Positions 1-64,000 of a stretch of DNA of 64,000 nt are shown here, in pieces; the first letter of the stretch is position 1, and each line of letters begins with the position of its first letter. The stretch is from NCBI RefSeq assembly GCF_003614185.1, contig NZ_KZ987724.1, forward strand, positions 4,614,608 to 4,678,607, given 5' to 3'. This DNA is from Paenibacillus aceti (GTDB lineage: Bacteria > Bacillota > Bacilli > Paenibacillales > Paenibacillaceae). The notes under the pieces were generated by a model that had not been told where the DNA came from, made no database searches, and worked only from the letters and a program-made list of their open reading frames with translations. The position numbers and the translations under genes were made by a program.

Positions 1-792
1 AAGCGGCGAGTTGAAGCTTTGCTTCCTGCTCCTGAAGTCATTCCGGCGATGATTGATCGGGCGCTTTCAGCGGGTGTGCAGGCTTCATACGTCCTCATGG
101 ATAGTTGGTTCACTCATGCCCCATTGATCCAATCGATACTTGATCGCGGTCTGGATGTGATCGGCATGGTTAAAGATGACAAGAAGCGTTATCTTGTTGG
201 CGGAAGCCGATTAACTTTGCAAGAGCTTTACTTTAGAGCAACCCCTGTCCAAGGAAAAAACAAGGGAATCTTACGTTCCATCCGTACCGAGTTATCCCCA
301 GGGATTCCGGTTATGATGGTATTTGTCCGCCACCGCTCGAAGAAGAAGGAATGGCTTGCGATTCTATGCACCGATCTCTCGATCCCCGAAGAAGAAATTA
401 TCCGGATTTACGGAATTCGTTGGGATATTGAAGTGTTTTTCAAGTGCGCCAAATCCTTGCTGCGTCTACAAAAGGAGTTTCAGGGCCGTTCTTATGACCT
501 GCTGATTAGTCATACGACGATTGTCTTTTCACGTTACATTTTGCTGGCATGGCAACACCGACAAAGCACTGACAACCGCACGCTGGGCGGCTTATTTCAT
601 TTGCTGTGCGACGAAGTAAGTCAACTAGATTGGGCAGTCGCCTTAACACAACTTATTGAATTGCTTGAGGATATCGCCAAGAAGGCCAGTAAGAAGATCA
701 CAATACTCATCCAGACACAACTCCAGCAATGGATCGCTGGTTTGCCTAATTACATCAAGGCCTACCTGCCGAAATTAAGCTGCGAAAGTTGA
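1..792 (+). CDS. IS4-family transposase, 5'-truncated by window edge
   Basis: This is the C-terminal part of a DDE transposase; the frame is open to base 1, so the real start lies outside the window (TTG at 19 is not a credible start). Seen: a beta-strand with an Asp followed by Ser-Trp (VLMDSW), and the IS4 signature Y-(2)-R-(3)-E-(6)-K in YGIRWDIEVFFKCAK, which contains the catalytic Glu. The domain between them is the usual insertion domain of the family. The element probably mobilises itself by cut and paste. It flanks an AT-rich accessory island, which fits a mobile boundary. Only one end is visible, so I cannot tell whether the element is intact or name the IS. Confidence 0.85.
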   Translation, partial: KRRVEALLPAPEVIPAMIDRALSAGVQASYVLMDSWFTHAPLIQSILDRGLDVIGMVKDDKKRYLVGGSRLTLQELYFRATPVQGKNKGILRSIRTELSPGIPVMMVFVRHRSKKKEWLAILCTDLSIPEEEIIRIYGIRWDIEVFFKCAKSLLRLQKEFQGRSYDLLISHTTIVFSRYILLAWQHRQSTDNRTLGGLFHLLCDEVSQLDWAVALTQLIELLEDIAKKASKKITILIQTQLQQWIAGLPNYIKAYLPKLSCES

Positions 793-800
793 GTTAATAT

Positions 801-838
801 AATTATTAAGGAGAGGTGATACCTCCTCCTTAATAATT
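801..838. terminator. Hairpin after the IS4-type transposase
   Basis: A 13-bp perfect inverted repeat (801-813 with 826-838) continues inward for four more pairs around a GATA loop, with one unpaired base. It lies 9 bases after the transposase stop and just before the convergent minus-strand gene end at 883. It could serve as a transcription terminator for both sides or be part of the IS end; the flanks are AT-rich but lack a clean T run. Confidence 0.5.
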
Positions 839-882
839 AACTAGATTATTCTAAACTTTTAGTAGCCTATTATTGAATAGTA

Positions 883-2736
883 TCACAGAATCGATGAATA
901 ATCCCCTGTCGAAAATCTAGCATGGACCTTCTCCAATTCTTGTATTACCTTTAGCGACTCTTCGTAAGCTCCGAGCTCCTTTAGTAAGTTAATGTCCTTA
1001 ATTTTATAAACTTGAACTGAACAATTCTCATTATATTCAGTGCATATATCTTTGTTTTCCTTCAGTTCCTTAAGTCTTTTTTTGCTTATTCGTTTAGGAT
1101 ATGGAGCCCAATCTTTAGTAATATCTAAATGCTCAAACATTGATAGTTCATCAGAAATAGAAGCAATTGAAGAATCGGGGGCTCCAGAATTCCCATAAAA
1201 AAATTGATATTTACAGAGGGAAAGATAATTTATTACTTTGTTTTCTTCATTTTCATAGCCAAGTCGATCAAGGTAATCTTCAATTTTAGGACCAACATAG
1301 AATCGATTAAATTGAAAGGGGTCTAATTCTTCATACATTCTGTACAGTCTGCCCTCCCAATCATAATTTTTAAAATAGTAGGTTCCATAGTCAGTATAAT
1401 AGATACTACTCTCGCTTCCCTTATCGCTATTAATAAAGCGTTTTAATTTGTCAAAGTTATTGCCCCACACTTCATTCCAAGATTGTCGAAGGGATTCTTC
1501 GGAACCTTCATCGTTTCTGAACTCTATACTTGTTACAAAGGCATAACAGAACGTGTAAATAGGAATATGAAGAAAACGAACCCATTGTGTGTCTTGAAGG
1601 ATCAGATTATCAAAGACAACTTCACAAAGGGCAGGATCGTTTTTCAGATAGTGATTATATATGTCACTCGATAAAAGCTCTGATGCACGTATCACGGGTT
1701 CTTCTCGATACATGAATAACTGATAGGTTTCAGCACAGAAGCCGACAAGGCTAGTATGTTTCAAATTTCTGTTTTGTTGAAATATATGTTGAATTAAAAT
1801 CATGCATAGACTACTTTCCTGTTTGGGGAGCTGTTCAAGATCTTGTAATGCTGTAAGAAGCAATGTAATTGACTCTTGAGTTTGTAAATAGTCATGAACA
1901 TAATGTGAGTGATTGTTTGTTAACGTTTCCTTTAACTCTTTTTTTAGATGAGTAGGAAGATTAGACCTAGTTATGAATTTTAAGATTTGCTCATCATCGA
2001 GCTCAAGCTCATTAGGTCCGAAAAGCCAATTTTCTGCATCTTCTTTTACAATCCCTAAAGACTGTTCTTTTTCATTTTTATAAATACTGTTATCTTGTTT
2101 AGCCATACTCTTTTTTTCTATTAAGAATGGTTTTCGGCCACACAAAGAGGCTACTTTCTCTCCAAATTGATATGTGTATCGGAGCCCAAAATGATGAAGT
2201 ATCTTTGGAATGTTATCGACTAGCATATCAAGTTCATACTCCATACATAAACCATCGAGTATTTCTATTTCAGCCAATAAGATATTTTTTATTTCTTTTT
2301 TAAGCTTTTCAGAATAAGTTTTATGGTAAATGGAGTACTCTTCTGGAAATACTTCCTGAAACTTTTCCATAGTAATATAATGATATACACTAAATGATTC
2401 ATTATAAAATTTATATAGAATATCTTTACCATCAAAAACCATTCCTTTTTCGATACAGAGAACAATAAAGCTAGGTAAGTTATGAAGATCTATATACTGC
2501 GCTTCAAGATTCCCATGCCCCATAGTTAAACAATAAGTTTTAATTTCATTTTCTAAAAAGTTAAAAATTTTAGGATGCAAATGAGGGTCACAACAACGTA
2601 ACAATTGAAAGAACCTATGGAGCTCTTCTTGCTTATTCGGTAAATCATCTAATAAATCGGGGCCCCAATTCCAACTGTCATCAGGATCGGTATGATAGCT
2701 ATAAGGATAATCCTCGTAATGTAATATACATTCCTC
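883..2736 (-). pseudogene. 3' part of the disrupted endonuclease-STAND NTPase gene
   Basis: This open frame runs on the minus strand from the IS junction at 2736 to the TGA at 883 (617 residues). Read alone it has no good start: the first usable codon is an internal TTG at 2604 without a ribosome site, and 44 sensible codons lie upstream of it, up to the junction. Its frame is the exact continuation of the 4525-6132 fragment once the element between them is removed (codons ATT-GAG-GAA-TGT across the join). The product is helical and charged, with no catalytic motif I recognise; in STAND proteins such a C-terminal half is usually the sensor or repeat region. I infer that this protein half is not translated, or only poorly, in the present state. 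Confidence 0.8.
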
Positions 2737-2739
2737 CCA

Positions 2740-3131
2740 CTATAAATTAATGTTTTCTTTCATTTGCTCACGTTTTCTTAGAATCTCAAACACGATGTTC
2801 TCAAGAGATGGGGATATCATGCTGTTATGACATATTTTTCTCGAGGAACCGGTGACGGGAATAAAGCCTGGAACACATTTTCCAATCTGTGGATGGTACC
2901 TATGATCGCACCTTGGATATCCACAATTCCCTCGACGGTTTACCCTCCCATGTCACACTGGGTCTATGCCCTCACATTCCTTCGTTCTACCTCTCAAGGG
3001 GTGGATGCCGCTTCTTGCTCCTTTACTGGGTCGTTGCCCTTATGATGAAAAATCTGCGGCTACTCCGTGCTTCTGTTTGTCGCGTTTGAAGTCTAAGCAC
3101 TGTGAAGCAAGATGAATCGTTAATGTTTGAA
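2740..3131 (-). ncRNA. Candidate bridge RNA region of the IS110-type element
   Basis: This stretch of about 390 bp downstream of the transposase has no credible gene; the small frames in it lack ribosome sites. In IS1111-type elements this end encodes the structured bridge RNA that pairs with target and donor DNA. On the plus strand, 2974-2981 reads ACATTCCT, identical to the target flank at 2728-2735 next to the core. That is the sort of match expected from a target-binding loop, but an 8-base match within 400 bases could be chance. Exact RNA ends are not visible. Confidence 0.4.
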
Positions 3132-4427
3132 TTAAGCAACCATCTGTAGCTGAGACTGGCGTACCGGTCCCAATACGTCATTTGCATTGTAGCGTATCTG
3201 TTTTGTTCCCAACGTATGCAATACTCGAATGAGTTTTCCACATAAGGCTACAATAGATTGTTTCTTCTTTAGCGGGTTCTGGGCTCGTTTCGTGTAATAG
3301 TGATGCAGCGCTTTAAATTCTGTATTTTTTGCCACCATGGGCATCATCGCACGGAACAGTAAAGCTCGAAGTCGAGACCGTCCCCGTTTGGTAATCGTGG
3401 ACTTCCCTTTCTTCTTCCCAGAACTGTTCTCCCTTAGATTAAAGCCCGCAAGCCGTATAATCTGCTGACTATGATTATATCCTTTGAGATCGCCTACCTC
3501 GGCCAGAAATCCAGCCAATGTTACGACTCCAACCCCAGGAACCGTTAGCATTTCTTCCGAACCAGGGATCTGTTCAAGCAGTTCTACCACCTGTCTCATG
3601 ATGTCGTCTATCTGCCGAGTAAACAAAGTATGCTGCTCCAGCAAGTTCTTCAATTCAATCTTGGCTGCCATTAAACCCTCTGTGAGGCCGATAGAGTCCT
3701 GAGCTGCTTGAACCAGTTTCTCTGCTCGCTTCATGCCAACCGCCCGTTTAACCTCTTGTTTCCACCGTTTCAAAACTGTGAAAGCTCCAAGTGTTACAAT
3801 TTCTTGCGGGGTAGGAAATTCTGCAAGCGTGATGAGAGAGGCTTTTCCTTCCCAGTCAGCAAACACGTTTTGATATTCAGGAAAGAACCGGTCGAGCCAA
3901 TTTTGAATCCGTCTTTGGACTTGACCCAGGTTTAACATAACCTTTTCTCGATGATTCATGAGGATGCGTAAATCCGCATAAACGCTCTTTGGAAGCCGGG
4001 GCTCCGAATAATGGCCGTTACGAACGAGATCTGCAATAACCTTGGCATCCTTGTAGTCGTTTTTCGTTGGTGAATTGTCTTCAAGTTCTTTACTCTTGCT
4101 AACATGATGAGGGTTTACGATAACTAGTTTAATGCCCTCATGCTGTAGAAACTCAGCCAGGGTAAACCAGTAGTGTCCGGTTGGTTCGATGCCGAAGATG
4201 ACGTCAGTCTTGGCATGTTGCCGTTGAAGTTCCTTCATCCACGATACTAGTTTTAACAAACCTGAACGGTCGTTTTTAAATACACAATCTTTTCCCAATT
4301 CGATCCCACGAAAATCGATCCCGCGTGCTACATGGGTTTCTTTGGCGATGTCTGCACCGATAACCAGTGTATTTTCGGTAATTTGTTCAATACGTTGATT
4401 CTGTTTCTTAGATTGTTTATACTTCAT
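3132..4427 (-). CDS. IS110-family transposase (DEDD RuvC-like plus Transposase_20)
   Basis: The 431-residue protein has the two-domain build of IS110 recombinases. The N-terminal RuvC-like fold shows IGADIAKETH near residues 23-32, then GIEPTGHYW and the KNDYKDAK segment that carries DEDD acidic residues. The C-terminal Transposase_20 domain shows TVPGVGVVTLAGFLAE and the RLAGFNLRENSSGKKKG segment that leads to the serine used in strand exchange. Length is normal and no frameshift is visible, so it may be active. ATG at 4427 follows AAGGAGG at a good distance, but that ribosome site is part of a stem (see 4431-4497). The enzyme is expected to work with the bridge RNA at the other end of the element. 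Confidence 0.93.
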   Translation of the reverse strand: MKYKQSKKQNQRIEQITENTLVIGADIAKETHVARGIDFRGIELGKDCVFKNDRSGLLKLVSWMKELQRQHAKTDVIFGIEPTGHYWFTLAEFLQHEGIKLVIVNPHHVSKSKELEDNSPTKNDYKDAKVIADLVRNGHYSEPRLPKSVYADLRILMNHREKVMLNLGQVQRRIQNWLDRFFPEYQNVFADWEGKASLITLAEFPTPQEIVTLGAFTVLKRWKQEVKRAVGMKRAEKLVQAAQDSIGLTEGLMAAKIELKNLLEQHTLFTRQIDDIMRQVVELLEQIPGSEEMLTVPGVGVVTLAGFLAEVGDLKGYNHSQQIIRLAGFNLRENSSGKKKGKSTITKRGRSRLRALLFRAMMPMVAKNTEFKALHHYYTKRAQNPLKKKQSIVALCGKLIRVLHTLGTKQIRYNANDVLGPVRQSQLQMVA

Positions 4428-4430
4428 ATT

Positions 4431-4497
4431 GAGCGTCCTCCTTCTAACTTAGGGAATGAATGTCGACCATTCGGAACCCAGCATACAGGAGACGCTC
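4431..4497 (-). promoter_or_regulatory. Hairpin hiding the transposase ribosome site
   Basis: On the minus strand GAGCGTCTCC (4497-4488) can pair with GGAGGACGCTC (4441-4431) with one bulged G. The second arm contains the Shine-Dalgarno sequence of the transposase at 4427. Transcripts that start outside the element would carry both arms and bury the site; transcripts starting inside the loop would not. This is the usual logic by which insertion sequences avoid being activated by outside promoters. Folding is inferred from the bases only. Confidence 0.55.
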
Positions 4498-4524
4498 TTT
4501 TTATTCAAACCTCAAATTAATTCA

Positions 4525-6132
4525 TTACAGGAATGGCTCCTCAATTAATTCAATGACTTTTTTACTGGAGTCCTTGGAAAAGTGTTCAAATATGAACTGA
4601 ATTTGATTGTAATAGCCACAGTACTGTAGAAGCTCGGGAATAAATTGATCAGTATGTTCTTCAATATGTGAATATAGAAAATCTTGCACGGAAGGCATAC
4701 TAAACTTCAATAAAACTTCGTCTTCTTCATCACTATAAAAAGACTTAATCATTGTTTTTTCAAGCTCGGATATACTGTCACTTAGCTTTTTTATCTTCAT
4801 CCGGTTAGTACGAGTTTCTATATATTTTGCATAGCAGCGCTTCATATCTTCTAAGTACATAGGTGTTGAAGAGATTAGTAAAAGCAGGGCTACAATCTGT
4901 GCATCTTGAGAAAGATCCAAAAAAATATCCTCCCAGAATGCACCGGGATTATCAAAATAATCACAAAGACCAAAAAAATAGTCTTCAGGGGTAGTTTCTT
5001 TATCCAGTGCTTTGTTTAGGTAAAGGGCAAGCACACGGGGGTTATAGTTTTCATGATTGATTATTTGACTACAGTTTTGGAATAGATAAGTAACATATTC
5101 ATATTTTAAATTGGATGCATACAGGTGCTCAAATAATATATTAGCTTTTTCAACATTGCTGTATCCTTCAACTGTACAAATTAGAGCATATTGATCTAGC
5201 GTATCCTTCAACATAGGTTGTTTTTGTAGTCCTTGACGAAGAATATATTCTCTTGTTGTTAAAATGAGGCGTTTGTTTCCTCTAGAGTCTACTATATTCT
5301 GAATGAGTTTATTGAGACGGTTTTCATCATTTCTATGAGTACTTTCATTATGAAAAATACTCCCCCAGAAATCATCTAGTATAATAACTTGTTTTTTATC
5401 GTCCTCTAACATACTATAAACATCTCTAATAGAATTCCCCCATACCAAACCATCTAGATTGTCTGGCTGTAGGTATGCCAGTGCCAAAAGGTAGGCTATT
5501 GTTGTTTTTCCAACGCCTGGCTCTCCTGAAATTACAATCACATGGTTTTGACACCATCTTTGTAACGCTTCACGGTAGATTTGAGTAGGGGCAAATGTAT
5601 TAGATGCTTTTAATGCCTCTTTAAGCTCCTCATCAGATTCCATGTATAGTGAGCTGTGTATGGATCTTCTAAGGAATTTTTCAAGTACATTCATACTTAG
5701 CTGCCAAAGTTTTGGATGAACTGATTCTATCCATTTGTATTTAGGTTCTTCTAGTAGTCTGTTAATGTCTGTTTTGCTTAAAATATCATTAGTGCTAGTA
5801 ATAAACCCATCAAATAAATTTATAATCTGTTCCTTCTCGTTAGGTTGAAATTCCATTGAAACGCCCAAAATATATCGATCGGGTTTTAATTTACGCACCT
5901 TAGGTAGCTCAATGTTTTTTAAGCTCTTAAAAAGTTGTGTGAAATCTTGTTTATACCGTTTTGCTTGGATAACAGTTCTCTTGCCATGGCATATATAAGA
6001 GCCGTCAATTCCAGAATCGCGCCCTTCTTTGTACATTTCTACAAATAAGCCTTCCCTTACTTGAACGATATCACAAACAAGCTTTTCAAATTCGAGTGGT
6101 TCCAGCAGTTCATGAAAGTCATAATTGGGCAT
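4525..6132 (-). pseudogene. 5' part of the endonuclease-STAND NTPase gene, cut by the IS
   Basis: Codons 1-530 are native; the last codons (EPFL, TAA at 4525) come from IS sequence. Residues 5-100 resemble an Mrr/type IV restriction-endonuclease fold: GID43G, then Q56-A-K58 in VIQAKRY, the D...QxK pattern of PD-(D/E)xK nucleases. A linker is followed by a P-loop NTPase of STAND type (nSTAND3-like): Walker A GEPGVGKT at 203-210 and Walker B VIILDDFWG at 249-257. The start is ATG 6132 behind AGGAGG. The membrane-protein gene ends 97 bp upstream, so they are probably co-transcribed. Family knowledge says nuclease-STAND fusions often act as phage sensors that cut DNA when activated. The truncated product keeps nuclease and ATPase but loses the probable sensor half. 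Confidence 0.82.
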
Positions 6133-6196
6133 ATCTAACTCCTCCTAGGAAAATAATCAGTTCAACTTTATTAAATTCCAACTATAGAGAGGGTGA

Positions 6197-6230
6197 AGTT
6201 GCTACGTATTTAGGGTAGCAACTCTTTTTT
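6197..6230. other. Stem-loop between the membrane protein and the NTPase gene
   Basis: A 9-bp perfect stem (AGTTGCTAC 6197-6205 with 6215-6223) is followed on the plus strand by CTTTTTT. In that direction it has terminator form, but no plus-strand gene ends here. For the minus-strand operon the U run is on the wrong side, so it may be an RNA processing or stability element between the two genes. Confidence 0.4.
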
Positions 6231-7101
6231 ATTTCGTATTAGGCCTTCTAATACTTACCCTTCGAACACTTTTTTTATTGTTATTAGTAGTCAATAGCGA
6301 AGCGAGAAAAACCACTAAGAAGTATACACCTGAAATAGCTATTAACAGATTTTGAAATTCACCCCAAATTGAAGAGGCCCTTCCCGTGTCATTTGCAATA
6401 AATAAATTAAGTGCAATAAGTAGTAATTGAACTGCAGAGCTATCTATGTATGAGTTAGGAATAAGTTCATTAATTAATATAATTTCAGCATATAAAGTAA
6501 CTAATAAATTTATTAACCACATCAGTGCAACTTTGTAGTTTCCATTTATACTTTTTGGTATAAAGCCAGGGACGTTAATTGTATAGAACATATATTTGAA
6601 TATTGTAATGTGATTTATATACATACAGATTAATAAAATAAATGAGTAGGGAGTGGTAATATGAATAATTCCTGTAAGTTGATATCCAATAGGAAGTAAT
6701 GGAAGCATGAGACTTAAAAGAGGAATATCTCTGGATTTTGTCTGGGTAAAAGAAAAATAATAATCTATTAACTTTTCCCAAAAATTATAATAAATAATAG
6801 CTGAGTACATAATAAAAGTTGTGAAAAATACGGAGGTAATAATTGAAAGCCACCAAATAAGGTGATTTTGTACTAATAGAAATGTACCTATAAGAGGCAA
6901 CATTAAGAATACGATAAAAGCAATCTTTGCTATTCCAGACCTGTTGCTCCAGAAATATCTCACAGAGATAATAAGATTTCTCTTTAAAGATATTTTTATA
7001 GAAGTTTTACTTATTTTTTTAGGTGTGTAATTATAAAAAGTAATAAAAATGGAGAGTATGCAAGCTATAATTATAATAACGAAAGTTAGTATTTGTTTCA
7101 T
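6229..7101 (-). CDS. Multi-pass membrane protein of unknown function
   Basis: The 290-residue product has about six to eight hydrophobic segments: one at the N-terminus (residues 3-24), a pair around 60-105, and others around 125-145, 150-175, 190-210, 220-240 and 250-275. The last 20 residues are very basic (KKSVRRVSIRRPNTK), probably facing the cytoplasm. I recognise no transporter or enzyme motif. ATG 7101 follows AAGGAGG. It sits between an Xre regulator gene and the endonuclease-STAND gene on the same strand, so it may be a membrane partner or effector in that system. Base composition is strongly AT-rich like its operon neighbours, suggesting acquisition by transfer. Confidence 0.75.
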   Translation of the reverse strand: MKQILTFVIIIIACILSIFITFYNYTPKKISKTSIKISLKRNLIISVRYFWSNRSGIAKIAFIVFLMLPLIGTFLLVQNHLIWWLSIITSVFFTTFIMYSAIIYYNFWEKLIDYYFSFTQTKSRDIPLLSLMLPLLPIGYQLTGIIHITTPYSFILLICMYINHITIFKYMFYTINVPGFIPKSINGNYKVALMWLINLLVTLYAEIILINELIPNSYIDSSAVQLLLIALNLFIANDTGRASSIWGEFQNLLIAISGVYFLVVFLASLLTTNNNKKSVRRVSIRRPNTK

Positions 7102-7222
7102 AATGCCTCCTTGATTATTTTTGAATAAAGATGATAATTAAGCCTCTTAATATTGCAATCCGAGCGAAGGATCCAATAATGTCAGTGTTTCTTGATGTTT
7201 ATGACAAAGAATATTAAATAAC

Positions 7223-7444
7223 TTATTCATTCCCCTCCACCAACTCAATAATCTCCCGGATATCACTAATATCCAGAGCCTCCGCGATTCTTTCAATATG
7301 ACTGAAGTTGATGCTCTCACGCTTACCGTTGGCGAGTTCACTTAGTGCAGCATGCCGGACATCGGAAAGTCTGGATAACTCCCTCAAGGATATTTTATAT
7401 TTCTTGGTTAGCTCCCCGATTTTCACGACAACTTTCTTTCCCAT
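7223..7444 (-). CDS. Xre-family helix-turn-helix regulator
   Basis: A 73-residue single-domain DNA-binding protein. The HTH spans about residues 8-62: IGELTKKYKISLRELSRLSD is helices 1-2, and VRHAALSELANGKRESINFSHIERIAEAL contains the recognition helix and helix 4. ATG 7444 is chosen because GAGG lies 8 bases before it; an in-frame GTG at 7453 overlaps that ribosome site. Two matching palindromes (7483-7496 and 7520-7533) lie just upstream in the divergent promoter region and are its likely operators, implying self-regulation and control of the island genes. Confidence 0.9.
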   Translation of the reverse strand: MGKKVVVKIGELTKKYKISLRELSRLSDVRHAALSELANGKRESINFSHIERIAEALDISDIREIIELVEGNE

Positions 7445-7475
7445 TTCAATCACCTCTAATCAATTTATTCCCAGC

Positions 7476-7533
7476 TTGACTATACGCATAAGCGTAACGT
7501 ACAATGTTTGTATGGGTGGTACGCATATACGTA
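7476..7533 (+). promoter_or_regulatory. Divergent promoter with twin Xre operators
   Basis: Two palindromic sites of the same type are present: TACGCATAAGCGTA (7483-7496) and TACGCATATACGTA (7520-7533), 37 bases centre to centre. The first lies between a -35 TTGACT (7476-7481) and a -10 TACAAT (7500-7505), 18 bases apart, which would drive the plus-strand gene. A repressor bound there would block RNA polymerase. The xre gene reads away on the other strand, so the sites could control both directions. Confidence 0.7.
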
Positions 7534-7615
7534 ACATATTTATTTGAGATTATTAGCAAGGGAAGTAGTAGTTCTTGATCTATACTTTGCTACATTTAGA
7601 AAGGAGGCCTACCCC

Positions 7616-7909
7616 ATGCCACCCTTACTCGAATCCCTATACCACGGCCATCTGAACCCCGAGGAGCAGGTGGTCCCTAAAGATCCGGAATATCGCCAGT
7701 GCAGAAGAGAGATTTCTGAAGTTATGGAAGCGTGGAATAAGAAGTTGTCCGCTGAGGAGTTTGCCGAGTTGGAGGACCTTATGAATTTGCAGTATAAAAT
7801 TCAGGGGCTGGAGATGTCAGCGGCTTTTAGGTACGGCTTTAGGCTAGGAGCGGCCATGCTTATTGAGGTACACTTCGGGGACGGGGTGGAGCAGAGGGAC
7901 AAATCGTAG
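7616..7909 (+). CDS. DUF6809-like small protein
   Basis: A 97-residue acidic, probably all-helical protein. The pattern LLESLYHGHLNPEEQ, PKDPEYRQ, then a helix pair ending in AFRYGFRLGAAMLIEV matches what I know of DUF6809, a common small protein in Paenibacillus and Clostridia with no known function. ATG 7616 sits 9 bases after AAAGGAGG; the longer open frame from 7544 has no ribosome site. It is transcribed away from the xre gene from a promoter overlapping the twin operators. Confidence 0.8.
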   Translation: MPPLLESLYHGHLNPEEQVVPKDPEYRQCRREISEVMEAWNKKLSAEEFAELEDLMNLQYKIQGLEMSAAFRYGFRLGAAMLIEVHFGDGVEQRDKS

Positions 7910-7929
7910 AATAGATTGATCCAATGATT

Positions 7930-7970
7930 AAAATGCCCGGGTGCTTTGACACCTTTCGGGCATTTTTTCT
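7930..7970 (+). terminator. Terminator after the DUF6809-like gene
   Basis: AAAATGCCCG pairs with CGGGCATTTT, with the T run in the 3' arm, 20 bases after the stop at 7909. Typical intrinsic terminator. Confidence 0.85.
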
Positions 7971-8115
7971 GTTTTTCCACAAGGTAATCTTTATCCTTAC
8001 ATGTCGGTTTGCCATAGAAATAGGAAGGATTTCCCTAATTATTTGTCGAAAATTATCCCCAAAGACTAGAACTTCAGATGCATAGTACGTTGGCATGATG
8101 ATGAACTACACTTCG

Positions 8116-8308
8116 CTAAAAGTGAGTGTTCAAAAAGTCTGGTTTTCAGCACCGAGAAGGTTGGATGAAGCTAGGGACTGAGGAGCGGAGAGTACGTAGT
8201 TTGTACGTGAGCACCGGAGGGCCCGGCTGAATTCAAGATTCGATGCCGAATAGCTTACCTGATTCACTTCGTGATCAAAAGCGGACTTTTTGAACAACCT
8301 CTAAAAGT
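8116..8308. mobile_element. MITE-like element with 13-bp terminal repeats and 8-bp duplication
   Basis: The core at 8127-8296 (170 bp) is bounded by perfect 13-bp inverted repeats TGTTCAAAAAGTC / GACTTTTTGAACA. Just outside, CTAAAAGT occurs at 8116-8123 and again at 8301-8308, as expected for an 8-bp target duplication. The inside has no gene but has further short inverted sequences. From memory, very similar segments recur in Paenibacillus genomes; I cannot check that here. It ends 22 bases before the start of the STAND gene at 8330, so it sits in that gene's leader and may change its expression. Confidence 0.75.
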
Positions 8309-8329
8309 AAACGGAGGAAGCCATAGGTT

Positions 8330-11300
8330 ATGAAGAGTGTCATTATTGAGGAAATTATTAGTGGTCTGGGCAAGTCGGCTGCAGACCTTGTGAAGGATAA
8401 AATAATGCAGTCAAAATTTGTCCGCGATCTGAAGGAAAAGTGGGTTACAGATAACTATCACAATAAAACTGTAAATATATTTAAGGCCGCGGTGATCGAT
8501 GCGAAAGATGCTGTGAAGCTGCCCGATGATTTGTTTTGTGATTTGCTTGAGGATTCTGTCAATCGCGATGAAGTATTCCGTTGGATTCTTGAAGGCATAA
8601 GGCCTGGACAGATGGATAAGAGCAGGCTTAATACGACAGCGTATATGGAGTCCTTTCCAAGGTATCAAGACCATATATACCCTTTCTTCGAATTAATACT
8701 TGACCGTTTAGAACATTATAAAAAAACGCATTGGAGCCCGGAGTTTCTGGAAATACTGCATCAAATAGAGGAGATGAAGACGGCAAATCATGAGGGGTTC
8801 AAGTCGTTATCCGATAAGCAGGATAGGATGGAGTCCAAACAAGATAAGATAGCAGCTAAACAGGATCAAATGTATGAACTGCTTCATGACAAACTGGAAG
8901 ACCAAAAAAAGAGGTATACTCCGGAATGGTTTGAAGGTAAAGCTAGAGAAAACATAAAGAATATGGGGGAGCGTTACTCTGAAGAGTTAAATGTGGAAGT
9001 ACAGACATCGTTAATGATCGATGCGATCGAGCTGAATGATAAATTCAGGAGCCATATGATAGAGAGGTGCGACAGCATATTAGCAGGCGGCTTCTTCCGA
9101 AATATAGACCAAGTAGACCAAGTGATCACTACAAGTCTGGAGAAAATAAAAGAAATAAAGCGGGACATGGAATCGCTTAATGATCTGAAAGTATGCCTGC
9201 CGCGATTGGAACAATGCGTTAAGGACTTGAAAAGTTATCTTGATAAGAATCCGCATAATATCGGCAGCGGGCCATTAAGATACGAGGTCAACGACTTCTA
9301 CTCCAAGTACGTGGACAATGATAACAGTCTTCTTCGAATAGCGTTGAATCCTTACGTAGTGATATCTGGAGAGGCAGGCGCCGGTAAGTCTCACTTCATG
9401 GCAGATCAGGTACGGAAGAGAATAAACGCCAATAAGATGAGCATTTTTCTGTTAGGTCAGTTATTTCATTCAGAGGATACCATTCTGTCACAAATCAGAA
9501 AGCAATTAGTCATTGCAAGTGATGAAGAGATGGAAGCTGTATTTGAAGTGTTTAATGATTACGGGGTGGCTAAGGGGGAGCGCGTCGTCATTTTCATTGA
9601 TGCTCTCAACGAGGGAAAAGGTAAACATTATTGGCTGAATTCGCTGGGCGGCTTCGTCGAGAGGCTAAGAAAGCTTAACAACATAGCCTTAGTGATGAGT
9701 GTGCGAGATACCTATGAGGATGACATCATACCTGAGGGATTCTATAAAAGAAATAACGTGAACAAATATAAATTTGAAGGGTTCGATGATCTGGATCAAG
9801 CCATTCAGGAGTTCTTTAATTACTATCAAGTGCCGCTGGTTTTAAATGACTATCTAAATTATGAATTCAAAAATCCTCTATTCTTGAAAATGTACTGCAT
9901 GGCATACGATCAGGTTAATAGATCCGGTACGGAGAGCATTGAAGGTATTTTTAATAACTATTTCAAAAAGATCAATCAAGACTTGAAATTAAGGATCGAG
10001 AACTACCCGAAGTTCGGAAATTTGGTCGTTGAAGCTTTGTACTATTTTATTGATACCAAGCTTAAGCACAAGGGCAGCGAATCCTACCTTTTATACGAAG
10101 TGGCTTCCAGGGAAGTAAATCAGTCCATGATGCACCATGGACTAGGCATCAATTTCTTTGACGAGTTAATTAATGAGAAGATCATTACAGTGAACCCCAT
10201 AACCCAAAACGGGGAAGAAAAGAATATTGTCTATATCGCTTATGAATTATTTGAAGAGTACATCACCGCCAAGAAGATTATAGAAGCGAATAAGGTTCAC
10301 ACCTATACTAAAGCACGGGACCTAGAAGATTTCTTCTCGGATCAAAACCGCTATTTTCATTTGCTCTCCGATCGGCGCTCGAATCAAGGAATATTTCAAG
10401 CACTAGCCGTACAAATACCAGATGCGGTATCACCAGAGTTTATAGAGGAATTCGAAATGTATCATTGGCCGAAACGCATACTGAAGTACGAGGAGATTGA
10501 CTTTAAAGAGGCCTACTATAATAGCCTTACTTGGAGAAGACCGAGAGGAATCAATGGAATATCGCATTCGTATATATTAAATGAATCTCTATATAAGAGC
10601 TATTCTGAGCCATATCAAATGTATGAATTCTGGGATATAGTACTAAAATATACGATTGTAAAAGATCATTACTATAATGCGAATTTTCTGTACGAACAAT
10701 TAATTGAACTTAAGCTTGACGAATTTAACGCTTTCTGGACGGTTTATGTCAGTAAACGCTTTGATCAGAATGACAGCTTCAAGACGATCATGAAGTGGGC
10801 ATGGAAAGAGCATGCGGACCCATCTCAGCTGGATGATGAATCCATACAGTTATTAGGGATGAATATTGCCTGGTTTATGGCAAGTACATGTGATCGCGTA
10901 AGAGATGTTTCTATGAAAGCCATGGTGAAGCTCTTTACGAACCGGATCGATATTTTGACAGGTATTATCAAGAAGTTTGAAAGGGTTCAAGATGCCTATA
11001 TATTAGAAGCGCTATTTTGTGCTGCCTATGGATGTGTGATGAATACTCGCTGCATGGATCAAGTAGAAGGCTTGGCCTTATTTATCTATGAGGAGTTTTT
11101 TGACGGGAAGGAAATTATTCCTCATGCCATGATTCGCAACTATTTGACTGGGATCCTGGAATTTGCACTGTCTAAGGGGCTTTGCAGGAATATTCATGCC
11201 GATGACATCAAACCGCCGTTTCAGAACCGGTATGTATACCATGAAGTCAAGCAGGATGTAATTGACGATCTTAGAAGAGAACCCTCTGATGCAGAAATTA

Positions 11301-12415
11301 GTAGGTTGGATCCGTATGATTCTTACCAGAGCCGTGTTCTAGATTTAGAGATGTATTTTACATATCAAACCAACATCATTGATGATCTTCAAGCCTGTTA
11401 TACTAACGTTCCTAATCAATACGGGGATAGCATCCATTTTCAATCAGTAGAAATCATTGATCAGATCTTGCCAGAATGCAGGGGCAATTTCGTTCGAATG
11501 GTGATCAAGGAAATCTTTCAGATGGGCTACAATTTTATTAAATTCGGACAATTTGACTTAAGTGCTGATCATCACCAGATTGACAGCTTAGGACAGAAAT
11601 ATGAATGGATAGCCCTAAATAAGGTTCTCACTATTTATTTGGACAGCAAGCAATATATATGCCAGAGATTCTCCAAAGACTTTCCGGTAAAGTTCGAGGG
11701 GGTCTGGCAGTTTACATTCTTCAGGAAAATGGATCCAAGTATCGACTATTTTAGCCCTTTTGACACACGGGATTATCAGCATAAAAGAACAATAATGACA
11801 ATTGAGGATTTATGGAGTCAGTTTCGTTCGTATGCGGAGAAATCACTATATCAGATCGATTGGATCGCTGTGAATCGGATTGAATATACGGTGAATAATG
11901 AACTTCACAGTACAAGACCTTTTCTGATCAATAATAGTGATATAGAATCATTTAAGCGTTATATACAAGATCCTAATAATCTGCAGCAGCAGAAACCGTT
12001 TGAGGATTTATATGTAGGAGAAATTTATTGGTCAGAGGCTTATAAGAGCCTGTTAAATGAATTGAATACAGGAAACTGCAATAAATTGTATGATATGAGG
12101 ATCACTGATACCTATTTATGGGATATCAACGATGGTGCCATGAACAACTATATTGAATTCAGTATTTTATCCCCGATGATGCTAGCGGAATTAAAGCTTT
12201 CAATTGGCAGCCATGTCTTTGAGCTGGTCGATGAGAATGGTGAACTAGCAAGCCTGCAGTTATATGAACATAATTACGACAACCTCCTCCTATTGAGGAA
12301 GGATAAAGTAACCAGATACCTAATACGTTCAGACAAGGTGATAGGTTGGCCTGTTATAAATGGCGAGGATACTAGAATGATCATTTTTGATGGGTTACAG
12401 TTCCGGATCGATTAA
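8330..12415 (+). CDS. Large STAND-type NTPase, candidate defence protein
   Basis: A 1,361-residue cytoplasmic protein. Residues 1-140 are helical without a recognised fold. Residues 155-195 form a coiled coil with a repeated KQDxM/I pattern (DKQDRM, SKQDKI, AKQDQM). The P-loop NTPase begins near 340: Walker A GEAGAGKS at 347-354 and Walker B FIDALNEG at 422-429, the form common in NACHT/STAND proteins including Avs-type phage sensors. After about residue 600 comes a long region with no enzymatic motif, plausibly the ligand sensor. ATG 8330 follows GGAGGAA. It may act alone, as many such proteins do, or with the neighbouring operon. No nuclease, TIR, SIR2 or protease effector is recognisable, so function is inferred from architecture and context only. 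Confidence 0.8.
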   Translation: MKSVIIEEIISGLGKSAADLVKDKIMQSKFVRDLKEKWVTDNYHNKTVNIFKAAVIDAKDAVKLPDDLFCDLLEDSVNRDEVFRWILEGIRPGQMDKSRLNTTAYMESFPRYQDHIYPFFELILDRLEHYKKTHWSPEFLEILHQIEEMKTANHEGFKSLSDKQDRMESKQDKIAAKQDQMYELLHDKLEDQKKRYTPEWFEGKARENIKNMGERYSEELNVEVQTSLMIDAIELNDKFRSHMIERCDSILAGGFFRNIDQVDQVITTSLEKIKEIKRDMESLNDLKVCLPRLEQCVKDLKSYLDKNPHNIGSGPLRYEVNDFYSKYVDNDNSLLRIALNPYVVISGEAGAGKSHFMADQVRKRINANKMSIFLLGQLFHSEDTILSQIRKQLVIASDEEMEAVFEVFNDYGVAKGERVVIFIDALNEGKGKHYWLNSLGGFVERLRKLNNIALVMSVRDTYEDDIIPEGFYKRNNVNKYKFEGFDDLDQAIQEFFNYYQVPLVLNDYLNYEFKNPLFLKMYCMAYDQVNRSGTESIEGIFNNYFKKINQDLKLRIENYPKFGNLVVEALYYFIDTKLKHKGSESYLLYEVASREVNQSMMHHGLGINFFDELINEKIITVNPITQNGEEKNIVYIAYELFEEYITAKKIIEANKVHTYTKARDLEDFFSDQNRYFHLLSDRRSNQGIFQALAVQIPDAVSPEFIEEFEMYHWPKRILKYEEIDFKEAYYNSLTWRRPRGINGISHSYILNESLYKSYSEPYQMYEFWDIVLKYTIVKDHYYNANFLYEQLIELKLDEFNAFWTVYVSKRFDQNDSFKTIMKWAWKEHADPSQLDDESIQLLGMNIAWFMASTCDRVRDVSMKAMVKLFTNRIDILTGIIKKFERVQDAYILEALFCAAYGCVMNTRCMDQVEGLALFIYEEFFDGKEIIPHAMIRNYLTGILEFALSKGLCRNIHADDIKPPFQNRYVYHEVKQDVIDDLRREPSDAEISRLDPYDSYQSRVLDLEMYFTYQTNIIDDLQACYTNVPNQYGDSIHFQSVEIIDQILPECRGNFVRMVIKEIFQMGYNFIKFGQFDLSADHHQIDSLGQKYEWIALNKVLTIYLDSKQYICQRFSKDFPVKFEGVWQFTFFRKMDPSIDYFSPFDTRDYQHKRTIMTIEDLWSQFRSYAEKSLYQIDWIAVNRIEYTVNNELHSTRPFLINNSDIESFKRYIQDPNNLQQQKPFEDLYVGEIYWSEAYKSLLNELNTGNCNKLYDMRITDTYLWDINDGAMNNYIEFSILSPMMLAELKLSIGSHVFELVDENGELASLQLYEHNYDNLLLLRKDKVTRYLIRSDKVIGWPVINGEDTRMIIFDGLQFRID

Positions 12416-12523
12416 GGATTTTGCAAAAATCATACGTGCCCCTGTCCCTCATGAGAGCAGGGGTGCTGCTATGAAGCGCCAGTGAAATCCAACGTTTCTA
12501 ATGTTGCAGTGATCTCAGCATGA

Positions 12524-12703
12524 TGGAGGTTTATAGAACCCGTGAGAATTTTACATATTGGAGATACCGTATCCGATGTCGTCGGAGCCCAAAGAGCCGG
12601 CATCCAGGCCTGCTGGATAAATCGGCAGCAAGCATCCTGGACGCTTGAAGCAGCTCCGGACTATACGGTTCGAAATTTGAAGGAGATTAGAGATTTACTT
12701 TAG
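12524..12703 (+). pseudogene. C-terminal remnant of a HAD-superfamily hydrolase
   Basis: The frame after the TGA at 12521 reads a coherent HAD end: ILHIGDTVSDVVGAQRAG contains HAD motif IV (GDTxxDVxGAxxAG), followed by ACWINR, APDYTVRNLKEIRDLL and a TAG at 12701. The first 150 or so residues, including the nucleophile DxD motif, are absent, and there is no ribosome site. It appears to be what is left of a phosphatase gene after replacement of its upstream part, and may mark the right edge of the island. The rest of 12416-12719 holds only a weak CCCCTG/CAGGGG hairpin (12439-12463). Confidence 0.75.
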
Positions 12704-12719
12704 CATGAGAGAACCCTCC

Positions 12720-14018
12720 CTAAAATACCACCAACGTCAAATACAGCCCCAACAACGTCACGAACAGAATCGGAATCGTTAGTACGATCCCTGTCTTGAA
12801 ATAGGTGCCCCACGAAATATGAACGCCCTTTTTGGACAGGACGTGCAGCCAGACCAGGGTTGCCAGAGAGCCGATGGGGGTGATCTTGGGGCCGAGATCG
12901 GCGCCAATGACGTTAGCGTAGACCAGGGATTCGCGAAGCACATCGGAGGTGCTTGTCTCTGCAATGCCCAAGACGCCGGTCATGACGGCGGGCAGGTTAT
13001 TCATAATAGAAGATAGAAATGCTGAGATGTACCCCATAGCCATGGTGGAGACGAACAGCCCCTGATCTGCGGCAGCCTGAATCACTGTGGCTAGCACTTC
13101 GGTCAGTCCAGCGTTTCCGAGACCATAGACGACGACATACATACCAATGGAGAAGACGACGATGCTCCAAGGTGCGCCTCGAATGACGGCTTTCGTATCG
13201 ACCGCCTGGCTCCTTCGAGCCATTCCCCAGAAGAATAGCGCGACAGCGTCAGCAATTAAGGACACCGGGATATGAATGAATTGGCTAACCAGATAGCCGA
13301 TTAACAGAATCGCAATGACGTACCAGGAGAGGCGGAACATCCGCAGGTCCTTGATGGCCTCGGCCGGTTGCTTCAGCTTGGATGCATCATACTCTCGTGG
13401 GATGCTCTTGCGAAAATATATCAGCAGCACGACGATCGTTGCCGTGAGAGAGAACAGGTTAGGAATGATCATTCTGGCGGCATACTGCACAAATCCGATT
13501 TGAAAATAATCAGCAGAGACGATGTTCACCAGATTGCTGACAATCAAGGGGAGTGAGGTCGTATCCGCAATGAATCCGCTCGCTATGATGAAGGGGAAGA
13601 CCATCTTCTCCTCGAACTTAAGATGCCGGACCATCGCCAGTACGATGGGCGTCAGGATTAGGGCGGCGCCATCATTGGCAAAGAAGGCTGAGACGAGCGC
13701 CCCTAATATACTTACGTAGACGAACATCCGAATGCCGTTGTTTTTTGCGGCCCTGGCCATATGTAGAGCAGCCCATTCGAACAAGCCGATCTCGTCTAGA
13801 ATGAGCGAGATCACAATAATTGCGATGAAGGTCAAGGTGGCATTCCAGGTAATCTGGACGACTTCCCATACGTCGCCAAATCCGACAACGCCGGCTATTA
13901 GAGCCAGCACTGCACCGCCACAGGCAGACCAGCCGATGTTGAGGCCCTTAGGCTGCCAGATGACCAAAGTGAGCGTAATGATAAAAATGATAATTGCTGC
14001 CGTGATGTTGAAGACCAT
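12720..14018 (-). CDS. arsB: ArsB-type arsenite/antimonite efflux permease
   Basis: The 432-residue protein has the length and about 11-12 membrane spans of ArsB/ArsP-type ion pumps (ArsB/NhaD, IT superfamily). Seen: [15 protein letters not shown], the conserved ANDG(A/P) hairpin, then [24 protein letters not shown] and the C-terminal [16 protein letters not shown] and [23 protein letters not shown], the inverted second repeat. It expels arsenite using the proton gradient. No arsR or arsC lies beside it, which is unusual; other substrates of the superfamily cannot be excluded. ATG 14018 has a weak GGGGGA site. It is divergent from the reductase gene at 14178. Confidence 0.85.
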
Positions 14019-14177
14019 AATGCTATATTTTCCCCCGAACGAACAAAGATGAAATTTCCGCTCTCCATTGTCTCACTTCGTTCTTTTTTTGTATATATGA
14101 AGTTTTGGTTATCATTATATAATAGAAAATAAATAGGTAAACTTATTTATTAGAAGCAAATATGGAGGGAATTAGAG

Positions 14178-14897
14178 ATGCAGCTTACCAATAAAACGGC
14201 CATCATTACTGGAGCAGGAAAAGGGATCGGAAGATCAATCGCAATCGCTTTGGCGAAGGAAGGCGTAAATCTCGGCTTGATTGCACGGACAGCCTCTGAT
14301 CTCGAATCATTGCAAAATGCTTTGCAGACGGAGCATTCCGTTAAAGTATTCATTGCGACAGCGGATATTTCCAATCAGCAAGAAGCCGAAGCGGCCGTAC
14401 TGAAGCTCCAGGAGCAGCTTGGTTCCGTAGATATTCTAATCAACAATGCGGGAATCGCGCAGTTTGGCACATTGATGGACATGGAGCCAAGTACATGGGA
14501 ACGAATTATTCAAGTGAACTTGATGGGGACTTACTATGTAACGCGTGCTGTACTTCCATTCATGCTGGAACAAAATAGGGGAGATATCATCAACGTGGCT
14601 TCCACTGCTGGTGAGCGTGGTTTTGCTACAGGCTCCGCTTATTGTGCGTCCAAGTTCGGCCTTCTCGGCTTAACGGAGTCTCTATTGCAGGAAGTTCGCA
14701 AATCGAACATTCGGGTAGTTGCTCTCACCCCTAGTACGGTTGCTACGGATCTAGCGGTTAATGCCGGACTGAAAATCGGGGACGAAGATCGGATGATGCA
14801 ACCAGAGGATGTTGCAGAACTAGCACTGGCTACCTTGAAATTGCCTTCCCGTGTGTTTATTAAAACGGCAGGTATTTGGACGACTAACCCGCAGTAG
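14178..14897 (+). CDS. yoxD: Short-chain dehydrogenase/reductase, YoxD/FabG-like
   Basis: A 239-residue classical SDR. Seen: cofactor motif TGAGKGIG at 11-18, NNAG at 89-92, and the catalytic Ser142, Tyr155 and Lys159 (SAYCASKFG). The C-terminal half (LTPSTVATDL, VFIKTAGIWTTNP) is close to what I remember of B. subtilis YoxD. The family reduces 3-oxoacyl or other carbonyl substrates with NADPH; the substrate here is unknown. ATG 14178 follows GGAGGG. It seems a single-gene unit with its own terminator. Confidence 0.85.
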   Translation: MQLTNKTAIITGAGKGIGRSIAIALAKEGVNLGLIARTASDLESLQNALQTEHSVKVFIATADISNQQEAEAAVLKLQEQLGSVDILINNAGIAQFGTLMDMEPSTWERIIQVNLMGTYYVTRAVLPFMLEQNRGDIINVASTAGERGFATGSAYCASKFGLLGLTESLLQEVRKSNIRVVALTPSTVATDLAVNAGLKIGDEDRMMQPEDVAELALATLKLPSRVFIKTAGIWTTNPQ

Positions 14898-14945
14898 GAA
14901 GCATGGACATCTAAATATCAGAACCCCGCTCTTATGGTGTGGATC

Positions 14946-14982
14946 AGGCTGTCGACATTCAACAATCGACAGCCTTTAATTT
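14946..14982 (+). terminator. Terminator after the YoxD-like gene
   Basis: Perfect 10-bp stem AGGCTGTCGA (14946-14955) with TCGACAGCCT (14966-14975), then TTAATTT. Confidence 0.75.
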
Positions 14983-15096
14983 GAAATATGGTAACCTGAA
15001 TAGGGATTCTTCCCGTTAGCTTAACAAAATGTTTGATCCATCGTGAATGGAATTAAGTTCTTGTCACCCGACTGAAATTTAGTATGTGATAGCAAA

Positions 15097-15124
15097 GAAA
15101 CACGCCATTGAAGGCGTGTTTCTG
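15097..15124. terminator. Terminator of the sigma/anti-sigma operon
   Basis: GAAACACGCC (15097-15106) pairs perfectly with GGCGTGTTTC (15113-15122). It lies 17 bases beyond the stop of the minus-strand gene ending at 15141, with A/T runs on both sides, so it may work both ways. Confidence 0.75.
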
Positions 15125-15140
15125 ATTTAGGCCTTGCTGT

Positions 15141-16694
15141 TCAAGGCAACAACGAAACCGTATAATCACGGTTCACCGAAATTGAATCTCCGGTTCGGGA
15201 CAGTGTGAGCGTATACTGGTCTAGCTTGGGCGCTGGAATATAGACGTTCAGATGATCCGACTCGAGGTAATCCTCGGCAATGCCGAAGCCATTCACATGG
15301 AATGACTTCATGTCCTCCCTTTGTTTTTTCCTGTAAGCATCGTAAGCTTCGGTTTCTTCTTTATCCAATTTCTCCCTAAGCATCTCCTCTTCTACGATAC
15401 CAAAGGATACGCCTTCCAGCCTCTTCTGTTTGGGACTGTCTTTTTTGATCTTCAAATGCAGATACCCTTCGGGAACGTAGTCCGCTCCTTCAATAACGAT
15501 TTCCTTATTCTTAAAATGTATCGTACGCGGGAATTCGGCGTTTAAAGACAACTCCAACTTCTCGCTTGGCTTGAATTCGCCTACCTGAAGACTTCCAATA
15601 TGAAGCGTCAATGAACGGACATTCGGTTCAAAATAAACGGACGATGAGAACGGCAATTGCAGCTTTCCTCCCTCATAATACAATAGACCTGATCCTGAAG
15701 GATCGTACCGATACTCACGGCCTTGATCATCCTTCAAATACGGGGCAGTCTCATCGTCTCTCGGAAATTCGTAGTACCATCCCTCAGGTCCTTTCAAAAT
15801 CAGATTCATCGTCGTCGGTTGAATCGTCAACTTTTCCAAGCTCAGTTCCTTCAGATCAAAATCACCAACAGGCAGCGCCTGCTTCGGTTCTAGCACTTTA
15901 TTGTGCAGCAGCTTGTCAGGCTGAATCGACACTTTAATAGTCCCCATTTGCTGGATATCTAAATTACGTTGCTCATCGGTAACAGTTCTTTTGGTAACCT
16001 CTAGCTCAAGTTCGGTGCCCTGCTCCAAAAACTGCTTAACCACGCCATCAGATAACTGATACTTATACGTTTCCTGCAGCACCGGTTTCCCGCTGCTATC
16101 GGCGGTCGTAATGACAGACGAAGAGGTCGTCGATCCTTGGCCAGCTAAGGTTTTGATTGGAGAAATCCAGATCGATACCGGACTGCTCCCATCGGTTATA
16201 TCGAATGCGTCAGTCTGAATGAAGCTTTTGAACAGCAGCTCCTCTTCCGTCAAATAGATGTCGCTAATCGTAATAATCGTGCCGTCTATCTTCATTGTCA
16301 CCGGGTCGATTGGTATATAGTCGTGGTTCATCGCCGTTTGGACACCGTCTTGCTCCCGGATATGCTCTAGCCAATCGATAGCGATATCAATGCCAGGCAC
16401 ACCTCTGACGAGCGAAGCAAAAGCAGGCGATATGGTAACACCTGCGAAGAACGTTACCACTAAGATCACCGCCACAGCCGTGCCTTTGAAGACGACAGGA
16501 ATCTTCCGCCGCTTGGACCGTATAGATACAATCGATTGCGATTCGATCTTCGCGTTGCCATCCAGCGTTAGCTCGCCCCGATCGAATTTGCCGGGCAGCT
16601 CCTCCGCGAATTGAAACAACGATTCGGGTACCGAAATCGTTTCCAACGCTTTCTCTAAACCTGCTTTCAAATCCGTATCACGTTCTCTACTCAT
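15141..16694 (-). CDS. Anti-sigma factor-like membrane protein, DUF4179
   Basis: A 517-residue protein with a cytoplasmic N-terminus (about 1-68), one membrane span (VVFKGTAVAVILVVTFFAGVTISPAFA, about 67-93) and a large extracellular part starting with the DUF4179 region (GIDIAIDWLEHIREQDGVQTAMNHDYIPI) and ending in a DUF5643-like beta domain. Such proteins are encoded after ECF sigma factors and hold them at the membrane until an envelope signal releases them. Its start overlaps the sigma gene stop by 4 bases, indicating translational coupling. The signal sensed is unknown. Confidence 0.85.
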   Translation of the reverse strand: MSRERDTDLKAGLEKALETISVPESLFQFAEELPGKFDRGELTLDGNAKIESQSIVSIRSKRRKIPVVFKGTAVAVILVVTFFAGVTISPAFASLVRGVPGIDIAIDWLEHIREQDGVQTAMNHDYIPIDPVTMKIDGTIITISDIYLTEEELLFKSFIQTDAFDITDGSSPVSIWISPIKTLAGQGSTTSSSVITTADSSGKPVLQETYKYQLSDGVVKQFLEQGTELELEVTKRTVTDEQRNLDIQQMGTIKVSIQPDKLLHNKVLEPKQALPVGDFDLKELSLEKLTIQPTTMNLILKGPEGWYYEFPRDDETAPYLKDDQGREYRYDPSGSGLLYYEGGKLQLPFSSSVYFEPNVRSLTLHIGSLQVGEFKPSEKLELSLNAEFPRTIHFKNKEIVIEGADYVPEGYLHLKIKKDSPKQKRLEGVSFGIVEEEMLREKLDKEETEAYDAYRKKQREDMKSFHVNGFGIAEDYLESDHLNVYIPAPKLDQYTLTLSRTGDSISVNRDYTVSLLP

Positions 16695-17260
16695 ATCGTC
16701 AGCTCCTTTGCTTGTCCTTGCGCCTGTTGAAGCGTAGCGCTGAGTTTTCGTCTGGCATGATATAGCCGGGACTTGACCGTGCCTTCTTTAATGTCCAGAA
16801 GAGCGGCGATCTCCTCGATCTTTAGTTCCTGAAAGTAATACAACCCGACAACGATCCGCTGATTCAGCTCCAGTGTAATGATCGACTCGAACAGCCGCTC
16901 CGACTGTTCCTTCCGGAGCAAACTTTCAAGTGGTGTAGAGGCCGCATCTTGAATCTCCATGCCATCGATATCTACGGTAATTTTATATCCCTGCTCTTTC
17001 CTCGCGATATCAACTGTCCGGTGAGCTAGCAACCGGCTGAACCAACCATAAAGTTTGTTAATTTCTTTACCGCTCACGATCGTCGAATACAATTCAATGA
17101 GTGCGTTCTGTACCGCTTCCTCCGCCAACGGCTTGGATTGCAGCATCATATATGCGGTCCGATATGCCTTCGGGATCAGCGGATTTACCAGCGTCCGGAA
17201 AGCGTCTTTATTCCCCTGCCTTATCTCATCCATTAGCCGCTGTTCGTTCTCCACTTCCAT
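16691..17260 (-). CDS. ECF-type RNA polymerase sigma factor
   Basis: The 189-residue protein has sigma region 2 (about 25-90: AYRTAYMMLQSKPLAEEAVQNALIELYS, then FSRLLAHRTVDIARK) and region 4 (about 125-175: LNQRIVVGLYYFQELKIEEIAALLDIKEGTVKSRLYHARRKL). It directs polymerase to stress promoters and is controlled by the overlapping downstream anti-sigma gene. ATG 17260 follows AAAGGAGAGG. A TGAACC-N16-CGCC pattern upstream (17314 to 17289, minus strand) could be its own promoter. Which B. subtilis ECF factor it matches cannot be settled by eye. Confidence 0.92.
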   Translation of the reverse strand: MEVENEQRLMDEIRQGNKDAFRTLVNPLIPKAYRTAYMMLQSKPLAEEAVQNALIELYSTIVSGKEINKLYGWFSRLLAHRTVDIARKEQGYKITVDIDGMEIQDAASTPLESLLRKEQSERLFESIITLELNQRIVVGLYYFQELKIEEIAALLDIKEGTVKSRLYHARRKLSATLQQAQGQAKELTI

Positions 17261-17288
17261 GATGTGTCCCTCTCCTTTCTCTATATAA

Positions 17289-17314
17289 GGCGTAAAGAAC
17301 CGGGTTTCGGTTCA
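17289..17314 (-). promoter_or_regulatory. Possible ECF autoregulatory promoter with palindrome
   Basis: On the minus strand TGAACC (17314-17309) and CGCC (17292-17289) are 16 bases apart, the layout of extracytoplasmic-function promoters. GAACCG (17297-17302) and CGGTTC (17308-17313) form a palindrome over the same bases. Both are 28 or more bases before the sigma gene start. Confidence 0.4.
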
Positions 17315-17428
17315 ATTATTTCTCGTAAAATTTCAAAAAAATTCATACCGTCTCGGGGGAAACAAATGATCTTACATGAATCTGTCTGTTCGGACGGCAT
17401 TGATTCACGAACATTATCATTCGAAGCA

Positions 17429-17456
17429 TAAAAAAACACGCAAGATCGGCGTGTTA
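17429..17456 (-). terminator. Second minus-strand terminator downstream of the RND gene
   Basis: On the minus strand AACACGC and GCGTGTT form a 7-bp stem followed by six or more T. No gene ends here, so it looks like a back-up for the RND transcript that keeps it out of the sigma operon. I see nothing else in 17315-17610; two short frames there lack ribosome sites. Confidence 0.6.
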
Positions 17457-17614
17457 GTGGATATAAGTACGATAACTATTTTACATCCAGAAAGACTAAG
17501 AAGCAGTACACGGACTATTACATTAACAAATATCAAAGCAGAAGACACCAGTGCATTGCATTTTACGATTGAGCTTACCGCAGTATTCAATCTTTGATAC
17601 ATATGGAAAATACC

Positions 17615-17662
17615 AAAAAAGGAGCGATTGCCCCCTTAATATGGGGATCGCTCCTTTTCGTA
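17615..17662 (-). terminator. Terminator of the RND exporter gene
   Basis: AAAAGGAGCGAT (17617-17628) pairs with ATCGCTCCTTTT (about 17647-17658), with an inner CCCC/GGGG pair and a T run on the minus strand. It starts 21 bases after the stop at 17683. Confidence 0.85.
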
Positions 17663-17682
17663 TGCAATCTAACGCCAGTTGC

Positions 17683-20682
17683 TTACGCTGCCTTCTTCAC
17701 TCCCAGCTTCCGCTCCTTAGCAGAGCGACGGAAGTAGAACAGCTCGTAGATCACCGGGACGATGATCAACGTAAGCGCCGTGGCGGCGGTGAGGCCACCG
17801 ACGACTACGATGGCCAGGCTCTGGGAGACGATGCTGCCTTGCTCGGAGTGGCCGAACAGGAGCGGCAGCATGGCGCAGATGGTTGCGATGGCGGTCATCA
17901 GGATCGGCCGCATCCGTGTGCCTGACGCTTCGAGCAGCGCCTCGCGGATGGTCAGATGCGTCTCGTTCTGCTTGACGCGGTCGATTAGCACGATGGCGTT
18001 CGTGACGACGATGCCGATGAGCATCAGTGCGCCGAATAGGGCAGTGAAGTCTGGTGTTATGCCAGAGATCAGTAGGCCAGCGACGGCGCCTATGGCTGCG
18101 AGCGGCAGGGAGAACATGATCGCCAGTGGAGCACGCAGCGTCTTGAAGGTGATGACCATGATCAGGTAGACAAGGCCAATCGAAATGATCGCAGTCATGC
18201 CCAGATCCTTGAAATCACCAGCCTGGTCGACAGAAGCACCGCCAGCATAGAGATTCACACCCGAAGGAAGTGTGATACCATCGGTTTCCTTCTTAATAGA
18301 AGCTCCAATCTCGGAGACCTTCTTCGGGTCAACCTCGGTTGTGATACGTACATACGGTTTGCCTTCCTTGCGGTACAGGGTAGCTGGCTCGTCGCGGACT
18401 TCAAGCTTCGCTAGCTGGGACAACGGCTGTGGTCCTGTGGCGGTCATCAGGGTGATGTTCTCCAGATCCTGTTGGGATTCCGGTTCGCTGAGCGGAGACA
18501 GCACGACATTTGCTGGTGAGCCGTTCAGCTCCATCTGTCCGAGTGGAATCGGATTCAGCACGGCGGCCAGTTGCATCGTAAATTCCTGAGCATTGGCCTT
18601 GGCCGGATCAACTTTGAATGAGAAGACGGGCTTCGTATCCTCCATATTGCTGGAGACTTTACGGATACCTTCGATGGTCTCTACTTTATCCTGCACCTGG
18701 TTCGCTACTGCCGTGATTTCCGACAGATCGTCCCCGGTAATATCGATGTATTCGCTAGTTGATCCTCCCCCCATAAGGCTCTTCGGGTTCGCCGACAGTA
18801 TCGCTTCAGGATATTGGTCTTGAAATCCTCGAACCTTGTCCACAAAAGCGTTATTATCCGCCTCCTTCTTCATGACAATCGTGAAGTTCACCAGGGTCGT
18901 TGAGTTTACGCTGCCCCATCGGGCGGCATCAGCGCTATTCCCAGATTGCATGATGACTGTCTTCGCTCCAGGTAGCTCCATCAGCGTCTGTTCGAGCTTC
19001 TTGCCCTCGCTTAGTACTTCAGGCACTGGAGTGTCATTCGGATATTTAAGTTGAACCGCAATGAAACTGGCGTCGGAAGCATCGAGTGCTGCCTTAGGCA
19101 TGTTGATGTAGGCGGCGATGCTTCCGACCAGAATGATCATGCCGAGCAGCAGGGACACCCACTTGCGGTTCAGGTTCCAATCCAGGAAGCGGCGGAACCA
19201 CTTCGAGGGTTCATGCTCCTTCATCGCCGTATTCCGCAGCAGACGCGAGGTGAGCAGCGGCACGACGGTCAAGGCTACGATAAGCGAGGTGAGCAGTGAG
19301 TAAGTTACCGTCAGGGCAAAAGGCAGCAGGAACGCCTGCAGGCTACCCCGCAGCAGGCCCATCGGCAGGAACACCGCTACGGTCGCTATCGTTGAAGCGG
19401 TAATGGCCCCAGCAACCTCTTTCGTGGCACTGATGATCATCTCGATAGAGAAGGATTCTTTTTGCAGTCTGCGGTAGATGTTCTCAATAACCACGATACT
19501 GTCATCCACCAGTCGGCCAACCGCCACAGCTACGCCGCCCAAAGTGATGATGTTCAGGGTAACGCCCGAGAGGTCTAGCAGATATAGCGTAACAGCCAGC
19601 GACAGCGGGATCGATACGACGGTTACCAGCGTGGCGCGGAAATTACGCAGGAAGATCAGGATGATCACTGTGGCGAACAGCGCCCCGAGCAGGACCTCCC
19701 GCATCATGCTGTTGACGGAATCGACAACCATGCCAGAGGTGCTGATTACGACCTCGGCCTTGGATCCTTTGACATTCTTGTTGATATCTGACAACGCATC
19801 CTCTACCTTCTTGCCAACCTCTACCGCGTTAGCGTTAGCTTCTTTCATGATAATGACGAACAGCACATCCTCACCGTTGGAGCGACTGACGCTCTCCTGA
19901 TCGGCTTTGATCTCTATCGTTGCAATATCCTGCAGCTTTACTCCATCTGCAACGGGCAGAGTCTTCAATGTATCGATGCTATCGATCGAAGAGACGACGC
20001 CAATGCTTCCGGTCTGTCCGCCGATCGTCTGCTCCCCGATGGAAGCCGCCACGCTGCGACCCTGGAGCAGCCCCGTCATTTGGGCAACGGATATGCCATT
20101 TGAACCCATTTTCTGCGGATCGAGCTTGATTTGAACCTGTGGGGTGGTCTTCCCATAGAGTGACACATTCGCGACGCCGTCAATCTTTTGCAGCTTAGGG
20201 ATAATGACGGTTTCAGCTGTCTCCAGCGTCTCCTCGGTAATCCCATCCTCGAAGGCTAGCGTAATCTGAGAGACCGGAATCATCGATGTATTCAGCTGAA
20301 GCACATAGGGCCGCATTACTCCCTGTGGGAACTGCAGGGAATCTACCGCTTTTTGCACTTCCTGTGCAGCATCCTTCATATTCGTCTTGGAATCAAAATG
20401 AATGTTCACCTGCGCATATCCATCTCCCGAGGAAGACATCATCTCTGTCTTTCCCTTGACCATAGATACCGCCGATTCAATCGGCTTGGTGACATTCTCC
20501 TCCATGGCCTGCGCGTTCTGTCCAGGCCCAAGTGTCGTTACGGTGACTTGCGGATTATCCGCCTCCGGCATGAATTCCATCGGCAGAGAGGTGTAGCTCA
20601 TCACTCCGACGACAAGCGCCAATACGATCAGCAGCCCCGCGGCCGCCTTATTGCCGAATACCCATTTGGTTAACCAACTCAT
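17683..20682 (-). CDS. RND-family multidrug exporter, SwrC/AcrB-like
   Basis: A 999-residue inner-membrane proton-driven exporter. Seen: N-terminal span (residues 9-30), periplasmic porter loop with PEADNPQVTVTTLGPGQNAQAMEENVTKPIE, a block of five spans with the RND proton-relay motif GVAVAVGRLVDDSIVVIENIYRRL, then the repeated second half with GALMLIGIVVTNAIVLIDRVKQ. Gram-positive homologues such as B. subtilis SwrC export surfactants or lipophilic toxins without an outer-membrane channel. ATG 20682 is chosen over the upstream GTG (20700) because AAGGAG precedes it. It appears monocistronic; no adaptor gene is next to it on this strand. Confidence 0.9.
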   Translation of the reverse strand: MSWLTKWVFGNKAAAGLLIVLALVVGVMSYTSLPMEFMPEADNPQVTVTTLGPGQNAQAMEENVTKPIESAVSMVKGKTEMMSSSGDGYAQVNIHFDSKTNMKDAAQEVQKAVDSLQFPQGVMRPYVLQLNTSMIPVSQITLAFEDGITEETLETAETVIIPKLQKIDGVANVSLYGKTTPQVQIKLDPQKMGSNGISVAQMTGLLQGRSVAASIGEQTIGGQTGSIGVVSSIDSIDTLKTLPVADGVKLQDIATIEIKADQESVSRSNGEDVLFVIIMKEANANAVEVGKKVEDALSDINKNVKGSKAEVVISTSGMVVDSVNSMMREVLLGALFATVIILIFLRNFRATLVTVVSIPLSLAVTLYLLDLSGVTLNIITLGGVAVAVGRLVDDSIVVIENIYRRLQKESFSIEMIISATKEVAGAITASTIATVAVFLPMGLLRGSLQAFLLPFALTVTYSLLTSLIVALTVVPLLTSRLLRNTAMKEHEPSKWFRRFLDWNLNRKWVSLLLGMIILVGSIAAYINMPKAALDASDASFIAVQLKYPNDTPVPEVLSEGKKLEQTLMELPGAKTVIMQSGNSADAARWGSVNSTTLVNFTIVMKKEADNNAFVDKVRGFQDQYPEAILSANPKSLMGGGSTSEYIDITGDDLSEITAVANQVQDKVETIEGIRKVSSNMEDTKPVFSFKVDPAKANAQEFTMQLAAVLNPIPLGQMELNGSPANVVLSPLSEPESQQDLENITLMTATGPQPLSQLAKLEVRDEPATLYRKEGKPYVRITTEVDPKKVSEIGASIKKETDGITLPSGVNLYAGGASVDQAGDFKDLGMTAIISIGLVYLIMVITFKTLRAPLAIMFSLPLAAIGAVAGLLISGITPDFTALFGALMLIGIVVTNAIVLIDRVKQNETHLTIREALLEASGTRMRPILMTAIATICAMLPLLFGHSEQGSIVSQSLAIVVVGGLTAATALTLIIVPVIYELFYFRRSAKERKLGVKKAA

Positions 20683-20876
20683 TGTTTTTTCTCCTTCCAC
20701 TCCCTCATATTTTGCTGATACGGTTGCCGCTTGTTATGTATTTTCTTCTCAACGGTTATTAGTGTAGTGTTTTTCAGGGTATGACAACACGGGCATGCGG
20801 ATGGTTATTTTCCTCCGCCTCTAGACGGAGAGGACCCCCGACCTGAGACGGGAATATGGGAAAGGCTACTGCTTCA

Positions 20877-20902
20877 TGAATCCTATTCATGATATCATCG
20901 TA
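20877..20902 (+). promoter_or_regulatory. SigW-type promoter for the yknWXYZ-like operon
   Basis: TGAATC (20877-20882), 16 bases, then CGTA (20899-20902): one mismatch to the SigW consensus TGAAAC-N16-CGTA, 78 bases before the TTG start at 20980. In B. subtilis the matching operon is a SigW target. Confidence 0.65.
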
Positions 20903-20979
20903 CATATAGGTAGAATGCAACTGAATGATACATACATAGCGATGAAAATGATGAACCATAAAATGAGGAGGGAACTAGT

Positions 20980-21621
20980 TTGAAAAATTTGCTCACGATT
21001 TTTGTATCTCCGGAGGTTACTTTCCAAAGAGTTAAAAGCAGTAAGCTGGCTTGGTTAACTTGCATGATTGTGCTAATGGTGTTTTCGTGTCTGATCATTT
21101 ACCTGCAAATGCCGATTTTACAACAGATAACGCTCGACAGCTTTAAGAGTAATCCACAGATTTCTCCGGATACTTATGACACTTTGGCTGCTAGCAGTAA
21201 AGTAATTAGTTATATCACGGTTGTTATCACTTCGGCAATCTCGATATTCATTGGTGGTCTTCTGTTCATGCTGCTAAATTTAATCGTTCGCGGTGAAGCC
21301 AAGTATATGCAGCTTGTGACAGTTTCCGCTTTTGCAGCTCTGCCTGGCTCGATTGGCGGTTTGTTGACAGGGATTTTACTTAAGGCCACGAACGCTCAGA
21401 CTCTAAATGATATATCGATCAGTTTAGGGGCGCTCGTTCAGGATAAAGGGAGCATGCTCTTTAAGGCTCTATCTATTATCAATCCTTTTAGCATTTGGAC
21501 TTTGGTCTTGTATATCATCGGCGCTTCTGTGATGATGAATCGTTCTAAGAAGCAAGTGGCTGTATGGATTACTATTGTCTGGCTTATTTTTTCTTTCGGT
21601 TCATTACTGTTGGTTAAGTAA
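20980..21621 (+). CDS. yknW: YIP1-family membrane protein, YknW-like
   Basis: The 213-residue protein has about five membrane spans (25-45, 75-97, 105-130, 155-175, 185-210) and the short N-terminus LLTIFVSPEVTFQRVK typical of YIP1/YknW proteins. In B. subtilis YknW helps assemble the YknXYZ exporter, which protects against the killing peptide SDP. TTG at 20980 is the start, 8 bases after GAGGAGG. It leads a four-gene operon in the same order as yknW-X-Y-Z. Confidence 0.8.
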   Translation: MKNLLTIFVSPEVTFQRVKSSKLAWLTCMIVLMVFSCLIIYLQMPILQQITLDSFKSNPQISPDTYDTLAASSKVISYITVVITSAISIFIGGLLFMLLNLIVRGEAKYMQLVTVSAFAALPGSIGGLLTGILLKATNAQTLNDISISLGALVQDKGSMLFKALSIINPFSIWTLVLYIIGASVMMNRSKKQVAVWITIVWLIFSFGSLLLVK

Positions 21622-21648
21622 TAGATAGAAGATAGGAGTTGAGGTTTT

Positions 21649-22710
21649 TTGTTGAAGAAGAAGTGGTTCTGGGGCGTTATATTAGGCATTGTCATTATCG
21701 TACTTATATTTGTGAATCTGCGAGGCTTGAATCGTACGCAAAGTGTAACGACAGCCGAGGTGACGGAAGGCAAAATCGTTGAGCAGATCTATACGAACGG
21801 CAGGTTGGAGCCGATCAAGTCGGTGGAGGTCTTCTCGCCAGTGGGCGGTGTCGTTCAATCGCTTAAGGTCAAGGAGGGAGACACGGTTACCGAAGGGCAG
21901 CCGCTGTTGACGCTGAAGATGGATGCCGTGAAGGAGCAGCTCGAGAAGGAGAAGCTCGGTTTGGAGCTCACGGAGGCAGAGCGGATGACAGCCAAGAAGC
22001 AGCATTTTGACAAGTTTAAGGAGCAGATGGCCGTGGACCCTGATCAGACAGTGGATGAACTGGATCTGACCTCCTTTGATTTGAAAATTCGCAGCAGCCA
22101 GCTGAGTATATCTGCCTTGGAGAAGCAATTGAGCAATAGTACGGTATATGCCTCGGCGGGTGGTATAGTGACCCAGGTGACTGTGAAAGAGGGACAGCTC
22201 ATGCCTGAGGGCAGCCAGTTCGTTACACTCGCTGATCTGTCCTCTTACAAGGTGAAGGCGAATATAACTGAACTGGATGCGGGTAAGGTATCCATAGGGA
22301 TGAAGGCAGTGGTGACTGGTGAATCGATCTCAGGTACATATCATGGAGAGATTACTTATCTATCCCCGACTGCGGTGCTTACTGATGCGACTTCCAAGGA
22401 TGCTTCCGTTGTAATGGAAGTGACCCTTACGGATAAGGATGCGGAGCTGCGCCCTGGTTATAATGTGTCTCTCGAAATAGAGCTCCCGGACAAGCCGCGT
22501 ACACTCGTCCCGATCGAAGCCGTGAAATATGAGGGGGAGACGGCCTATGTGTTCAAGATCGAGGACGACAAAGCCGTCAAATCGATCGTACAGATCGGCA
22601 AAGAGGGGGATGAGCAGGTCGAGATCACCACGGGGGTGTCCAAGGGAGACAGAATCGTCGTGGGAGGCGCGGATCAGCTTCATGATGGCGATAAGGTGAA
22701 GGTCGAATGA
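21649..22710 (+). CDS. yknX: Membrane-fusion adaptor of a MacAB-like exporter, YknX-like
   Basis: A 353-residue HlyD/MacA-type adaptor: one N-terminal anchor (residues 5-23), a lipoyl-like half (VFSPVGGVVQSLKVKEGDTVTEGQPLLTL) followed by a short coiled coil (about 85-150), the second lipoyl half (VYASAGGIVTQVTVKEGQLMPEGSQF), then beta-barrel and membrane-proximal domains ending DKVKVE. Two tandem TTG codons (21649 and 21652) follow GGAG/GAGG; the first is used here. Its stop overlaps the ATPase start by 4 bases. Confidence 0.88.
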   Translation: MLKKKWFWGVILGIVIIVLIFVNLRGLNRTQSVTTAEVTEGKIVEQIYTNGRLEPIKSVEVFSPVGGVVQSLKVKEGDTVTEGQPLLTLKMDAVKEQLEKEKLGLELTEAERMTAKKQHFDKFKEQMAVDPDQTVDELDLTSFDLKIRSSQLSISALEKQLSNSTVYASAGGIVTQVTVKEGQLMPEGSQFVTLADLSSYKVKANITELDAGKVSIGMKAVVTGESISGTYHGEITYLSPTAVLTDATSKDASVVMEVTLTDKDAELRPGYNVSLEIELPDKPRTLVPIEAVKYEGETAYVFKIEDDKAVKSIVQIGKEGDEQVEITTGVSKGDRIVVGGADQLHDGDKVKVE

Positions 22711-23396
22711 TTACTCTAACGGATATTACCAAGGTATATAAAAATGGTTCGCTCGAAGTTCAGGCACTCAGCCCACTCAATTTACAGGTGGATCGTGGAG
22801 AATTCGTGGCGATTATGGGCACCTCAGGCTCTGGAAAATCGACACTTATGAACATTATCGGCTGTCTGGATGTACCGACCTCCGGCAGCTACAATCTAGA
22901 TGGTGAGGAAGTCCATACCCTGAACGAGGATCAGCTGTCCAGAGTGCGGAACCAGAAGATCGGCTTCGTATTTCAGAGCTTCAATCTGCTGGGGCGGCAG
23001 ACTGTGCTGCAGAATGTCATGCTTCCAATGATGTACGCAGGGATTCCCCGCGAGACAGGAAAAGAAAGAGCGCTGGAGCTGTTGGAGAGGGTCGGCTTGA
23101 AGGATCGCGTGAAGCATCGCCCTACCGAGCTCTCCGGCGGTCAGAAGCAGCGCGTCGCGATTGCCCGTGCGTTAACGATGAAGGCACCGATTCTATTAGC
23201 TGACGAACCGACCGGGAATCTGGATACGAAATCCTCCTATGAGATTATGGATTTATTCAAGCAGATTCATGCAGAAGGGACGACGATTGTGCTGGTCACG
23301 CATGAGCCTGATATCGCTGAACATGCTGACCGTGTGCTACTCTTCGGGGATGGCAAGCTGCTCAAGGATACACGCAAAGGGAGTGTGAGTCCATGA
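22707..23396 (+). CDS. yknY: ABC exporter ATPase, MacB/LolD-type, YknY-like
   Basis: A 229-residue ABC ATPase: Walker A GTSGSGKST near 39-47, Q-loop VFQSFNLL, signature LSGGQKQRVAIARAL, Walker B ILLADEPTGNLD, and the H-loop VTHEPD. The FNLL and EPTGNLD forms are characteristic of the MacB/LolD subfamily, which works by mechanotransmission with a single-span permease. It overlaps both neighbours by 4 bases. Confidence 0.93.
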   Translation: MITLTDITKVYKNGSLEVQALSPLNLQVDRGEFVAIMGTSGSGKSTLMNIIGCLDVPTSGSYNLDGEEVHTLNEDQLSRVRNQKIGFVFQSFNLLGRQTVLQNVMLPMMYAGIPRETGKERALELLERVGLKDRVKHRPTELSGGQKQRVAIARALTMKAPILLADEPTGNLDTKSSYEIMDLFKQIHAEGTTIVLVTHEPDIAEHADRVLLFGDGKLLKDTRKGSVSP

Positions 23397-24592
23397 GTAT
23401 TTGGGAGAGTATCCTCGTTGCCCTGGACAACCTGAGGATCAATAAGCTGCGCTCTTTTCTGACGATGATTGGCATCGTGTTCGGCGTGGCCGCCGTTGTT
23501 ACCGTCGTATCGATCGGCCAGGCGGGACAGAAATCGATCATTTCCGCCGTATCGAACTATAAAGATGGATATTTTGTCGTATATAACAATTATGCGGACG
23601 GATCATCCAGGAACGATGTTGAGATCCGGCTTCGGGATTTAAATGAGGTCGCTAAGCTGCCAGGGGTCAGACATGTCTCTACTTCGATTGGCTATCCGAC
23701 GATGGCGAAGCTGAAGAATGAGAAGCTCAGGTTCTCAATAAACGCGACCAAATCGGACATGACGAAGATGATGAATCTGGATATCGTGGCTGGCCGATTC
23801 TTCAGCAGTCAGGAGGAGAGGGGCCGCCAGAAGGTCATCATTGTGGACAGTAAATACGCGACAAAAGCCTTCGGCTCTGAGGCAGGTGCAGTGGGAAGAA
23901 AGATAGCTCTGTCGGAAGGAACCTACCGAATTATCGGAGTGTATAAGCCGCAGGAGAACATTCTGAGTGGGATGGAGGGAGTACGTTACTCGGGTTATAT
24001 CCCTATAACCTCCATGCCGCGGGGTGAAGATGGAGATAATATACGCTTAGGCGTCGTTGAAGTTCTCGCTTCACCACCCGATAATATGGATCAGACTGTG
24101 AAGGATGTCAAAGAGTGGTTCGCTAAGAAGAACAATACGGATGTTGGGCAGTATCTATCTCAGACGGGAAGAGAAGCGGAGAACATGGTGTCCAGTACAT
24201 TTAGTATTCTGCAGACGATCATCGGGTCCATTGCGGGCATTTCCTTGCTGGTCGGCGGTATTGGCGTAATGAACATTATGCTCGTATCGGTAACCGAACG
24301 AACGCGAGAGATCGGAATCCGTAAAGCCATCGGCGCTACCCCGGGGACGATCATGGTGCAATTTATGATTGAGGCGGTTATCCTGTCCTTTATCGGCGGG
24401 GCGCTCGGGGCATTGCTAGGTCTGTTGATCGCCTTCATATTTGCCATGATAACCGGCTGGCCGTTCGTGGTGAGCGTTTGGGCGATAGCTCTCGCCTTTG
24501 GCTTCTCCGCCGCAGTAGGTATCTTCTTCGGTCTATACCCGGCCAATAAAGCGTCCAAGCTGCATCCAATTGAGTCGCTGCGTTATGAATAG
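23393..24592 (+). CDS. yknZ: ABC exporter permease, MacB/FtsX-type, YknZ-like
   Basis: A 399-residue permease with the MacB plan: an N-terminal span (about 20-42) after NLRINKLRSFLTMIGIVFGVAAVVTV, an extracellular MacB_PCD domain (about 50-240), and three C-terminal FtsX spans with ERTREIGIRKAIGATPGTIMVQFMIEA between them. It completes the yknWXYZ-like exporter, expected to export or neutralise membrane-active peptides. A terminator follows at 24610. Confidence 0.92.
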   Translation: MSIWESILVALDNLRINKLRSFLTMIGIVFGVAAVVTVVSIGQAGQKSIISAVSNYKDGYFVVYNNYADGSSRNDVEIRLRDLNEVAKLPGVRHVSTSIGYPTMAKLKNEKLRFSINATKSDMTKMMNLDIVAGRFFSSQEERGRQKVIIVDSKYATKAFGSEAGAVGRKIALSEGTYRIIGVYKPQENILSGMEGVRYSGYIPITSMPRGEDGDNIRLGVVEVLASPPDNMDQTVKDVKEWFAKKNNTDVGQYLSQTGREAENMVSSTFSILQTIIGSIAGISLLVGGIGVMNIMLVSVTERTREIGIRKAIGATPGTIMVQFMIEAVILSFIGGALGALLGLLIAFIFAMITGWPFVVSVWAIALAFGFSAAVGIFFGLYPANKASKLHPIESLRYE

Positions 24593-24609
24593 AAGTCAAA
24601 TAGATATAG

Positions 24610-24642
24610 ACTAGATCGCTTTACGGTGGTCTAGTTTTTTTA
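24610..24642 (+). terminator. Terminator of the yknWXYZ-like operon
   Basis: ACTAGATC (24610-24617) pairs with GGTCTAGT (24628-24635, one G-U), followed by TTTTTTTA. Confidence 0.85.
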
Positions 24643-24760
24643 TTTAAAACCGTTCCGGGGGTGCTTTTTGTTATGGCAAAGAGAAGCGATGAAGCGCTAA
24701 AATTATAAACATAATCGCGTGAATCACTGAGGACTCCAAATCATGAGAGGTGCTTGCTGA

Positions 24761-27253
24761 ATGAAGAGAACCGGAGTACAGATTATTGAGAGAACGTCGA
24801 TCGACAAGGAAATGAGCAACCTGTTTCTGTACCCCCTAACCGTCGTACATTCGCCAATGGGATACGGGAAGACGACCGAGGTACGGCGATTCTTGCAAGC
24901 CCATGAGGTGAGAACGCTATGGATTACGTTAATCGAATCTGGATCGGAGGAGGTCTATTTCTGGCAGCGTCTGTGTAGTCAGGTCATGAAATACGATGAG
25001 CTGTTGGGACGGCAGCTTGAGGATCTCGGCTTTCCCCAGGAAATCCTGGCGTTCGCCAAGATCATAGATATCGCCATGAATCATGAATTCGTGTCGCCTG
25101 TCGTGATCGTCATCGATGATTATCATTTGGTAGAGAATAAGGATCTCTATCACCTGATTCGTTTAATCGCCCAAGAATGGATTCCCAATTTGCATATCGT
25201 TGTGATTACGAGAGAGCTTGGACATTTCGATCTGTCCTTGTTCTATGAGAAGCGTGTGGCTTATCTTATCGATAAGGCCGTTCTAAGCTTCAATAGGCAG
25301 GAGATTCAACAATTTTTCCGTGAGATGGGCTACGAGCTGCGTGAAGATGAGATCGATGCGATTAATGAGTTAAGCGGAGGATGGATATCGATGATCTATC
25401 TAATCCTACAGAGCCTGAAGCATGGGGGGACGATCTCACGAAATAGTAGCATCGACGAGCTGATTCAATGGAATCTATATAATGAGTTGGATGAGCCGGT
25501 GAAGCGGGTGCTGCTACAGCTGTCCTGCCTGGATCATTTTACGTATGCGATGGTTCTGCATGTATTGGATGAGCCGAATTTGCCGTCTATTTGGAAAGAG
25601 CTATTAAGTGAAAATGTGTTTATCACGTTTAATGACTTCACAAGTAATAGCTACCGAATTCAGAACCTTCTGCGAGATTTCCTAGGGGAGCAGGCCCGAT
25701 TAGCGGGATTGGATCTTCATGATATTCGCGTACGTGCGGGAGAATGGCATATGGTAGGTAAGGATGCGGTAAGCGCCTTCCCGTATTTCTATCAGGCAGG
25801 TGAGATTGAACGAATCTTAGAGGCATTGAATCAAGAAAATATGCCCTATCTCTACTTCACCCAATTCCGCCTGATTATCGATCTATTTCATCGGCTGGAG
25901 GACGAGCATTGGCGTAAATATCCGCTGGCTTACCTTCAATATCTTCGATTCTATGCGTTAAGCGGTGAGGCGGCTGCCCGCAAGCATTGTGCCGAGCAAT
26001 TACGCAGGATGGAGAGCTACTTCAAAGAGCGCCATACACATGCAAATGCAGATGCAGATTCGGAGTATGCCAGTCGGATTCTCGGAGAAATCAACATGAT
26101 CTGGGTCTTTGTTGTTTTTAATGATATCGAGAAGGTAGTGTATCATAATCTCAAGGCTCATGAGTATTTTGAGGGCGGTTGTTCTCAGATTGTAACGAAA
26201 AGACGGGAATTTACAATGGGTTCCCCGCATTTACTTTATGCGTATTATCGAGAGCAAGGGAAACTGCGGGAAACCGCGGAGTATATCAAGGATCATTTTC
26301 AAGTGTTGTATGCAAATGCAGATGGATGTGGTACAGGAAGTGATGTTGTCGCCATGACCGAGTATGCGTTGGAGACCGGCGACTTCGAGCATGTAGAGCT
26401 ATATGCCTATCGTGCCTTTTATATTGCCCAATCCGAGCATCAGCTTAATGTGACAATCTGTGCGAAGTTTGCCTTTGCCCGCTATTTGATTTACTCCAGG
26501 CGTATTGAGGAATGTCAGAGATTATGTGAGACGCTGGAGAATGAAGTATTACGAGAGAATAATCCGATCCTGAATACTACCTTTGAGCTGTGCAAGGCTT
26601 ACATTGATGTCTGTCTGCAGCGGGATGACTCCATTCCTCATTGGATTAATGAAGGGAATATGGCCTTGGCTACCTTTCCATATCAAGGATTAGCTTTCCA
26701 CTATATCGTTTTCGGCAAGATCATGCTGCTGCGCGGGGAATATCTCAAGCTCGATGCCTTATGCGAGGCCTTTGCCAGACATTTCTCTCAGTATCAGAAT
26801 CAATTAGGCTTTATTCATAATTACATCCATCAGGCGATCGCCAGAGACCATTTACAAGGTCGTAGGGCATCTAAAGAGATTCTATACAAGGCGTTAGTCA
26901 TCGGTGAGGCCGATCATATTATGATGCCCTTTGTAGAGAATGCCGCTCATCTGCTGCCTTTATTACGGGATATTCTTAAGGATGGCATTATAAACAAAGC
27001 TTACTTGAATCGCATGATTACCCATGGGGAAGCGTACTGCCATAATCTAAGCGATGCTCAAATCACGCTATCCAAACGTGAAATTGAAGTTCTGCAGCTG
27101 CTGTCTGAGGGCAATAAGTATATTGAAATCAGCCAGAAGCTATATATCTCAGTAGCGACGGTACGTTATCATGTCAAGAATATCTATACCAAGCTCGGGT
27201 CGAACAATAGAGTAATGGCCATCGAGAAGGCGAAGCAACTGAACATGATTTGA
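24761..27253 (+). CDS. MalT-like LuxR-family STAND regulator
   Basis: An 830-residue transcription activator. Seen: P-loop SPMGYGKTT at 31-39, Walker B-like VVIVIDDYHLV near 113-123 with the family's DDYH, WH and TPR-like helical middle (about 330-750), and a LuxR/GerE HTH at about 762-825 (LSKREIEVLQLLSEGNKYIEISQKLYISVATVRYHVKNIYTKLG). Such proteins bind ATP and a small inducer, then oligomerise on promoters. It converges with the amidohydrolase/MFS operon at 27358-29481, whose upstream region carries palindromes, so that operon is a plausible target. The inducer is unknown. Confidence 0.9.
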   Translation: MKRTGVQIIERTSIDKEMSNLFLYPLTVVHSPMGYGKTTEVRRFLQAHEVRTLWITLIESGSEEVYFWQRLCSQVMKYDELLGRQLEDLGFPQEILAFAKIIDIAMNHEFVSPVVIVIDDYHLVENKDLYHLIRLIAQEWIPNLHIVVITRELGHFDLSLFYEKRVAYLIDKAVLSFNRQEIQQFFREMGYELREDEIDAINELSGGWISMIYLILQSLKHGGTISRNSSIDELIQWNLYNELDEPVKRVLLQLSCLDHFTYAMVLHVLDEPNLPSIWKELLSENVFITFNDFTSNSYRIQNLLRDFLGEQARLAGLDLHDIRVRAGEWHMVGKDAVSAFPYFYQAGEIERILEALNQENMPYLYFTQFRLIIDLFHRLEDEHWRKYPLAYLQYLRFYALSGEAAARKHCAEQLRRMESYFKERHTHANADADSEYASRILGEINMIWVFVVFNDIEKVVYHNLKAHEYFEGGCSQIVTKRREFTMGSPHLLYAYYREQGKLRETAEYIKDHFQVLYANADGCGTGSDVVAMTEYALETGDFEHVELYAYRAFYIAQSEHQLNVTICAKFAFARYLIYSRRIEECQRLCETLENEVLRENNPILNTTFELCKAYIDVCLQRDDSIPHWINEGNMALATFPYQGLAFHYIVFGKIMLLRGEYLKLDALCEAFARHFSQYQNQLGFIHNYIHQAIARDHLQGRRASKEILYKALVIGEADHIMMPFVENAAHLLPLLRDILKDGIINKAYLNRMITHGEAYCHNLSDAQITLSKREIEVLQLLSEGNKYIEISQKLYISVATVRYHVKNIYTKLGSNNRVMAIEKAKQLNMI

Positions 27254-27357
27254 CGCAGGGCCTAGAGCTGACAAGAAGCGAATACCCCAGAGGAAATAGG
27301 GCCTGTGGCTGGCTCATCTCATCTGAGGTACCCGTCATTTCTATGAGGAAGGATATT

Positions 27358-28290
27358 TTAGATCATTTTAATCAGCTTGGCTGTGTTGGAGTACATGACT
27401 TTCTCAGACAGAGAGGTCCCTTTACCAAAAGCCTCAAAGGCTACGTTGACAGAGCTGGAGGTCTTGCCAAAAGGTCTGTCTACACCGAACAGCACTCTAT
27501 CTTCACCGAATAATCTAACCATTTCTCTCATCTCAGCCGCATTTCTGAAGGTCGTATCGACCCATAGATTCTCTTGTCCTGCGTAGGCATTCGCCAAGAT
27601 TTCCATCTCACCACCCGCAAGTCCGCCGCAGTGTGCAGCGATGAATTTGACATGGGGCATTTTTTTAGCTAGATAAATGAAGTCAAGCACATCACCGTTT
27701 TGCGGATTCTGAGTTTGGAATAATTCATCATCCTCCGGATAGTAGGAGTTGACCCCAGTATGAATGATAACTGGTAGATCAGTGAATGACCATGCATTTA
27801 ATACGTCTTCTACAACTGGATTCCTCAGATTAATATTTTGCAGGATGGGGTGGATTTTCAATCCTTTGGCACCATGCTTATAGTCTTCGATAATTTGCCT
27901 CTTCTGTCCTTCAGGATCATGGCAGGACCAATCTACACCGGTGAATGGAATAATTCTCGGTTCGATCAAGGAAGCGGCCCAATAATCAGCGAAGTTGATG
28001 TAAGGGGGGACCGGCAGCAGGCATACATAGTCAACCTGTGCTTCTGCCATATCCTCTTGGAATTTCTCCAAGGTATTTGCATAGCTGACCTCTTTAGTCA
28101 TATCGATGACATTCTGTACTTGCTCAGGCTTGCTTGGGTCAAGGAAGGGGCCTTCAAATCCCAGATCGGAATAGGAGTCAAAAGGGTTGTGCTTGTCAGG
28201 GGAAACCTTAACCCCTTTCTTGTAGATTACATTTCTTTCATAAGCGAAGATATCACCTAAGTGGGAATGAACGTCGATAATTTTATGCAT
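27358..28290 (-). CDS. Amidohydrolase-family (Amidohydro_2) metal hydrolase
   Basis: A 310-residue TIM-barrel protein. Seen: metal-binding H8-x-H10 in IIDVHSHLGD, KGLKIHP (position of the carboxylated or bridging Lys), VIIHTGVN, FIAAHCGG and the late Asp in RVLFGVDRPFG. This set fits Amidohydro_2 enzymes, which hydrolyse or decarboxylate small cyclic or aromatic acids. ATG 28290 follows AAGAGGAGG, 15 bases after the MFS gene stop, so both are one operon: import of a compound, then its hydrolysis. The substrate is not evident. Confidence 0.85.
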   Translation of the reverse strand: MHKIIDVHSHLGDIFAYERNVIYKKGVKVSPDKHNPFDSYSDLGFEGPFLDPSKPEQVQNVIDMTKEVSYANTLEKFQEDMAEAQVDYVCLLPVPPYINFADYWAASLIEPRIIPFTGVDWSCHDPEGQKRQIIEDYKHGAKGLKIHPILQNINLRNPVVEDVLNAWSFTDLPVIIHTGVNSYYPEDDELFQTQNPQNGDVLDFIYLAKKMPHVKFIAAHCGGLAGGEMEILANAYAGQENLWVDTTFRNAAEMREMVRLFGEDRVLFGVDRPFGKTSSSVNVAFEAFGKGTSLSEKVMYSNTAKLIKMI

Positions 28291-28305
28291 GATCGTATCC
28301 TCCTC

Positions 28306-29481
28306 TTATTCTCCAAAATTCATTCTTACCCGATGCATGAAGAAGGCACCGATAATAGCAACGACTGCAAATAGAATTCCGGCAGAGCTCCAGCCATAGC
28401 TCTCAACCATCCAGCCGGAAATAGGAGCGCTCAATAGCGTACCCAGATTTAACCCGATATTTAATATGCCAAGCGCTACTCCTGTGTAAATAGGCGATTT
28501 TGCGGTTTGTGGTCCGATAGTCCAGGCGATACAAGGAATCAAGGCGTCGAAGATTGGAAAAATAAAAACCATTGCTATAATGAGTGGTATGGAGCCGATA
28601 TAGAATGAGAGCAGACCGAGAGCACCATATGCAATGAACCCGACGGCCCCTAGCAACTTCCGGTTTTTTACTTTGTTTAATAGGAAGCCGATGATAACCG
28701 CATACAGGATTTCAACAAAGTACAGAAGACTGATCCACATCTGGGTCGTATCGATCGACCAGCCGGAGGTCTCGGACCAATAAGGGGAGATCCAGCTGAC
28801 AAAAGTAAAGGAACAGAATGTGAAGCAAGCTGCCGATATAGCCAGCATCCAGGAGGAACTGGACTTGATGCCTTCTTTGATCTTGACGTCGTCTTCTTCA
28901 GAGCCTGCATGATTATGCTCCTTGGAGGGACTCTCCACGAACAATAGGAATAGTACGGCGGCGATGAAGCAGGCGGCTAATCCGACGCCCCACATCCCTC
29001 TCCAGCCGAATTGATTCGTAATCGGAGAGCTGATCAAGAACAGTACCGTTTGGGAGACCATCATCCAAGCGCCCCAAATCCCCATGGGGAAGCCACGTTT
29101 CTCAACCGGGAACCACATTGAGATTAAGGCCGGCGCCAATACAGCGATAATTCCGACACCGAAGCCTTCAATAATTCTACTGATGATCAGGACTGTAATG
29201 TTATCTGTAAGAATCCCGAGTAAGGAGCCGGCGATCGCAAAGATCAGCGAGATGATGCCGGACTTTTTAGGCCCCAGCTTTTTAAGGATAATAGCAGCAG
29301 GCAGGGCAATGATCATACCCATAACGCAGAAGATGGTACTTAGTAGCCCCGCTGTATTCATGCTGATGCTGAATGCGTCCATTAAGAGCGTAATCACTGG
29401 CGAGACTTTGTTCTGGACAAGCGCTAATGCTATCCCTCCAAAAATAGTAGTTAGAGAGACTACCCATGCTTTTTTATTCAT
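28306..29481 (-). CDS. MFS transporter, probably organic-acid uptake
   Basis: A 391-residue protein with 12 predicted spans in two halves around a cytoplasmic loop with EHNHAGSEEDDVKIKEG (about 190-206). The first cytoplasmic loop LKKLGPKKSG is the MFS motif between spans 2 and 3, and GFGVGIIAVLAPALISMWFPVEKRGFPMGIWGAW contains the motif region of spans 4-5. It resembles the nitrate/cyanate or anion:cation symporter branch. It is the first gene of the operon with the amidohydrolase. ATG 29481 has only a weak ribosome site (AAAGGAT). Confidence 0.85.
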   Translation of the reverse strand: MNKKAWVVSLTTIFGGIALALVQNKVSPVITLLMDAFSISMNTAGLLSTIFCVMGMIIALPAAIILKKLGPKKSGIISLIFAIAGSLLGILTDNITVLIISRIIEGFGVGIIAVLAPALISMWFPVEKRGFPMGIWGAWMMVSQTVLFLISSPITNQFGWRGMWGVGLAACFIAAVLFLLFVESPSKEHNHAGSEEDDVKIKEGIKSSSSWMLAISAACFTFCSFTFVSWISPYWSETSGWSIDTTQMWISLLYFVEILYAVIIGFLLNKVKNRKLLGAVGFIAYGALGLLSFYIGSIPLIIAMVFIFPIFDALIPCIAWTIGPQTAKSPIYTGVALGILNIGLNLGTLLSAPISGWMVESYGWSSAGILFAVVAIIGAFFMHRVRMNFGE

Positions 29482-29608
29482 AGTTAGCTATATCCTTTCA
29501 TGGGATTAGTAAATGGTGGATTATAGAATTGTGAAGTAAACAGTGTGCACCCTATCTACTTTCTAACTAAATTATAGGTAGAACCTGCGACAAAAAATAC
29601 TAGCCACA

Positions 29609-29702
29609 AAGATAGTATTTCAGGACTTTGGTAGCGGTTTCACCTATCTATATAGATAGGTCAGGAAGCTAGGTATCTCTCACCAATTGTGCATACTATC
29701 TT
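29609..29702. promoter_or_regulatory. Nested palindromes in the divergent MFS / pspA region
   Basis: ACCTATCTATATAGATAGGT (29642-29661) is a perfect 20-bp palindrome. It sits inside a wider inverted pair, AAGATAGTAT (29609-29618) and ATACTATCTT (29693-29702). A further CCTATCT half-site occurs near 29550. These look like binding sites for a dimeric regulator of the MFS-amidohydrolase operon; the MalT-like protein at 24761 is the nearest candidate. Confidence 0.55.
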
Positions 29703-29720
29703 CTTGCCAATATAATCTAA

Positions 29721-29747
29721 TGAAACCTTTTGCCCAGAACCAATGTA
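29721..29747 (+). promoter_or_regulatory. Possible SigW-type promoter for the pspA operon
   Basis: TGAAAC (29721-29726), 17 bases, then TGTA (29744-29747), close to TGAAAC-N16-CGTA. It lies 42 bases before the pspA start. The equivalent B. subtilis operon (ydjFGHI) is SigW-driven. Confidence 0.5.
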
Positions 29748-29788
29748 TTATAAAGAAAGGTGAATTCTTACGAAGGGAGCGGTGAACG

Positions 29789-30436
29789 ATGGGAATTCTG
29801 TCGAGGATGCAGAGTATTACGAGGGCCAATGTGAACTCAAGGTTAGACCGGGTGGATCATCCTGAGAAGGCGATTGACGAGTATATGCGGGGCTTGAACA
29901 GGGATTTGGGTCAGGTCAAGGCGGAGACCGCTTCACTACTGGCGGAGGAGCGAAGAGCTCAGAATGCCTGGAACGAGTGCCGGTCTGAAATAAACAAGCT
30001 GCAACGATATGCAGAGAAATCGGTAGAGACAGGCAATGAAGAGGATGCTCTAAGATTCCTGGAGCAGAAGGCGAAGCTTAACGAGCGGCTCAGTGATCTT
30101 CTCACGGCCAGTGATCTGGTCTCTACGAAGCTTGCTAGCATGAAGCGGCTGCAGGATAAGCTCATAGCGGATCTGGGTGAGCTGGAGAACCGGCGGATCG
30201 AGCTGAAGGAGAAGGCTTCATCCTTCCAGGAGACGGAGGAGCAGGTAACCCAGGCACTCTATGAAGCGGAGGCGCTGGCTGAGCTTCGGGCAGAAGGACG
30301 GGGGGAAGGCGTAGATACGGGGATGTTACAGTTGGAGCAGGACCAGTTCAGTCAGACTAGCCCGGCAGGGTCTGTGAAGCAGGAGAGTCTTGAGGATGAG
30401 CTAGCCGCTATCAAAGCAAAGCTGAATAAGGAGTAA
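29789..30436 (+). CDS. pspA: PspA/IM30-family membrane-stress protein
   Basis: The 215-residue protein is almost fully coiled-coil (about 25-185) after the amphipathic start MGILSRMQSITRANVNSRLDRVDHPEKAIDEYMR, typical of PspA (YdjF in B. subtilis). It binds stressed membrane from the inside and forms ESCRT-III-like scaffolds. ATG 29789 follows GAAGGGAG. It leads a four-gene operon matching ydjF-G-H-I. Confidence 0.93.
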   Translation: MGILSRMQSITRANVNSRLDRVDHPEKAIDEYMRGLNRDLGQVKAETASLLAEERRAQNAWNECRSEINKLQRYAEKSVETGNEEDALRFLEQKAKLNERLSDLLTASDLVSTKLASMKRLQDKLIADLGELENRRIELKEKASSFQETEEQVTQALYEAEALAELRAEGRGEGVDTGMLQLEQDQFSQTSPAGSVKQESLEDELAAIKAKLNKE

Positions 30437-30479
30437 ATAGGTGGGTCTTCGTTATTTCTGATGTAATTGAGGTGAGCGG

Positions 30480-31511
30480 ATGAACGTTATAGATTATAAA
30501 TGTCCGAGTTGTGGTAGTGGCATGGTCTTCGATTCGGATACAGGAACATTAACATGCCGCAGTTGCGGGAGACAGGATAATATTGAGCAGACCTCGGACC
30601 CTCTTGGCCAGCGGACAGCTTCGGCGAATGAGGTCCATGAGTATCACTGCACAAGCTGCGGAGCGGTCATTGTGGCGGAAGCGGAGACAGCGGCTACGAC
30701 GTGCAGCTTCTGCGGATCGGCGGTTGTGCTTGGGGATCGCCTGAGCGGGAAGCTGGCTCCCGGGCTGGTTATTCCTTTCTCGATCAGTAAGGAGAAGGCG
30801 ACACAGGCCTTCAAGAAATGGTGCAGGAATGGTCTGCTGACCCCGAACAAGTTCATGGAAGCGAATCGGATCAAGGGTGTTACAGGCGTATATGTTCCGT
30901 TCTGGTTGTATGAATTACATAATAAAGTCGATGTACAGGGTCATGCCACGAAGGTGCGGACCTATACCCGAGGGGATTACCGCTACACAGAGACAGACCA
31001 TTACGATATTTATCGGCGGCTGCAGCTGGATTATGTGGGGGTACCCGTCGACGCATCGGAGCGGTTGAATGATCAGCTGATGGATCGGCTGGAGCCTTTC
31101 CCCTATAACCAGTTGAAGAGCTTCAAGACCCCTTATTTGGCGGGGTACGTGGCGGAGAAGTACAGTTACACGGATGAGGAGCTGCTGCCGCGGGCCAAGA
31201 ATAAGATCAGGGATTACATTGAGGAGTCGATCTCCGCATCGGTGAAGGGATATACCTCCACCCATCTGACGAATAAGCAAATTGATACCCGAGTGAAGAA
31301 CACAGACTATTGCCTGATTCCGGTCTGGTTATTCCAATATAACTTCAATAGGAAAATTTACACCTTTGCGATGAATGGTCCGACATGCAAGGTGGTCGGG
31401 AAGCCCCCGCTTAGCAAGGTGAAGATATCAGCATGGTTTGCCGGTGTTTTCGGCGTCACACTCCTGGCCCTGGAATTAATCTCCTGGTCGATGGGAGGCG
31501 GCTTCCTGTGA
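30480..31511 (+). CDS. ydjG: Zinc-ribbon membrane protein, YdjG-like
   Basis: A 343-residue protein with two zinc ribbons: CPSC ... CRSC near residues 8-33 and CTSC ... CSFC near 57-82. A mixed alpha/beta body follows (FSISKEKATQAFKKW, FWLYELHNKVDVQG), then a C-terminal membrane span (about 320-338, AWFAGVFGVTLLALELISW). It matches YdjG, which with YdjH recruits PspA and YdjI to the membrane under envelope stress. ATG 30480 follows GAGGTGAG. The stop overlaps the next start (GTGA). Confidence 0.85.
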   Translation: MNVIDYKCPSCGSGMVFDSDTGTLTCRSCGRQDNIEQTSDPLGQRTASANEVHEYHCTSCGAVIVAEAETAATTCSFCGSAVVLGDRLSGKLAPGLVIPFSISKEKATQAFKKWCRNGLLTPNKFMEANRIKGVTGVYVPFWLYELHNKVDVQGHATKVRTYTRGDYRYTETDHYDIYRRLQLDYVGVPVDASERLNDQLMDRLEPFPYNQLKSFKTPYLAGYVAEKYSYTDEELLPRAKNKIRDYIEESISASVKGYTSTHLTNKQIDTRVKNTDYCLIPVWLFQYNFNRKIYTFAMNGPTCKVVGKPPLSKVKISAWFAGVFGVTLLALELISWSMGGGFL

Positions 31512-32311
31512 GAAGACAAGGTGCATTACTAGGTCTTGGAGTGATCCTATTCTTCCTGCTAGGTCATCTGCTTCTTCCAATTTCCTTCGCTTCAGCAGAC
31601 GCGGGAGAGAAGAAGCTGATCTTTGATAAGGCGAAGCTGCTTACGGAGGAAGAATATGCTGAGCTGAATACGATGGCCAATGAATACGCAGCCAAGCGAG
31701 ACACGGACTTCATCATCTTAACTACGAATAATGATCTGAATTTAGATGTCGTCTTGATCACGGAGAAGTTCTACGATACTCAGGCACCAGGATACGATAA
31801 GCCTCATGGCAATACGGCGATTTTGACATTGGATATGAAGAATCGTGAGGTGTATCTGGCCGGGTTCTACAAGGCGGAGAAGTATCTGGACGATGAGCGG
31901 CTGGATCGGATTCGCAGCAAAATTACAGCAGAGTTCTCGGAGGGGAATTACAGGCTCGGATTTGAGAAATTCATTAAAACCTCCTATAAATATATGGGCT
32001 TCGAGCCCGGGGTGGACCCGGACAATATCCTGTTTAATGTCGGTTTTCAAGTCATCGCTGCTTTGGTGATGGGGGGCTTGGTCGTCGGTATTATGGCGGC
32101 CCGCACTGGCGGGCGAGTCACCGTGAACCGGCATACCTATGAGAATGCCCGAACCTCAGGTGTGGTGGATAGGGAGGACCGATTCATCCGCACTTCAGTC
32201 ACGAAGCAGAAGATCGAGAAGAGCTCCAGCAGCTCTGGTGGTGGAGGCGGTGGTGGCGGAGGAACCACCAGCGGCGGTCACTCGCATAGCGGTAGCAGAG
32301 GAAGCTTCTAG
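31508..32311 (+). CDS. ydjH: TPM-domain membrane protein, YdjH-like
   Basis: The GTG start at 31508 overlaps the upstream stop and has GGGAGG in front; the longer frame back to 31433 lies inside ydjG. The 267-residue product has an N-terminal signal or span (ALLGLGVILFFLLGHLLLPISFASA), a TPM_phosphatase domain (about 30-150: IFDKAKLLTEEEYAELNTMANEYAAKRDTDFIILT), a span near 180-198 and a tail rich in Ser, Gly and His ending GSRGSF. It fits YdjH, partner of YdjG. Confidence 0.85.
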   Translation: MRRQGALLGLGVILFFLLGHLLLPISFASADAGEKKLIFDKAKLLTEEEYAELNTMANEYAAKRDTDFIILTTNNDLNLDVVLITEKFYDTQAPGYDKPHGNTAILTLDMKNREVYLAGFYKAEKYLDDERLDRIRSKITAEFSEGNYRLGFEKFIKTSYKYMGFEPGVDPDNILFNVGFQVIAALVMGGLVVGIMAARTGGRVTVNRHTYENARTSGVVDREDRFIRTSVTKQKIEKSSSSSGGGGGGGGGTTSGGHSHSGSRGSF

Positions 32312-32427
32312 CTTATTCCACCCGGTGACCTTTATCCGGATCATCATAATTTTTAGTATCATAGATACACAGATTGCAAGAGTGCCATGGGTGCGATGTT
32401 CAACATACTTCTAGGAGGGAATTATAT

Positions 32428-33426
32428 ATGGGATTTTTCAGGAATCAATTGTCCAACGTTGTAGAATGGGAAGAGTTCAGAGATGATATGATCTTCTGGA
32501 AGTGGAGCAACCGGGAGATCAAGAAGGGCAGTAAACTGATTATTCGTTCCGGCCAGGACGCTATATTCTTGAACAATGGCAAAATAGAAGGGATCTTCCA
32601 AGAGGACGGCGAGTATAACATTGAGTCCGAGATCATTCCTTTTCTATCCACGCTAAAAGGCTTCAAATTCGGCTTCAACAGCGGGATGAGGGTCGAAGTT
32701 CTATTCGTCAATACGAAGGAATTCATCGTCAAATGGGGGACGCAGAATCCGATTCTGATCCCGACTCCGCAGCTTCCAGGCGGGATGCCGATTCGGGCGA
32801 ACGGCACCTTCAACTTCAAGGTCAGTGACTATGTGACGCTGATCGATCGGATTGCCGGGATCAAGGAGAGCTATCTGATTGAGGATGTCAAAATCCGTAT
32901 CACCTCCGTGCTGGATCAGCTATTAATGAAGTGGATCACCCGGGAGGGCAAGGACATATTCAATCTGCAAGCGAATGCGTTTGATATTTCCAAGGGGATT
33001 CGCGAGGATCTGGATATGGAGATTCTGTCCAGCGGTATGACGATCATCGGCTTCCAGATCATGAGCTTCAATTATCCGCAGGAAATTCAGGACATGATCA
33101 CCAAGACAGCATCCCATGGCATGATCGGCGATCTGCAGAAATACCAGCAGGTCAGCATTACAGACGCCATGGCTTCAGGGAAGCTGCAGGGCAGCGGAAC
33201 TGCATCGGATATGGCCGGGATGATGATGGGCATGAATCTGGCCAATGAGATGATGAAGAATATGAATCAAGGTCAGAGTTCGCAGTCGGGAGCTGGAGGT
33301 GGGCAAGCACAATCTGCCAATTCTTCCTCCGCTCAAGGGGGCACCAAGCCTAACTTCTGCCCGAACTGCGGCGCGAAGAATGAAGGAGCCAATTTCTGCC
33401 CGAATTGCGGCCAGAAGCTGGGCTAA
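32428..33426 (+). CDS. ydjI: SPFH/virion-core-like protein with zinc ribbon, YdjI-like
   Basis: ATG 32428 follows AGGAGGG; the open frame from 32374 has no ribosome site. The 332-residue protein starts MGFFRNQLSNVVEWEEFRDDMIFWKW, typical of YdjI, with an SPFH-like domain to about residue 215, a Met/Gly-rich linker (MAGMMMGMNLANEMMKNMNQ), a Ser/Gln/Gly region and a C-terminal double zinc ribbon (FCPNCG ... FCPNCGQKLG). In B. subtilis it links PspA to the YdjGH membrane complex. Confidence 0.9.
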   Translation: MGFFRNQLSNVVEWEEFRDDMIFWKWSNREIKKGSKLIIRSGQDAIFLNNGKIEGIFQEDGEYNIESEIIPFLSTLKGFKFGFNSGMRVEVLFVNTKEFIVKWGTQNPILIPTPQLPGGMPIRANGTFNFKVSDYVTLIDRIAGIKESYLIEDVKIRITSVLDQLLMKWITREGKDIFNLQANAFDISKGIREDLDMEILSSGMTIIGFQIMSFNYPQEIQDMITKTASHGMIGDLQKYQQVSITDAMASGKLQGSGTASDMAGMMMGMNLANEMMKNMNQGQSSQSGAGGGQAQSANSSSAQGGTKPNFCPNCGAKNEGANFCPNCGQKLG

Positions 33427-33459
33427 GCTGGGCTGATAAGGGCAATCCCTCTCCGGACT

Positions 33460-33507
33460 CACCGCAGAGCATGCATAGCTGAACAAGCTTGCAGCCCTGC
33501 GGTTTTT
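33460..33507 (+). terminator. Terminator of the ydjFGHI-like operon
   Basis: ACCGCAG near 33461 and CTGCGGT near 33497 pair around a loop with its own GCTTGCAGC pairing, followed by TTTTA. Stem is good, tail short. Confidence 0.6.
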
Positions 33508-33580
33508 ATATGGATCGTGGCAGCTCAGTAAATGCAGATTATACATCTATGTTTGGAGATATCCGGGAGGTTCCTCTCTT

Positions 33581-33661
33581 AGTTGCATTTTGTACAGTTA
33601 AAATCCCCCTTTCCTCATGAACCCAGGAAAACCGTTATTTTAACTGTACTTATTGCCATTA
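33581..33661. repeat. Intergenic repeat type A, inverted pair
   Basis: AGTTGCATTTTGTACAGTT-type unit. GTACAGTTAAAAT (33592-33604) is repeated inverted at 33637-33649, a 13-bp perfect stem around a 32-base loop. A degenerate third unit (AGCTGTATTTTATACAATTA) follows at about 33692-33711. Related units occur at 49800-49985. Confidence 0.7.
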
Positions 33662-33857
33662 AAGTGATGTTAGAGCCAACTTGCGAGATTTTAGCTGTAT
33701 TTTATACAATTAGAAACTTCGGCGAGTGGAGTAACTTGTCGGGACAATCCGATGTGGCAAGCGGCTGAGTAATTCGGAGCTACTTCATGGCGGATCCACA
33801 GGCTAGGGTGCTCCAAACGGGGCTAGGGTTAGATAAGGCTTAGGTACTGCATGCAGA

Positions 33858-34046
33858 GTATAAGTGCGAATATACAACTATTTTGGCCCATTAGGCTCTC
33901 TATAGACGAAATAACTGCTGTTCTGCAATTATTCGGACGGATTCCCCCAAGATCAGGGCTGAAGTGGGAGAATAGTTGTATTTACGCAACTATTTTCTGA
34001 TTCCCAACCCGATTCCCTGGGATAAGTGTATTTCTGCAACTATTAG
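33858..34046. repeat. Intergenic repeat type B, four regularly spaced units
   Basis: Four degenerate units of about 25 bases, each an AATAnnTG ... CAnnTATT inverted repeat, lie near 33860, 33910, 33971 and 34022 (steps of about 50-61). The best is AATAGTTG (33971-33978) with CAACTATT (33987-33994). A second four-unit set is at 49506-49688. No gene is visible in 33427-34142; the small frames there lack ribosome sites. Confidence 0.7.
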
Positions 34047-34142
34047 CTACGCGCGTACAATTTCTCGCTCGCCCTTCATCCTGATGCAAGGCAGAAATGA
34101 AGTTAAGTGATGTGTATACTAAATTAATTCTCTGGAGGTCGA

Positions 34143-35096
34143 ATGGGACAGATTCTGAAGAAGATCAGATGGGCGTTCATAGCTATTATAAGTATTTTAC
34201 TGTTAGTTATTGTCGTTAGCTTCATTAACCACCGGATTCAATTGAAGAGAGAGGCGGAGCTGCTGACGCCGCCAGGCATGATGGTCACTGTGAACCACCA
34301 CCAGATGCATGTATATGCCGAGGGGAGCGGGCCAAGGACGCTGGTGTTCATGTCGGGGGGTGGAACCTCCTCGCCGATGTTGGACTTCAAGGGCCTGTAT
34401 TCCAAGCTGTCAGACCGTTATAGAATCGTCGTCGTTGAAAAGGCAGGCTACGGCTATAGTGAGACGGCAGCGGTCGGCCGGGATATCGATACGATTCTGG
34501 AGGAGACGAGAAGTGCGCTGAGCTCAGCAGGTGAGCAAGGGCCATATATTCTATTCCCACATTCCATGTCCGGGATCGAGGCCCTATATTGGGCGCAGAA
34601 ATACCCGGAGGAGGTCACCTCCATTATCGGGCTAGATCCTGCGATCCCGCAGGCTTATGAGGAATATCCTCTCCCATCCCCATTTATGATGGGGCTGACC
34701 GGCTTCGGTGCCAGAGTGGGCATAACCCGTTTCTTCCCGGGAATTGTGGATTCCTCGCCAGCGATCCAGGAGAAGCTTCTTTCCGCGCAGGAGGCAAAGG
34801 TGTATCGGGCGATCTTCTACCAGAAGACGCAAACCTCCAATATGAAGGAAGAAGTAAGGACGATTGTAGCGAATGCCAAGAAGGTAGCGGAGGGCGGGAT
34901 TCCTGAAGTGCCGCTGTACTTCTTCATATCAGATGGAGCAGACCTGCCGCTCGCCGATTGGAAGCAGCTACTAATGAACTATTCGGAAGCGGCTGCCCAC
35001 GGGAAGTATAGGACTCTCGATTGCGGCCATTACATTCACGATTATGAGCCTGAGATCATTGCAGAAGAGAGCATCAAATACATAGAGGGTCTTTAG
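34143..35096 (+). CDS. Membrane-anchored alpha/beta-hydrolase
   Basis: A 317-residue protein with an N-terminal span (about 10-28) and an alpha/beta-hydrolase fold. Seen: oxyanion region FMSGGGTSSPML (69-80), the nucleophile elbow PHSMSG with Ser141 (a variant of GxSxG), and the late His in DCGHYIHDYEPE. Substrate unknown. ATG 34143 follows CTGGAGG. It appears to be a single gene. Confidence 0.85.
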   Translation: MGQILKKIRWAFIAIISILLLVIVVSFINHRIQLKREAELLTPPGMMVTVNHHQMHVYAEGSGPRTLVFMSGGGTSSPMLDFKGLYSKLSDRYRIVVVEKAGYGYSETAAVGRDIDTILEETRSALSSAGEQGPYILFPHSMSGIEALYWAQKYPEEVTSIIGLDPAIPQAYEEYPLPSPFMMGLTGFGARVGITRFFPGIVDSSPAIQEKLLSAQEAKVYRAIFYQKTQTSNMKEEVRTIVANAKKVAEGGIPEVPLYFFISDGADLPLADWKQLLMNYSEAAAHGKYRTLDCGHYIHDYEPEIIAEESIKYIEGL

Positions 35097-35124
35097 CGCC
35101 GCCACCGGATAGTTCCAAAATTAT

Positions 35125-35169
35125 TTGACAAAATGTAACTGGTTACGTATTATATATGTAACTAGTTAC
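35125..35169 (+). promoter_or_regulatory. MarR promoter with two operators
   Basis: TTGACA (35125-35130), 17 bases, TATTAT (35148-35153). GTAACTGGTTAC (35135-35146) lies between the two boxes and the perfect palindrome GTAACTAGTTAC (35158-35169) just after them, 23 bases apart. Binding by the downstream MarR protein would block polymerase, so autorepression is likely. Confidence 0.8.
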
Positions 35170-35196
35170 CTTTTTTATAGATTGGAGGGATGTATT

Positions 35197-35661
35197 TTGA
35201 TCAATATAGAGAAGCAGGCATTTATCTTTGGCGGTATTCTCACCCTGGCTAATCGGCTGCAGGTGCTGGGTGATAAGCTGGATGATCATATTACGCTGAA
35301 GCAATGGCTCTTCATCGCTGTGATTTCGAAGCTGGAGCAGCCAGCCCCAACGATAACCGAAGTGGCCGAGGCGATCGGGAACTCCCGGCAGAGCGTGAAG
35401 AAGATGGCGGCCTTACTTGAGCGGCAAGGTTTCGTATCGCTGGTACAGGACGAACAGGATGCGAGAGCCGTAAGAATTCACCTTACTCCGAAATGCACGG
35501 CCTATTTCCGAGATAGAAGTGGTAAGGAGCATGAGTTCATGGTCAGCCTATTCGATGGCTTTGACGGGGAACTGACGAACGGATTATACGAAGGAATGCT
35601 GAAGCTGGCTGATAATGTGAGTAGAATGGAGAGGGTGCTTGATGAGAAGGAGAGGGGGTAG
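35197..35661 (+). CDS. MarR-family transcription regulator
   Basis: A 154-residue winged-helix protein: WLFIAVISKLEQPAPTITEVAEAIGNSRQSVKKMAALLERQGFVSLVQDEQDARAVRIHLT is the HTH and wing, with the DEQDARA(V/R) wing typical of MarR. TTG at 35197, 8 bases after GGAGG, is the start; the longer frame begins inside the promoter. It overlaps the next gene by 20 bases, so both are co-transcribed and probably coupled. Confidence 0.88.
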   Translation: MINIEKQAFIFGGILTLANRLQVLGDKLDDHITLKQWLFIAVISKLEQPAPTITEVAEAIGNSRQSVKKMAALLERQGFVSLVQDEQDARAVRIHLTPKCTAYFRDRSGKEHEFMVSLFDGFDGELTNGLYEGMLKLADNVSRMERVLDEKERG

Positions 35662-36508
35662 GAGGCTCATGTGGACGATTATTGCGATCCTTGCCGTTAT
35701 CATCGTAGGAATTCTTATCTTTTTGAACATCCCTTATTCCACGACTAAAGCGGGATTTGAACGGACCGTCACCGAACAACTCAGAAATTCCGAAGCAACG
35801 AGCAATCCCTTCACGCTGGAGGATATTGAGAAATTACCTGAGCCGCTCCAAAAATACTTCACATACAGCGGATATATCGGCACTCCGAAAATGTCCCACA
35901 TGAAGATAGCGTTCAAGCAAGTGGATTTCATGATGTCGCCGGATAAGCCGGCTATCAAAATCGATTACACGCAGTACAATTTCGTTCGTGAGCCCGTAAG
36001 GTTCGCCTATATCGATACATCGATGTATGGCATTCCATTCGAAGGGCTTGACTCTTATATAGATGGGCATGGAGGGATGAAGGGGGTTCTAGGCAAAGTC
36101 ATCCCATTGTTCAACCAGACGGGGGAAGAGATGGATCAGGCGGCCCTCGTCACCTTCCTCTCAGAATCATTGGTTGTCCCTCATGCTGTCCTGCAAGACT
36201 ACATCACCTGGGAGTCAGTTGATGCTACTCATGCCAAGGCGACAATTATTTATAAGGGAGTATCTGCTAGTGGGATATTTACTTTTAACGAGGTGGGGGA
36301 GCCTTTAAGCTTTACGACGGAGGACAGATCACTCATATCTACGGATGGCATGGTGCAGCAAGTAACCTGGTCAGCCTTCTTTAAAGACTACAAGACGATC
36401 GATGGCATTCGGCAGCCGACTCATTTGCAGGCCGTCTGGAACTTAGAGCAGGGCGATCTTGTTTATTTCGACAGCGATGACTTTACGATTGAGTATGGGA
36501 TGAAATAG
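35642..36508 (+). CDS. DUF6544-like membrane-anchored protein
   Basis: A 288-residue protein: basic start MRRRGGRR, one span (about 10-29, MWTIIAILAVIIVGILIFL), then a beta-rich extracytoplasmic part with LPEPLQKYFTYSGYIGTPKMSHMKIAFKQ, the pattern I associate with DUF6544. Function unknown. ATG 35642 is behind GAGAGGG and overlaps the marR end; ATG 35669 after TAGGAGG is an alternative start that would still keep the span. Its pairing with a MarR repressor suggests induction by some stress compound. Confidence 0.75.
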   Translation: MRRRGGRRLMWTIIAILAVIIVGILIFLNIPYSTTKAGFERTVTEQLRNSEATSNPFTLEDIEKLPEPLQKYFTYSGYIGTPKMSHMKIAFKQVDFMMSPDKPAIKIDYTQYNFVREPVRFAYIDTSMYGIPFEGLDSYIDGHGGMKGVLGKVIPLFNQTGEEMDQAALVTFLSESLVVPHAVLQDYITWESVDATHAKATIIYKGVSASGIFTFNEVGEPLSFTTEDRSLISTDGMVQQVTWSAFFKDYKTIDGIRQPTHLQAVWNLEQGDLVYFDSDDFTIEYGMK

Positions 36509-36539
36509 ACAGTCCGAGCATTCCTGCCATAGCTGCAGC

Positions 36540-36568
36540 ACAAAAAGGGACATTACGTCCCTTTTTGT
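36540..36568. terminator. Terminator after the DUF6544-like gene
   Basis: ACAAAAAGGGA (36540-36550) pairs with TCCCTTTTTGT (36558-36568); A and T runs on both sides make it work in both directions, possibly also for fucO. Confidence 0.85.
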
Positions 36569-36634
36569 CGTCAATGATCATCGTCCTCCCTGGAGATCGT
36601 CTGATTCCGAACGCTCTCCATCGGGTCCATCTTG

Positions 36635-37786
36635 CTACATCATCGCTCTATATAGTGCTAAAATATCATCCAAGTTGGTGTCGCGCGGGTTGCCTCCGGT
36701 GCAGACATCAGCGAGCGCATCCTTGGCAATGACCTCAAGATCCTTCTCTTTAACGCCAAGCTCGCTAATATTCTGCGGGATGCCTACTCGTTTGCCGAGA
36801 TCACGTACGGCTTGAACGGCTTGGGTGCGGACTTCGTCAAGCGGGAGGCTCTCTGCATGGGGAATACCCATGACCGCAGCAATATGGCGGTATTTCTCAC
36901 CTGTATAGTCTTTGTTGTAATCCATGACGATAGGCAGCAGCGAAGCACAGGCCACGCCATGGGGGACGTTATACCAAGCGCTCAAGGGGTGCGCCATGCC
37001 ATGTACGAGTCCCAGACCGACATTGGAGAAGCCCATACCTGCCATATATTGCCCCAGCGCCATCCGTTCGCGGGCCTTAATATCGCCTTCGACCGAGGCC
37101 GGGAGCGCGCTGCTGATGATTTCGATCGCCTTGAGATGGAGGGTGTCTGTAAGCTCCCACGCCCCTTTAGTAATATAACCCTCGATGGCATGCGTCAGCG
37201 CGTCCATACCGGTTGCGGCACAGAGAGCTCTAGGCATCCCCATCATCATCTCGCTATCGACAAAGGCACAGACCGGGGTATCATGCGGATCGACGCAGAC
37301 GAATTTGCGGTTGTTCTGCTCATCGGTAATCACATAGTTGATCGTCACTTCGGCCGCTGTCCCGGATGTTGTCGGAACCGCAAGAATCGGCAGGCTCGGG
37401 TTTCTCGTGCCTGGCTCGCCCTCGAGGCTAAGGATATCCGCATGCTCAGGATTGGTAGAGATGATGCCCATCGCTTTGGCTGTATCCATCGGAGAGCCGC
37501 CGCCGACGGCCAGAATATAATCCGCCTTCGACTCGGTAAGTACGGTTACGCCTTTCTTGACCACTTCCATGGTCGGATTAGGCATAATCCCGTCGAAGAT
37601 GTCGTAAGCCAGATTATTCTGATCCAGAATATCCGTCACTTTTCGAACTACACCACAGTCCACCAGTCCTTTGTCGGTTACTACGAGTCCTTTTTGCAAA
37701 CCGCGCTTCTTGACTTCATCCGCAATTTTAGCAATCGCGCCTTTTCCGAAATATGATGTCTCATTTAGAATCATTCTGTTGATCAT
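36635..37786 (-). CDS. fucO: Iron-dependent lactaldehyde reductase/1,2-propanediol dehydrogenase
   Basis: The 383-residue protein has the length and motifs of FucO (group III alcohol dehydrogenase): NAD-binding GGGSPMDTAKA near 94-104, PTTSGTAAEVT, the metal region CAATGMDALTHAIEGY and HGMAHPLSAWYNVPHG with the iron-binding histidines. It reduces L-lactaldehyde from rhamnulose-1-phosphate breakdown to propanediol. ATG 37786 is preceded by GAGGTGG. It ends the rhamnose cluster; the gap of 386 bp to rhaM suggests a promoter of its own. No rhaD aldolase gene is in the window. Confidence 0.9.
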   Translation of the reverse strand: MINRMILNETSYFGKGAIAKIADEVKKRGLQKGLVVTDKGLVDCGVVRKVTDILDQNNLAYDIFDGIMPNPTMEVVKKGVTVLTESKADYILAVGGGSPMDTAKAMGIISTNPEHADILSLEGEPGTRNPSLPILAVPTTSGTAAEVTINYVITDEQNNRKFVCVDPHDTPVCAFVDSEMMMGMPRALCAATGMDALTHAIEGYITKGAWELTDTLHLKAIEIISSALPASVEGDIKARERMALGQYMAGMGFSNVGLGLVHGMAHPLSAWYNVPHGVACASLLPIVMDYNKDYTGEKYRHIAAVMGIPHAESLPLDEVRTQAVQAVRDLGKRVGIPQNISELGVKEKDLEVIAKDALADVCTGGNPRDTNLDDILALYRAMM

Positions 37787-37798
37787 AATGACTTCCAC

Positions 37799-38172
37799 CT
37801 CTCATTCCTATTTGTTGAAGAAACTCTTGCCCTTGGATTCTCTAACGAAACTCCGTATCGTTATTCCGGTCCCAAACCACCTAAACGCCCTCTTTTTAGC
37901 TAAATAGCGATACCCTGTTTCATTAGAGACATTAACTTTGTCCAGATTCAGTAGCTTCTCGATAATCAAATGTTTGTTATTATTTTCACATGACAGGGTA
38001 TAGGTACTTCTGAAGAGAGCGCCCCTCCCACATAACTGCGGGCTGCCAGCTCCTCATAGTGCACTAACGCTACCAAAGCTACCTAAGCCCTTCGTGCCTA
38101 CTCTCCCTGCACAACTAACTTTGAAGAAAGGGAGCCGCATGCCTGCGGCCCCTACTAATGGCTGACGCCAGG
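37799..38172. other. Intergenic region between fucO and rhaM
   Basis: No gene or clear promoter is seen. GCCGCA (38134-38139) and TGCGGC (38144-38149) form a short stem followed on the minus strand by CCCTTTCTTC, possibly a weak terminator after rhaM. Confidence 0.4.
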
Positions 38173-38487
38173 TCATGCTAAGTAGAACACCTGCTTCAGA
38201 TCCTTCGCCACAGGGCTATTGTCCGCGTTGGACTTCATAATCGGCGCCATATAGGCCCACCATTTCTTGCAGATTTCTGTCTCGGCGATTTTGTCGTAGG
38301 CAGCCTTGTTATCCACTTCCAGATAAGCGAACAGCGTATCGGTCTCCTGATCAAGGAAGATTGAGTAGTTGGAAGCCCCGTGTTCCTTCAAGGCCTGCTT
38401 CATTTCTGGCCATAGCTCTTGATGCCGTTTTTGGTATTCGAATTGATTGCCAGGATATAAATACATGATGCATGCGATTCTTTCCAT
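38173..38487 (-). CDS. rhaM: L-rhamnose mutarotase
   Basis: The 104-residue protein is of normal RhaM length. The sequence [26 protein letters not shown] carries the conserved region with the His of the active site, and [10 protein letters not shown], a hallmark near the end. It interconverts alpha- and beta-L-rhamnopyranose so that the isomerase gets its preferred anomer. ATG 38487 is chosen over upstream codons because GAGGAG precedes it. It follows rhaA by about 105 bp. Confidence 0.93.
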
Positions 38488-38591
38488 GATGCAGCTCCTC
38501 TCGTTATGATTCCTATACAAGTTGAATCAACCGGAGGGTCCAAGTGTAAAAATGCAGTCCGCCCGGCAGTTCAACTCATATAGCTAATGCT

Positions 38592-39845
38592 CTAGCGTTT
38601 AAGAAGTACGCCCTCTTCATAAGCCTTGGCTTCCTTGAACCAGTCGAGGCCCACAGGAACACCATTCATCTCACAGAAATAGTTCCATACATCACTGTAA
38701 GGAAAATCCTTCAGCTCTTCGGTCATGACCATGCGTGCCGTGAAATCATTCGCCAGCTCCAGCTTCTTCAACTCAGCCGTCGGTTCCAGCAAGGCCTTCA
38801 GCAGAGCCTTCTGTGTGTTGCGCGTGCCGACAACCCAGGCGGCTACACGGTTGATCGTGGCATCGAAGTAGTCTAGTCCGATATTGGTCACGTCGAGCAG
38901 GTCATTACGGACTAACTCGCGGCCGATCTCCACCAGCTCATCATCCATCAATACGACATGGTCGCTATCCCAGCGAACCGGACGGCTGACATGCAGCATG
39001 ATCCCCTTGCTGAACAAGGCCAGTGAAGACAGCTTGTTGGATATAACCTCTGTTGGATGGAAGTGTCCAGCATCAAGACAAATTAGTTTATCGCGCGTAA
39101 TGCCATAGCCCATGTAAAATTCATGCGATCCGACCGTGTATGCCTCCGCCCCGATACCGAACAGCTTGCTTTCGACCGATTCCTGCGTATAAGCTTCATC
39201 CAGCTTCTCAGCGAATATTTCATCGAGTGCTTCCATCAGACGCTTGCGTGGATTGAGTCGGTCAATCGGATTGTCCTTCATTCCGTCCGGAACCCAGAAG
39301 TTGTTGATGCTGGTCTGACCCAGCTCCTTACCGAAATATTCAGCGATTTTACGGGTGCGTTTACCATGCTCGACCCAGAAGTCGCGAACATCCTTGTCCG
39401 GGGAAGCCAATGTGTAATTATCTTTAAACATCGGATGAGAGAAAAATGTCGGGTTGAAGTCCAGTCCCAGTCCTTGCTTCTTGGCCCATTCCACCCATGG
39501 TGCGAAATGCTTCGGCTCGATCTCGTTCAGGTCTACCTTCTCATTAGTATCCATATAGATCGCGTGCAGATTCACCTTATGCTTGCCAGGGATTAGGGAG
39601 AAGGCTTTCTCCAGATCGGCGCGCAGCTCTTCAGGAGTTCTGGCGGCACCCGGATAATTGCCAGTCGCCATAATCCCGCCGGTCAGCTCGCCGTCCGGGT
39701 TCATGAAGCCTTTTACATCATCCCCCTGCCAGCAATGTACCGAAATCTTAATATCCTTTAACTTATTCAGTGCCTGGTCCGTATCGACCCCGATCGCTGC
39801 ATAACGTTCCTTCGCTGCTTGATAACGTGCTTCTACTTGACTCAT
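38592..39845 (-). CDS. rhaA: L-rhamnose isomerase
   Basis: A 417-residue TIM-barrel aldose-ketose isomerase. Seen: SVHCWQGDDVKGF near the start, NLHAIYMD, GLDFNPTFFSHP, INNFWVPDGMKD, AYTVGSHEFYMGYGI and LDAGHFHPTEVISNKLSS, with the metal-binding Glu, Asp and His residues of RhaA. It converts L-rhamnose to L-rhamnulose. ATG 39845 is 8 bases after GGGAGG; an ATG at 39851 is too close to that site. It lies 2 bases after the rhaB stop. Confidence 0.96.
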   Translation of the reverse strand: MSQVEARYQAAKERYAAIGVDTDQALNKLKDIKISVHCWQGDDVKGFMNPDGELTGGIMATGNYPGAARTPEELRADLEKAFSLIPGKHKVNLHAIYMDTNEKVDLNEIEPKHFAPWVEWAKKQGLGLDFNPTFFSHPMFKDNYTLASPDKDVRDFWVEHGKRTRKIAEYFGKELGQTSINNFWVPDGMKDNPIDRLNPRKRLMEALDEIFAEKLDEAYTQESVESKLFGIGAEAYTVGSHEFYMGYGITRDKLICLDAGHFHPTEVISNKLSSLALFSKGIMLHVSRPVRWDSDHVVLMDDELVEIGRELVRNDLLDVTNIGLDYFDATINRVAAWVVGTRNTQKALLKALLEPTAELKKLELANDFTARMVMTEELKDFPYSDVWNYFCEMNGVPVGLDWFKEAKAYEEGVLLKR

Positions 39846-39847
39846 GA

Positions 39848-41314
39848 TCATAACCTCCCAAGTGATTGATTGTTGATGAATTCGTTGTAAGCCTCCAGCA
39901 TATCGGTTGAGTTTACTTGCTGTGGCTCATATCTTTCGATGGCAAAAGAGTTCCGAATCCGTTCACGTGCTTCCTGCACGTTCGCCAGCTCACCACTAGC
40001 GATCATTTGCACACATAGATTACCGATCGCGGTTGCCTCGGAAGGGCCGGCATATACCGTAATCCCTGCCAGATTGGCGGTCAGCTGGTTGAGAATTTCC
40101 ACATTACTGCCACCGCCAACGATATAGAGCGCCTCGATATCCCGCCCGGTAATCCGCTTCATTTGCTCCAACTCTTTGGCATAACGCAGCGCCAGGCTGC
40201 CATACACACTATTGGTCAGCTCGCCAATCGACTCTGGAACCTCCTGGCACGTCTCCCGACAATGATTTTGAATCTCGGTCATCATCTGGTCCGGATGATT
40301 GAATCTCGGATCATTGACGTCAATAATCTGTGTAAAGAACGGAAGCTGGCCGGCTTGATCCGCCATTTCCGCGAAGCTGAGCTTGTAATCCGAATTCCTG
40401 GCGATCTCCTGTACCATCCACAAGCCCATGATGTTTTTCAGAAAGCGATAGGTGCCGTATGCCCCCCATTCATTGGTGTAGTTCTCTGCAAAGGCCAGAG
40501 GCTCACAAACCGGTTCTTGCAGCTCCATCCCGATCAGCGACCAGGTGCCACTGCTCAGGAAGGCCCAGTTCTCACCTTGGGCGGGCGTTCCTACCACTGC
40601 AGAGGCCGTATCATGTGTCGCTACGGTGATGACGCGGCAAGCGGGAATATCGTATTTTTCATACCATTTCGACTGTATCTCGCCTAAGTAGGTCCCTGCC
40701 TCAGTCAGCTCGGCAAACTGACTCGGATTTATGTGCAAAAAGTCCAATAAGTCCTTATCAAAGCCCCGTTCGTGCAAATTCAGCAGTTGCGTAGTGGAGG
40801 CGTTGGTCGCCTCAGCGACCCTCTTCCCGGTCAGTACATAGCCGATATAATCTGGAATGAGCAAGATATGCTCGGCCTGTCTAAGGAGCTCGGGATCTTC
40901 CGCATACAGCTGATACAGCGTGTTCAGCTCCAGGAATTGAATCCCGGTCTTTTGGTAAATATCATGCTTTGAAATTTTAGCAGTCAGCTCGGCAATTTTG
41001 CCCTCCGTCCGGCTGTCCCGATAGCTGATCGGGTCACCTAGTTTCTCGCCATCCGGCCCTATAAGTACGTAATCCACCGCCCAGGTATCAATCCCGAGCG
41101 AGCATTCCGTGATGCCCTCTTGCTTTAATTTTTCGAGTCCGGTGAAGATTTCGCCGATCAGGGCATTGATATCCCATCGATCATGCCCGTCACGGAAGGT
41201 GAAGCTGTTCTTGAAGCGATGTACCTCGCGAAGCTTCAGCTTCCCCTCCTCCAGCTTGCCGAGCATAAGCCGTCCGCTGGATGCGCCGATATCGACCGCC
41301 ACGTAATTTGTCAT
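39848..41314 (-). CDS. rhaB: Rhamnulokinase
   Basis: A 488-residue FGGY-family sugar kinase. Seen: [15 protein letters not shown] (phosphate-1 motif), [13 protein letters not shown] (substrate region), [13 protein letters not shown] with the catalytic Asp, SSGTWSLIG, and the adenosine motif [17 protein letters not shown]. It phosphorylates L-rhamnulose. ATG 41314 follows GGGGAAGTG. It lies 69 bp after the transporter gene and directly before rhaA. Confidence 0.95.
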
Positions 41315-41383
41315 TCTAATCACTTCCCCTTGATGTTAAGCCCATGTTTTGGCCCGTTGGTGGCCAGCGTTAAGTGTCAAGCG

Positions 41384-42652
41384 TCACGCATCAAGATTGC
41401 CATAACGTTCCTTCGTAATATCATCCAAAGTCCGGCCGCGGGTACTCGGTGTCCAGGTCACACCGATCAACAGCGAAATGATAAGCAGGACGATCATGAT
41501 CGTTCCCGCTACCGTGAATACGAGGTTGGCGAGAATAATCGGGAAGACGATCGACCAAATGCCGGCGCTGCCGCGAACAAGGAAGAACATAATTCCCTGG
41601 ACGCCGCCGCGGTATTTTGTAGGGAAGAGCTCTGTTGACCATAGGGCGTAGAACGCTTGCGCGCCGATCCCTGCCGAGATCCCCCAGAGAATCACGAAGC
41701 TCCACAGACCTGCCCAGGACATGCCGACATAAGTGAGCACTACCCAAGACGCTGCGGCCATTGCTGCGCCGACGAAGAACAACCAGCGATGACTGACGCG
41801 GTCGCCGAATCGGGCAAAGCCGAAGTAGGTGGCCACTGACGTCAGAATCCAGAGCACAGCTTGAAGCAGGTTCGCCTCTGTATTGGTTAGCCCGCCCACC
41901 GTCTCATAGACGAAGGGCATGAAGAATCCCATCGCTCCGGCAACCAGATTCCAGAACATATATACGCCGACCAGGAATAAGATAGATTTAACATTGACTA
42001 TATTAGAGAATACACTTTTAAAAGGATGCTCCGGCTTAGTCCCGCTCTGGTTAAGCTTGGCCTGCTCTGCTTCCCAGTCCTTCGATTCATCCAGCCGCCG
42101 CTGTAAGGACCAGGCGACAACCGCTACAATAAGTAAAGACAGGAATAGTAAGCGATTACCTAAAAGACCTAACGGAGATACGATAATCCCTAAGGTGAAG
42201 ATAATAGCAGGCCCCAAAGACCAGGCAAATTGGGAAATGCCGATATTCCTGGCCCGGGTCTTCGGATCGGCCATTTCGGAAATATATGTCCATGAAGCCG
42301 GAACCCCGGCACCTACCGATAAACCGGTGATCAGGAACCCGATTAACAGCATCGGGAAGTTCATAGAGAACATAATGAGGACAACCCCGAGGATATAGAC
42401 GAGCAAGTTATAAGTGTAGATGAATTTGCGTCCATACTTATCTGACAGATGCCCACCGATGAGCGCCCCGAAAGCTGAGCCGAATGCATTGGCGCTTACC
42501 GCCCCAAGCAAACCTACCGCAAAACTGCTAAGATCGAATTTCGCAGCCCATAGAGTCAAGCCGCTTGCCCCTGCAACGATACAACCCGAGTCCAAGTAGT
42601 TCGTGAGTGATACCGCAATGGTGCCTTTTTTACTCTGATTCATACTACCCAC
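41384..42652 (-). CDS. MFS sugar transporter, probably for L-rhamnose
   Basis: A 422-residue protein with 12 spans and sugar-porter-like motifs: GGHLSDKYGRKFIYTYNLLVY between spans 2 and 3, and RYGDR-type repeat ARFGDRVSHRWLFF in the second half; ASWTYISEMADPKTRARNIGISQFAWSLG covers spans 4-5. The GTG start (42652) is 7 bases after AAGGAGG; ATG 42643 is too far. It is the first gene of the rhamnose operon and hence likely imports L-rhamnose, a different solution from RhaT or the RhaSPQT ABC system. Confidence 0.88.
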   Translation of the reverse strand: MGSMNQSKKGTIAVSLTNYLDSGCIVAGASGLTLWAAKFDLSSFAVGLLGAVSANAFGSAFGALIGGHLSDKYGRKFIYTYNLLVYILGVVLIMFSMNFPMLLIGFLITGLSVGAGVPASWTYISEMADPKTRARNIGISQFAWSLGPAIIFTLGIIVSPLGLLGNRLLFLSLLIVAVVAWSLQRRLDESKDWEAEQAKLNQSGTKPEHPFKSVFSNIVNVKSILFLVGVYMFWNLVAGAMGFFMPFVYETVGGLTNTEANLLQAVLWILTSVATYFGFARFGDRVSHRWLFFVGAAMAAASWVVLTYVGMSWAGLWSFVILWGISAGIGAQAFYALWSTELFPTKYRGGVQGIMFFLVRGSAGIWSIVFPIILANLVFTVAGTIMIVLLIISLLIGVTWTPSTRGRTLDDITKERYGNLDA

Positions 42653-42674
42653 GAATAACCCTCCTTCACATTTT

Positions 42675-42728
42675 ATTAAGCGCTTAATCACAATATATGA
42701 CTTAATGGTTGCGTTTACAATGACGCAA
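42675..42728. promoter_or_regulatory. Control region between the rhamnose operon and its AraC gene
   Basis: ATTAAGCGCTTAAT (42675-42688) is a 14-bp perfect palindrome with a cre-like AAGCGCTT core. TTGCGT (42709-42714) and ACGCAA (42723-42728) form a second inverted pair. These would be sites for CcpA and for the AraC regulator. Confidence 0.5.
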
Positions 42729-42767
42729 AATTATAATAATAGTATCAAATATACAGGTTGTGATCAG

Positions 42768-43751
42768 ATGGATGAGGGGATTAGAAAGCGGCTCTATCAT
42801 GTAAACAGCATCGAAAAAAGGCAAAAAGAAACCGGCCAATTCATCATGGATTATCCGCAGAAATCGTTCTCAAACAAGAATGGAAATATGAACTTGCTGA
42901 ACGAGTATTTTTTTAAGAACAAGGATATTTATATTAGCAGACATAATCGTTATGCCGATTACCCTCGTCATTCGCATCAATTTCTGGAGCTGAACTATAT
43001 GCTGCACGGGCAGTGTCGGCAGATCATTGAAGGCAAAGAGGAGTTGTTGCAGGAGGGGGAGCTGTTGCTGCTGGATGATAGATCCAGTCACTCCATTAAA
43101 GCGCTGGGCGATGATGATATTCTCATCAATATTTTGTTCCGGGATCAGAATATCAATCTGGAATGGCTGGCAGGGATTAAGAAGAGAAATAGTCTGGTGT
43201 ATGATTTTCTGCTGAGCTCGGCGGTGGAAGGCAATCCGATGAGGAAATATATTATTTTCAAGAGCGCCAATATCCCGCATATCCAACAGATCCTCGATCA
43301 GATCATTACGGAATATTATCGGGATGAGGAATTCTCGACCAAGATGATCGCCCTGTATCTGCCGATCCTCTTCACTGAGCTTGTGCGTAAATGCGATACT
43401 TATCTATCCGATGAAGCCAAGCGCATCTATTCTGAGACGAATAATGTTGCCCTTCAAACGCTGCAATTAATCGAGCGGGAATACCGCGATATTACATTAA
43501 GCTCGGCGGCGGAGAAATTAGGATATAACAAGAACTACTTGAGCAATGTGATTAAGCAGAAAACCGGCTCCACCTTCACAGAACTGGTGAATAAGCAGAA
43601 GATCCTAGCTGCCAACCTGCTGATTGAATCCACCCATTTGCCGATCCAGGACATCATCGAACAGGTCGGCTTTCAGAATAAAACTCATTTTTATGACTTA
43701 TATAAAAAAGAATATCAGATGCTGCCGCTGCAAAAGCGTGCTAGTGTGTAG
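42768..43751 (+). CDS. AraC-family regulator of the rhamnose operon
   Basis: A 327-residue regulator: a cupin-type sensing domain (about 45-150, with HSHQFLELNYMLHGQCRQIIEG) and a double HTH at the C-terminus (about 225-325: ITLSSAAEKLGYNKNYLSNVIKQKTGSTFTELVNKQK and IQDIIEQVGFQNKTHFYDLYKK). ATG 42768 is the preferred start, although the ribosome site (AGGTTG) is weak; an earlier codon at 42705 falls on the operator. Being divergent from the rhamnose operon, it most likely activates it in response to rhamnose. Confidence 0.88.
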   Translation: MDEGIRKRLYHVNSIEKRQKETGQFIMDYPQKSFSNKNGNMNLLNEYFFKNKDIYISRHNRYADYPRHSHQFLELNYMLHGQCRQIIEGKEELLQEGELLLLDDRSSHSIKALGDDDILINILFRDQNINLEWLAGIKKRNSLVYDFLLSSAVEGNPMRKYIIFKSANIPHIQQILDQIITEYYRDEEFSTKMIALYLPILFTELVRKCDTYLSDEAKRIYSETNNVALQTLQLIEREYRDITLSSAAEKLGYNKNYLSNVIKQKTGSTFTELVNKQKILAANLLIESTHLPIQDIIEQVGFQNKTHFYDLYKKEYQMLPLQKRASV

Positions 43752-43772
43752 AAGCGGCTAGTTTGATACCGC

Positions 43773-43811
43773 AGAGCGCTTTCCTGGGACAGGAGATGCG
43801 TTCTTTTTTTA
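43773..43811 (+). terminator. Terminator after the AraC gene
   Basis: An imperfect stem (AGCGCTTTCCT with AGGAGATGCGT) ends in TTCTTTTTTT, 20 bases after the stop. Confidence 0.6.
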
Positions 43812-43850
43812 TACTCTATAAAGACCAAAGTAAACGATCATCATTTAAGC

Positions 43851-43903
43851 TTGACGTTCATTATTTAATATTTTAAATTTTGATGGCATGAAATTAAATA
43901 ATG
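43851..43903 (+). promoter_or_regulatory. Promoter and inverted repeat before the LplBCA-like operon
   Basis: TTGACG (43851-43856), 17 bases, TAAATT (43874-43879). CATTATTTAA (43859-43868) recurs inverted as TTAAATAATG (43894-43903), spanning the -10 region, so a dimeric regulator may bind here. Confidence 0.5.
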
Positions 43904-43997
43904 GCGATTTACTTAACCAGCGGACGCCTCCTATGATTAGGGCATGTTGCAAGCTTAGCTTTGGAGCCTTATTCATCACAACAGGAGGGGGACCAAT

Positions 43998-44972
43998 TTG
44001 AAGATAGTGCAGCAGCAGCGCGCTCCGGCAGGGGCGGAACTGACAACGACATTGACACCAAGGAAAAATTACAAATGGCTGATGGTAAAACGCAACAAGG
44101 CACTATACTTATTTATACTTCCGGCATTTTTATACTTTTTCATATTTGCTTACATTCCGATGTACGGCGTGCAGATTGCATTCAAGGACTTTATCGCTAC
44201 GAAGGGGTTCGGAGGCAGTCCCTGGGCTGATCCGATACTGAAGCATTTTATCACTTTCTTCAGCTCCGTGCGGTTTGGCGAGATTCTGTGGAACACGGTC
44301 CGGATTTCCCTATATTATCTGCTCGTCAGCTTTCCAGCTCCGATTATATTGGCTCTGATGATTAACGAGGTCCGCAGCACCCGGTTCAAGCGGCTGGTTC
44401 AGAATATTACCTATATTCCATATTTCATTTCTACCGTTGTTCTGGTAGGCATGATCGACCTGTTCTTCTCCAACTCGGGGTTGATGAACCAACTCATCGG
44501 ATTGTTCGGGCTGGAGCCGGTATTATTTTTGCAAAAAGAATCGTTATTCGATCATATGTATGTATGGTCTGGCGTGTGGCAGGCAACCGGGTACGGATCA
44601 GTTATCTATTTCGCAGCGCTGGCCGGGGTGTCCCCTGAACTGCACGAAGCAGCTACGATCGATGGGGCGACCCGTCTTCAACGGGTAATTCACATCAATA
44701 TTCCGGCGATTATGCCGACGATCATTATTATGCTCATCATCAGTGTCGGCGGGATCATGAATGTCAGCTTCGAGAAAGTGCTGCTGATGCAGAAGGACAT
44801 CAATATCGCCAGTTCGGAGGTCATATCCACCTATGTGTACAAGCTCGGGCTGCAGAAGGCACAGTACAGTCTGTCGTCTGCGGTAGGTCTGTTCAACAAT
44901 CTCATTAATCTGGCGCTGCTCATAATGGTCAACAGGATTGCCCGTAAAGTCGGCGAGACGTCATTGTGGTAA
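43998..44972 (+). CDS. lplB: Sugar ABC transporter permease, LplB-like
   Basis: A 324-residue permease with six spans. A cytoplasmic start is followed by KALYLFILPAFLYFFIFAYIPMYGVQIAFKDF, typical of LplB, and the ATPase-contact EAA loop EAATIDGATRLQRVIHINIP (about 216-235). It imports an oligosaccharide from a lipoprotein; the ATPase is not encoded here, so a shared MsmK-type one is likely. The TTG start at 43998 follows GGAGGGGG. Confidence 0.88.
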   Translation: MKIVQQQRAPAGAELTTTLTPRKNYKWLMVKRNKALYLFILPAFLYFFIFAYIPMYGVQIAFKDFIATKGFGGSPWADPILKHFITFFSSVRFGEILWNTVRISLYYLLVSFPAPIILALMINEVRSTRFKRLVQNITYIPYFISTVVLVGMIDLFFSNSGLMNQLIGLFGLEPVLFLQKESLFDHMYVWSGVWQATGYGSVIYFAALAGVSPELHEAATIDGATRLQRVIHINIPAIMPTIIIMLIISVGGIMNVSFEKVLLMQKDINIASSEVISTYVYKLGLQKAQYSLSSAVGLFNNLINLALLIMVNRIARKVGETSLW

Positions 44973-44984
44973 GGGGGAGATCAC

Positions 44985-45884
44985 ATGCAGGTGAGAGAGA
45001 CGAAATCTGACCAGCTGTTCAATCTGATGAATAGGATCATTCTGCTGGTTATCCTGCTGCTTACGCTATATCCATTATGGTTTATTGTAAGCGCTTCGAT
45101 TAGTAACCCGGATCTGGTCAATTCCGGCAAAATGCTGCTGTGGCCCAAGGACATCTCCTTCATCGGCTATAAGAGCATTTTCAAGGATAACAGCATCTTG
45201 CGAGGATATTTCAACACGATTCTGTACACGACCGGCGGTACGGCGATCAATGTGGTCGTTACTGTGCTGGCGGGATATGCGCTGTCGCGCAAGGATTTCA
45301 TAGGGAATAAATTCTTCACTATCATGTTCCTGATCACGATGTTCTTCTCCGGCGGGCTGATCCCTACGTTCATGACCGTGAAGAGCGTCGGGCTGTACAA
45401 TTCACCCTGGGTGATGGTCATTCTGGGGGCCACCTCCATGACGAATATAATTATTACGAGGACATTCTTCCAGACGACGATTCCGTTGGAGGTTCAGGAA
45501 GCGGCGCAGATGGATGGCTGCTCTAACCTGCGTCTCTTCCTGCAGGTCGTGCTTCCGTTATCTACGGCGATAGTCGCGGTGATGGCCTTGTTCAGCGCGG
45601 TCGCTCATTGGAACGGCTACTTCACCGCCTTGATCTATATCCGGGATGAGCAGTGGCAGCCGCTACAGATTGTGCTGCGCGAGACCCTGCTCAAGAGCCA
45701 GTTCAACGCCAATCTATTGCAGCAAGGTGGAGATACGGCGGGACTGTTGAAGGAAGAGCTGCGCACGGCGGAGCAGATCAAGTATGCGCTTATTGTTGTT
45801 GCTTCTTTACCGGTGATGGCGATGTATCCCTTCGTGCAGAAGTATTTTGTCAAGGGGGTCACGCTTGGATCGGTGAAAGGCTGA
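44985..45884 (+). CDS. lplC: Sugar ABC transporter permease, LplC-like
   Basis: A 299-residue permease with six spans; LYPLWFIVSASISNP in the first loop and the EAA loop EVQEAAQMDGCSNLRLFLQVVLPLS. It ends KYFVKGVTLGSVKG, the usual end of LplC-type permeases. ATG 44985 follows AAGGGGGAG, 12 bases after lplB. Pairs with it as the two-subunit channel. Confidence 0.9.
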   Translation: MQVRETKSDQLFNLMNRIILLVILLLTLYPLWFIVSASISNPDLVNSGKMLLWPKDISFIGYKSIFKDNSILRGYFNTILYTTGGTAINVVVTVLAGYALSRKDFIGNKFFTIMFLITMFFSGGLIPTFMTVKSVGLYNSPWVMVILGATSMTNIIITRTFFQTTIPLEVQEAAQMDGCSNLRLFLQVVLPLSTAIVAVMALFSAVAHWNGYFTALIYIRDEQWQPLQIVLRETLLKSQFNANLLQQGGDTAGLLKEELRTAEQIKYALIVVASLPVMAMYPFVQKYFVKGVTLGSVKG

Positions 45885-45915
45885 TAGATCAACATATCAA
45901 GAGGAGGAGCAAGGG

Positions 45916-47568
45916 ATGAACAAAGGGGTAAAAGTAAGAAGTATGGCATGGCTGATGGCCGCGATTCTGGTACTGTCCTCACTCATGGGCTGCGCGACGG
46001 GAACGAATTCGACCGAGGGCAATTCCTCAGCCTCGAACAGCAAGGAGGAGACAGGGGCGGGTCCGGATTATCTGAACCCGGTCGGCGAGTATCCGATCAC
46101 GAAAGAGAGAATTACGCTGACGGTCATGGGCATGAAGGACCCGGGCGGCACCGATTGGAGCGAGCTGGAGCTATTCAAGCGGTTGGCGGAGAAGACGAAT
46201 ATCGATTTGAAGTTTGAGCTGGCGGAAGAGGATACCTTCAAAGAGAAGAAAAATATCGCGTTAGTCGGTGGCGAATATCCCGATTTGATCTTAAGAGGCG
46301 CGGAGAAGATCGATGAAGAAACCTATGGTCCGCAAGGCATCTTCCTTGATCTGACCGATCTGATCGACCAGTATGCCCCGAATATTAAGGCGCTGCTTGA
46401 TAAGGAGCCAGCGATTAAAGCTTCTGTCACCTCAATGGATGGCAAAATCTACGGCCTGCCTTACTATTTCAAGACAGCAACCACGCAAGGGCATCTGGGC
46501 TTTTTCGATTCTCAATGGATGAAGAATGTCGGGATCGAGACCCCTCCGACAACGACAGATGAGCTGTATGCGATGCTGAAGGCATTCAAGGAACAGGATG
46601 CTAACGGCAATGGTGATCCGAATGATGAGATTCCGTTCTCGGTTGTTGGATTGACGGCTTTTCAGAACCTGCTGCTCCCTGCATTTACCGGGATGACCGG
46701 CGGGATCGGCTTTGACATCAATGACGCTGGCGAGGTGGTCTACGTTCCGGCGATGCCGGAGTATAAAGAGGCTCTGGCTTATACCCATAAGTTGTATAAG
46801 GAGGGCTTGATCGACCGGGAATTCTCGACCCAGACGGCTCAGCAGTGGCAAGCGAAGATAAAGGGTGGATTAGTGGGCGTATATAACGCTTCCCCAACCT
46901 TGCTCGACCCTGAGACGACCAAGACTGAGCAGCTAAGCTTGGTTCCCCTTACTTCACCGACGAATGATAAGCGAGTCGTGAAGACGCCGGATAGCCTATA
47001 CACCAGCCGCGCTGTCATCACCGATAAATGCAAATATCCGGAGGCCGCGATCCGGCTGCTCGATATGTTCTATGCGACGGAGGAGAAGGCGATAGATGGC
47101 TTCTCGGGCAATACAGTCTTCCTCGGCTATGAAGGCGAGCACTGGAAGTATACAGATGAGAGTAAGACTTATTATGAATGGATCGAGCCTACCACCGGAT
47201 TTAGCGATATTAACAAGACGGTTTCCGTGAATATGGGGCTGCCTGGACTGCTGGATTTTGACGCTATCCCTGTCAATTATCCTTTGATGGAGAATAAGGT
47301 CAGGCAGGTGAGGGAGAATCAGGTGCCTTACTATCGAGATGCTTATCCCGTCAACGCTCGCTTCACGGCCAAGGAATCGGAGAGAGGAAATGTGATCGAG
47401 AACGATCTTCTCACTTACGTTAACTTGATGACGACGAAGTTCATCATCGGCGAGGAGAATCTGGATAACTTCAACAGCTATATTGAGACACTGGATAAAA
47501 TGGGGCTGCCAGAGCTGCTCGAGATCAAGACAGCGGCACTACAGAGATGGAACGAAGCGATAAAATAA
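45916..47568 (+). CDS. lplA: Extracellular sugar-binding lipoprotein, LplA-like
   Basis: A 550-residue lipoprotein: a signal peptide with lipobox LMGC (Cys26), a Ser/Asn/Glu-rich tether and a two-lobe binding domain (FKRLAEKTNIDLKFELAEE, DLTDLIDQYAPNIKALL, YGLPYYFKTAT). Long proteins of this type bind oligosaccharides, often plant cell-wall fragments. ATG 45916 follows AGGAGGAG. Third gene of the operon, 31 bp after lplC. Confidence 0.92.
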   Translation: MNKGVKVRSMAWLMAAILVLSSLMGCATGTNSTEGNSSASNSKEETGAGPDYLNPVGEYPITKERITLTVMGMKDPGGTDWSELELFKRLAEKTNIDLKFELAEEDTFKEKKNIALVGGEYPDLILRGAEKIDEETYGPQGIFLDLTDLIDQYAPNIKALLDKEPAIKASVTSMDGKIYGLPYYFKTATTQGHLGFFDSQWMKNVGIETPPTTTDELYAMLKAFKEQDANGNGDPNDEIPFSVVGLTAFQNLLLPAFTGMTGGIGFDINDAGEVVYVPAMPEYKEALAYTHKLYKEGLIDREFSTQTAQQWQAKIKGGLVGVYNASPTLLDPETTKTEQLSLVPLTSPTNDKRVVKTPDSLYTSRAVITDKCKYPEAAIRLLDMFYATEEKAIDGFSGNTVFLGYEGEHWKYTDESKTYYEWIEPTTGFSDINKTVSVNMGLPGLLDFDAIPVNYPLMENKVRQVRENQVPYYRDAYPVNARFTAKESERGNVIENDLLTYVNLMTTKFIIGEENLDNFNSYIETLDKMGLPELLEIKTAALQRWNEAIK

Positions 47569-47602
47569 ACCAGGTATCTAACAAGCGAACGGAGGGCTAC
47601 AG

Positions 47603-49390
47603 GTGATCTATCATATCGATTCGATCGAGGCGTTAATGACCTTGCCGGTGGAGAGACTGCAGAATGGCGATACCGCCATTCTATCCCGCTTCCCCGGACA
47701 GACCGGGCTGGCCGGGGGTTCTGACGACGGCAGGCCAGGTGGTTCAAGCGGGGCGGGCGGGGTCGTCATCCGGCTGCAGTGGCAGCCGGAATGCACGCTC
47801 AGCCCTAACGGCGGCACGGTGATCGCGCCTGAGTCGGCGGGGAGCGTTGGCGGAGCTAAGCTTGAGGGAGCCGAGATTGGCGAGGTCGAGTTTGAGGGAG
47901 CCGGAGATTGCGGGGGCGAGCTTGAGGGAGTCGAAGTTGGTGAGGCCGAGTTTGAGGGAGCCAGAGATGGCGAGGGTGAGCTCGAGGGAACTGAAGGCGG
48001 CGTTGGTGGGGCTGTGGCTGGGTTGGCGGGGCCAGCTGATCGGCCCTCTGGTCAGGCGAGTGCAACCCTGCCTCCGGGCAGATGGCGGCTGCTTCATGGC
48101 GGCGTAGGTGACTTCCGTTATTTTGGTATCTTTGGTCCCGAGCGGCCCGCGGATCATGCGCTTGAGGTGATGGTCAATGATCCGGAGATCAAGCGGATTG
48201 AGGCCTATACCGATCTGCGCTTTACGAAGCGCCATAAGTTCCAGCGCAGCGGGCTGGAGTTGGACTTCCATCATTGCACGATAACTACGGATGGGATCGA
48301 GCCAGCCAAGCATAATGATCCCTTTGGTGCAGTGATGCATTTTTGCGGCAGAGTGACCGAGGTGAGGCAGCGGTTAGTATTAACCGAGCCGCTGCGGGAA
48401 TTAGAGGATATCTTCGAGGTGGCCGACAGCAGTGCCTTTCAGGTATACGACTGGTGGGTCGTATCGGTAAATCCTTTGGCGGGCAAGGAAGAGAAGGAAA
48501 TCGACAAGCTGCTGATGGTGACGGAGATTATCGATGCAACCCATGTACGGTTCAACTATAAGATAGGCTGGGAGCTGGCCACAGGACGCGTAGTCACTTA
48601 TCAGAGAGTTGAGCCCGTTCGCCACGTCCATGTACGTAATATGGTGTTCTGGGGGAATGACGGCGGTGAGGAACGGGGAGTCCAACCATTAGCGCTCGAA
48701 TATGCGGTGGAGTGCGATGTCTCCGGGCTCAAGGCCTATCACACCTATTGGCCGGTTATTATGCGCAGACATAATACACATTATGTGACGGAGCGCTGCA
48801 CGCTTGTTAACCCCGTCGAAGTCGTCGTGGGCGGCACAGGTTACTTGACGCAGCAGATCCATTGCCTATACGGCAAGGTGCGGGACTGTACGACCAGCAA
48901 TGCGCGTCATCTTAACGACTTCACAGGAAGCGCCTACAGCATGGTCGAGAATTGCCATGGCGATGGCGATTATCACGGTGCCTTCGTAACGCACGGCCAG
49001 TTCGAGCATGATCTGACCTATGTCGGCAACTCCGGTCTGATCTCCTTCGCCAACAGCGGGCCGACCTGGGGCGAGAGCGCCCGAAGAATTGCCGTAAAGC
49101 GGCACTCCGGCTGCTGGATGATCGCCCGCGCCAAGGTCTCCGACCTGACGCTGGAGGATGTGCATATCACGAAGACACAGAGCTATCCCCAATGCGGCAC
49201 GATGCTAATAAACGCCGATGGAGTGCAGATCCGCGGCTGCACCGCCGACAAGCTGATCTTCACCCAGCGCAGTGCGCGTTCGCGCCGCCCCAATATCGTC
49301 CAGGACTGCCACTTCACAGACGGCATCGACATCACCCGCCAAGGCGCCCAGACAGTAACCGCCAAAATTAAAGTGCGAGACGAATTGTAG
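47603..49390 (+). CDS. Right-handed beta-helix protein with a 10-residue tandem repeat
   Basis: A 595-residue protein without signal peptide. The C-terminal two thirds show beta-helix rungs (VHVRNMVFWGND, CDVSGLKAYHTYWP, CTLVNPVEVVVGGTG, VRDCTTSNARHL, LEDVHITKTQ, VQIRGCTADKL, VQDCHFTDGIDI) as in pectate-lyase-like proteins. Residues 86-135 are five acidic 10-residue repeats (KLEGAEIGEV, EFEGAGDCGG and so on) that interrupt the N-terminal region. Codon 1 is taken as GTG at 47603 after GGAGG. It closes the lplBCA operon, so it probably acts on the imported glycan, but no catalytic set is clear. Confidence 0.75.
   Translation: MIYHIDSIEALMTLPVERLQNGDTAILSRFPGQTGLAGGSDDGRPGGSSGAGGVVIRLQWQPECTLSPNGGTVIAPESAGSVGGAKLEGAEIGEVEFEGAGDCGGELEGVEVGEAEFEGARDGEGELEGTEGGVGGAVAGLAGPADRPSGQASATLPPGRWRLLHGGVGDFRYFGIFGPERPADHALEVMVNDPEIKRIEAYTDLRFTKRHKFQRSGLELDFHHCTITTDGIEPAKHNDPFGAVMHFCGRVTEVRQRLVLTEPLRELEDIFEVADSSAFQVYDWWVVSVNPLAGKEEKEIDKLLMVTEIIDATHVRFNYKIGWELATGRVVTYQRVEPVRHVHVRNMVFWGNDGGEERGVQPLALEYAVECDVSGLKAYHTYWPVIMRRHNTHYVTERCTLVNPVEVVVGGTGYLTQQIHCLYGKVRDCTTSNARHLNDFTGSAYSMVENCHGDGDYHGAFVTHGQFEHDLTYVGNSGLISFANSGPTWGESARRIAVKRHSGCWMIARAKVSDLTLEDVHITKTQSYPQCGTMLINADGVQIRGCTADKLIFTQRSARSRRPNIVQDCHFTDGIDITRQGAQTVTAKIKVRDEL
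47858..48007 (+). repeat. In-frame 30-bp tandem repeat, five units
   Basis: Units at 47858-47887, 47888-47917, 47918-47947, 47948-47977 and a diverged 47978-48007. Each has GAG(C/T)TTGAGGGAG or close, coding for x-(L/F)-E-G-(A/V/T) and a Gly/Glu-rich half. The unit length is a multiple of three, so copy-number change keeps the frame. Confidence 0.85.
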
Positions 49391-49505
49391 GCGCAACAAC
49401 AGTAAATATTCGACAAAGTGTTCAACACTCGCGCTAAAGTACACACAACTTACAAAATTAATAAATACTTCACCAACTTATGCAGCACTCACCTACATTC
49501 GCTGT

Positions 49506-49688
49506 AAATAAGTGTTTTTATGCAGCTTCATTATGAACAATAGATGGGAAATAACTGCGTTTCTACACTTATTTTGCGTGATTGGCCTCATTATGGCGAT
49601 AAAATAGAAATATAGTTGAATATACGCGGCTATTCGTAGATTCCAACTTAATTTCTGGAGAATAGATGTATATCTGCAGTTATTACCG
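49506..49688. repeat. Intergenic repeat type B, second set of four units
   Basis: Degenerate AATAnnTG ... CAnnTATT units near 49506, 49560, 49610 and 49663, about 50-54 bases apart, of the same type as 33858-34046. No credible gene lies in 49391-50069. Confidence 0.65.
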
Positions 49689-49799
49689 TCGCTATCTGAA
49701 AGTGCCATTACTTATCTGAAAATCCCATTAACTGTGTACTATGAACAACCGTATGCCAGCCAGTCGATAGCCAGTCCATTTCATCACATCCTTACAGCT

Positions 49800-49986
49800 C
49801 TAATTGCACATAGTACAGCTAAATTTGCGGAAATCCTTCCAACCTAACTTTAGTTGCACAACGTACACTTAAAATAACCGGTTCCCATCATTCTACCCGG
49901 AATGGTTATTTTAAGTGTACAAAATACATTTATATACGGCGCCGCCCAGTAATCCGGAGAATTAAGTGTACTTTTTGCAATTAGAG
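49800..49986. repeat. Intergenic repeat type A with a 17-bp inverted pair
   Basis: GTACACTTAAAATAACC (49863-49879) is repeated inverted at 49904-49920, a perfect 17-bp stem around 24 bases. Further units (ATTGCACATAGTACAGCTAA near 49803, AAGTGTACTTTTTGCAATTA near 49965) flank it. Related to 33581-33711. Confidence 0.75.
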
Positions 49987-50069
49987 GTTGCGACTAATGG
50001 TGGTGCGGACTGGTGCGGACTACCAATGATGCTGCTACTTCAGAGTTCCGACTTTCCTACCCAACCTAG

Positions 50070-52388
50070 CTAACCCTGAAAATCCTTCCTCCCATCCTTA
50101 TACTCCAGTCGATAATCCCCCGGCGTTAGCCCCTCGTACTTCTTGAACAGACGGGTAATCCCGACCTCGCTGGCATAGCCCAATTGCAGGGCGATCTCCC
50201 GTACGGACAGATCGGTCGTGACGAGCAGTTCCTTGGCTCGGCCCAGCATATGCTTGGCGATGTAATCCTTCACATTCTCATGCTTATACTTCTTGAACAC
50301 ATTAGAGATATACTGAGGCGTGACCTCGAATTCCTGTGATAGGCGGTTCAGATCGAGCCAGTGTTCTCCCGCGTTCTCATCGATATATTCGGCAATCCGC
50401 TGGACCAGCTTCTCCGTCTTGCTGATGACCCGATGGTCTGACAGTTCAGCGATCTTGTCGGTCATGTCCAGGAAGCGCCGCTTGGCCCCATCGAGTGAAG
50501 AATTGCCGATCAACTGTTCAATGATCCGCTCATCGGTCACAGGCTCATCCCCTCTAGCAACTAGAGAGAAATTCATAACTTTCAGCAGAGTGGAGGCGAT
50601 CTCGTAGAGTAGCAGCCTGGCGGCCCCGACCCCGATCCGCTTCGACATATTAATCTCGAAGACCGTATTCAGGAACTCCTTCGCTTCCACATACTGCCCC
50701 CTCTTCAACAGTTCCATCAGCTGATGCTCCGTCTCCATCGAATAATAATAGTCGAAATGCAGATGACCCAGATCGCCGAAGCAGACCGTTTCATACATAT
50801 CCCGCAGCTTGCTGTATTCCAGCGCCTTCTTGGCTTCGTCATAACAATTCTGCAGGTTGACCAGCCGTGAATGAGGAGTGCTGATGCCCAGATTCAGATT
50901 CAACCGATAATGCTTGGCAGCAAACTGGATCAGCGCATCTGCCTGCCGCTTGGCCAGAGCGACCGCCTCACTAGCTTCCAGACCCTCGCGCAGATTAAGC
51001 AGGTAGATCGATTGACTGCGGCCCGCATCAAGGAAGTAACAAATGAAGTATTCACTCATCAGCTCGCAGCCGACATTTTCCGCCACCACGCGCGTAAGCG
51101 ACAGACTCTTTTCCGATAAATTCGCATGATCCATGAAGAACGAACTGTCCATATCGATCTCCAGCGCACCGATTAGGAACGTATCACTGGTGAAATCGAT
51201 GCCGATCGAGGCGAGCTGCTGCGCGGCTTCATCATAATTGGTCATCATGCCCCGGATCAGGTTTAGCAGATAATCGCGCCGCACGATCGGAATTTGCTTC
51301 TCGATTACTTCAATCAGCTCTTTGCCATTTTTAATTTGGTCGAGCAGCGTATTCTTGATGTTCTCGTATTCATTCCGGCCCTCCCCTGGCGCTTGAGCAT
51401 GCGATTGGATCAGATCATTGATCTCCTTCAGCGGCTTGTAGCTGCGTCTGGCCAGGAAGCGGACGATGAGCAGCCCCCCGATCAGATAGATGAGGAAGAT
51501 CGCGATAAAATTCATTAAATACTTCGTATTCTCCTTGAAGTACAAGCTCTTCGGGGTGGAAGAGACATACTTCCAGCCATTCTTCTCCGATACGACCCGA
51601 TTGATAATTTCCTCAGGCGTGCTGCTACCGTTGACCATCTCATCGATCTTCTGGATATCGATCTCCGGCGCATTGTCCGAGCTGATGATCAGACGATTGC
51701 TTTTGTCCAGGATATAGACATCCGAATTCGTGACCTGATGTATCTGATTAACTAGCGAGAACATATTCTGGGCATCGATCAGGAAGATCACTTGCCCTAA
51801 CGGCTCAGAGCTGGTCGTCATCGGGAACGACTGGATATAAGGCAGCACCTCAATTGTATTACTCTCATATTGATTCATCGTCTGGATTGGCATATATTCC
51901 TGGAAGTGGTTGCCGTGCAAATATTCCTTGGCGAAGTCGTCATACTCCAGATCCTTGAACTCATACATCAGATGGAAGAACCTCTGGGCATCCATTTGAA
52001 TATTCGGTGTGATGATCTCATCCACCCTATTGATATAGACGAAATAGTCGAATAACAGCTCACGCGGCTTTCTTTTGCTAGCCATATCCTTCATCAGCTC
52101 GCTGTAGCTGTTCGTAGCACCTTTGGCGGCGAGCTCCAGCTTATTATTGAACACAATTTCATGGCTCAGCTCGCTAATATAGAGTAGATCGTCCTCAATT
52201 CCCGTCTTAAGCTGATTTAGCAGAGTGACGGTGGACAGTTCGGTCTGCTTCGTAATCCGCTGGTTAATCTCGGCATAGTAGACGAACGCACTGGAGAGCG
52301 TAAGAACCAGAATAGAGATGTAAGACAAGACGAAGATGATATAGACACTATTCTTCTTTTTGAGTCTTGACTTGAAGGACTGGAACAA
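50070..52388 (-). CDS. Membrane-bound AraC-family regulator, YesN/Cache type
   Basis: A 772-residue single-protein sensor-regulator: span near 20-40 (VYIIFVLSYISILVLTLSSAFVYY), an extracellular Cache-like domain (about 45-290), a second span (YLMNFIAIFLIYLIGGLLIVRFLARR), a middle region, and a C-terminal AraC double HTH (about 670-765: WLDLNRLSQEFEVTPQYISNVFKKYKHENVKDYIAKHMLGRAKELL, VREIALQLGYASEVGITRLFKKYEGLTPGDYR). The TTG at 52388 behind AGGAAG is preferred: the frame goes on to 52493, but that stretch holds a cre site and a promoter. It converges with the lplBCA operon, a likely target. Confidence 0.85.
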   Translation of the reverse strand: MFQSFKSRLKKKNSVYIIFVLSYISILVLTLSSAFVYYAEINQRITKQTELSTVTLLNQLKTGIEDDLLYISELSHEIVFNNKLELAAKGATNSYSELMKDMASKRKPRELLFDYFVYINRVDEIITPNIQMDAQRFFHLMYEFKDLEYDDFAKEYLHGNHFQEYMPIQTMNQYESNTIEVLPYIQSFPMTTSSEPLGQVIFLIDAQNMFSLVNQIHQVTNSDVYILDKSNRLIISSDNAPEIDIQKIDEMVNGSSTPEEIINRVVSEKNGWKYVSSTPKSLYFKENTKYLMNFIAIFLIYLIGGLLIVRFLARRSYKPLKEINDLIQSHAQAPGEGRNEYENIKNTLLDQIKNGKELIEVIEKQIPIVRRDYLLNLIRGMMTNYDEAAQQLASIGIDFTSDTFLIGALEIDMDSSFFMDHANLSEKSLSLTRVVAENVGCELMSEYFICYFLDAGRSQSIYLLNLREGLEASEAVALAKRQADALIQFAAKHYRLNLNLGISTPHSRLVNLQNCYDEAKKALEYSKLRDMYETVCFGDLGHLHFDYYYSMETEHQLMELLKRGQYVEAKEFLNTVFEINMSKRIGVGAARLLLYEIASTLLKVMNFSLVARGDEPVTDERIIEQLIGNSSLDGAKRRFLDMTDKIAELSDHRVISKTEKLVQRIAEYIDENAGEHWLDLNRLSQEFEVTPQYISNVFKKYKHENVKDYIAKHMLGRAKELLVTTDLSVREIALQLGYASEVGITRLFKKYEGLTPGDYRLEYKDGRKDFQG

Positions 52389-52451
52389 TGGCTCACTTCC
52401 TAATGTTAAAATAATGAAAACTGAACGATATAAATTTAGCCTACCACGCTT

Positions 52452-52465
52452 TAAAAGCGTTTTCA
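52452..52465 (-). promoter_or_regulatory. cre site before the AraC-type membrane regulator
   Basis: On the minus strand TGAAAACGCTTTTA fits the CcpA consensus TGWAARCGYTWNCW with one mismatch. It overlaps a possible -35 TTGAAA with TAGGCT 17 bases on, so CcpA would repress this gene when glucose is present. Confidence 0.6.
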
Positions 52466-52600
52466 AAGCATTTGAATCATGCATTTTGGCCACTTCTGCT
52501 GGGGCGCCAATGCTAGGACGTAAAGATATTTCTGACTGAGTGACACAAATAGGAGGGGCCCATCGTTACTCCCCATGAAGAGGAGAAAGGAAGTGAGAGC

Positions 52601-53101
52601 GTGGACGCATTTTTGAAGATATATGATGGCTATTTCGATGATCTGTATCGGTATGTGCTGTTTCGGGTCGGCAATCGCTGGGATGCGGACGATCTGGTCA
52701 GCGACATTTTTCGCAAGGCGCTGGAATATAGCTGCAAGAATGGGGGGACGATCCCGGAATATGATAAGGCTTGGTTATTCGCCATTGCGCATAACCGGAT
52801 TATCGACCATTATCGCCGCAAGAAGGAAGCCGCCTATGGTATCGATCCTGAGCGGAGCGGCTACGATCATATTAGAGAGATGTTCCAGGAGGCGTCGGTG
52901 CAGAACGAATGCCTGGAGGAAGCGCTGCTCCAGCTGAAGCAAGAGGAGCGGGAGATGGTGCAGCTGAAGTATATGGTCGGCTTCGCCTATCAGGAGATGA
53001 GCCGGATGCTGGACAAGACGGAGGGCTGGTTGCGTACGCGTATGCATCGGATTCGGAAAAGACTTGCGGTCGACATCGATCGCTGCCTGGAGGAGGGATA
53101 A
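52601..53101 (+). CDS. ECF-type RNA polymerase sigma factor
   Basis: A 166-residue sigma factor: region 2 (about 5-75: YDGYFDDLYRYVLFRVGNRWDADDLVSDIFRKALEY, WLFAIAHNRIIDHYRRKK) and region 4 (about 105-160: LKQEEREMVQLKYMVGFAYQEMSRMLDKTEGWLRTRMHRIRKRL). GTG 52601 follows AGGAGAAAGGAAG. The partner gene starts 3 bases after its stop. It is divergent from the AraC-type regulator. Confidence 0.9.
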   Translation: MDAFLKIYDGYFDDLYRYVLFRVGNRWDADDLVSDIFRKALEYSCKNGGTIPEYDKAWLFAIAHNRIIDHYRRKKEAAYGIDPERSGYDHIREMFQEASVQNECLEEALLQLKQEEREMVQLKYMVGFAYQEMSRMLDKTEGWLRTRMHRIRKRLAVDIDRCLEEG

Positions 53102-53104
53102 ATC

Positions 53105-55012
53105 ATGTCTGAACAGAATCCGAAGTGGGCCGATGATTTGAAGAAGGTTCATGAACAGCTGCGAGTTGACGAGCATTTCAAGGCGGAGCTAAGGCGTACC
53201 CTCATCGAGGAAGGACAGGAGCATTCGAGTACGAAGACCGAGCCATCTCAGCAAGGCAAACAACGGCGGTGGCATAAATACAAATCATGGACTTGGGGTG
53301 CGGCGGCGGTGGTTATCGCTACAATAGTGCTGCTCTGGAACCTTCTTCCCGGTCAGAATTTACCGCGCGTGAACGCCGCGGATTTGCAGCTTAAGCTGCA
53401 GTTCAATACCTTGCAGCAGCTTGGGCAGGAGACGAGCGTAGCTGTGGCGATGGATCAGGACACGACCTATTATGCTGTGCCGAAGCAAGGGATCTATCGT
53501 CAGCGTGGACTGGCCTATGAACAGATTGTATCGGGGGATGTGTCGGAGCTAGCGCTCTCCCCGGATGGGAAGCAGCTGGCTTATGTGGACGAGCGTAAGC
53601 TTCAGATTTGGGCTGCAGATACGGAGCAGACGAAGCTGGTATTGGAAGCCCCGGTACCACTAAGTGGCTTGGCCTGGTCGCAGGATGGGACGCGGCTCGC
53701 CTATGTCCGCCAAGGCCAAGATCCAGCTGTAGATACGATCTGGGAGATGCAACTCCAATCCGGCGAGCAGCGGAATTTAACTAAAGGTAGCTCTCCCTCC
53801 TACTTACTCAACGAAGAGAAGCTGCTCTATGCCAAGCAGGAGCAGATTTACACACTCGATCTGAAATCCGGCACCGAGCAGCTATGGGGCGATGGATATT
53901 CACCAGTGATCTCCCCGGATGGCAAGTATGTGCTCTACGTACGGAAGGATGGCGACGACCTGGAGCTGGAGGATGCCTGGGTATCGGATCTGGATCGACG
54001 GACGGAGCAGAGGATTACGCACAATCGTCCGATGGACGCTTGGAAGGATGGTCAGCCACAGGAAACAGGGCAGCAGCCTTCATACGCATTGACAGGTCTC
54101 GCCTGGAATACCGACGGCCAGAGTATCGCGATGTATCAGGTCACTGAGACGAATACTATATGGCGGCAGCTTGTCCGGTATACGCTGACAGAGCAAGAGG
54201 CCGGTCCAGAAGAGGTAGTAGCGCAGGCGATCGAGGCGCTTATCTATCGCGACGAACGGCATGCCCATGAGTTTTTCAACTATGATCCCGGGTATTTGAA
54301 GGGAACCTCTCCGCGTCAGGTTGGCTATACTATTGTTAATACAGCAGTGGAAGCGGACGGTCAGACGGTGGTTACTGCAAAAATTGATTATTCGCATTAT
54401 GATCCGTATTATCGGGTGGACACTTATCGTTTCACACTCTCACAGGGAAGTGAGGGATATTTGATCGACAATATGGAGGAGATCGACAGCATCCGTATTA
54501 CGGACTGGAGTGGTGAAATGGTTACGACGACGGGGGATGATCAACGGGATCAATTGATATTCCGCTCCGATCAAGTCCCGACGGATCGTGGCTGGACGAA
54601 TGTCGGATTCGGAAATATCGTCTACCGTGAATCAGACAGCGGACGTAAGATCTGGTTCCTGGTCAAGCAGCAGCAGGACGACCGCCATCGGATGCGCCTG
54701 ATGCGATACGATTGGGATCAAGGAACGTTCCAAGCGTTGGGCATCCTTGACGGGATGACGAGGTCATCAATGATGATCATCGATGAATCGGAGCAGTGGG
54801 CAGCGATCGACGCGGCATTAGGCGAAGGCCAGAACGATATTGCGGTACTGCCGCTGAAGGCAGCCGATTCCATTCCAGTGTATCTGTCCACCAAGTTGCG
54901 GGGACCGACGCCCTATCAGACGATAGATACCCGCTTATGGAAGGTCAAGAGTCTCAGCTTCTATGTAGAATGGAATGACCGTGATGTGTTTTTTGAATAT
55001 AGGCCGGAATAG
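53105..55012 (+). CDS. Anti-sigma-like membrane protein with beta-propeller
   Basis: A 635-residue protein: cytoplasmic N-terminus with a short sigma-binding-like helix (about 1-60), one span (about 62-83, WGAAAVVIATIVLLWNLLP), then an extracellular TolB/WD40-like propeller with repeated (S/A)PDGKQLAYV, SQDGTRLAYV, SPDGKYVLYV and NTDGQSIAMY blades, and a beta C-terminal part. Co-encoded 3 bp after an ECF sigma gene, it most likely inhibits it and senses an external ligand. No zinc-binding anti-sigma motif is seen. Confidence 0.8.
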   Translation: MSEQNPKWADDLKKVHEQLRVDEHFKAELRRTLIEEGQEHSSTKTEPSQQGKQRRWHKYKSWTWGAAAVVIATIVLLWNLLPGQNLPRVNAADLQLKLQFNTLQQLGQETSVAVAMDQDTTYYAVPKQGIYRQRGLAYEQIVSGDVSELALSPDGKQLAYVDERKLQIWAADTEQTKLVLEAPVPLSGLAWSQDGTRLAYVRQGQDPAVDTIWEMQLQSGEQRNLTKGSSPSYLLNEEKLLYAKQEQIYTLDLKSGTEQLWGDGYSPVISPDGKYVLYVRKDGDDLELEDAWVSDLDRRTEQRITHNRPMDAWKDGQPQETGQQPSYALTGLAWNTDGQSIAMYQVTETNTIWRQLVRYTLTEQEAGPEEVVAQAIEALIYRDERHAHEFFNYDPGYLKGTSPRQVGYTIVNTAVEADGQTVVTAKIDYSHYDPYYRVDTYRFTLSQGSEGYLIDNMEEIDSIRITDWSGEMVTTTGDDQRDQLIFRSDQVPTDRGWTNVGFGNIVYRESDSGRKIWFLVKQQQDDRHRMRLMRYDWDQGTFQALGILDGMTRSSMMIIDESEQWAAIDAALGEGQNDIAVLPLKAADSIPVYLSTKLRGPTPYQTIDTRLWKVKSLSFYVEWNDRDVFFEYRPE

Positions 55013-55061
55013 CCAGAGATAAATATATAGATCCATCAGACAATTGGTTGAAAATTCCCAT

Positions 55062-55098
55062 AGGAGATTCTTCCGTTACGGGGGGATCTTTTTTGTTT
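55062..55098 (+). terminator. Terminator of the sigma/propeller operon
   Basis: An imperfect stem (GATTCTTCCG with CGGGGGGATC) is followed by TTTTTTGTTTT. Confidence 0.7.
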
Positions 55099-55139
55099 TA
55101 GAATAGAGTTAACTTAAATGGCTATAGGAGAGGATTAGG

Positions 55140-56909
55140 ATGTTTCTGATGAAGCGGAGCTTGTTTGCCAAAATACTGCTGAGCATGCTCATAACGACGG
55201 CGGTCCCTCTGTTGATCTCCAATTATTTGTCCTACCAGATTATCGGGCGCTCGGTGAAGGAGCAGCTGGTACAGCTGAACCAGAGCTCCATGGCGATCAA
55301 GATGTCCAGTATCACGAAATATATTCATGATATATCCATGCTCTCCTATACGTATTACGGTGATCCGGAGCTGATGCGGCTCTTGACCAAAGAGGAGGTG
55401 CAGACGCCGGTTGAATCCGTATACATGAAGCAGAAAATAGCACGGAACTATGCGGGCTTCTCTGAGATCAGGTCGATTATCTACAAAAGCGCTTTAACCA
55501 ACAAGCAGATCACCGTGAAATCCGAGCTGAACGAGCGTATTCCGATGCCTGATTTCAACGATCATTTGCCGGGGGCAAAGTATGATGAATTAGATCAGGA
55601 ATATTCGGTCGTGGAATTTAACGGGGAGAGAAGGCTGCGCATCAATAAGGCATTTATCAATGCTTCCAACCGTGAGCTGCTGGGCATGACGACGATGACG
55701 GTAAGAGACACGATTCTGAAGCAATTGGCTAATCCGCTCGGGATGGAAGAGGAGAATGAGACGTATATTTTCCTACAGGATAATCTGCAGCTGCTGTACT
55801 CAACCCCTGGGGTAGAGGGGGAGGAGGGATGGATTGAACGGTTAAGAGAGGAATCAGGGTCTTCCAAGGGAATGATTAATGATTCCAGGGGAATTTATAT
55901 CTATTTCCGGGATGCCGACTCTAATATTCCCGTTACACTGGTCAGGTTCATCCCGCAATCGGTGATCGACCAGGCCGGGAAGCAGGCCTTGAACGAATCC
56001 TTCACGATCCAGCTGATTGTCACGGTATTCGTGACGATTATGGCCGGTCTGATCTCGTATTTTATATTGTTCAGGGTGAAGCGGATTCTCAAGCATATCA
56101 AGAATATCCAGATGGGGAACTTCGATATCCAAATGGAATCCCGAGGCTCGGATGAACTGGCGGTGCTGGAGGACCGGTTCCAGGAGATGGTGAGGCAGCT
56201 CGATATATTGTGGAATCAGCAGTACCGTTATCAGCTGGAGGTCTCGACCGCCCGGCTGAAGATGTTGCAGGCGCAGATTAACCCGCATTTCCTGTTCAAT
56301 ACGCTGCAGTCGATCGGTTCGCTGGCGATCAAGAAGAATGCACCGGAGGTCAGTGATAAGATCGCAGAGCTTGGAGCGATGTTCCGCTATAGTATGGATA
56401 TCGATACCGAGGAGGTTCGGCTCCAGGATGAGCTGGATCATCTGAATCATTATATCTCGTTGCAGATGGGGCGGTATCAGGAACGGATCCAGTTCACACA
56501 GAGCTGTGCCGAAGAGGCATTGGATCTCCATATTCCGAAAATGATCCTGCAGCCGCTAGTCGAGAACAGTATCATCCATGGAATTGAGAAGGGGGAGGGA
56601 ATTGGTGAGATTAGAGTTGAGATTGAAGCGGCGGAGAAGCTGTTAATTCGGATTATCGATAACGGACGTGGCTTCAGTCCGGAGACGATCCAGGAGATTC
56701 ATAATCAGTATTCGGAGCAGTCCATTCAACATGATTCGCGGACGAGAATCGGTCTGATTAATGTATTCAAGCGTCTTCAATTATATTGCGGAGCGGGCTT
56801 CGCATGGAGAATCGAGAGCGAGCCATTCATTAGAACTACAATAACCTTGGAACTTCCATACCATCAGGAGAAGGAGCAGAATGTCGATGAAAGTCTTGAT
56901 CGTGGATGA
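55140..56909 (+). CDS. YesM-like sensor histidine kinase
   Basis: A 589-residue kinase: span near 10-28, extracellular sensor (about 35-280), span (about 288-312), HAMP, His_kinase domain LKMLQAQINPHFLFNTLQSIGSLA with the phosphorylated His at about 383, and an HATPase with ILQPLVENSIIHGIEKGEG, IIDNGRGFSPETI and RIGLINVFKRLQLYCG. ATG 55140 follows AGGAGAGGATTAGG. It overlaps the response-regulator gene by 29 bases. Confidence 0.92.
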   Translation: MFLMKRSLFAKILLSMLITTAVPLLISNYLSYQIIGRSVKEQLVQLNQSSMAIKMSSITKYIHDISMLSYTYYGDPELMRLLTKEEVQTPVESVYMKQKIARNYAGFSEIRSIIYKSALTNKQITVKSELNERIPMPDFNDHLPGAKYDELDQEYSVVEFNGERRLRINKAFINASNRELLGMTTMTVRDTILKQLANPLGMEEENETYIFLQDNLQLLYSTPGVEGEEGWIERLREESGSSKGMINDSRGIYIYFRDADSNIPVTLVRFIPQSVIDQAGKQALNESFTIQLIVTVFVTIMAGLISYFILFRVKRILKHIKNIQMGNFDIQMESRGSDELAVLEDRFQEMVRQLDILWNQQYRYQLEVSTARLKMLQAQINPHFLFNTLQSIGSLAIKKNAPEVSDKIAELGAMFRYSMDIDTEEVRLQDELDHLNHYISLQMGRYQERIQFTQSCAEEALDLHIPKMILQPLVENSIIHGIEKGEGIGEIRVEIEAAEKLLIRIIDNGRGFSPETIQEIHNQYSEQSIQHDSRTRIGLINVFKRLQLYCGAGFAWRIESEPFIRTTITLELPYHQEKEQNVDESLDRG

Positions 56910-58437
56910 TGAGCAGCATGTCCGGGAAAGTGTTGAATTATCTATTCAGTGGGACCAGTACAATATTACTCAAATATATACTGCCGAGGATGGGGCGGAA
57001 GCGCTAGAGGTTGTCCGGCGTGAAGTGCCGGAATTAATTATATGCGATATGAGCATGCCGCGCATGGATGGCATCGCCTTCCTGGAGGTGCTGCGGGAAG
57101 AGGGCTGGGACTCGAAAGTCATCGTCCTAAGCGGCTATCAGGAGTTCCGGTATACCCGGGCTACCTTGCTTGCGAATGGCTTCGATTATTTGCTGAAGCC
57201 GTTCAAGATCGATGATCTGAACAAGACGATATCCCGAGCGGTCGAATCGATTCTGGAGAGCAAGCAGAATGAGAGTGAGGAATTAAGACGGAGTTATCAG
57301 GTTCATGAGGCTAACACGCTGTTGAATGAGCAGAGAATGGCGACTTATCTGCAGGGTGAGACTGCCAATCATGAAGGGGTTCGGCAATTGCTAGCTGAGG
57401 CCGGGTTTCCGCTGGAGGATTTCTATGTCCTGCTCTTTTTGCCGCGGAACGGCACGGCGATCGTTGACCGGTATTTCATGGGGGATGAGGCCTTATTTCT
57501 GTTCTCGGTCAGGAATATTCTAAGAGAGGTGCTGCGTCCGCTGACGCAGTATTATTTCTTCCGCATGGAATCCTTCTTCTGCGTTTTCACGGCGGGAGAT
57601 ATTTCGGTGGCGGAGATGGAGCACTATCGTCGGAAGCTGGAGGAATCCTGGCAAGCTACAATTCGGATTGAGACCTTCTCTGGCTTCCCGAAGATGAAGT
57701 ATAGCTACACCCAGATTCTGACCGGAGTGAAGGCTGCGAAGACCGAGATACTGAAGTTGAATATTCTCGATGGACAGCCGATAGTGCCGCTGGAGCCACA
57801 GACGATTCCGAGCCTGATGGATAAGGAATTGCTGTTGCTGGAAGCGCTGAAGAAGCAGGATAAGGGCTATTTGGAGGAGCTGATCCATTCCTTTGTCCAG
57901 GAATTGAAGGATCAGGGCTATTTATCATTAAAAGGATTGCAGCATTACACGATCGAGGTCAATCTGTTAATTATGCGTATTTCTCGTCAGCTTGAGCTGG
58001 AGCAGCATATCGATCCGTTATCACTTTGGATTAGTGATCTGGATGAATGGGAGAAGGCGCTGACGCATATTTTCTGGCTCATGATTGAATCGGCGGGGGA
58101 GAATTTGGCCTCCTTAAGGAGTATACATGCGATCCGGCATTATATTGATTCCCATATTAATGAAGATATCAGTCTGACCTCACTGGCCGATAAATTTTAT
58201 TTCAGTCCGCAATATATTTCTAAGAAGTTTAAGGAAACCTATGATACGACGATTATGAATTACCTCACCCAGCTACGGATGGAGCGGGCCAAGTCCCTGC
58301 TTGGCCATTCCGATATCAGCATCGTTGAGATATCCCGGATTGTGGGCTACGAGGACGATAATTATTTCGGCAAAGTATTCAGGAAGCATGTCGGCGAGTC
58401 CCCCTCGCAGTATCGCAAGAAGCAGCAGGATCGTTAG
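56881..58437 (+). CDS. YesN-like response regulator with AraC DNA-binding domain
   Basis: A 518-residue regulator: receiver domain at 1-125 with acid pocket D9/D10, phospho-acceptor Asp56 (IICDMSMPRMDG) and Lys106 in YLLKPF, a middle domain, and a C-terminal double HTH (about 415-515: ISLTSLADKFYFSPQYISKKFKETYDTTIMNYLTQLRMERAKSLL, IVEISRIVGYEDDNYFGKVFRKHVGESPSQYRK). ATG 56881 follows AGGAGAAGGAG. With the upstream kinase it should control the sugar ABC operon that starts 215 bp later. Confidence 0.92.
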   Translation: MSMKVLIVDDEQHVRESVELSIQWDQYNITQIYTAEDGAEALEVVRREVPELIICDMSMPRMDGIAFLEVLREEGWDSKVIVLSGYQEFRYTRATLLANGFDYLLKPFKIDDLNKTISRAVESILESKQNESEELRRSYQVHEANTLLNEQRMATYLQGETANHEGVRQLLAEAGFPLEDFYVLLFLPRNGTAIVDRYFMGDEALFLFSVRNILREVLRPLTQYYFFRMESFFCVFTAGDISVAEMEHYRRKLEESWQATIRIETFSGFPKMKYSYTQILTGVKAAKTEILKLNILDGQPIVPLEPQTIPSLMDKELLLLEALKKQDKGYLEELIHSFVQELKDQGYLSLKGLQHYTIEVNLLIMRISRQLELEQHIDPLSLWISDLDEWEKALTHIFWLMIESAGENLASLRSIHAIRHYIDSHINEDISLTSLADKFYFSPQYISKKFKETYDTTIMNYLTQLRMERAKSLLGHSDISIVEISRIVGYEDDNYFGKVFRKHVGESPSQYRKKQQDR

Positions 58438-58546
58438 TCCACCCCGGATTGATTCATATTTTACCTATACAGGCGAAGAGTTTCCCTGTTTGAGAGCAAT
58501 CTTGGCGCCATATAATTGAATTAACAGCAGAGAGGACATAATGGTT

Positions 58547-58582
58547 TGAAAACGCTGTCAGATTTCAAGCCAGGTTTCAAGC
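58547..58582 (+). promoter_or_regulatory. cre site and TTTCAAGC direct repeat before the ABC operon
   Basis: TGAAAACGCTGTCA (58547-58560) fits the CcpA consensus TGWAARCGYTWNCW with one mismatch. TTTCAAGC occurs at 58563-58570 and again at 58575-58582, 12 bases apart, a spacing suited to an AraC-type activator on one face of the helix. Confidence 0.6.
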
Positions 58583-58651
58583 TAAAGTTTCCGTCCAACT
58601 GCTAAGATACTTAGCATCGATGGTTTCAAAAAATCTAACGGGGGCGAAATC

Positions 58652-59923
58652 ATGAAGAAGACAAAAAAGGCATTTGGGTTCCTGGCGACGATGGTATTGA
58701 TCGCATCTCTCGTAGCCTGCGGCGGCAAGACGGATAATAATTCTGCTAATTCGGGAGCGGATGGCTCGAACACAGCAGCCGGAACGGAGAAGCAGGCGAA
58801 GATCTCTCTTTTTCAGAGTAAGGTAGAGATCGCTGGAGCATTGGAGGAGCTGGCTAATAAATATAAAGAAGAAACGGGAAATGAGATTGATGTTTGGGGC
58901 TCTGCCGGTGATTCTTATATCACTCAGCTGCAAGCGAAGATGGCTGCTAATGAAGGGCCGACAATCTTCAGTATTGCGAATGGCGCGGAAGCAGAGAAGT
59001 TCAAATCTTACTACTATGACATGAGTAACGAAGACTACGTGAAGAACATTGCACCGAACATGGCTCTGGAAGTAGACGGTAAAGTTGTCGGCGTGCCGAC
59101 AGGTGTTGAGGGCTTCGGTCTTGTTTATAACAAGAGTCTTGTGGATCCGAAGGATGTAACCGATCTGGCTTCCTTCACGAAGTTCATGGACAGCATGAAG
59201 GGGCAAGGAATCAACGGCTTGAGCCTGTCTCAAGAAGCGTACTTCCTGATCGGGCATATTCTGAATACGCCATTTGCTGTTCAGGCTGATCCGATTGATT
59301 ATATCGATAAGCTGAACAAAGGCGAAGTGAAGATGGCTGATACGAAGGAATTCCAGGAGTTTGCGAAGTTCATGGAAGTAATCCGTCAGGATTCTGTAAA
59401 TCCGATGGAAGTAACTTATGATACGCAAATGGGTGACTTTGCAACCGGGAAAACAGCTATGGTGCACCAAGGTAACTGGAGCTATGGAATGTTGGCTGAT
59501 TATGATGATCTGGATATCGGCATGATGCCGCTTCCGATCGCTGGCAATAATAAGCTGTCCGTCGATATTCCGGGGGGCTGGGTCATCAACAATGGAGCGA
59601 AGCCTGAGGAGATCAAGGCAGCTAACGCTTTCCTGAACTGGTTGTATAACAGTGAGACAGGTAAGAACACGATCATCAATGAATTCAAATTTATCCCGGC
59701 GATGACGAATATCGAAGCCGATGGTTTGGACCCGTTGTCCCAGGCTGTATTCGAAGCAACGAAGAATGGCGACACGATTCCTTGGGCGAATAATTACTTC
59801 CCTGAAGGGATCATTGTCAATGATCTGACACCTGCCACGGCTGAGTTCTTCCTTGATGCGGGCATGACTGGCGAACAATATTTGAAGAATCTTGACGAAG
59901 CATGGGCAAGAGCTGCTAAATAA
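58652..59923 (+). CDS. Sugar-binding lipoprotein of an ABC importer
   Basis: A 423-residue family-1 solute-binding protein: signal peptide with lipobox LVACGG (Cys23), then the two-lobe fold (KISLFQSKVEIAGALEELANKYKEETGNEIDVWGSAGDSYITQLQAKMAA, GVPTGVEGFGLVYNKSLVD, GKTAMVHQGNWSYGML, IGMMPLPI). It captures a disaccharide or oligosaccharide outside the cell. ATG 58652 follows GGGGGCG, a weak site. First gene of an operon with two permeases. Confidence 0.92.
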   Translation: MKKTKKAFGFLATMVLIASLVACGGKTDNNSANSGADGSNTAAGTEKQAKISLFQSKVEIAGALEELANKYKEETGNEIDVWGSAGDSYITQLQAKMAANEGPTIFSIANGAEAEKFKSYYYDMSNEDYVKNIAPNMALEVDGKVVGVPTGVEGFGLVYNKSLVDPKDVTDLASFTKFMDSMKGQGINGLSLSQEAYFLIGHILNTPFAVQADPIDYIDKLNKGEVKMADTKEFQEFAKFMEVIRQDSVNPMEVTYDTQMGDFATGKTAMVHQGNWSYGMLADYDDLDIGMMPLPIAGNNKLSVDIPGGWVINNGAKPEEIKAANAFLNWLYNSETGKNTIINEFKFIPAMTNIEADGLDPLSQAVFEATKNGDTIPWANNYFPEGIIVNDLTPATAEFFLDAGMTGEQYLKNLDEAWARAAK

Positions 59924-59949
59924 ATCAATTTGAATGTTGCGGAGTAAAT

Positions 59950-59992
59950 ACAAAAGCCTAGCCTAGTTTCTAGTGTTAGGCTTTTGTGTCTC
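59950..59992 (+). terminator. Hairpin between binding-protein and permease genes
   Basis: AAAAGCCTA (59952-59960) pairs with TAGGCTTTT (59977-59985), followed by GTGT. It resembles a leaky attenuator that would raise binding-protein messenger over the permeases. Confidence 0.6.
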
Positions 59993-60037
59993 CTGCTCCC
60001 GCTTCAAATGAGACTGAACTAGAGAGGGCGTGTGGAA

Positions 60038-60910
60038 ATGAAAAGAAAAGACAGGCTTTGGTTCGGGTTATTTACAATGCCCTTGTTCCTTATTTTTACG
60101 ACCGTTGTAATTATTCCGTTTATAATAGGGATCGCTTATTCCTTCATAAGCTGGGATGGCATTCCGGCTAACCCTAAAGTATTCGTCGGCCTGGACAACT
60201 ATGTAACGATCTTCCATGATCAGCGGTTCTTCACTTCCGCTGGAAATACAATCAAATTTACATTATTAGCGCTTATCAGCGTGAATCTACTCGGCTTGAC
60301 CTTCTCGCTGCTGGTGACGAGCGGACTGCGGACCAGCAAGCTGGCGCGGACCTTGTTCTTTATGCCGAATCTGATCGGTGGCTTGATCCTCGGCTACATC
60401 TGGAAATTTATCTTCACGGATGCTTTCAAATTTCTAGGCGGCCAGACTGGATTGGATGGAATCTTCTTCAACTGGCTGATCAATCCTAACTTTGCTCTGT
60501 ACGCGCTAGTGATCGTATTCACCTGGCAGATGGCCGGTTACACCATGATCATCTACATCGCGGGTCTTCAGGGGATTCCGGATGAGCTGCTGGAGGCGGC
60601 TAAGGTCGATGGGGCGAGTCTGTGGCATCGGTTAACCAAGATTACGTTCCCGCTGCTAATGCCTTCCTTCACGATCTGTTTCTTCATGACATTATCCGGT
60701 GCGTTCAAGATTTATGACGTTAACCTGAGCTTGACGAACGGCGGACCGGTGCATTCGACGGAAATGTTCGCGATGAACATCTTCAATGAAATCTTCGGCT
60801 ATGGCCATTATGGAATCGGTCAGGCCAAGGCGATTCTGTTCTTCCTGATCGTCGCTCTGGTAACGCTGACTCAGGTAGTCATCACGAAGAAGAAAGAGGT
60901 GCAGATGTAA
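60038..60910 (+). CDS. Sugar ABC permease, MalF/MsmF-like
   Basis: A 290-residue permease with six spans, starting RKDRLWFGLFTMPLFLIFTTVVIIPFIIGIAYSFISW, and an EAA loop ELLEAAKVDGASLWHRLTKITFPLL (about 190-215). ATG 60038, 9 bases after GAGGG, is preferred over GTG 60032. A hairpin with CCTAGCCTAG/CTAGTGTTAGG (about 59955-59985) lies between the binding-protein gene and this one and may reduce read-through, giving more binding protein than permease. Confidence 0.88.
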   Translation: MKRKDRLWFGLFTMPLFLIFTTVVIIPFIIGIAYSFISWDGIPANPKVFVGLDNYVTIFHDQRFFTSAGNTIKFTLLALISVNLLGLTFSLLVTSGLRTSKLARTLFFMPNLIGGLILGYIWKFIFTDAFKFLGGQTGLDGIFFNWLINPNFALYALVIVFTWQMAGYTMIIYIAGLQGIPDELLEAAKVDGASLWHRLTKITFPLLMPSFTICFFMTLSGAFKIYDVNLSLTNGGPVHSTEMFAMNIFNEIFGYGHYGIGQAKAILFFLIVALVTLTQVVITKKKEVQM

Positions 60911-61746
60911 TGAGACGAACAAGCAAAGCGATCGCTTCCATCTTGTTGGCCCTTCTTGCCCTTATCTTCCTGTCGCCGATTTATATTATGTTGGTGAACT
61001 CCTTCAAGACGCGGGCGGAATTGTATAACAATGCGCTGGCCCTGCCGGAGAGCTTCAGTCTGCAATATTTCGAATCCGCGATGAAGAAGATGAATTTCTT
61101 GACCGTCTTGGGTAACTCCACCTTTGTGACGGTTCTCACGGTCATCTTCGTGGTCATTCTGTCTTCCATGACAGCATGGATGCTGGTCAGAACCGACAAT
61201 AAGCTGAGTAAATTGATGTTCATGGCCTTCATCTCGACGATGCTGATTCCTTTCCAGACACTGATGATGCCGCTGATGCAAGTCATGGACTGGATTCGTA
61301 CGAATCTCCATATTCCAATGCTGAATACTCATGGCGGTCTGATCTTCATGAACGTCGGCTTCCACGCCAGTATCGCAGTGTTCCTGTATCACGGGTTCAT
61401 CAAGTCGATTCCGATCGCGCTGGAAGAGGCAGCGACGCTGGACGGCTGTAGTAAATTCGGTGTCTTCTGGAGAATCGTATTCCCGATGCTGAAGACAATT
61501 ACGATTACCGTTGCGATCCTGGATGTCATTAGTACGTGGAATGACTACTTGCTTCCATCGTTGACTCTGTCGGATAAAGGGCTGCGCACGATCCAGCTGT
61601 CGACCTTCTACTTCTTCGGTGAATTTACGATCGTATGGAATCAGGCGATGGCCGGACTGACCCTGACCATTATCCCGGTTGTCATCTTCTACGCCGTTGC
61701 TCAGAAATATATCATCAAAGGGATTGCTGAAGGCGCTGTGAAATGA
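60910..61746 (+). CDS. Sugar ABC permease, MalG/MsmG-like
   Basis: A 278-residue permease with six spans; LLALIFLSPIYIMLVNSFKTRAEL at the start and EAA loop ALEEAATLDGCSKFGVFWRIVFPML. It ends KYIIKGIAEGAVK, typical of the family. Its ATG shares one base with the stop of the partner permease. The ATPase is not encoded in the window. Confidence 0.9.
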   Translation: MRRTSKAIASILLALLALIFLSPIYIMLVNSFKTRAELYNNALALPESFSLQYFESAMKKMNFLTVLGNSTFVTVLTVIFVVILSSMTAWMLVRTDNKLSKLMFMAFISTMLIPFQTLMMPLMQVMDWIRTNLHIPMLNTHGGLIFMNVGFHASIAVFLYHGFIKSIPIALEEAATLDGCSKFGVFWRIVFPMLKTITITVAILDVISTWNDYLLPSLTLSDKGLRTIQLSTFYFFGEFTIVWNQAMAGLTLTIIPVVIFYAVAQKYIIKGIAEGAVK

Positions 61747-61788
61747 TGCTTCGATGAAGTCCTGTGATAAGTTCTGGAGGGATGAACC

Positions 61789-62574
61789 ATGCATAGAGGA
61801 ACACAGGTCATTACGAGAGCGGATGATTGCGGGAGCAATCATTCTGCGAATTTGGGAATTCTGAGAGCGCTTGAGGGCGGGGTGCTTCGCAATGTGTCCG
61901 TGATGGCGACCTGCCTGGCGGTCCAGGAAGCGGCTGGGATGTTCGCGGAGAGAGAGGATATTTGCTTCGGGCTGCATTTCGTACTGAATGCTGAGTGGGA
62001 TCAAGTGAAATGGGGACCGGTCGCGGACCCGGCTACGGTTCCTTCGCTGATCGGAGCAGACGGCTTCTTCCGCCAGCACCCCCGGGAGTTCATGGAGCAT
62101 CCGCCACAGCTGGCAGAGGTGATGCTGGAGCTGGAGGCCCAGTTCAATAGATTGACTGAGCTGGGATTTCGAATTAGCTATGTGGATACCCATATGATGT
62201 CCGATTGGGTCATTCCGGGTTTGGAGGATGAGCTTCGTGCCTGGTGCAATGCGAGAGGGTTAGTCTATTGGGGAGATTATCTGTTCCCGGATCTGACCTT
62301 GGGGGATGGCGACAATAGTGGGGATCTTGTAGCGGAGCATATCGAGCAGATGGAAGCTTTCGATCCTGGATTCTACTTACTGGTGACCCATCCGGCAGTA
62401 GATTCTGAAGAAATGCGTGCGCTCGGCAATGCCTTCGAATCGGGACTGCAAATCGCCGATAATCGGGAGCAGGACAGCCTGTTCTGGGCTAATCCCCGAT
62501 TGGCTGACGAATACAAGCGCGTCGGCGTTCAGCCCATAAGGTATGATGAGGCGGGAAGACTTAGCAGACGTTGA
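61789..62574 (+). CDS. ChbG/YdjC-like carbohydrate deacetylase
   Basis: A 261-residue YdjC-fold protein: TRADDCG near residues 9-15 (catalytic/metal Asp), GLHFVLN and YVDTHMMSDW with metal-binding His, and LLVTHPAVDSEEM near the end. The family removes an N-acetyl group from chito-oligosaccharides or similar sugars in the cytoplasm. ATG 61789 follows CTGGAGGGA. Its place after the ABC importer suggests that the imported sugar may be acetylated. Confidence 0.88.
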   Translation: MHRGTQVITRADDCGSNHSANLGILRALEGGVLRNVSVMATCLAVQEAAGMFAEREDICFGLHFVLNAEWDQVKWGPVADPATVPSLIGADGFFRQHPREFMEHPPQLAEVMLELEAQFNRLTELGFRISYVDTHMMSDWVIPGLEDELRAWCNARGLVYWGDYLFPDLTLGDGDNSGDLVAEHIEQMEAFDPGFYLLVTHPAVDSEEMRALGNAFESGLQIADNREQDSLFWANPRLADEYKRVGVQPIRYDEAGRLSRR

Positions 62575-62594
62575 TGGAAGGAGCTTATAAAAAT

Positions 62595-63278
62595 ATGACG
62601 ACAACAGGTTTACCGATACAGGCGTTCATTTTTGATCTGGACGGTGTCATTACAGATACAGCGGAGCATCATTATTTGGCTTGGAAGGCGATTGCGGATG
62701 AGCTGCATATCCCTTTTACCAGACAATTTAATGAGAATCTGAAGGGAGTATCGCGGATGGATTCGCTTCGGCTGCTGCTGAGTCAGGCGGAGACACCGGT
62801 GGATTATACAGCGGAGCAGCTAGAGGAGCTGGCGCAATGGAAGAATCGCATCTATCAAGAGCTGATTGAGCAGATCATTCCTGCGGATATTCTGCCGGGC
62901 ATCCCGGAGCTGCTTGCGGAATTGAAACGGCAAGGGATGAGAACGGCGATCGCATCGGCGAGCAAGAATGCCTTTACGGTGATCGGACGCTTGAAGCTGA
63001 TGGATGCCTTTGATGTAATCGTGGATGCAGCTGAAATAAAAAATACCAAGCCGGATCCAGAAGTGTTCCTTAAGGCTGCTGAGCTGCTGCAGGTTGAGCC
63101 GGGCTGCTCTATAGGTGTTGAGGATGCGGTGGCAGGAGTACAGGCGATCAAAGCGGCTGGAATGTTCGCTGTCGCTATCGGGGCGAAGGAGGCTTTTTCA
63201 CATGCGGATCTTGTCCTCGGCAGCACTTCAGAGTTGACCTGGTCTACCGTGTCCGAGGCCTGGAGCGCCAGAAATTAG
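62595..63278 (+). CDS. pgmB: Beta-phosphoglucomutase-like HAD phosphatase/mutase
   Basis: A 227-residue HAD protein: nucleophile FDLDGVITDT with Asp14 and acid/base Asp16, cap-domain signature LKGVSRMDSLRLLL, typical of beta-phosphoglucomutase, TAIASASKN (motif II), K-x-x-PDPEVFL (motif III) and GVEDAVAGVQAIKAAGM (motif IV). It converts beta-glucose-1-phosphate to glucose-6-phosphate. ATG 62595 after AAGGAG is preferred; earlier TTG/ATG at 62571-62574 are possible. With an importer this fits disaccharide breakdown by a phosphorylase, but no phosphorylase gene is seen here. Confidence 0.9.
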   Translation: MTTTGLPIQAFIFDLDGVITDTAEHHYLAWKAIADELHIPFTRQFNENLKGVSRMDSLRLLLSQAETPVDYTAEQLEELAQWKNRIYQELIEQIIPADILPGIPELLAELKRQGMRTAIASASKNAFTVIGRLKLMDAFDVIVDAAEIKNTKPDPEVFLKAAELLQVEPGCSIGVEDAVAGVQAIKAAGMFAVAIGAKEAFSHADLVLGSTSELTWSTVSEAWSARN

Positions 63279-63916
63279 GGGCAGACGGCGGAGGCCAGCG
63301 CTTCATTCGTGATCTGTTCGATGTCCACGGGAGATTGCGATCCCTCTTGCACCAGATCAGGCAGGATTTGATTCAGGAAATAATCAACGCAGTGCAGCTT
63401 GATCTGTTTGATCTTAATGAGCGCGCTGCGGTACATCGTAATGAATTCTTTCTCTGTATTTCCTCGCTGCAGCTCTGCGAAGGCTTCATAGATTTGATCC
63501 AGCTTGTCGGCAACCTCAAGGATTTGCCCTTCCACGGAATCATCTTTGCCTTCGCGCAGTTGTCTGCGGAAGATCGGCTGGAACTCCTCCGGGATATGCT
63601 CGTCGATGAAATGAGCGACCATCCCTTCCTCTACCTGCTGCAGCATAGCGCGCAGCTCCAAGGAATAATGCTTCACGGGTGTCTTGATATCCCCGATGAA
63701 GATCTCTCCGTAATCATGACTACTCGTAATTTCGTACAGCTTCTTCCAATCGATGGCGACCCCCTTGCTCTCCTCGATATCGGCCAGGGTCTTGGCGTAC
63801 TGCACGACCTTCCAGGAATGCGCCGACACGCTATGCTCCTCAAATTTGAATCTGCCCGGGCAGCGGATGATCCGCTCCAGGTCCGTTAATGATTGGAAAT
63901 ACGTATGGATTCCCAT
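63275..63916 (-). CDS. YfbR-like HD-domain 5'-nucleotidase
   Basis: A 213-residue HD-domain protein: EEHSVSAHSWKVVQYA with first His, TSSHDYGEIFIGDIKTPVK with the HD pair, and EVADKLDQIYEAFAE with the last metal Asp. The layout fits YfbR-type 5'-deoxynucleotidases or related HD hydrolases (HD_3). It converges with pgmB, overlapping its stop by 4 bases. ATG 63916 has AAGGGATG upstream, a moderate site. Confidence 0.85.
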   Translation of the reverse strand: MGIHTYFQSLTDLERIIRCPGRFKFEEHSVSAHSWKVVQYAKTLADIEESKGVAIDWKKLYEITSSHDYGEIFIGDIKTPVKHYSLELRAMLQQVEEGMVAHFIDEHIPEEFQPIFRRQLREGKDDSVEGQILEVADKLDQIYEAFAELQRGNTEKEFITMYRSALIKIKQIKLHCVDYFLNQILPDLVQEGSQSPVDIEQITNEALASAVCP

Positions 63917-64000
63917 AGTTTCTGCATCCCTTTCTTCATAAAGTGGATATGTGATGTTGGTGCTGTACGTTCAGTATATCTTCGGTTTGTTAATGGACTA

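Follow-up and report, generated by a model that had tools for sequence, protein, structure and literature searches.

An IS110-family element interrupts a candidate defence gene of the long Mrr-nSTAND3 type in Paenibacillus aceti

Avs4 proteins combine a Mrr-like nuclease, a STAND NTPase and a repeat sensor. Avs5 is described, in passages of PMC12931631, as a combination of a SIR2 domain, an nSTAND3 NTPase and C-terminal repeats. PADLOC further holds PDC-S73, a candidate single-protein defence family; in the literature searched, we found no paper naming this family and no anti-phage test of it.

On the side of mobile elements, the insertion sequence IS900 sits between the ribosome-binding site and the start codon, a preference similar to the one reported below. 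The parts of PMC8141618 at hand place most IS900 sites outside coding sequence and hold no statement on a ribosome-binding-site preference. In elements of the IS1111 group, a long non-coding region lies behind the transposase gene and a short one before it, as outlined in sections of PMC11208160 and PMC11187229. The same sections describe bridge RNAs, which recognise target and donor through base pairing of their loops, and according to PMC11208160, IS1111 elements appear to carry such an RNA in their right end.

Here, we analyzed a window of 64,000 nucleotides (the whole stretch of DNA under study) from the genome of Paenibacillus aceti, in which an IS110-family element has divided one gene into two minus-strand frames (Table 1). 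Both frames are present as the first-pass annotation had described. The frame at 4525-6132 (minus strand, 535 aa) has its own ATG; the other one, open between 2736 and 883 on the same strand, lacks a start, with no codon of start type among codons 1-44 and no ATG before codon 72. The 5' frame continues three codons into the element and ends with a stop at 4525. The motif TCCTC, which had been noted at both inner ends, was found at 2732-2736 and 4538-4542; it occurs 68 times on the plus strand of the window, and its presence at both ends therefore means little alone. The decision comes from homology.

Table 1. Features of the interrupted gene and of the inserted element (window coordinates)
Feature	Position	Strand	Remarks
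5' piece of split gene	4537..6132	-	532 codons up to the element
3' piece of split gene	883..2733	-	616 codons and stop; without usable start
IS110-family element with IS1111-group features	2734..4536	-	1,803 bp; edges from seven different flanks
Transposase, 431 aa	3132..4427	-	DEDD catalytic domain and Transposase_20
AGGAG target motif	4537..4541	-	adjoins transposase-side end of the element
GGGAG at other element end	2734..2738	-	in this copy, GAATG of the gene comes next
Core conserved within the 398-nt non-coding region, predicted guide (bridge/seek) RNA	2856..3074	-	alignment and fold

The 3' part was searched in 395 genomes of the family, with matches in 16, and in 393 genomes of the order (partly overlapping the family set), which added four more, giving 20 matched genomes in total. 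Uninterrupted homologues over both fragments are present in four close relatives, namely Paenibacillus lautus, P. glucanolyticus, Saccharibacillus endophyticus and P. luteus, as single frames of 1,158, 1,162, 1,153 and 1,156 codons (L031, L032, L033 and L034). Identity to the N- and C-terminal pieces amounts to 82.6% and 72.8% in P. lautus, 81.1% and 70.8% in P. glucanolyticus, and 60-62% and 44% in S. endophyticus and P. luteus. Both pieces are collinear also in the more distant long forms L036, L039, L040, L042 and L043. Judged by the mechanical frames in the window only, two separate genes could have come to flank an insertion sequence by chance; the single frames in four relatives refute this, the five distant forms likewise speak against it, and we assign it next to no probability. 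These data establish that both fragments belong, in collinear order, to one gene that is whole in relatives, in support of the annotated split.

In the tblastn comparison with P. lautus and P. glucanolyticus, residues 1-530 of the N-terminal piece are followed by one codon and then by residues 1-617 of the C-terminal piece; the residues at the join read E-Q-Q-C in both relatives versus E-E-E-C in the window pieces. Since the two closest relatives carry one extra codon, the interruption measures 1,803 bp (2734-4536, or an equivalent register). Removal of 1,806 bp (2737-4542), as previously proposed, does join the frames in phase, but the size was too large and dropped one residue. The pre-insertion protein is 1,148 aa long (1,149 codons with stop), the same length as the intact P. 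lautus protein, in place of the annotated product of ~1,147 residues (530 + 618 codons including stop). With this one-codon correction, the observation of the first-pass annotation is confirmed and its interpretation supported.

Across the 20 matched genomes, no independent intact gene of the 3' part was seen. Copies separated from the 5' part are remnants or flank a break in the frame, and those standing alone in G174, G176 and G448 are fragments. G430 and G469 carry the 3' part in open frames of 1,154 and 1,169 codons, for which frame length alone was read. Within the genus, the 3' part was found in one of 41 genomes, that of P. aceti itself, and protein-mode searches of plasmids and phages gave no match. 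Open frames with the N-terminal part come in two sizes, ~756-805 and ~1,148-1,205 codons, and broken copies and weak matches fall between and outside these. All five loci recovered in a scan of viral contigs are short forms.

As to the genomic neighbourhood, a frame beside the split gene (8330-12415, plus strand, 1,361 aa) is Avs2-like, with a PADLOC Avs2 match at 3.9e-182 and an NCBIfam Avs2 score of 579.7 bits, below the cut-off of 1000; its residues 1-180 lie outside the Avs2 match. A DDE transposase frame (Pfam DDE_Tnp_1) occupies positions 19-792 at the left edge of the window, and the split gene therefore adjoins a second, different insertion sequence. Of six relatives scanned, four (L031, L032, L035, L045) have a tmRNA gene close to the long form or what remains of it, as though genes of this kind were acquired at this location; the 64,000-nt window contains no tmRNA gene. 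Directly upstream of the long form in L036 are McrC-like and McrB-like genes (7792-9114 and 9099-11084), both below curated cut-offs, and L037 has similar frames by eye. Behind the long form in L038, a gene at 3694-5409 carries Mrr_cat near its C-terminus (22.5 bits, cut-off 21), possibly representing a two-gene form of the system; similar frames were seen by eye in L039, L041, L042 and L043. In L044, a TOTE conflict-system gene (5679-8141) adjoins a remnant of the 3' part.

Aside from the element, both pieces are free of stops and frameshifts. Comparison with the P. lautus copy gave dN/dS values of 0.088/0.91 (~0.1) for the N-terminal and 0.15/0.83 (~0.18) for the C-terminal piece; the gene was therefore under purifying selection, with its C-terminal half changing faster. 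As the seven copies of the element in this genome are identical, the break looks recent, and with its C-terminal half cut off and left without an own start, the gene is most likely dead. Alternatively, the break may not be fatal, the 535-residue nuclease-NTPase acting alone or a C-terminal piece from an inner start working together with the N-terminal half. The first piece does keep its start, nuclease residues and Walker motifs, and the terminal GGGAG of the element lies directly before GAATG. However, the ATG behind this GGGAG is out of frame (10 codons), the earliest in-frame codon of start type is TTG at codon 45, followed by ATG at codon 72, and none of the 20 genomes with a match has the halves as separate intact genes. 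We regard a functional remainder as improbable and an inactivated gene as the preferred reading.

Broken or remnant copies are found in 6 of the 16 genomes of the family search, own genome included. P. brasilensis (G085, L035 at ~6736-7927) carries an independent DDE-type insertion with an 11-bp direct repeat at its ends and a further frame break, and G174 and G176 hold remnants. Frameshifts are present in G205 and G263, two single-contig genomes in which they may be sequencing errors. The order search adds a remnant (G448) and a broken copy (G478), besides the long open frames of G430 and G469. This accumulation could mean that loss is favoured, the long form being costly (e.g. through self-activation) and insertions and frameshifts repeatedly selected or tolerated. 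However, one of eight short forms is also not full length (G063 with 529 codons, by count alone; G385 at a contig end and the weak partial matches in G138, G324, G220 and G257 were left out), and the difference between long and short forms was not significant in this weak test (Fisher p 0.35). Considering in addition the possible sequencing errors, and that plain decay of accessory genes would suffice, we consider favoured loss rather unlikely.

In agreement with the annotated IS110-type interruption, the transposase matches DEDD_Tnp_IS110 and Transposase_20 in Pfam (116.7 and 74.4 bits, both above cut-off) and transpos_IS110 in NCBIfam (225.7 bits, cut-off 140), placing the element, by its DEDD-type transposase, in the IS110 family. 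Features of the IS1111 group are the non-coding ends, 398 nt behind and 109 nt before the transposase gene, and an imperfect subterminal inverted repeat (ATGAATTAATTT / ATAAATTAATGT) with 10 of 12 bases paired, within the 7-17 bp of the group. The element is one of seven copies in its own genome, with 100% identity over the element. Comparison of the seven flanks showed, on the transposase strand, AGGAG in front of each copy and TAGTGGGAG at its end; the length of 1,803 bp is counted with GGGAG as the element's end.

Something similar to the element occurs in 13 of 41 genomes of the genus, own genome included, in some as short matches alone; at most 8 candidates were scored per genome, and copy numbers are to be read as "at least". 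The comparison of insertion sites comprised 25 sites with both ends from five genomes (7 from the own genome, 8 each from G010 and G015, and 1 each from G024 and G019), leaving out two contig-end fragments of G035 (L104, L105) and shorter matches. All eight copies of G015 share one sequence, and in G010 seven of eight are nearly identical; the set comprises 25 insertions, but no more than five genomes. GGAG is common to the transposase-side edge of all 25 sites, preceded by A in 23 and followed by G in 15, and by its sequence it resembles a Shine-Dalgarno core. As a test for a ribosome-binding site, we asked for a start codon 3-13 nt downstream that opens a frame of 35 codons or more; 13 of 25 element sites passed, versus 44 of the 161 plain AGGAG occurrences in the window (Fisher p 0.019). 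The element sites therefore show a preference for true ribosome-binding sites without being confined to them; among the seven own copies, two (L001, L007) pass this test and the site in the split gene fails it.

Alignment of the non-coding regions of 11 distinct elements, six types of which were folded, delimited a conserved core as the predicted guide RNA. All six types contain UAAAGGAG (UAAGGAG in L103), AAGGAAUG and UGGGAG; in the copy studied here, UAAAGGAG is located at 3018-3025, AGGAAUG at 2975-2981 and UGGGAG at 2945-2950. These words resemble the target and both element ends, as would be expected of a bridge RNA. An Rfam search of the predicted guide stretch yielded no match; a SNORD31 match below the gathering score was taken as chance. 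The split gene held AGGAGGAATG at the insertion site, which agrees with UAAAGGAG at 6 of 8 positions (range 5-8 over the 25 sites, thus not the best), and it is the only site of the 25 with G at position -6. The element may have hit the gene because AGGAGGAATG occurred inside its coding sequence, and the split gene is probably an off-target hit.

The Mrr-like nuclease and STAND NTPase proposed for the product were both recovered above cut-off in the 5' piece by Pfam (Mrr_cat 25.7 bits, cut-off 21; nSTAND3 148.9 bits, cut-off 27.2). It keeps the Mrr-type nuclease residues D39, D43, Q56 and K58 and the Walker A motif GEPGVGKTT, and nuclease and Walker residues are conserved in ten intact proteins. 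Among the best 25 of 26 Pfam families matched, there is no SIR2 domain in this piece. The PADLOC profile PDC-S73 matches the 5' piece at 1e-110 and the intact P. lautus protein at 6.1e-105, where residues 1-746 correspond to profile positions 1-725 of 752 and ~400 residues extend past the profile at the C-terminus. Among the PADLOC matches at E 0.01 of the five long forms scanned, there was no Avs4 row. The 3' piece is a long, mostly helical C-terminal half, for which Pfam, PADLOC and NCBIfam returned no match. Among 150 of 222 candidates scored in the own genome, no other nSTAND3 domain exceeded the curated cut-off, and six weaker matches lay below it.

The intact P. lautus protein was modelled from an alignment of 11 rows (four intact long forms, the two window pieces and five short viral-contig forms), with a mean pLDDT of 71.2 and mostly poor values at residues 737-1003. 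The best Foldseek match of this model was Avs4 bound to portal (4.8e-07, 1,270 columns, TM-score 0.20), a structure whose PDB title gives the portal as ligand. SAMD9, the SIR2-STAND protein Avs5 and a plant resistosome came next, with TM-scores that are low throughout (0.14-0.20), and after these the chaperone HSP104 (6.6e-04). VIA-align rows cover mainly residues 146-513 and include Apaf-1, NLRP3, a STAND-TPR protein and many other AAA+ proteins, and therefore say little beyond "STAND-like". The full-alignment profile gave 43 matches to PDB sequences at E 1, mostly P-loop stretches (best 0.0016). Modelled alone, the C-terminal half was poor (mean pLDDT 60.7) and matched no fold at E 0.001; the term "sensor" therefore rests on architecture. 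Two Tako8 matches of the C-half profile in the PDB (9e-07) were taken as chance, as no stretch passes alone.

Altogether, we consider it likely that the 1,803-bp IS110-family element recently inserted into a defence-type gene of 1,148 residues, including the guide and the Avs-like model that go with it. The protein most likely belongs to the Avs-like sensors of abortive infection and lost its activity recently; we infer an anti-phage function for it, and the Avs2-like neighbour is in line with this model. Intact relatives would work like Avs proteins: the C-terminal half would sense a phage protein, the nSTAND3 NTPase would then oligomerise with ATP, and the N-terminal Mrr-type nuclease would cut DNA and abort infection. 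The element would be steered to Shine-Dalgarno-like sequences by an RNA that contains UAAAGGAG and derives from the region behind its transposase gene. More tentatively, and with the odds rather against it, both sides may be read jointly. The long Mrr-nSTAND3 proteins might constitute a separate Avs type, in which an Avs5-type NTPase is joined to the nuclease and to an own C-terminal sensor of a phage protein. In the lineage of the element, the guide RNA might read the Shine-Dalgarno sequence itself, so that the element lands between ribosome-binding site and start codon and returns GGGAG at its end, nearly silent except where the motif lies inside a gene, as here.

That an insertion sequence splits a defence gene is in itself nothing unusual. 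Here, two apparent genes turn out to be one, and the strain provides a natural knock-out for a candidate defence protein whose intact relatives can be tested. The 25 mapped sites of an IS110-family element have a near-universal translation signal as their target, so that the guide prediction is directly testable. Worth following are the long Mrr-nSTAND3 family and the element's Shine-Dalgarno-like target.

Compared with the described systems, the element shares with the IS1111 group the IS110-type transposase, the short left and long right non-coding ends, the subterminal inverted repeat and a constant target motif; it differs in that its target is the Shine-Dalgarno-like GGAG and its guide RNA is predicted. 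The protein has the Mrr-type nuclease and nSTAND3 NTPase of PDC-S73, but the long forms exceed that profile by ~400 residues at the C-terminus. With Avs4, its best fold match by model, it may share the order of nuclease, STAND NTPase and helical C-terminal half, whereas the TM-score is only 0.20. With Avs5, chains of which are among the best fold matches, it shares an NTPase of the nSTAND3 kind (148.9 bits versus 27.2), whereas the effector is Mrr-type and not SIR2. As Avs5 consists of SIR2 and nSTAND3, the split-gene protein therefore pairs an NTPase of the Avs5 kind with a Mrr-type nuclease.
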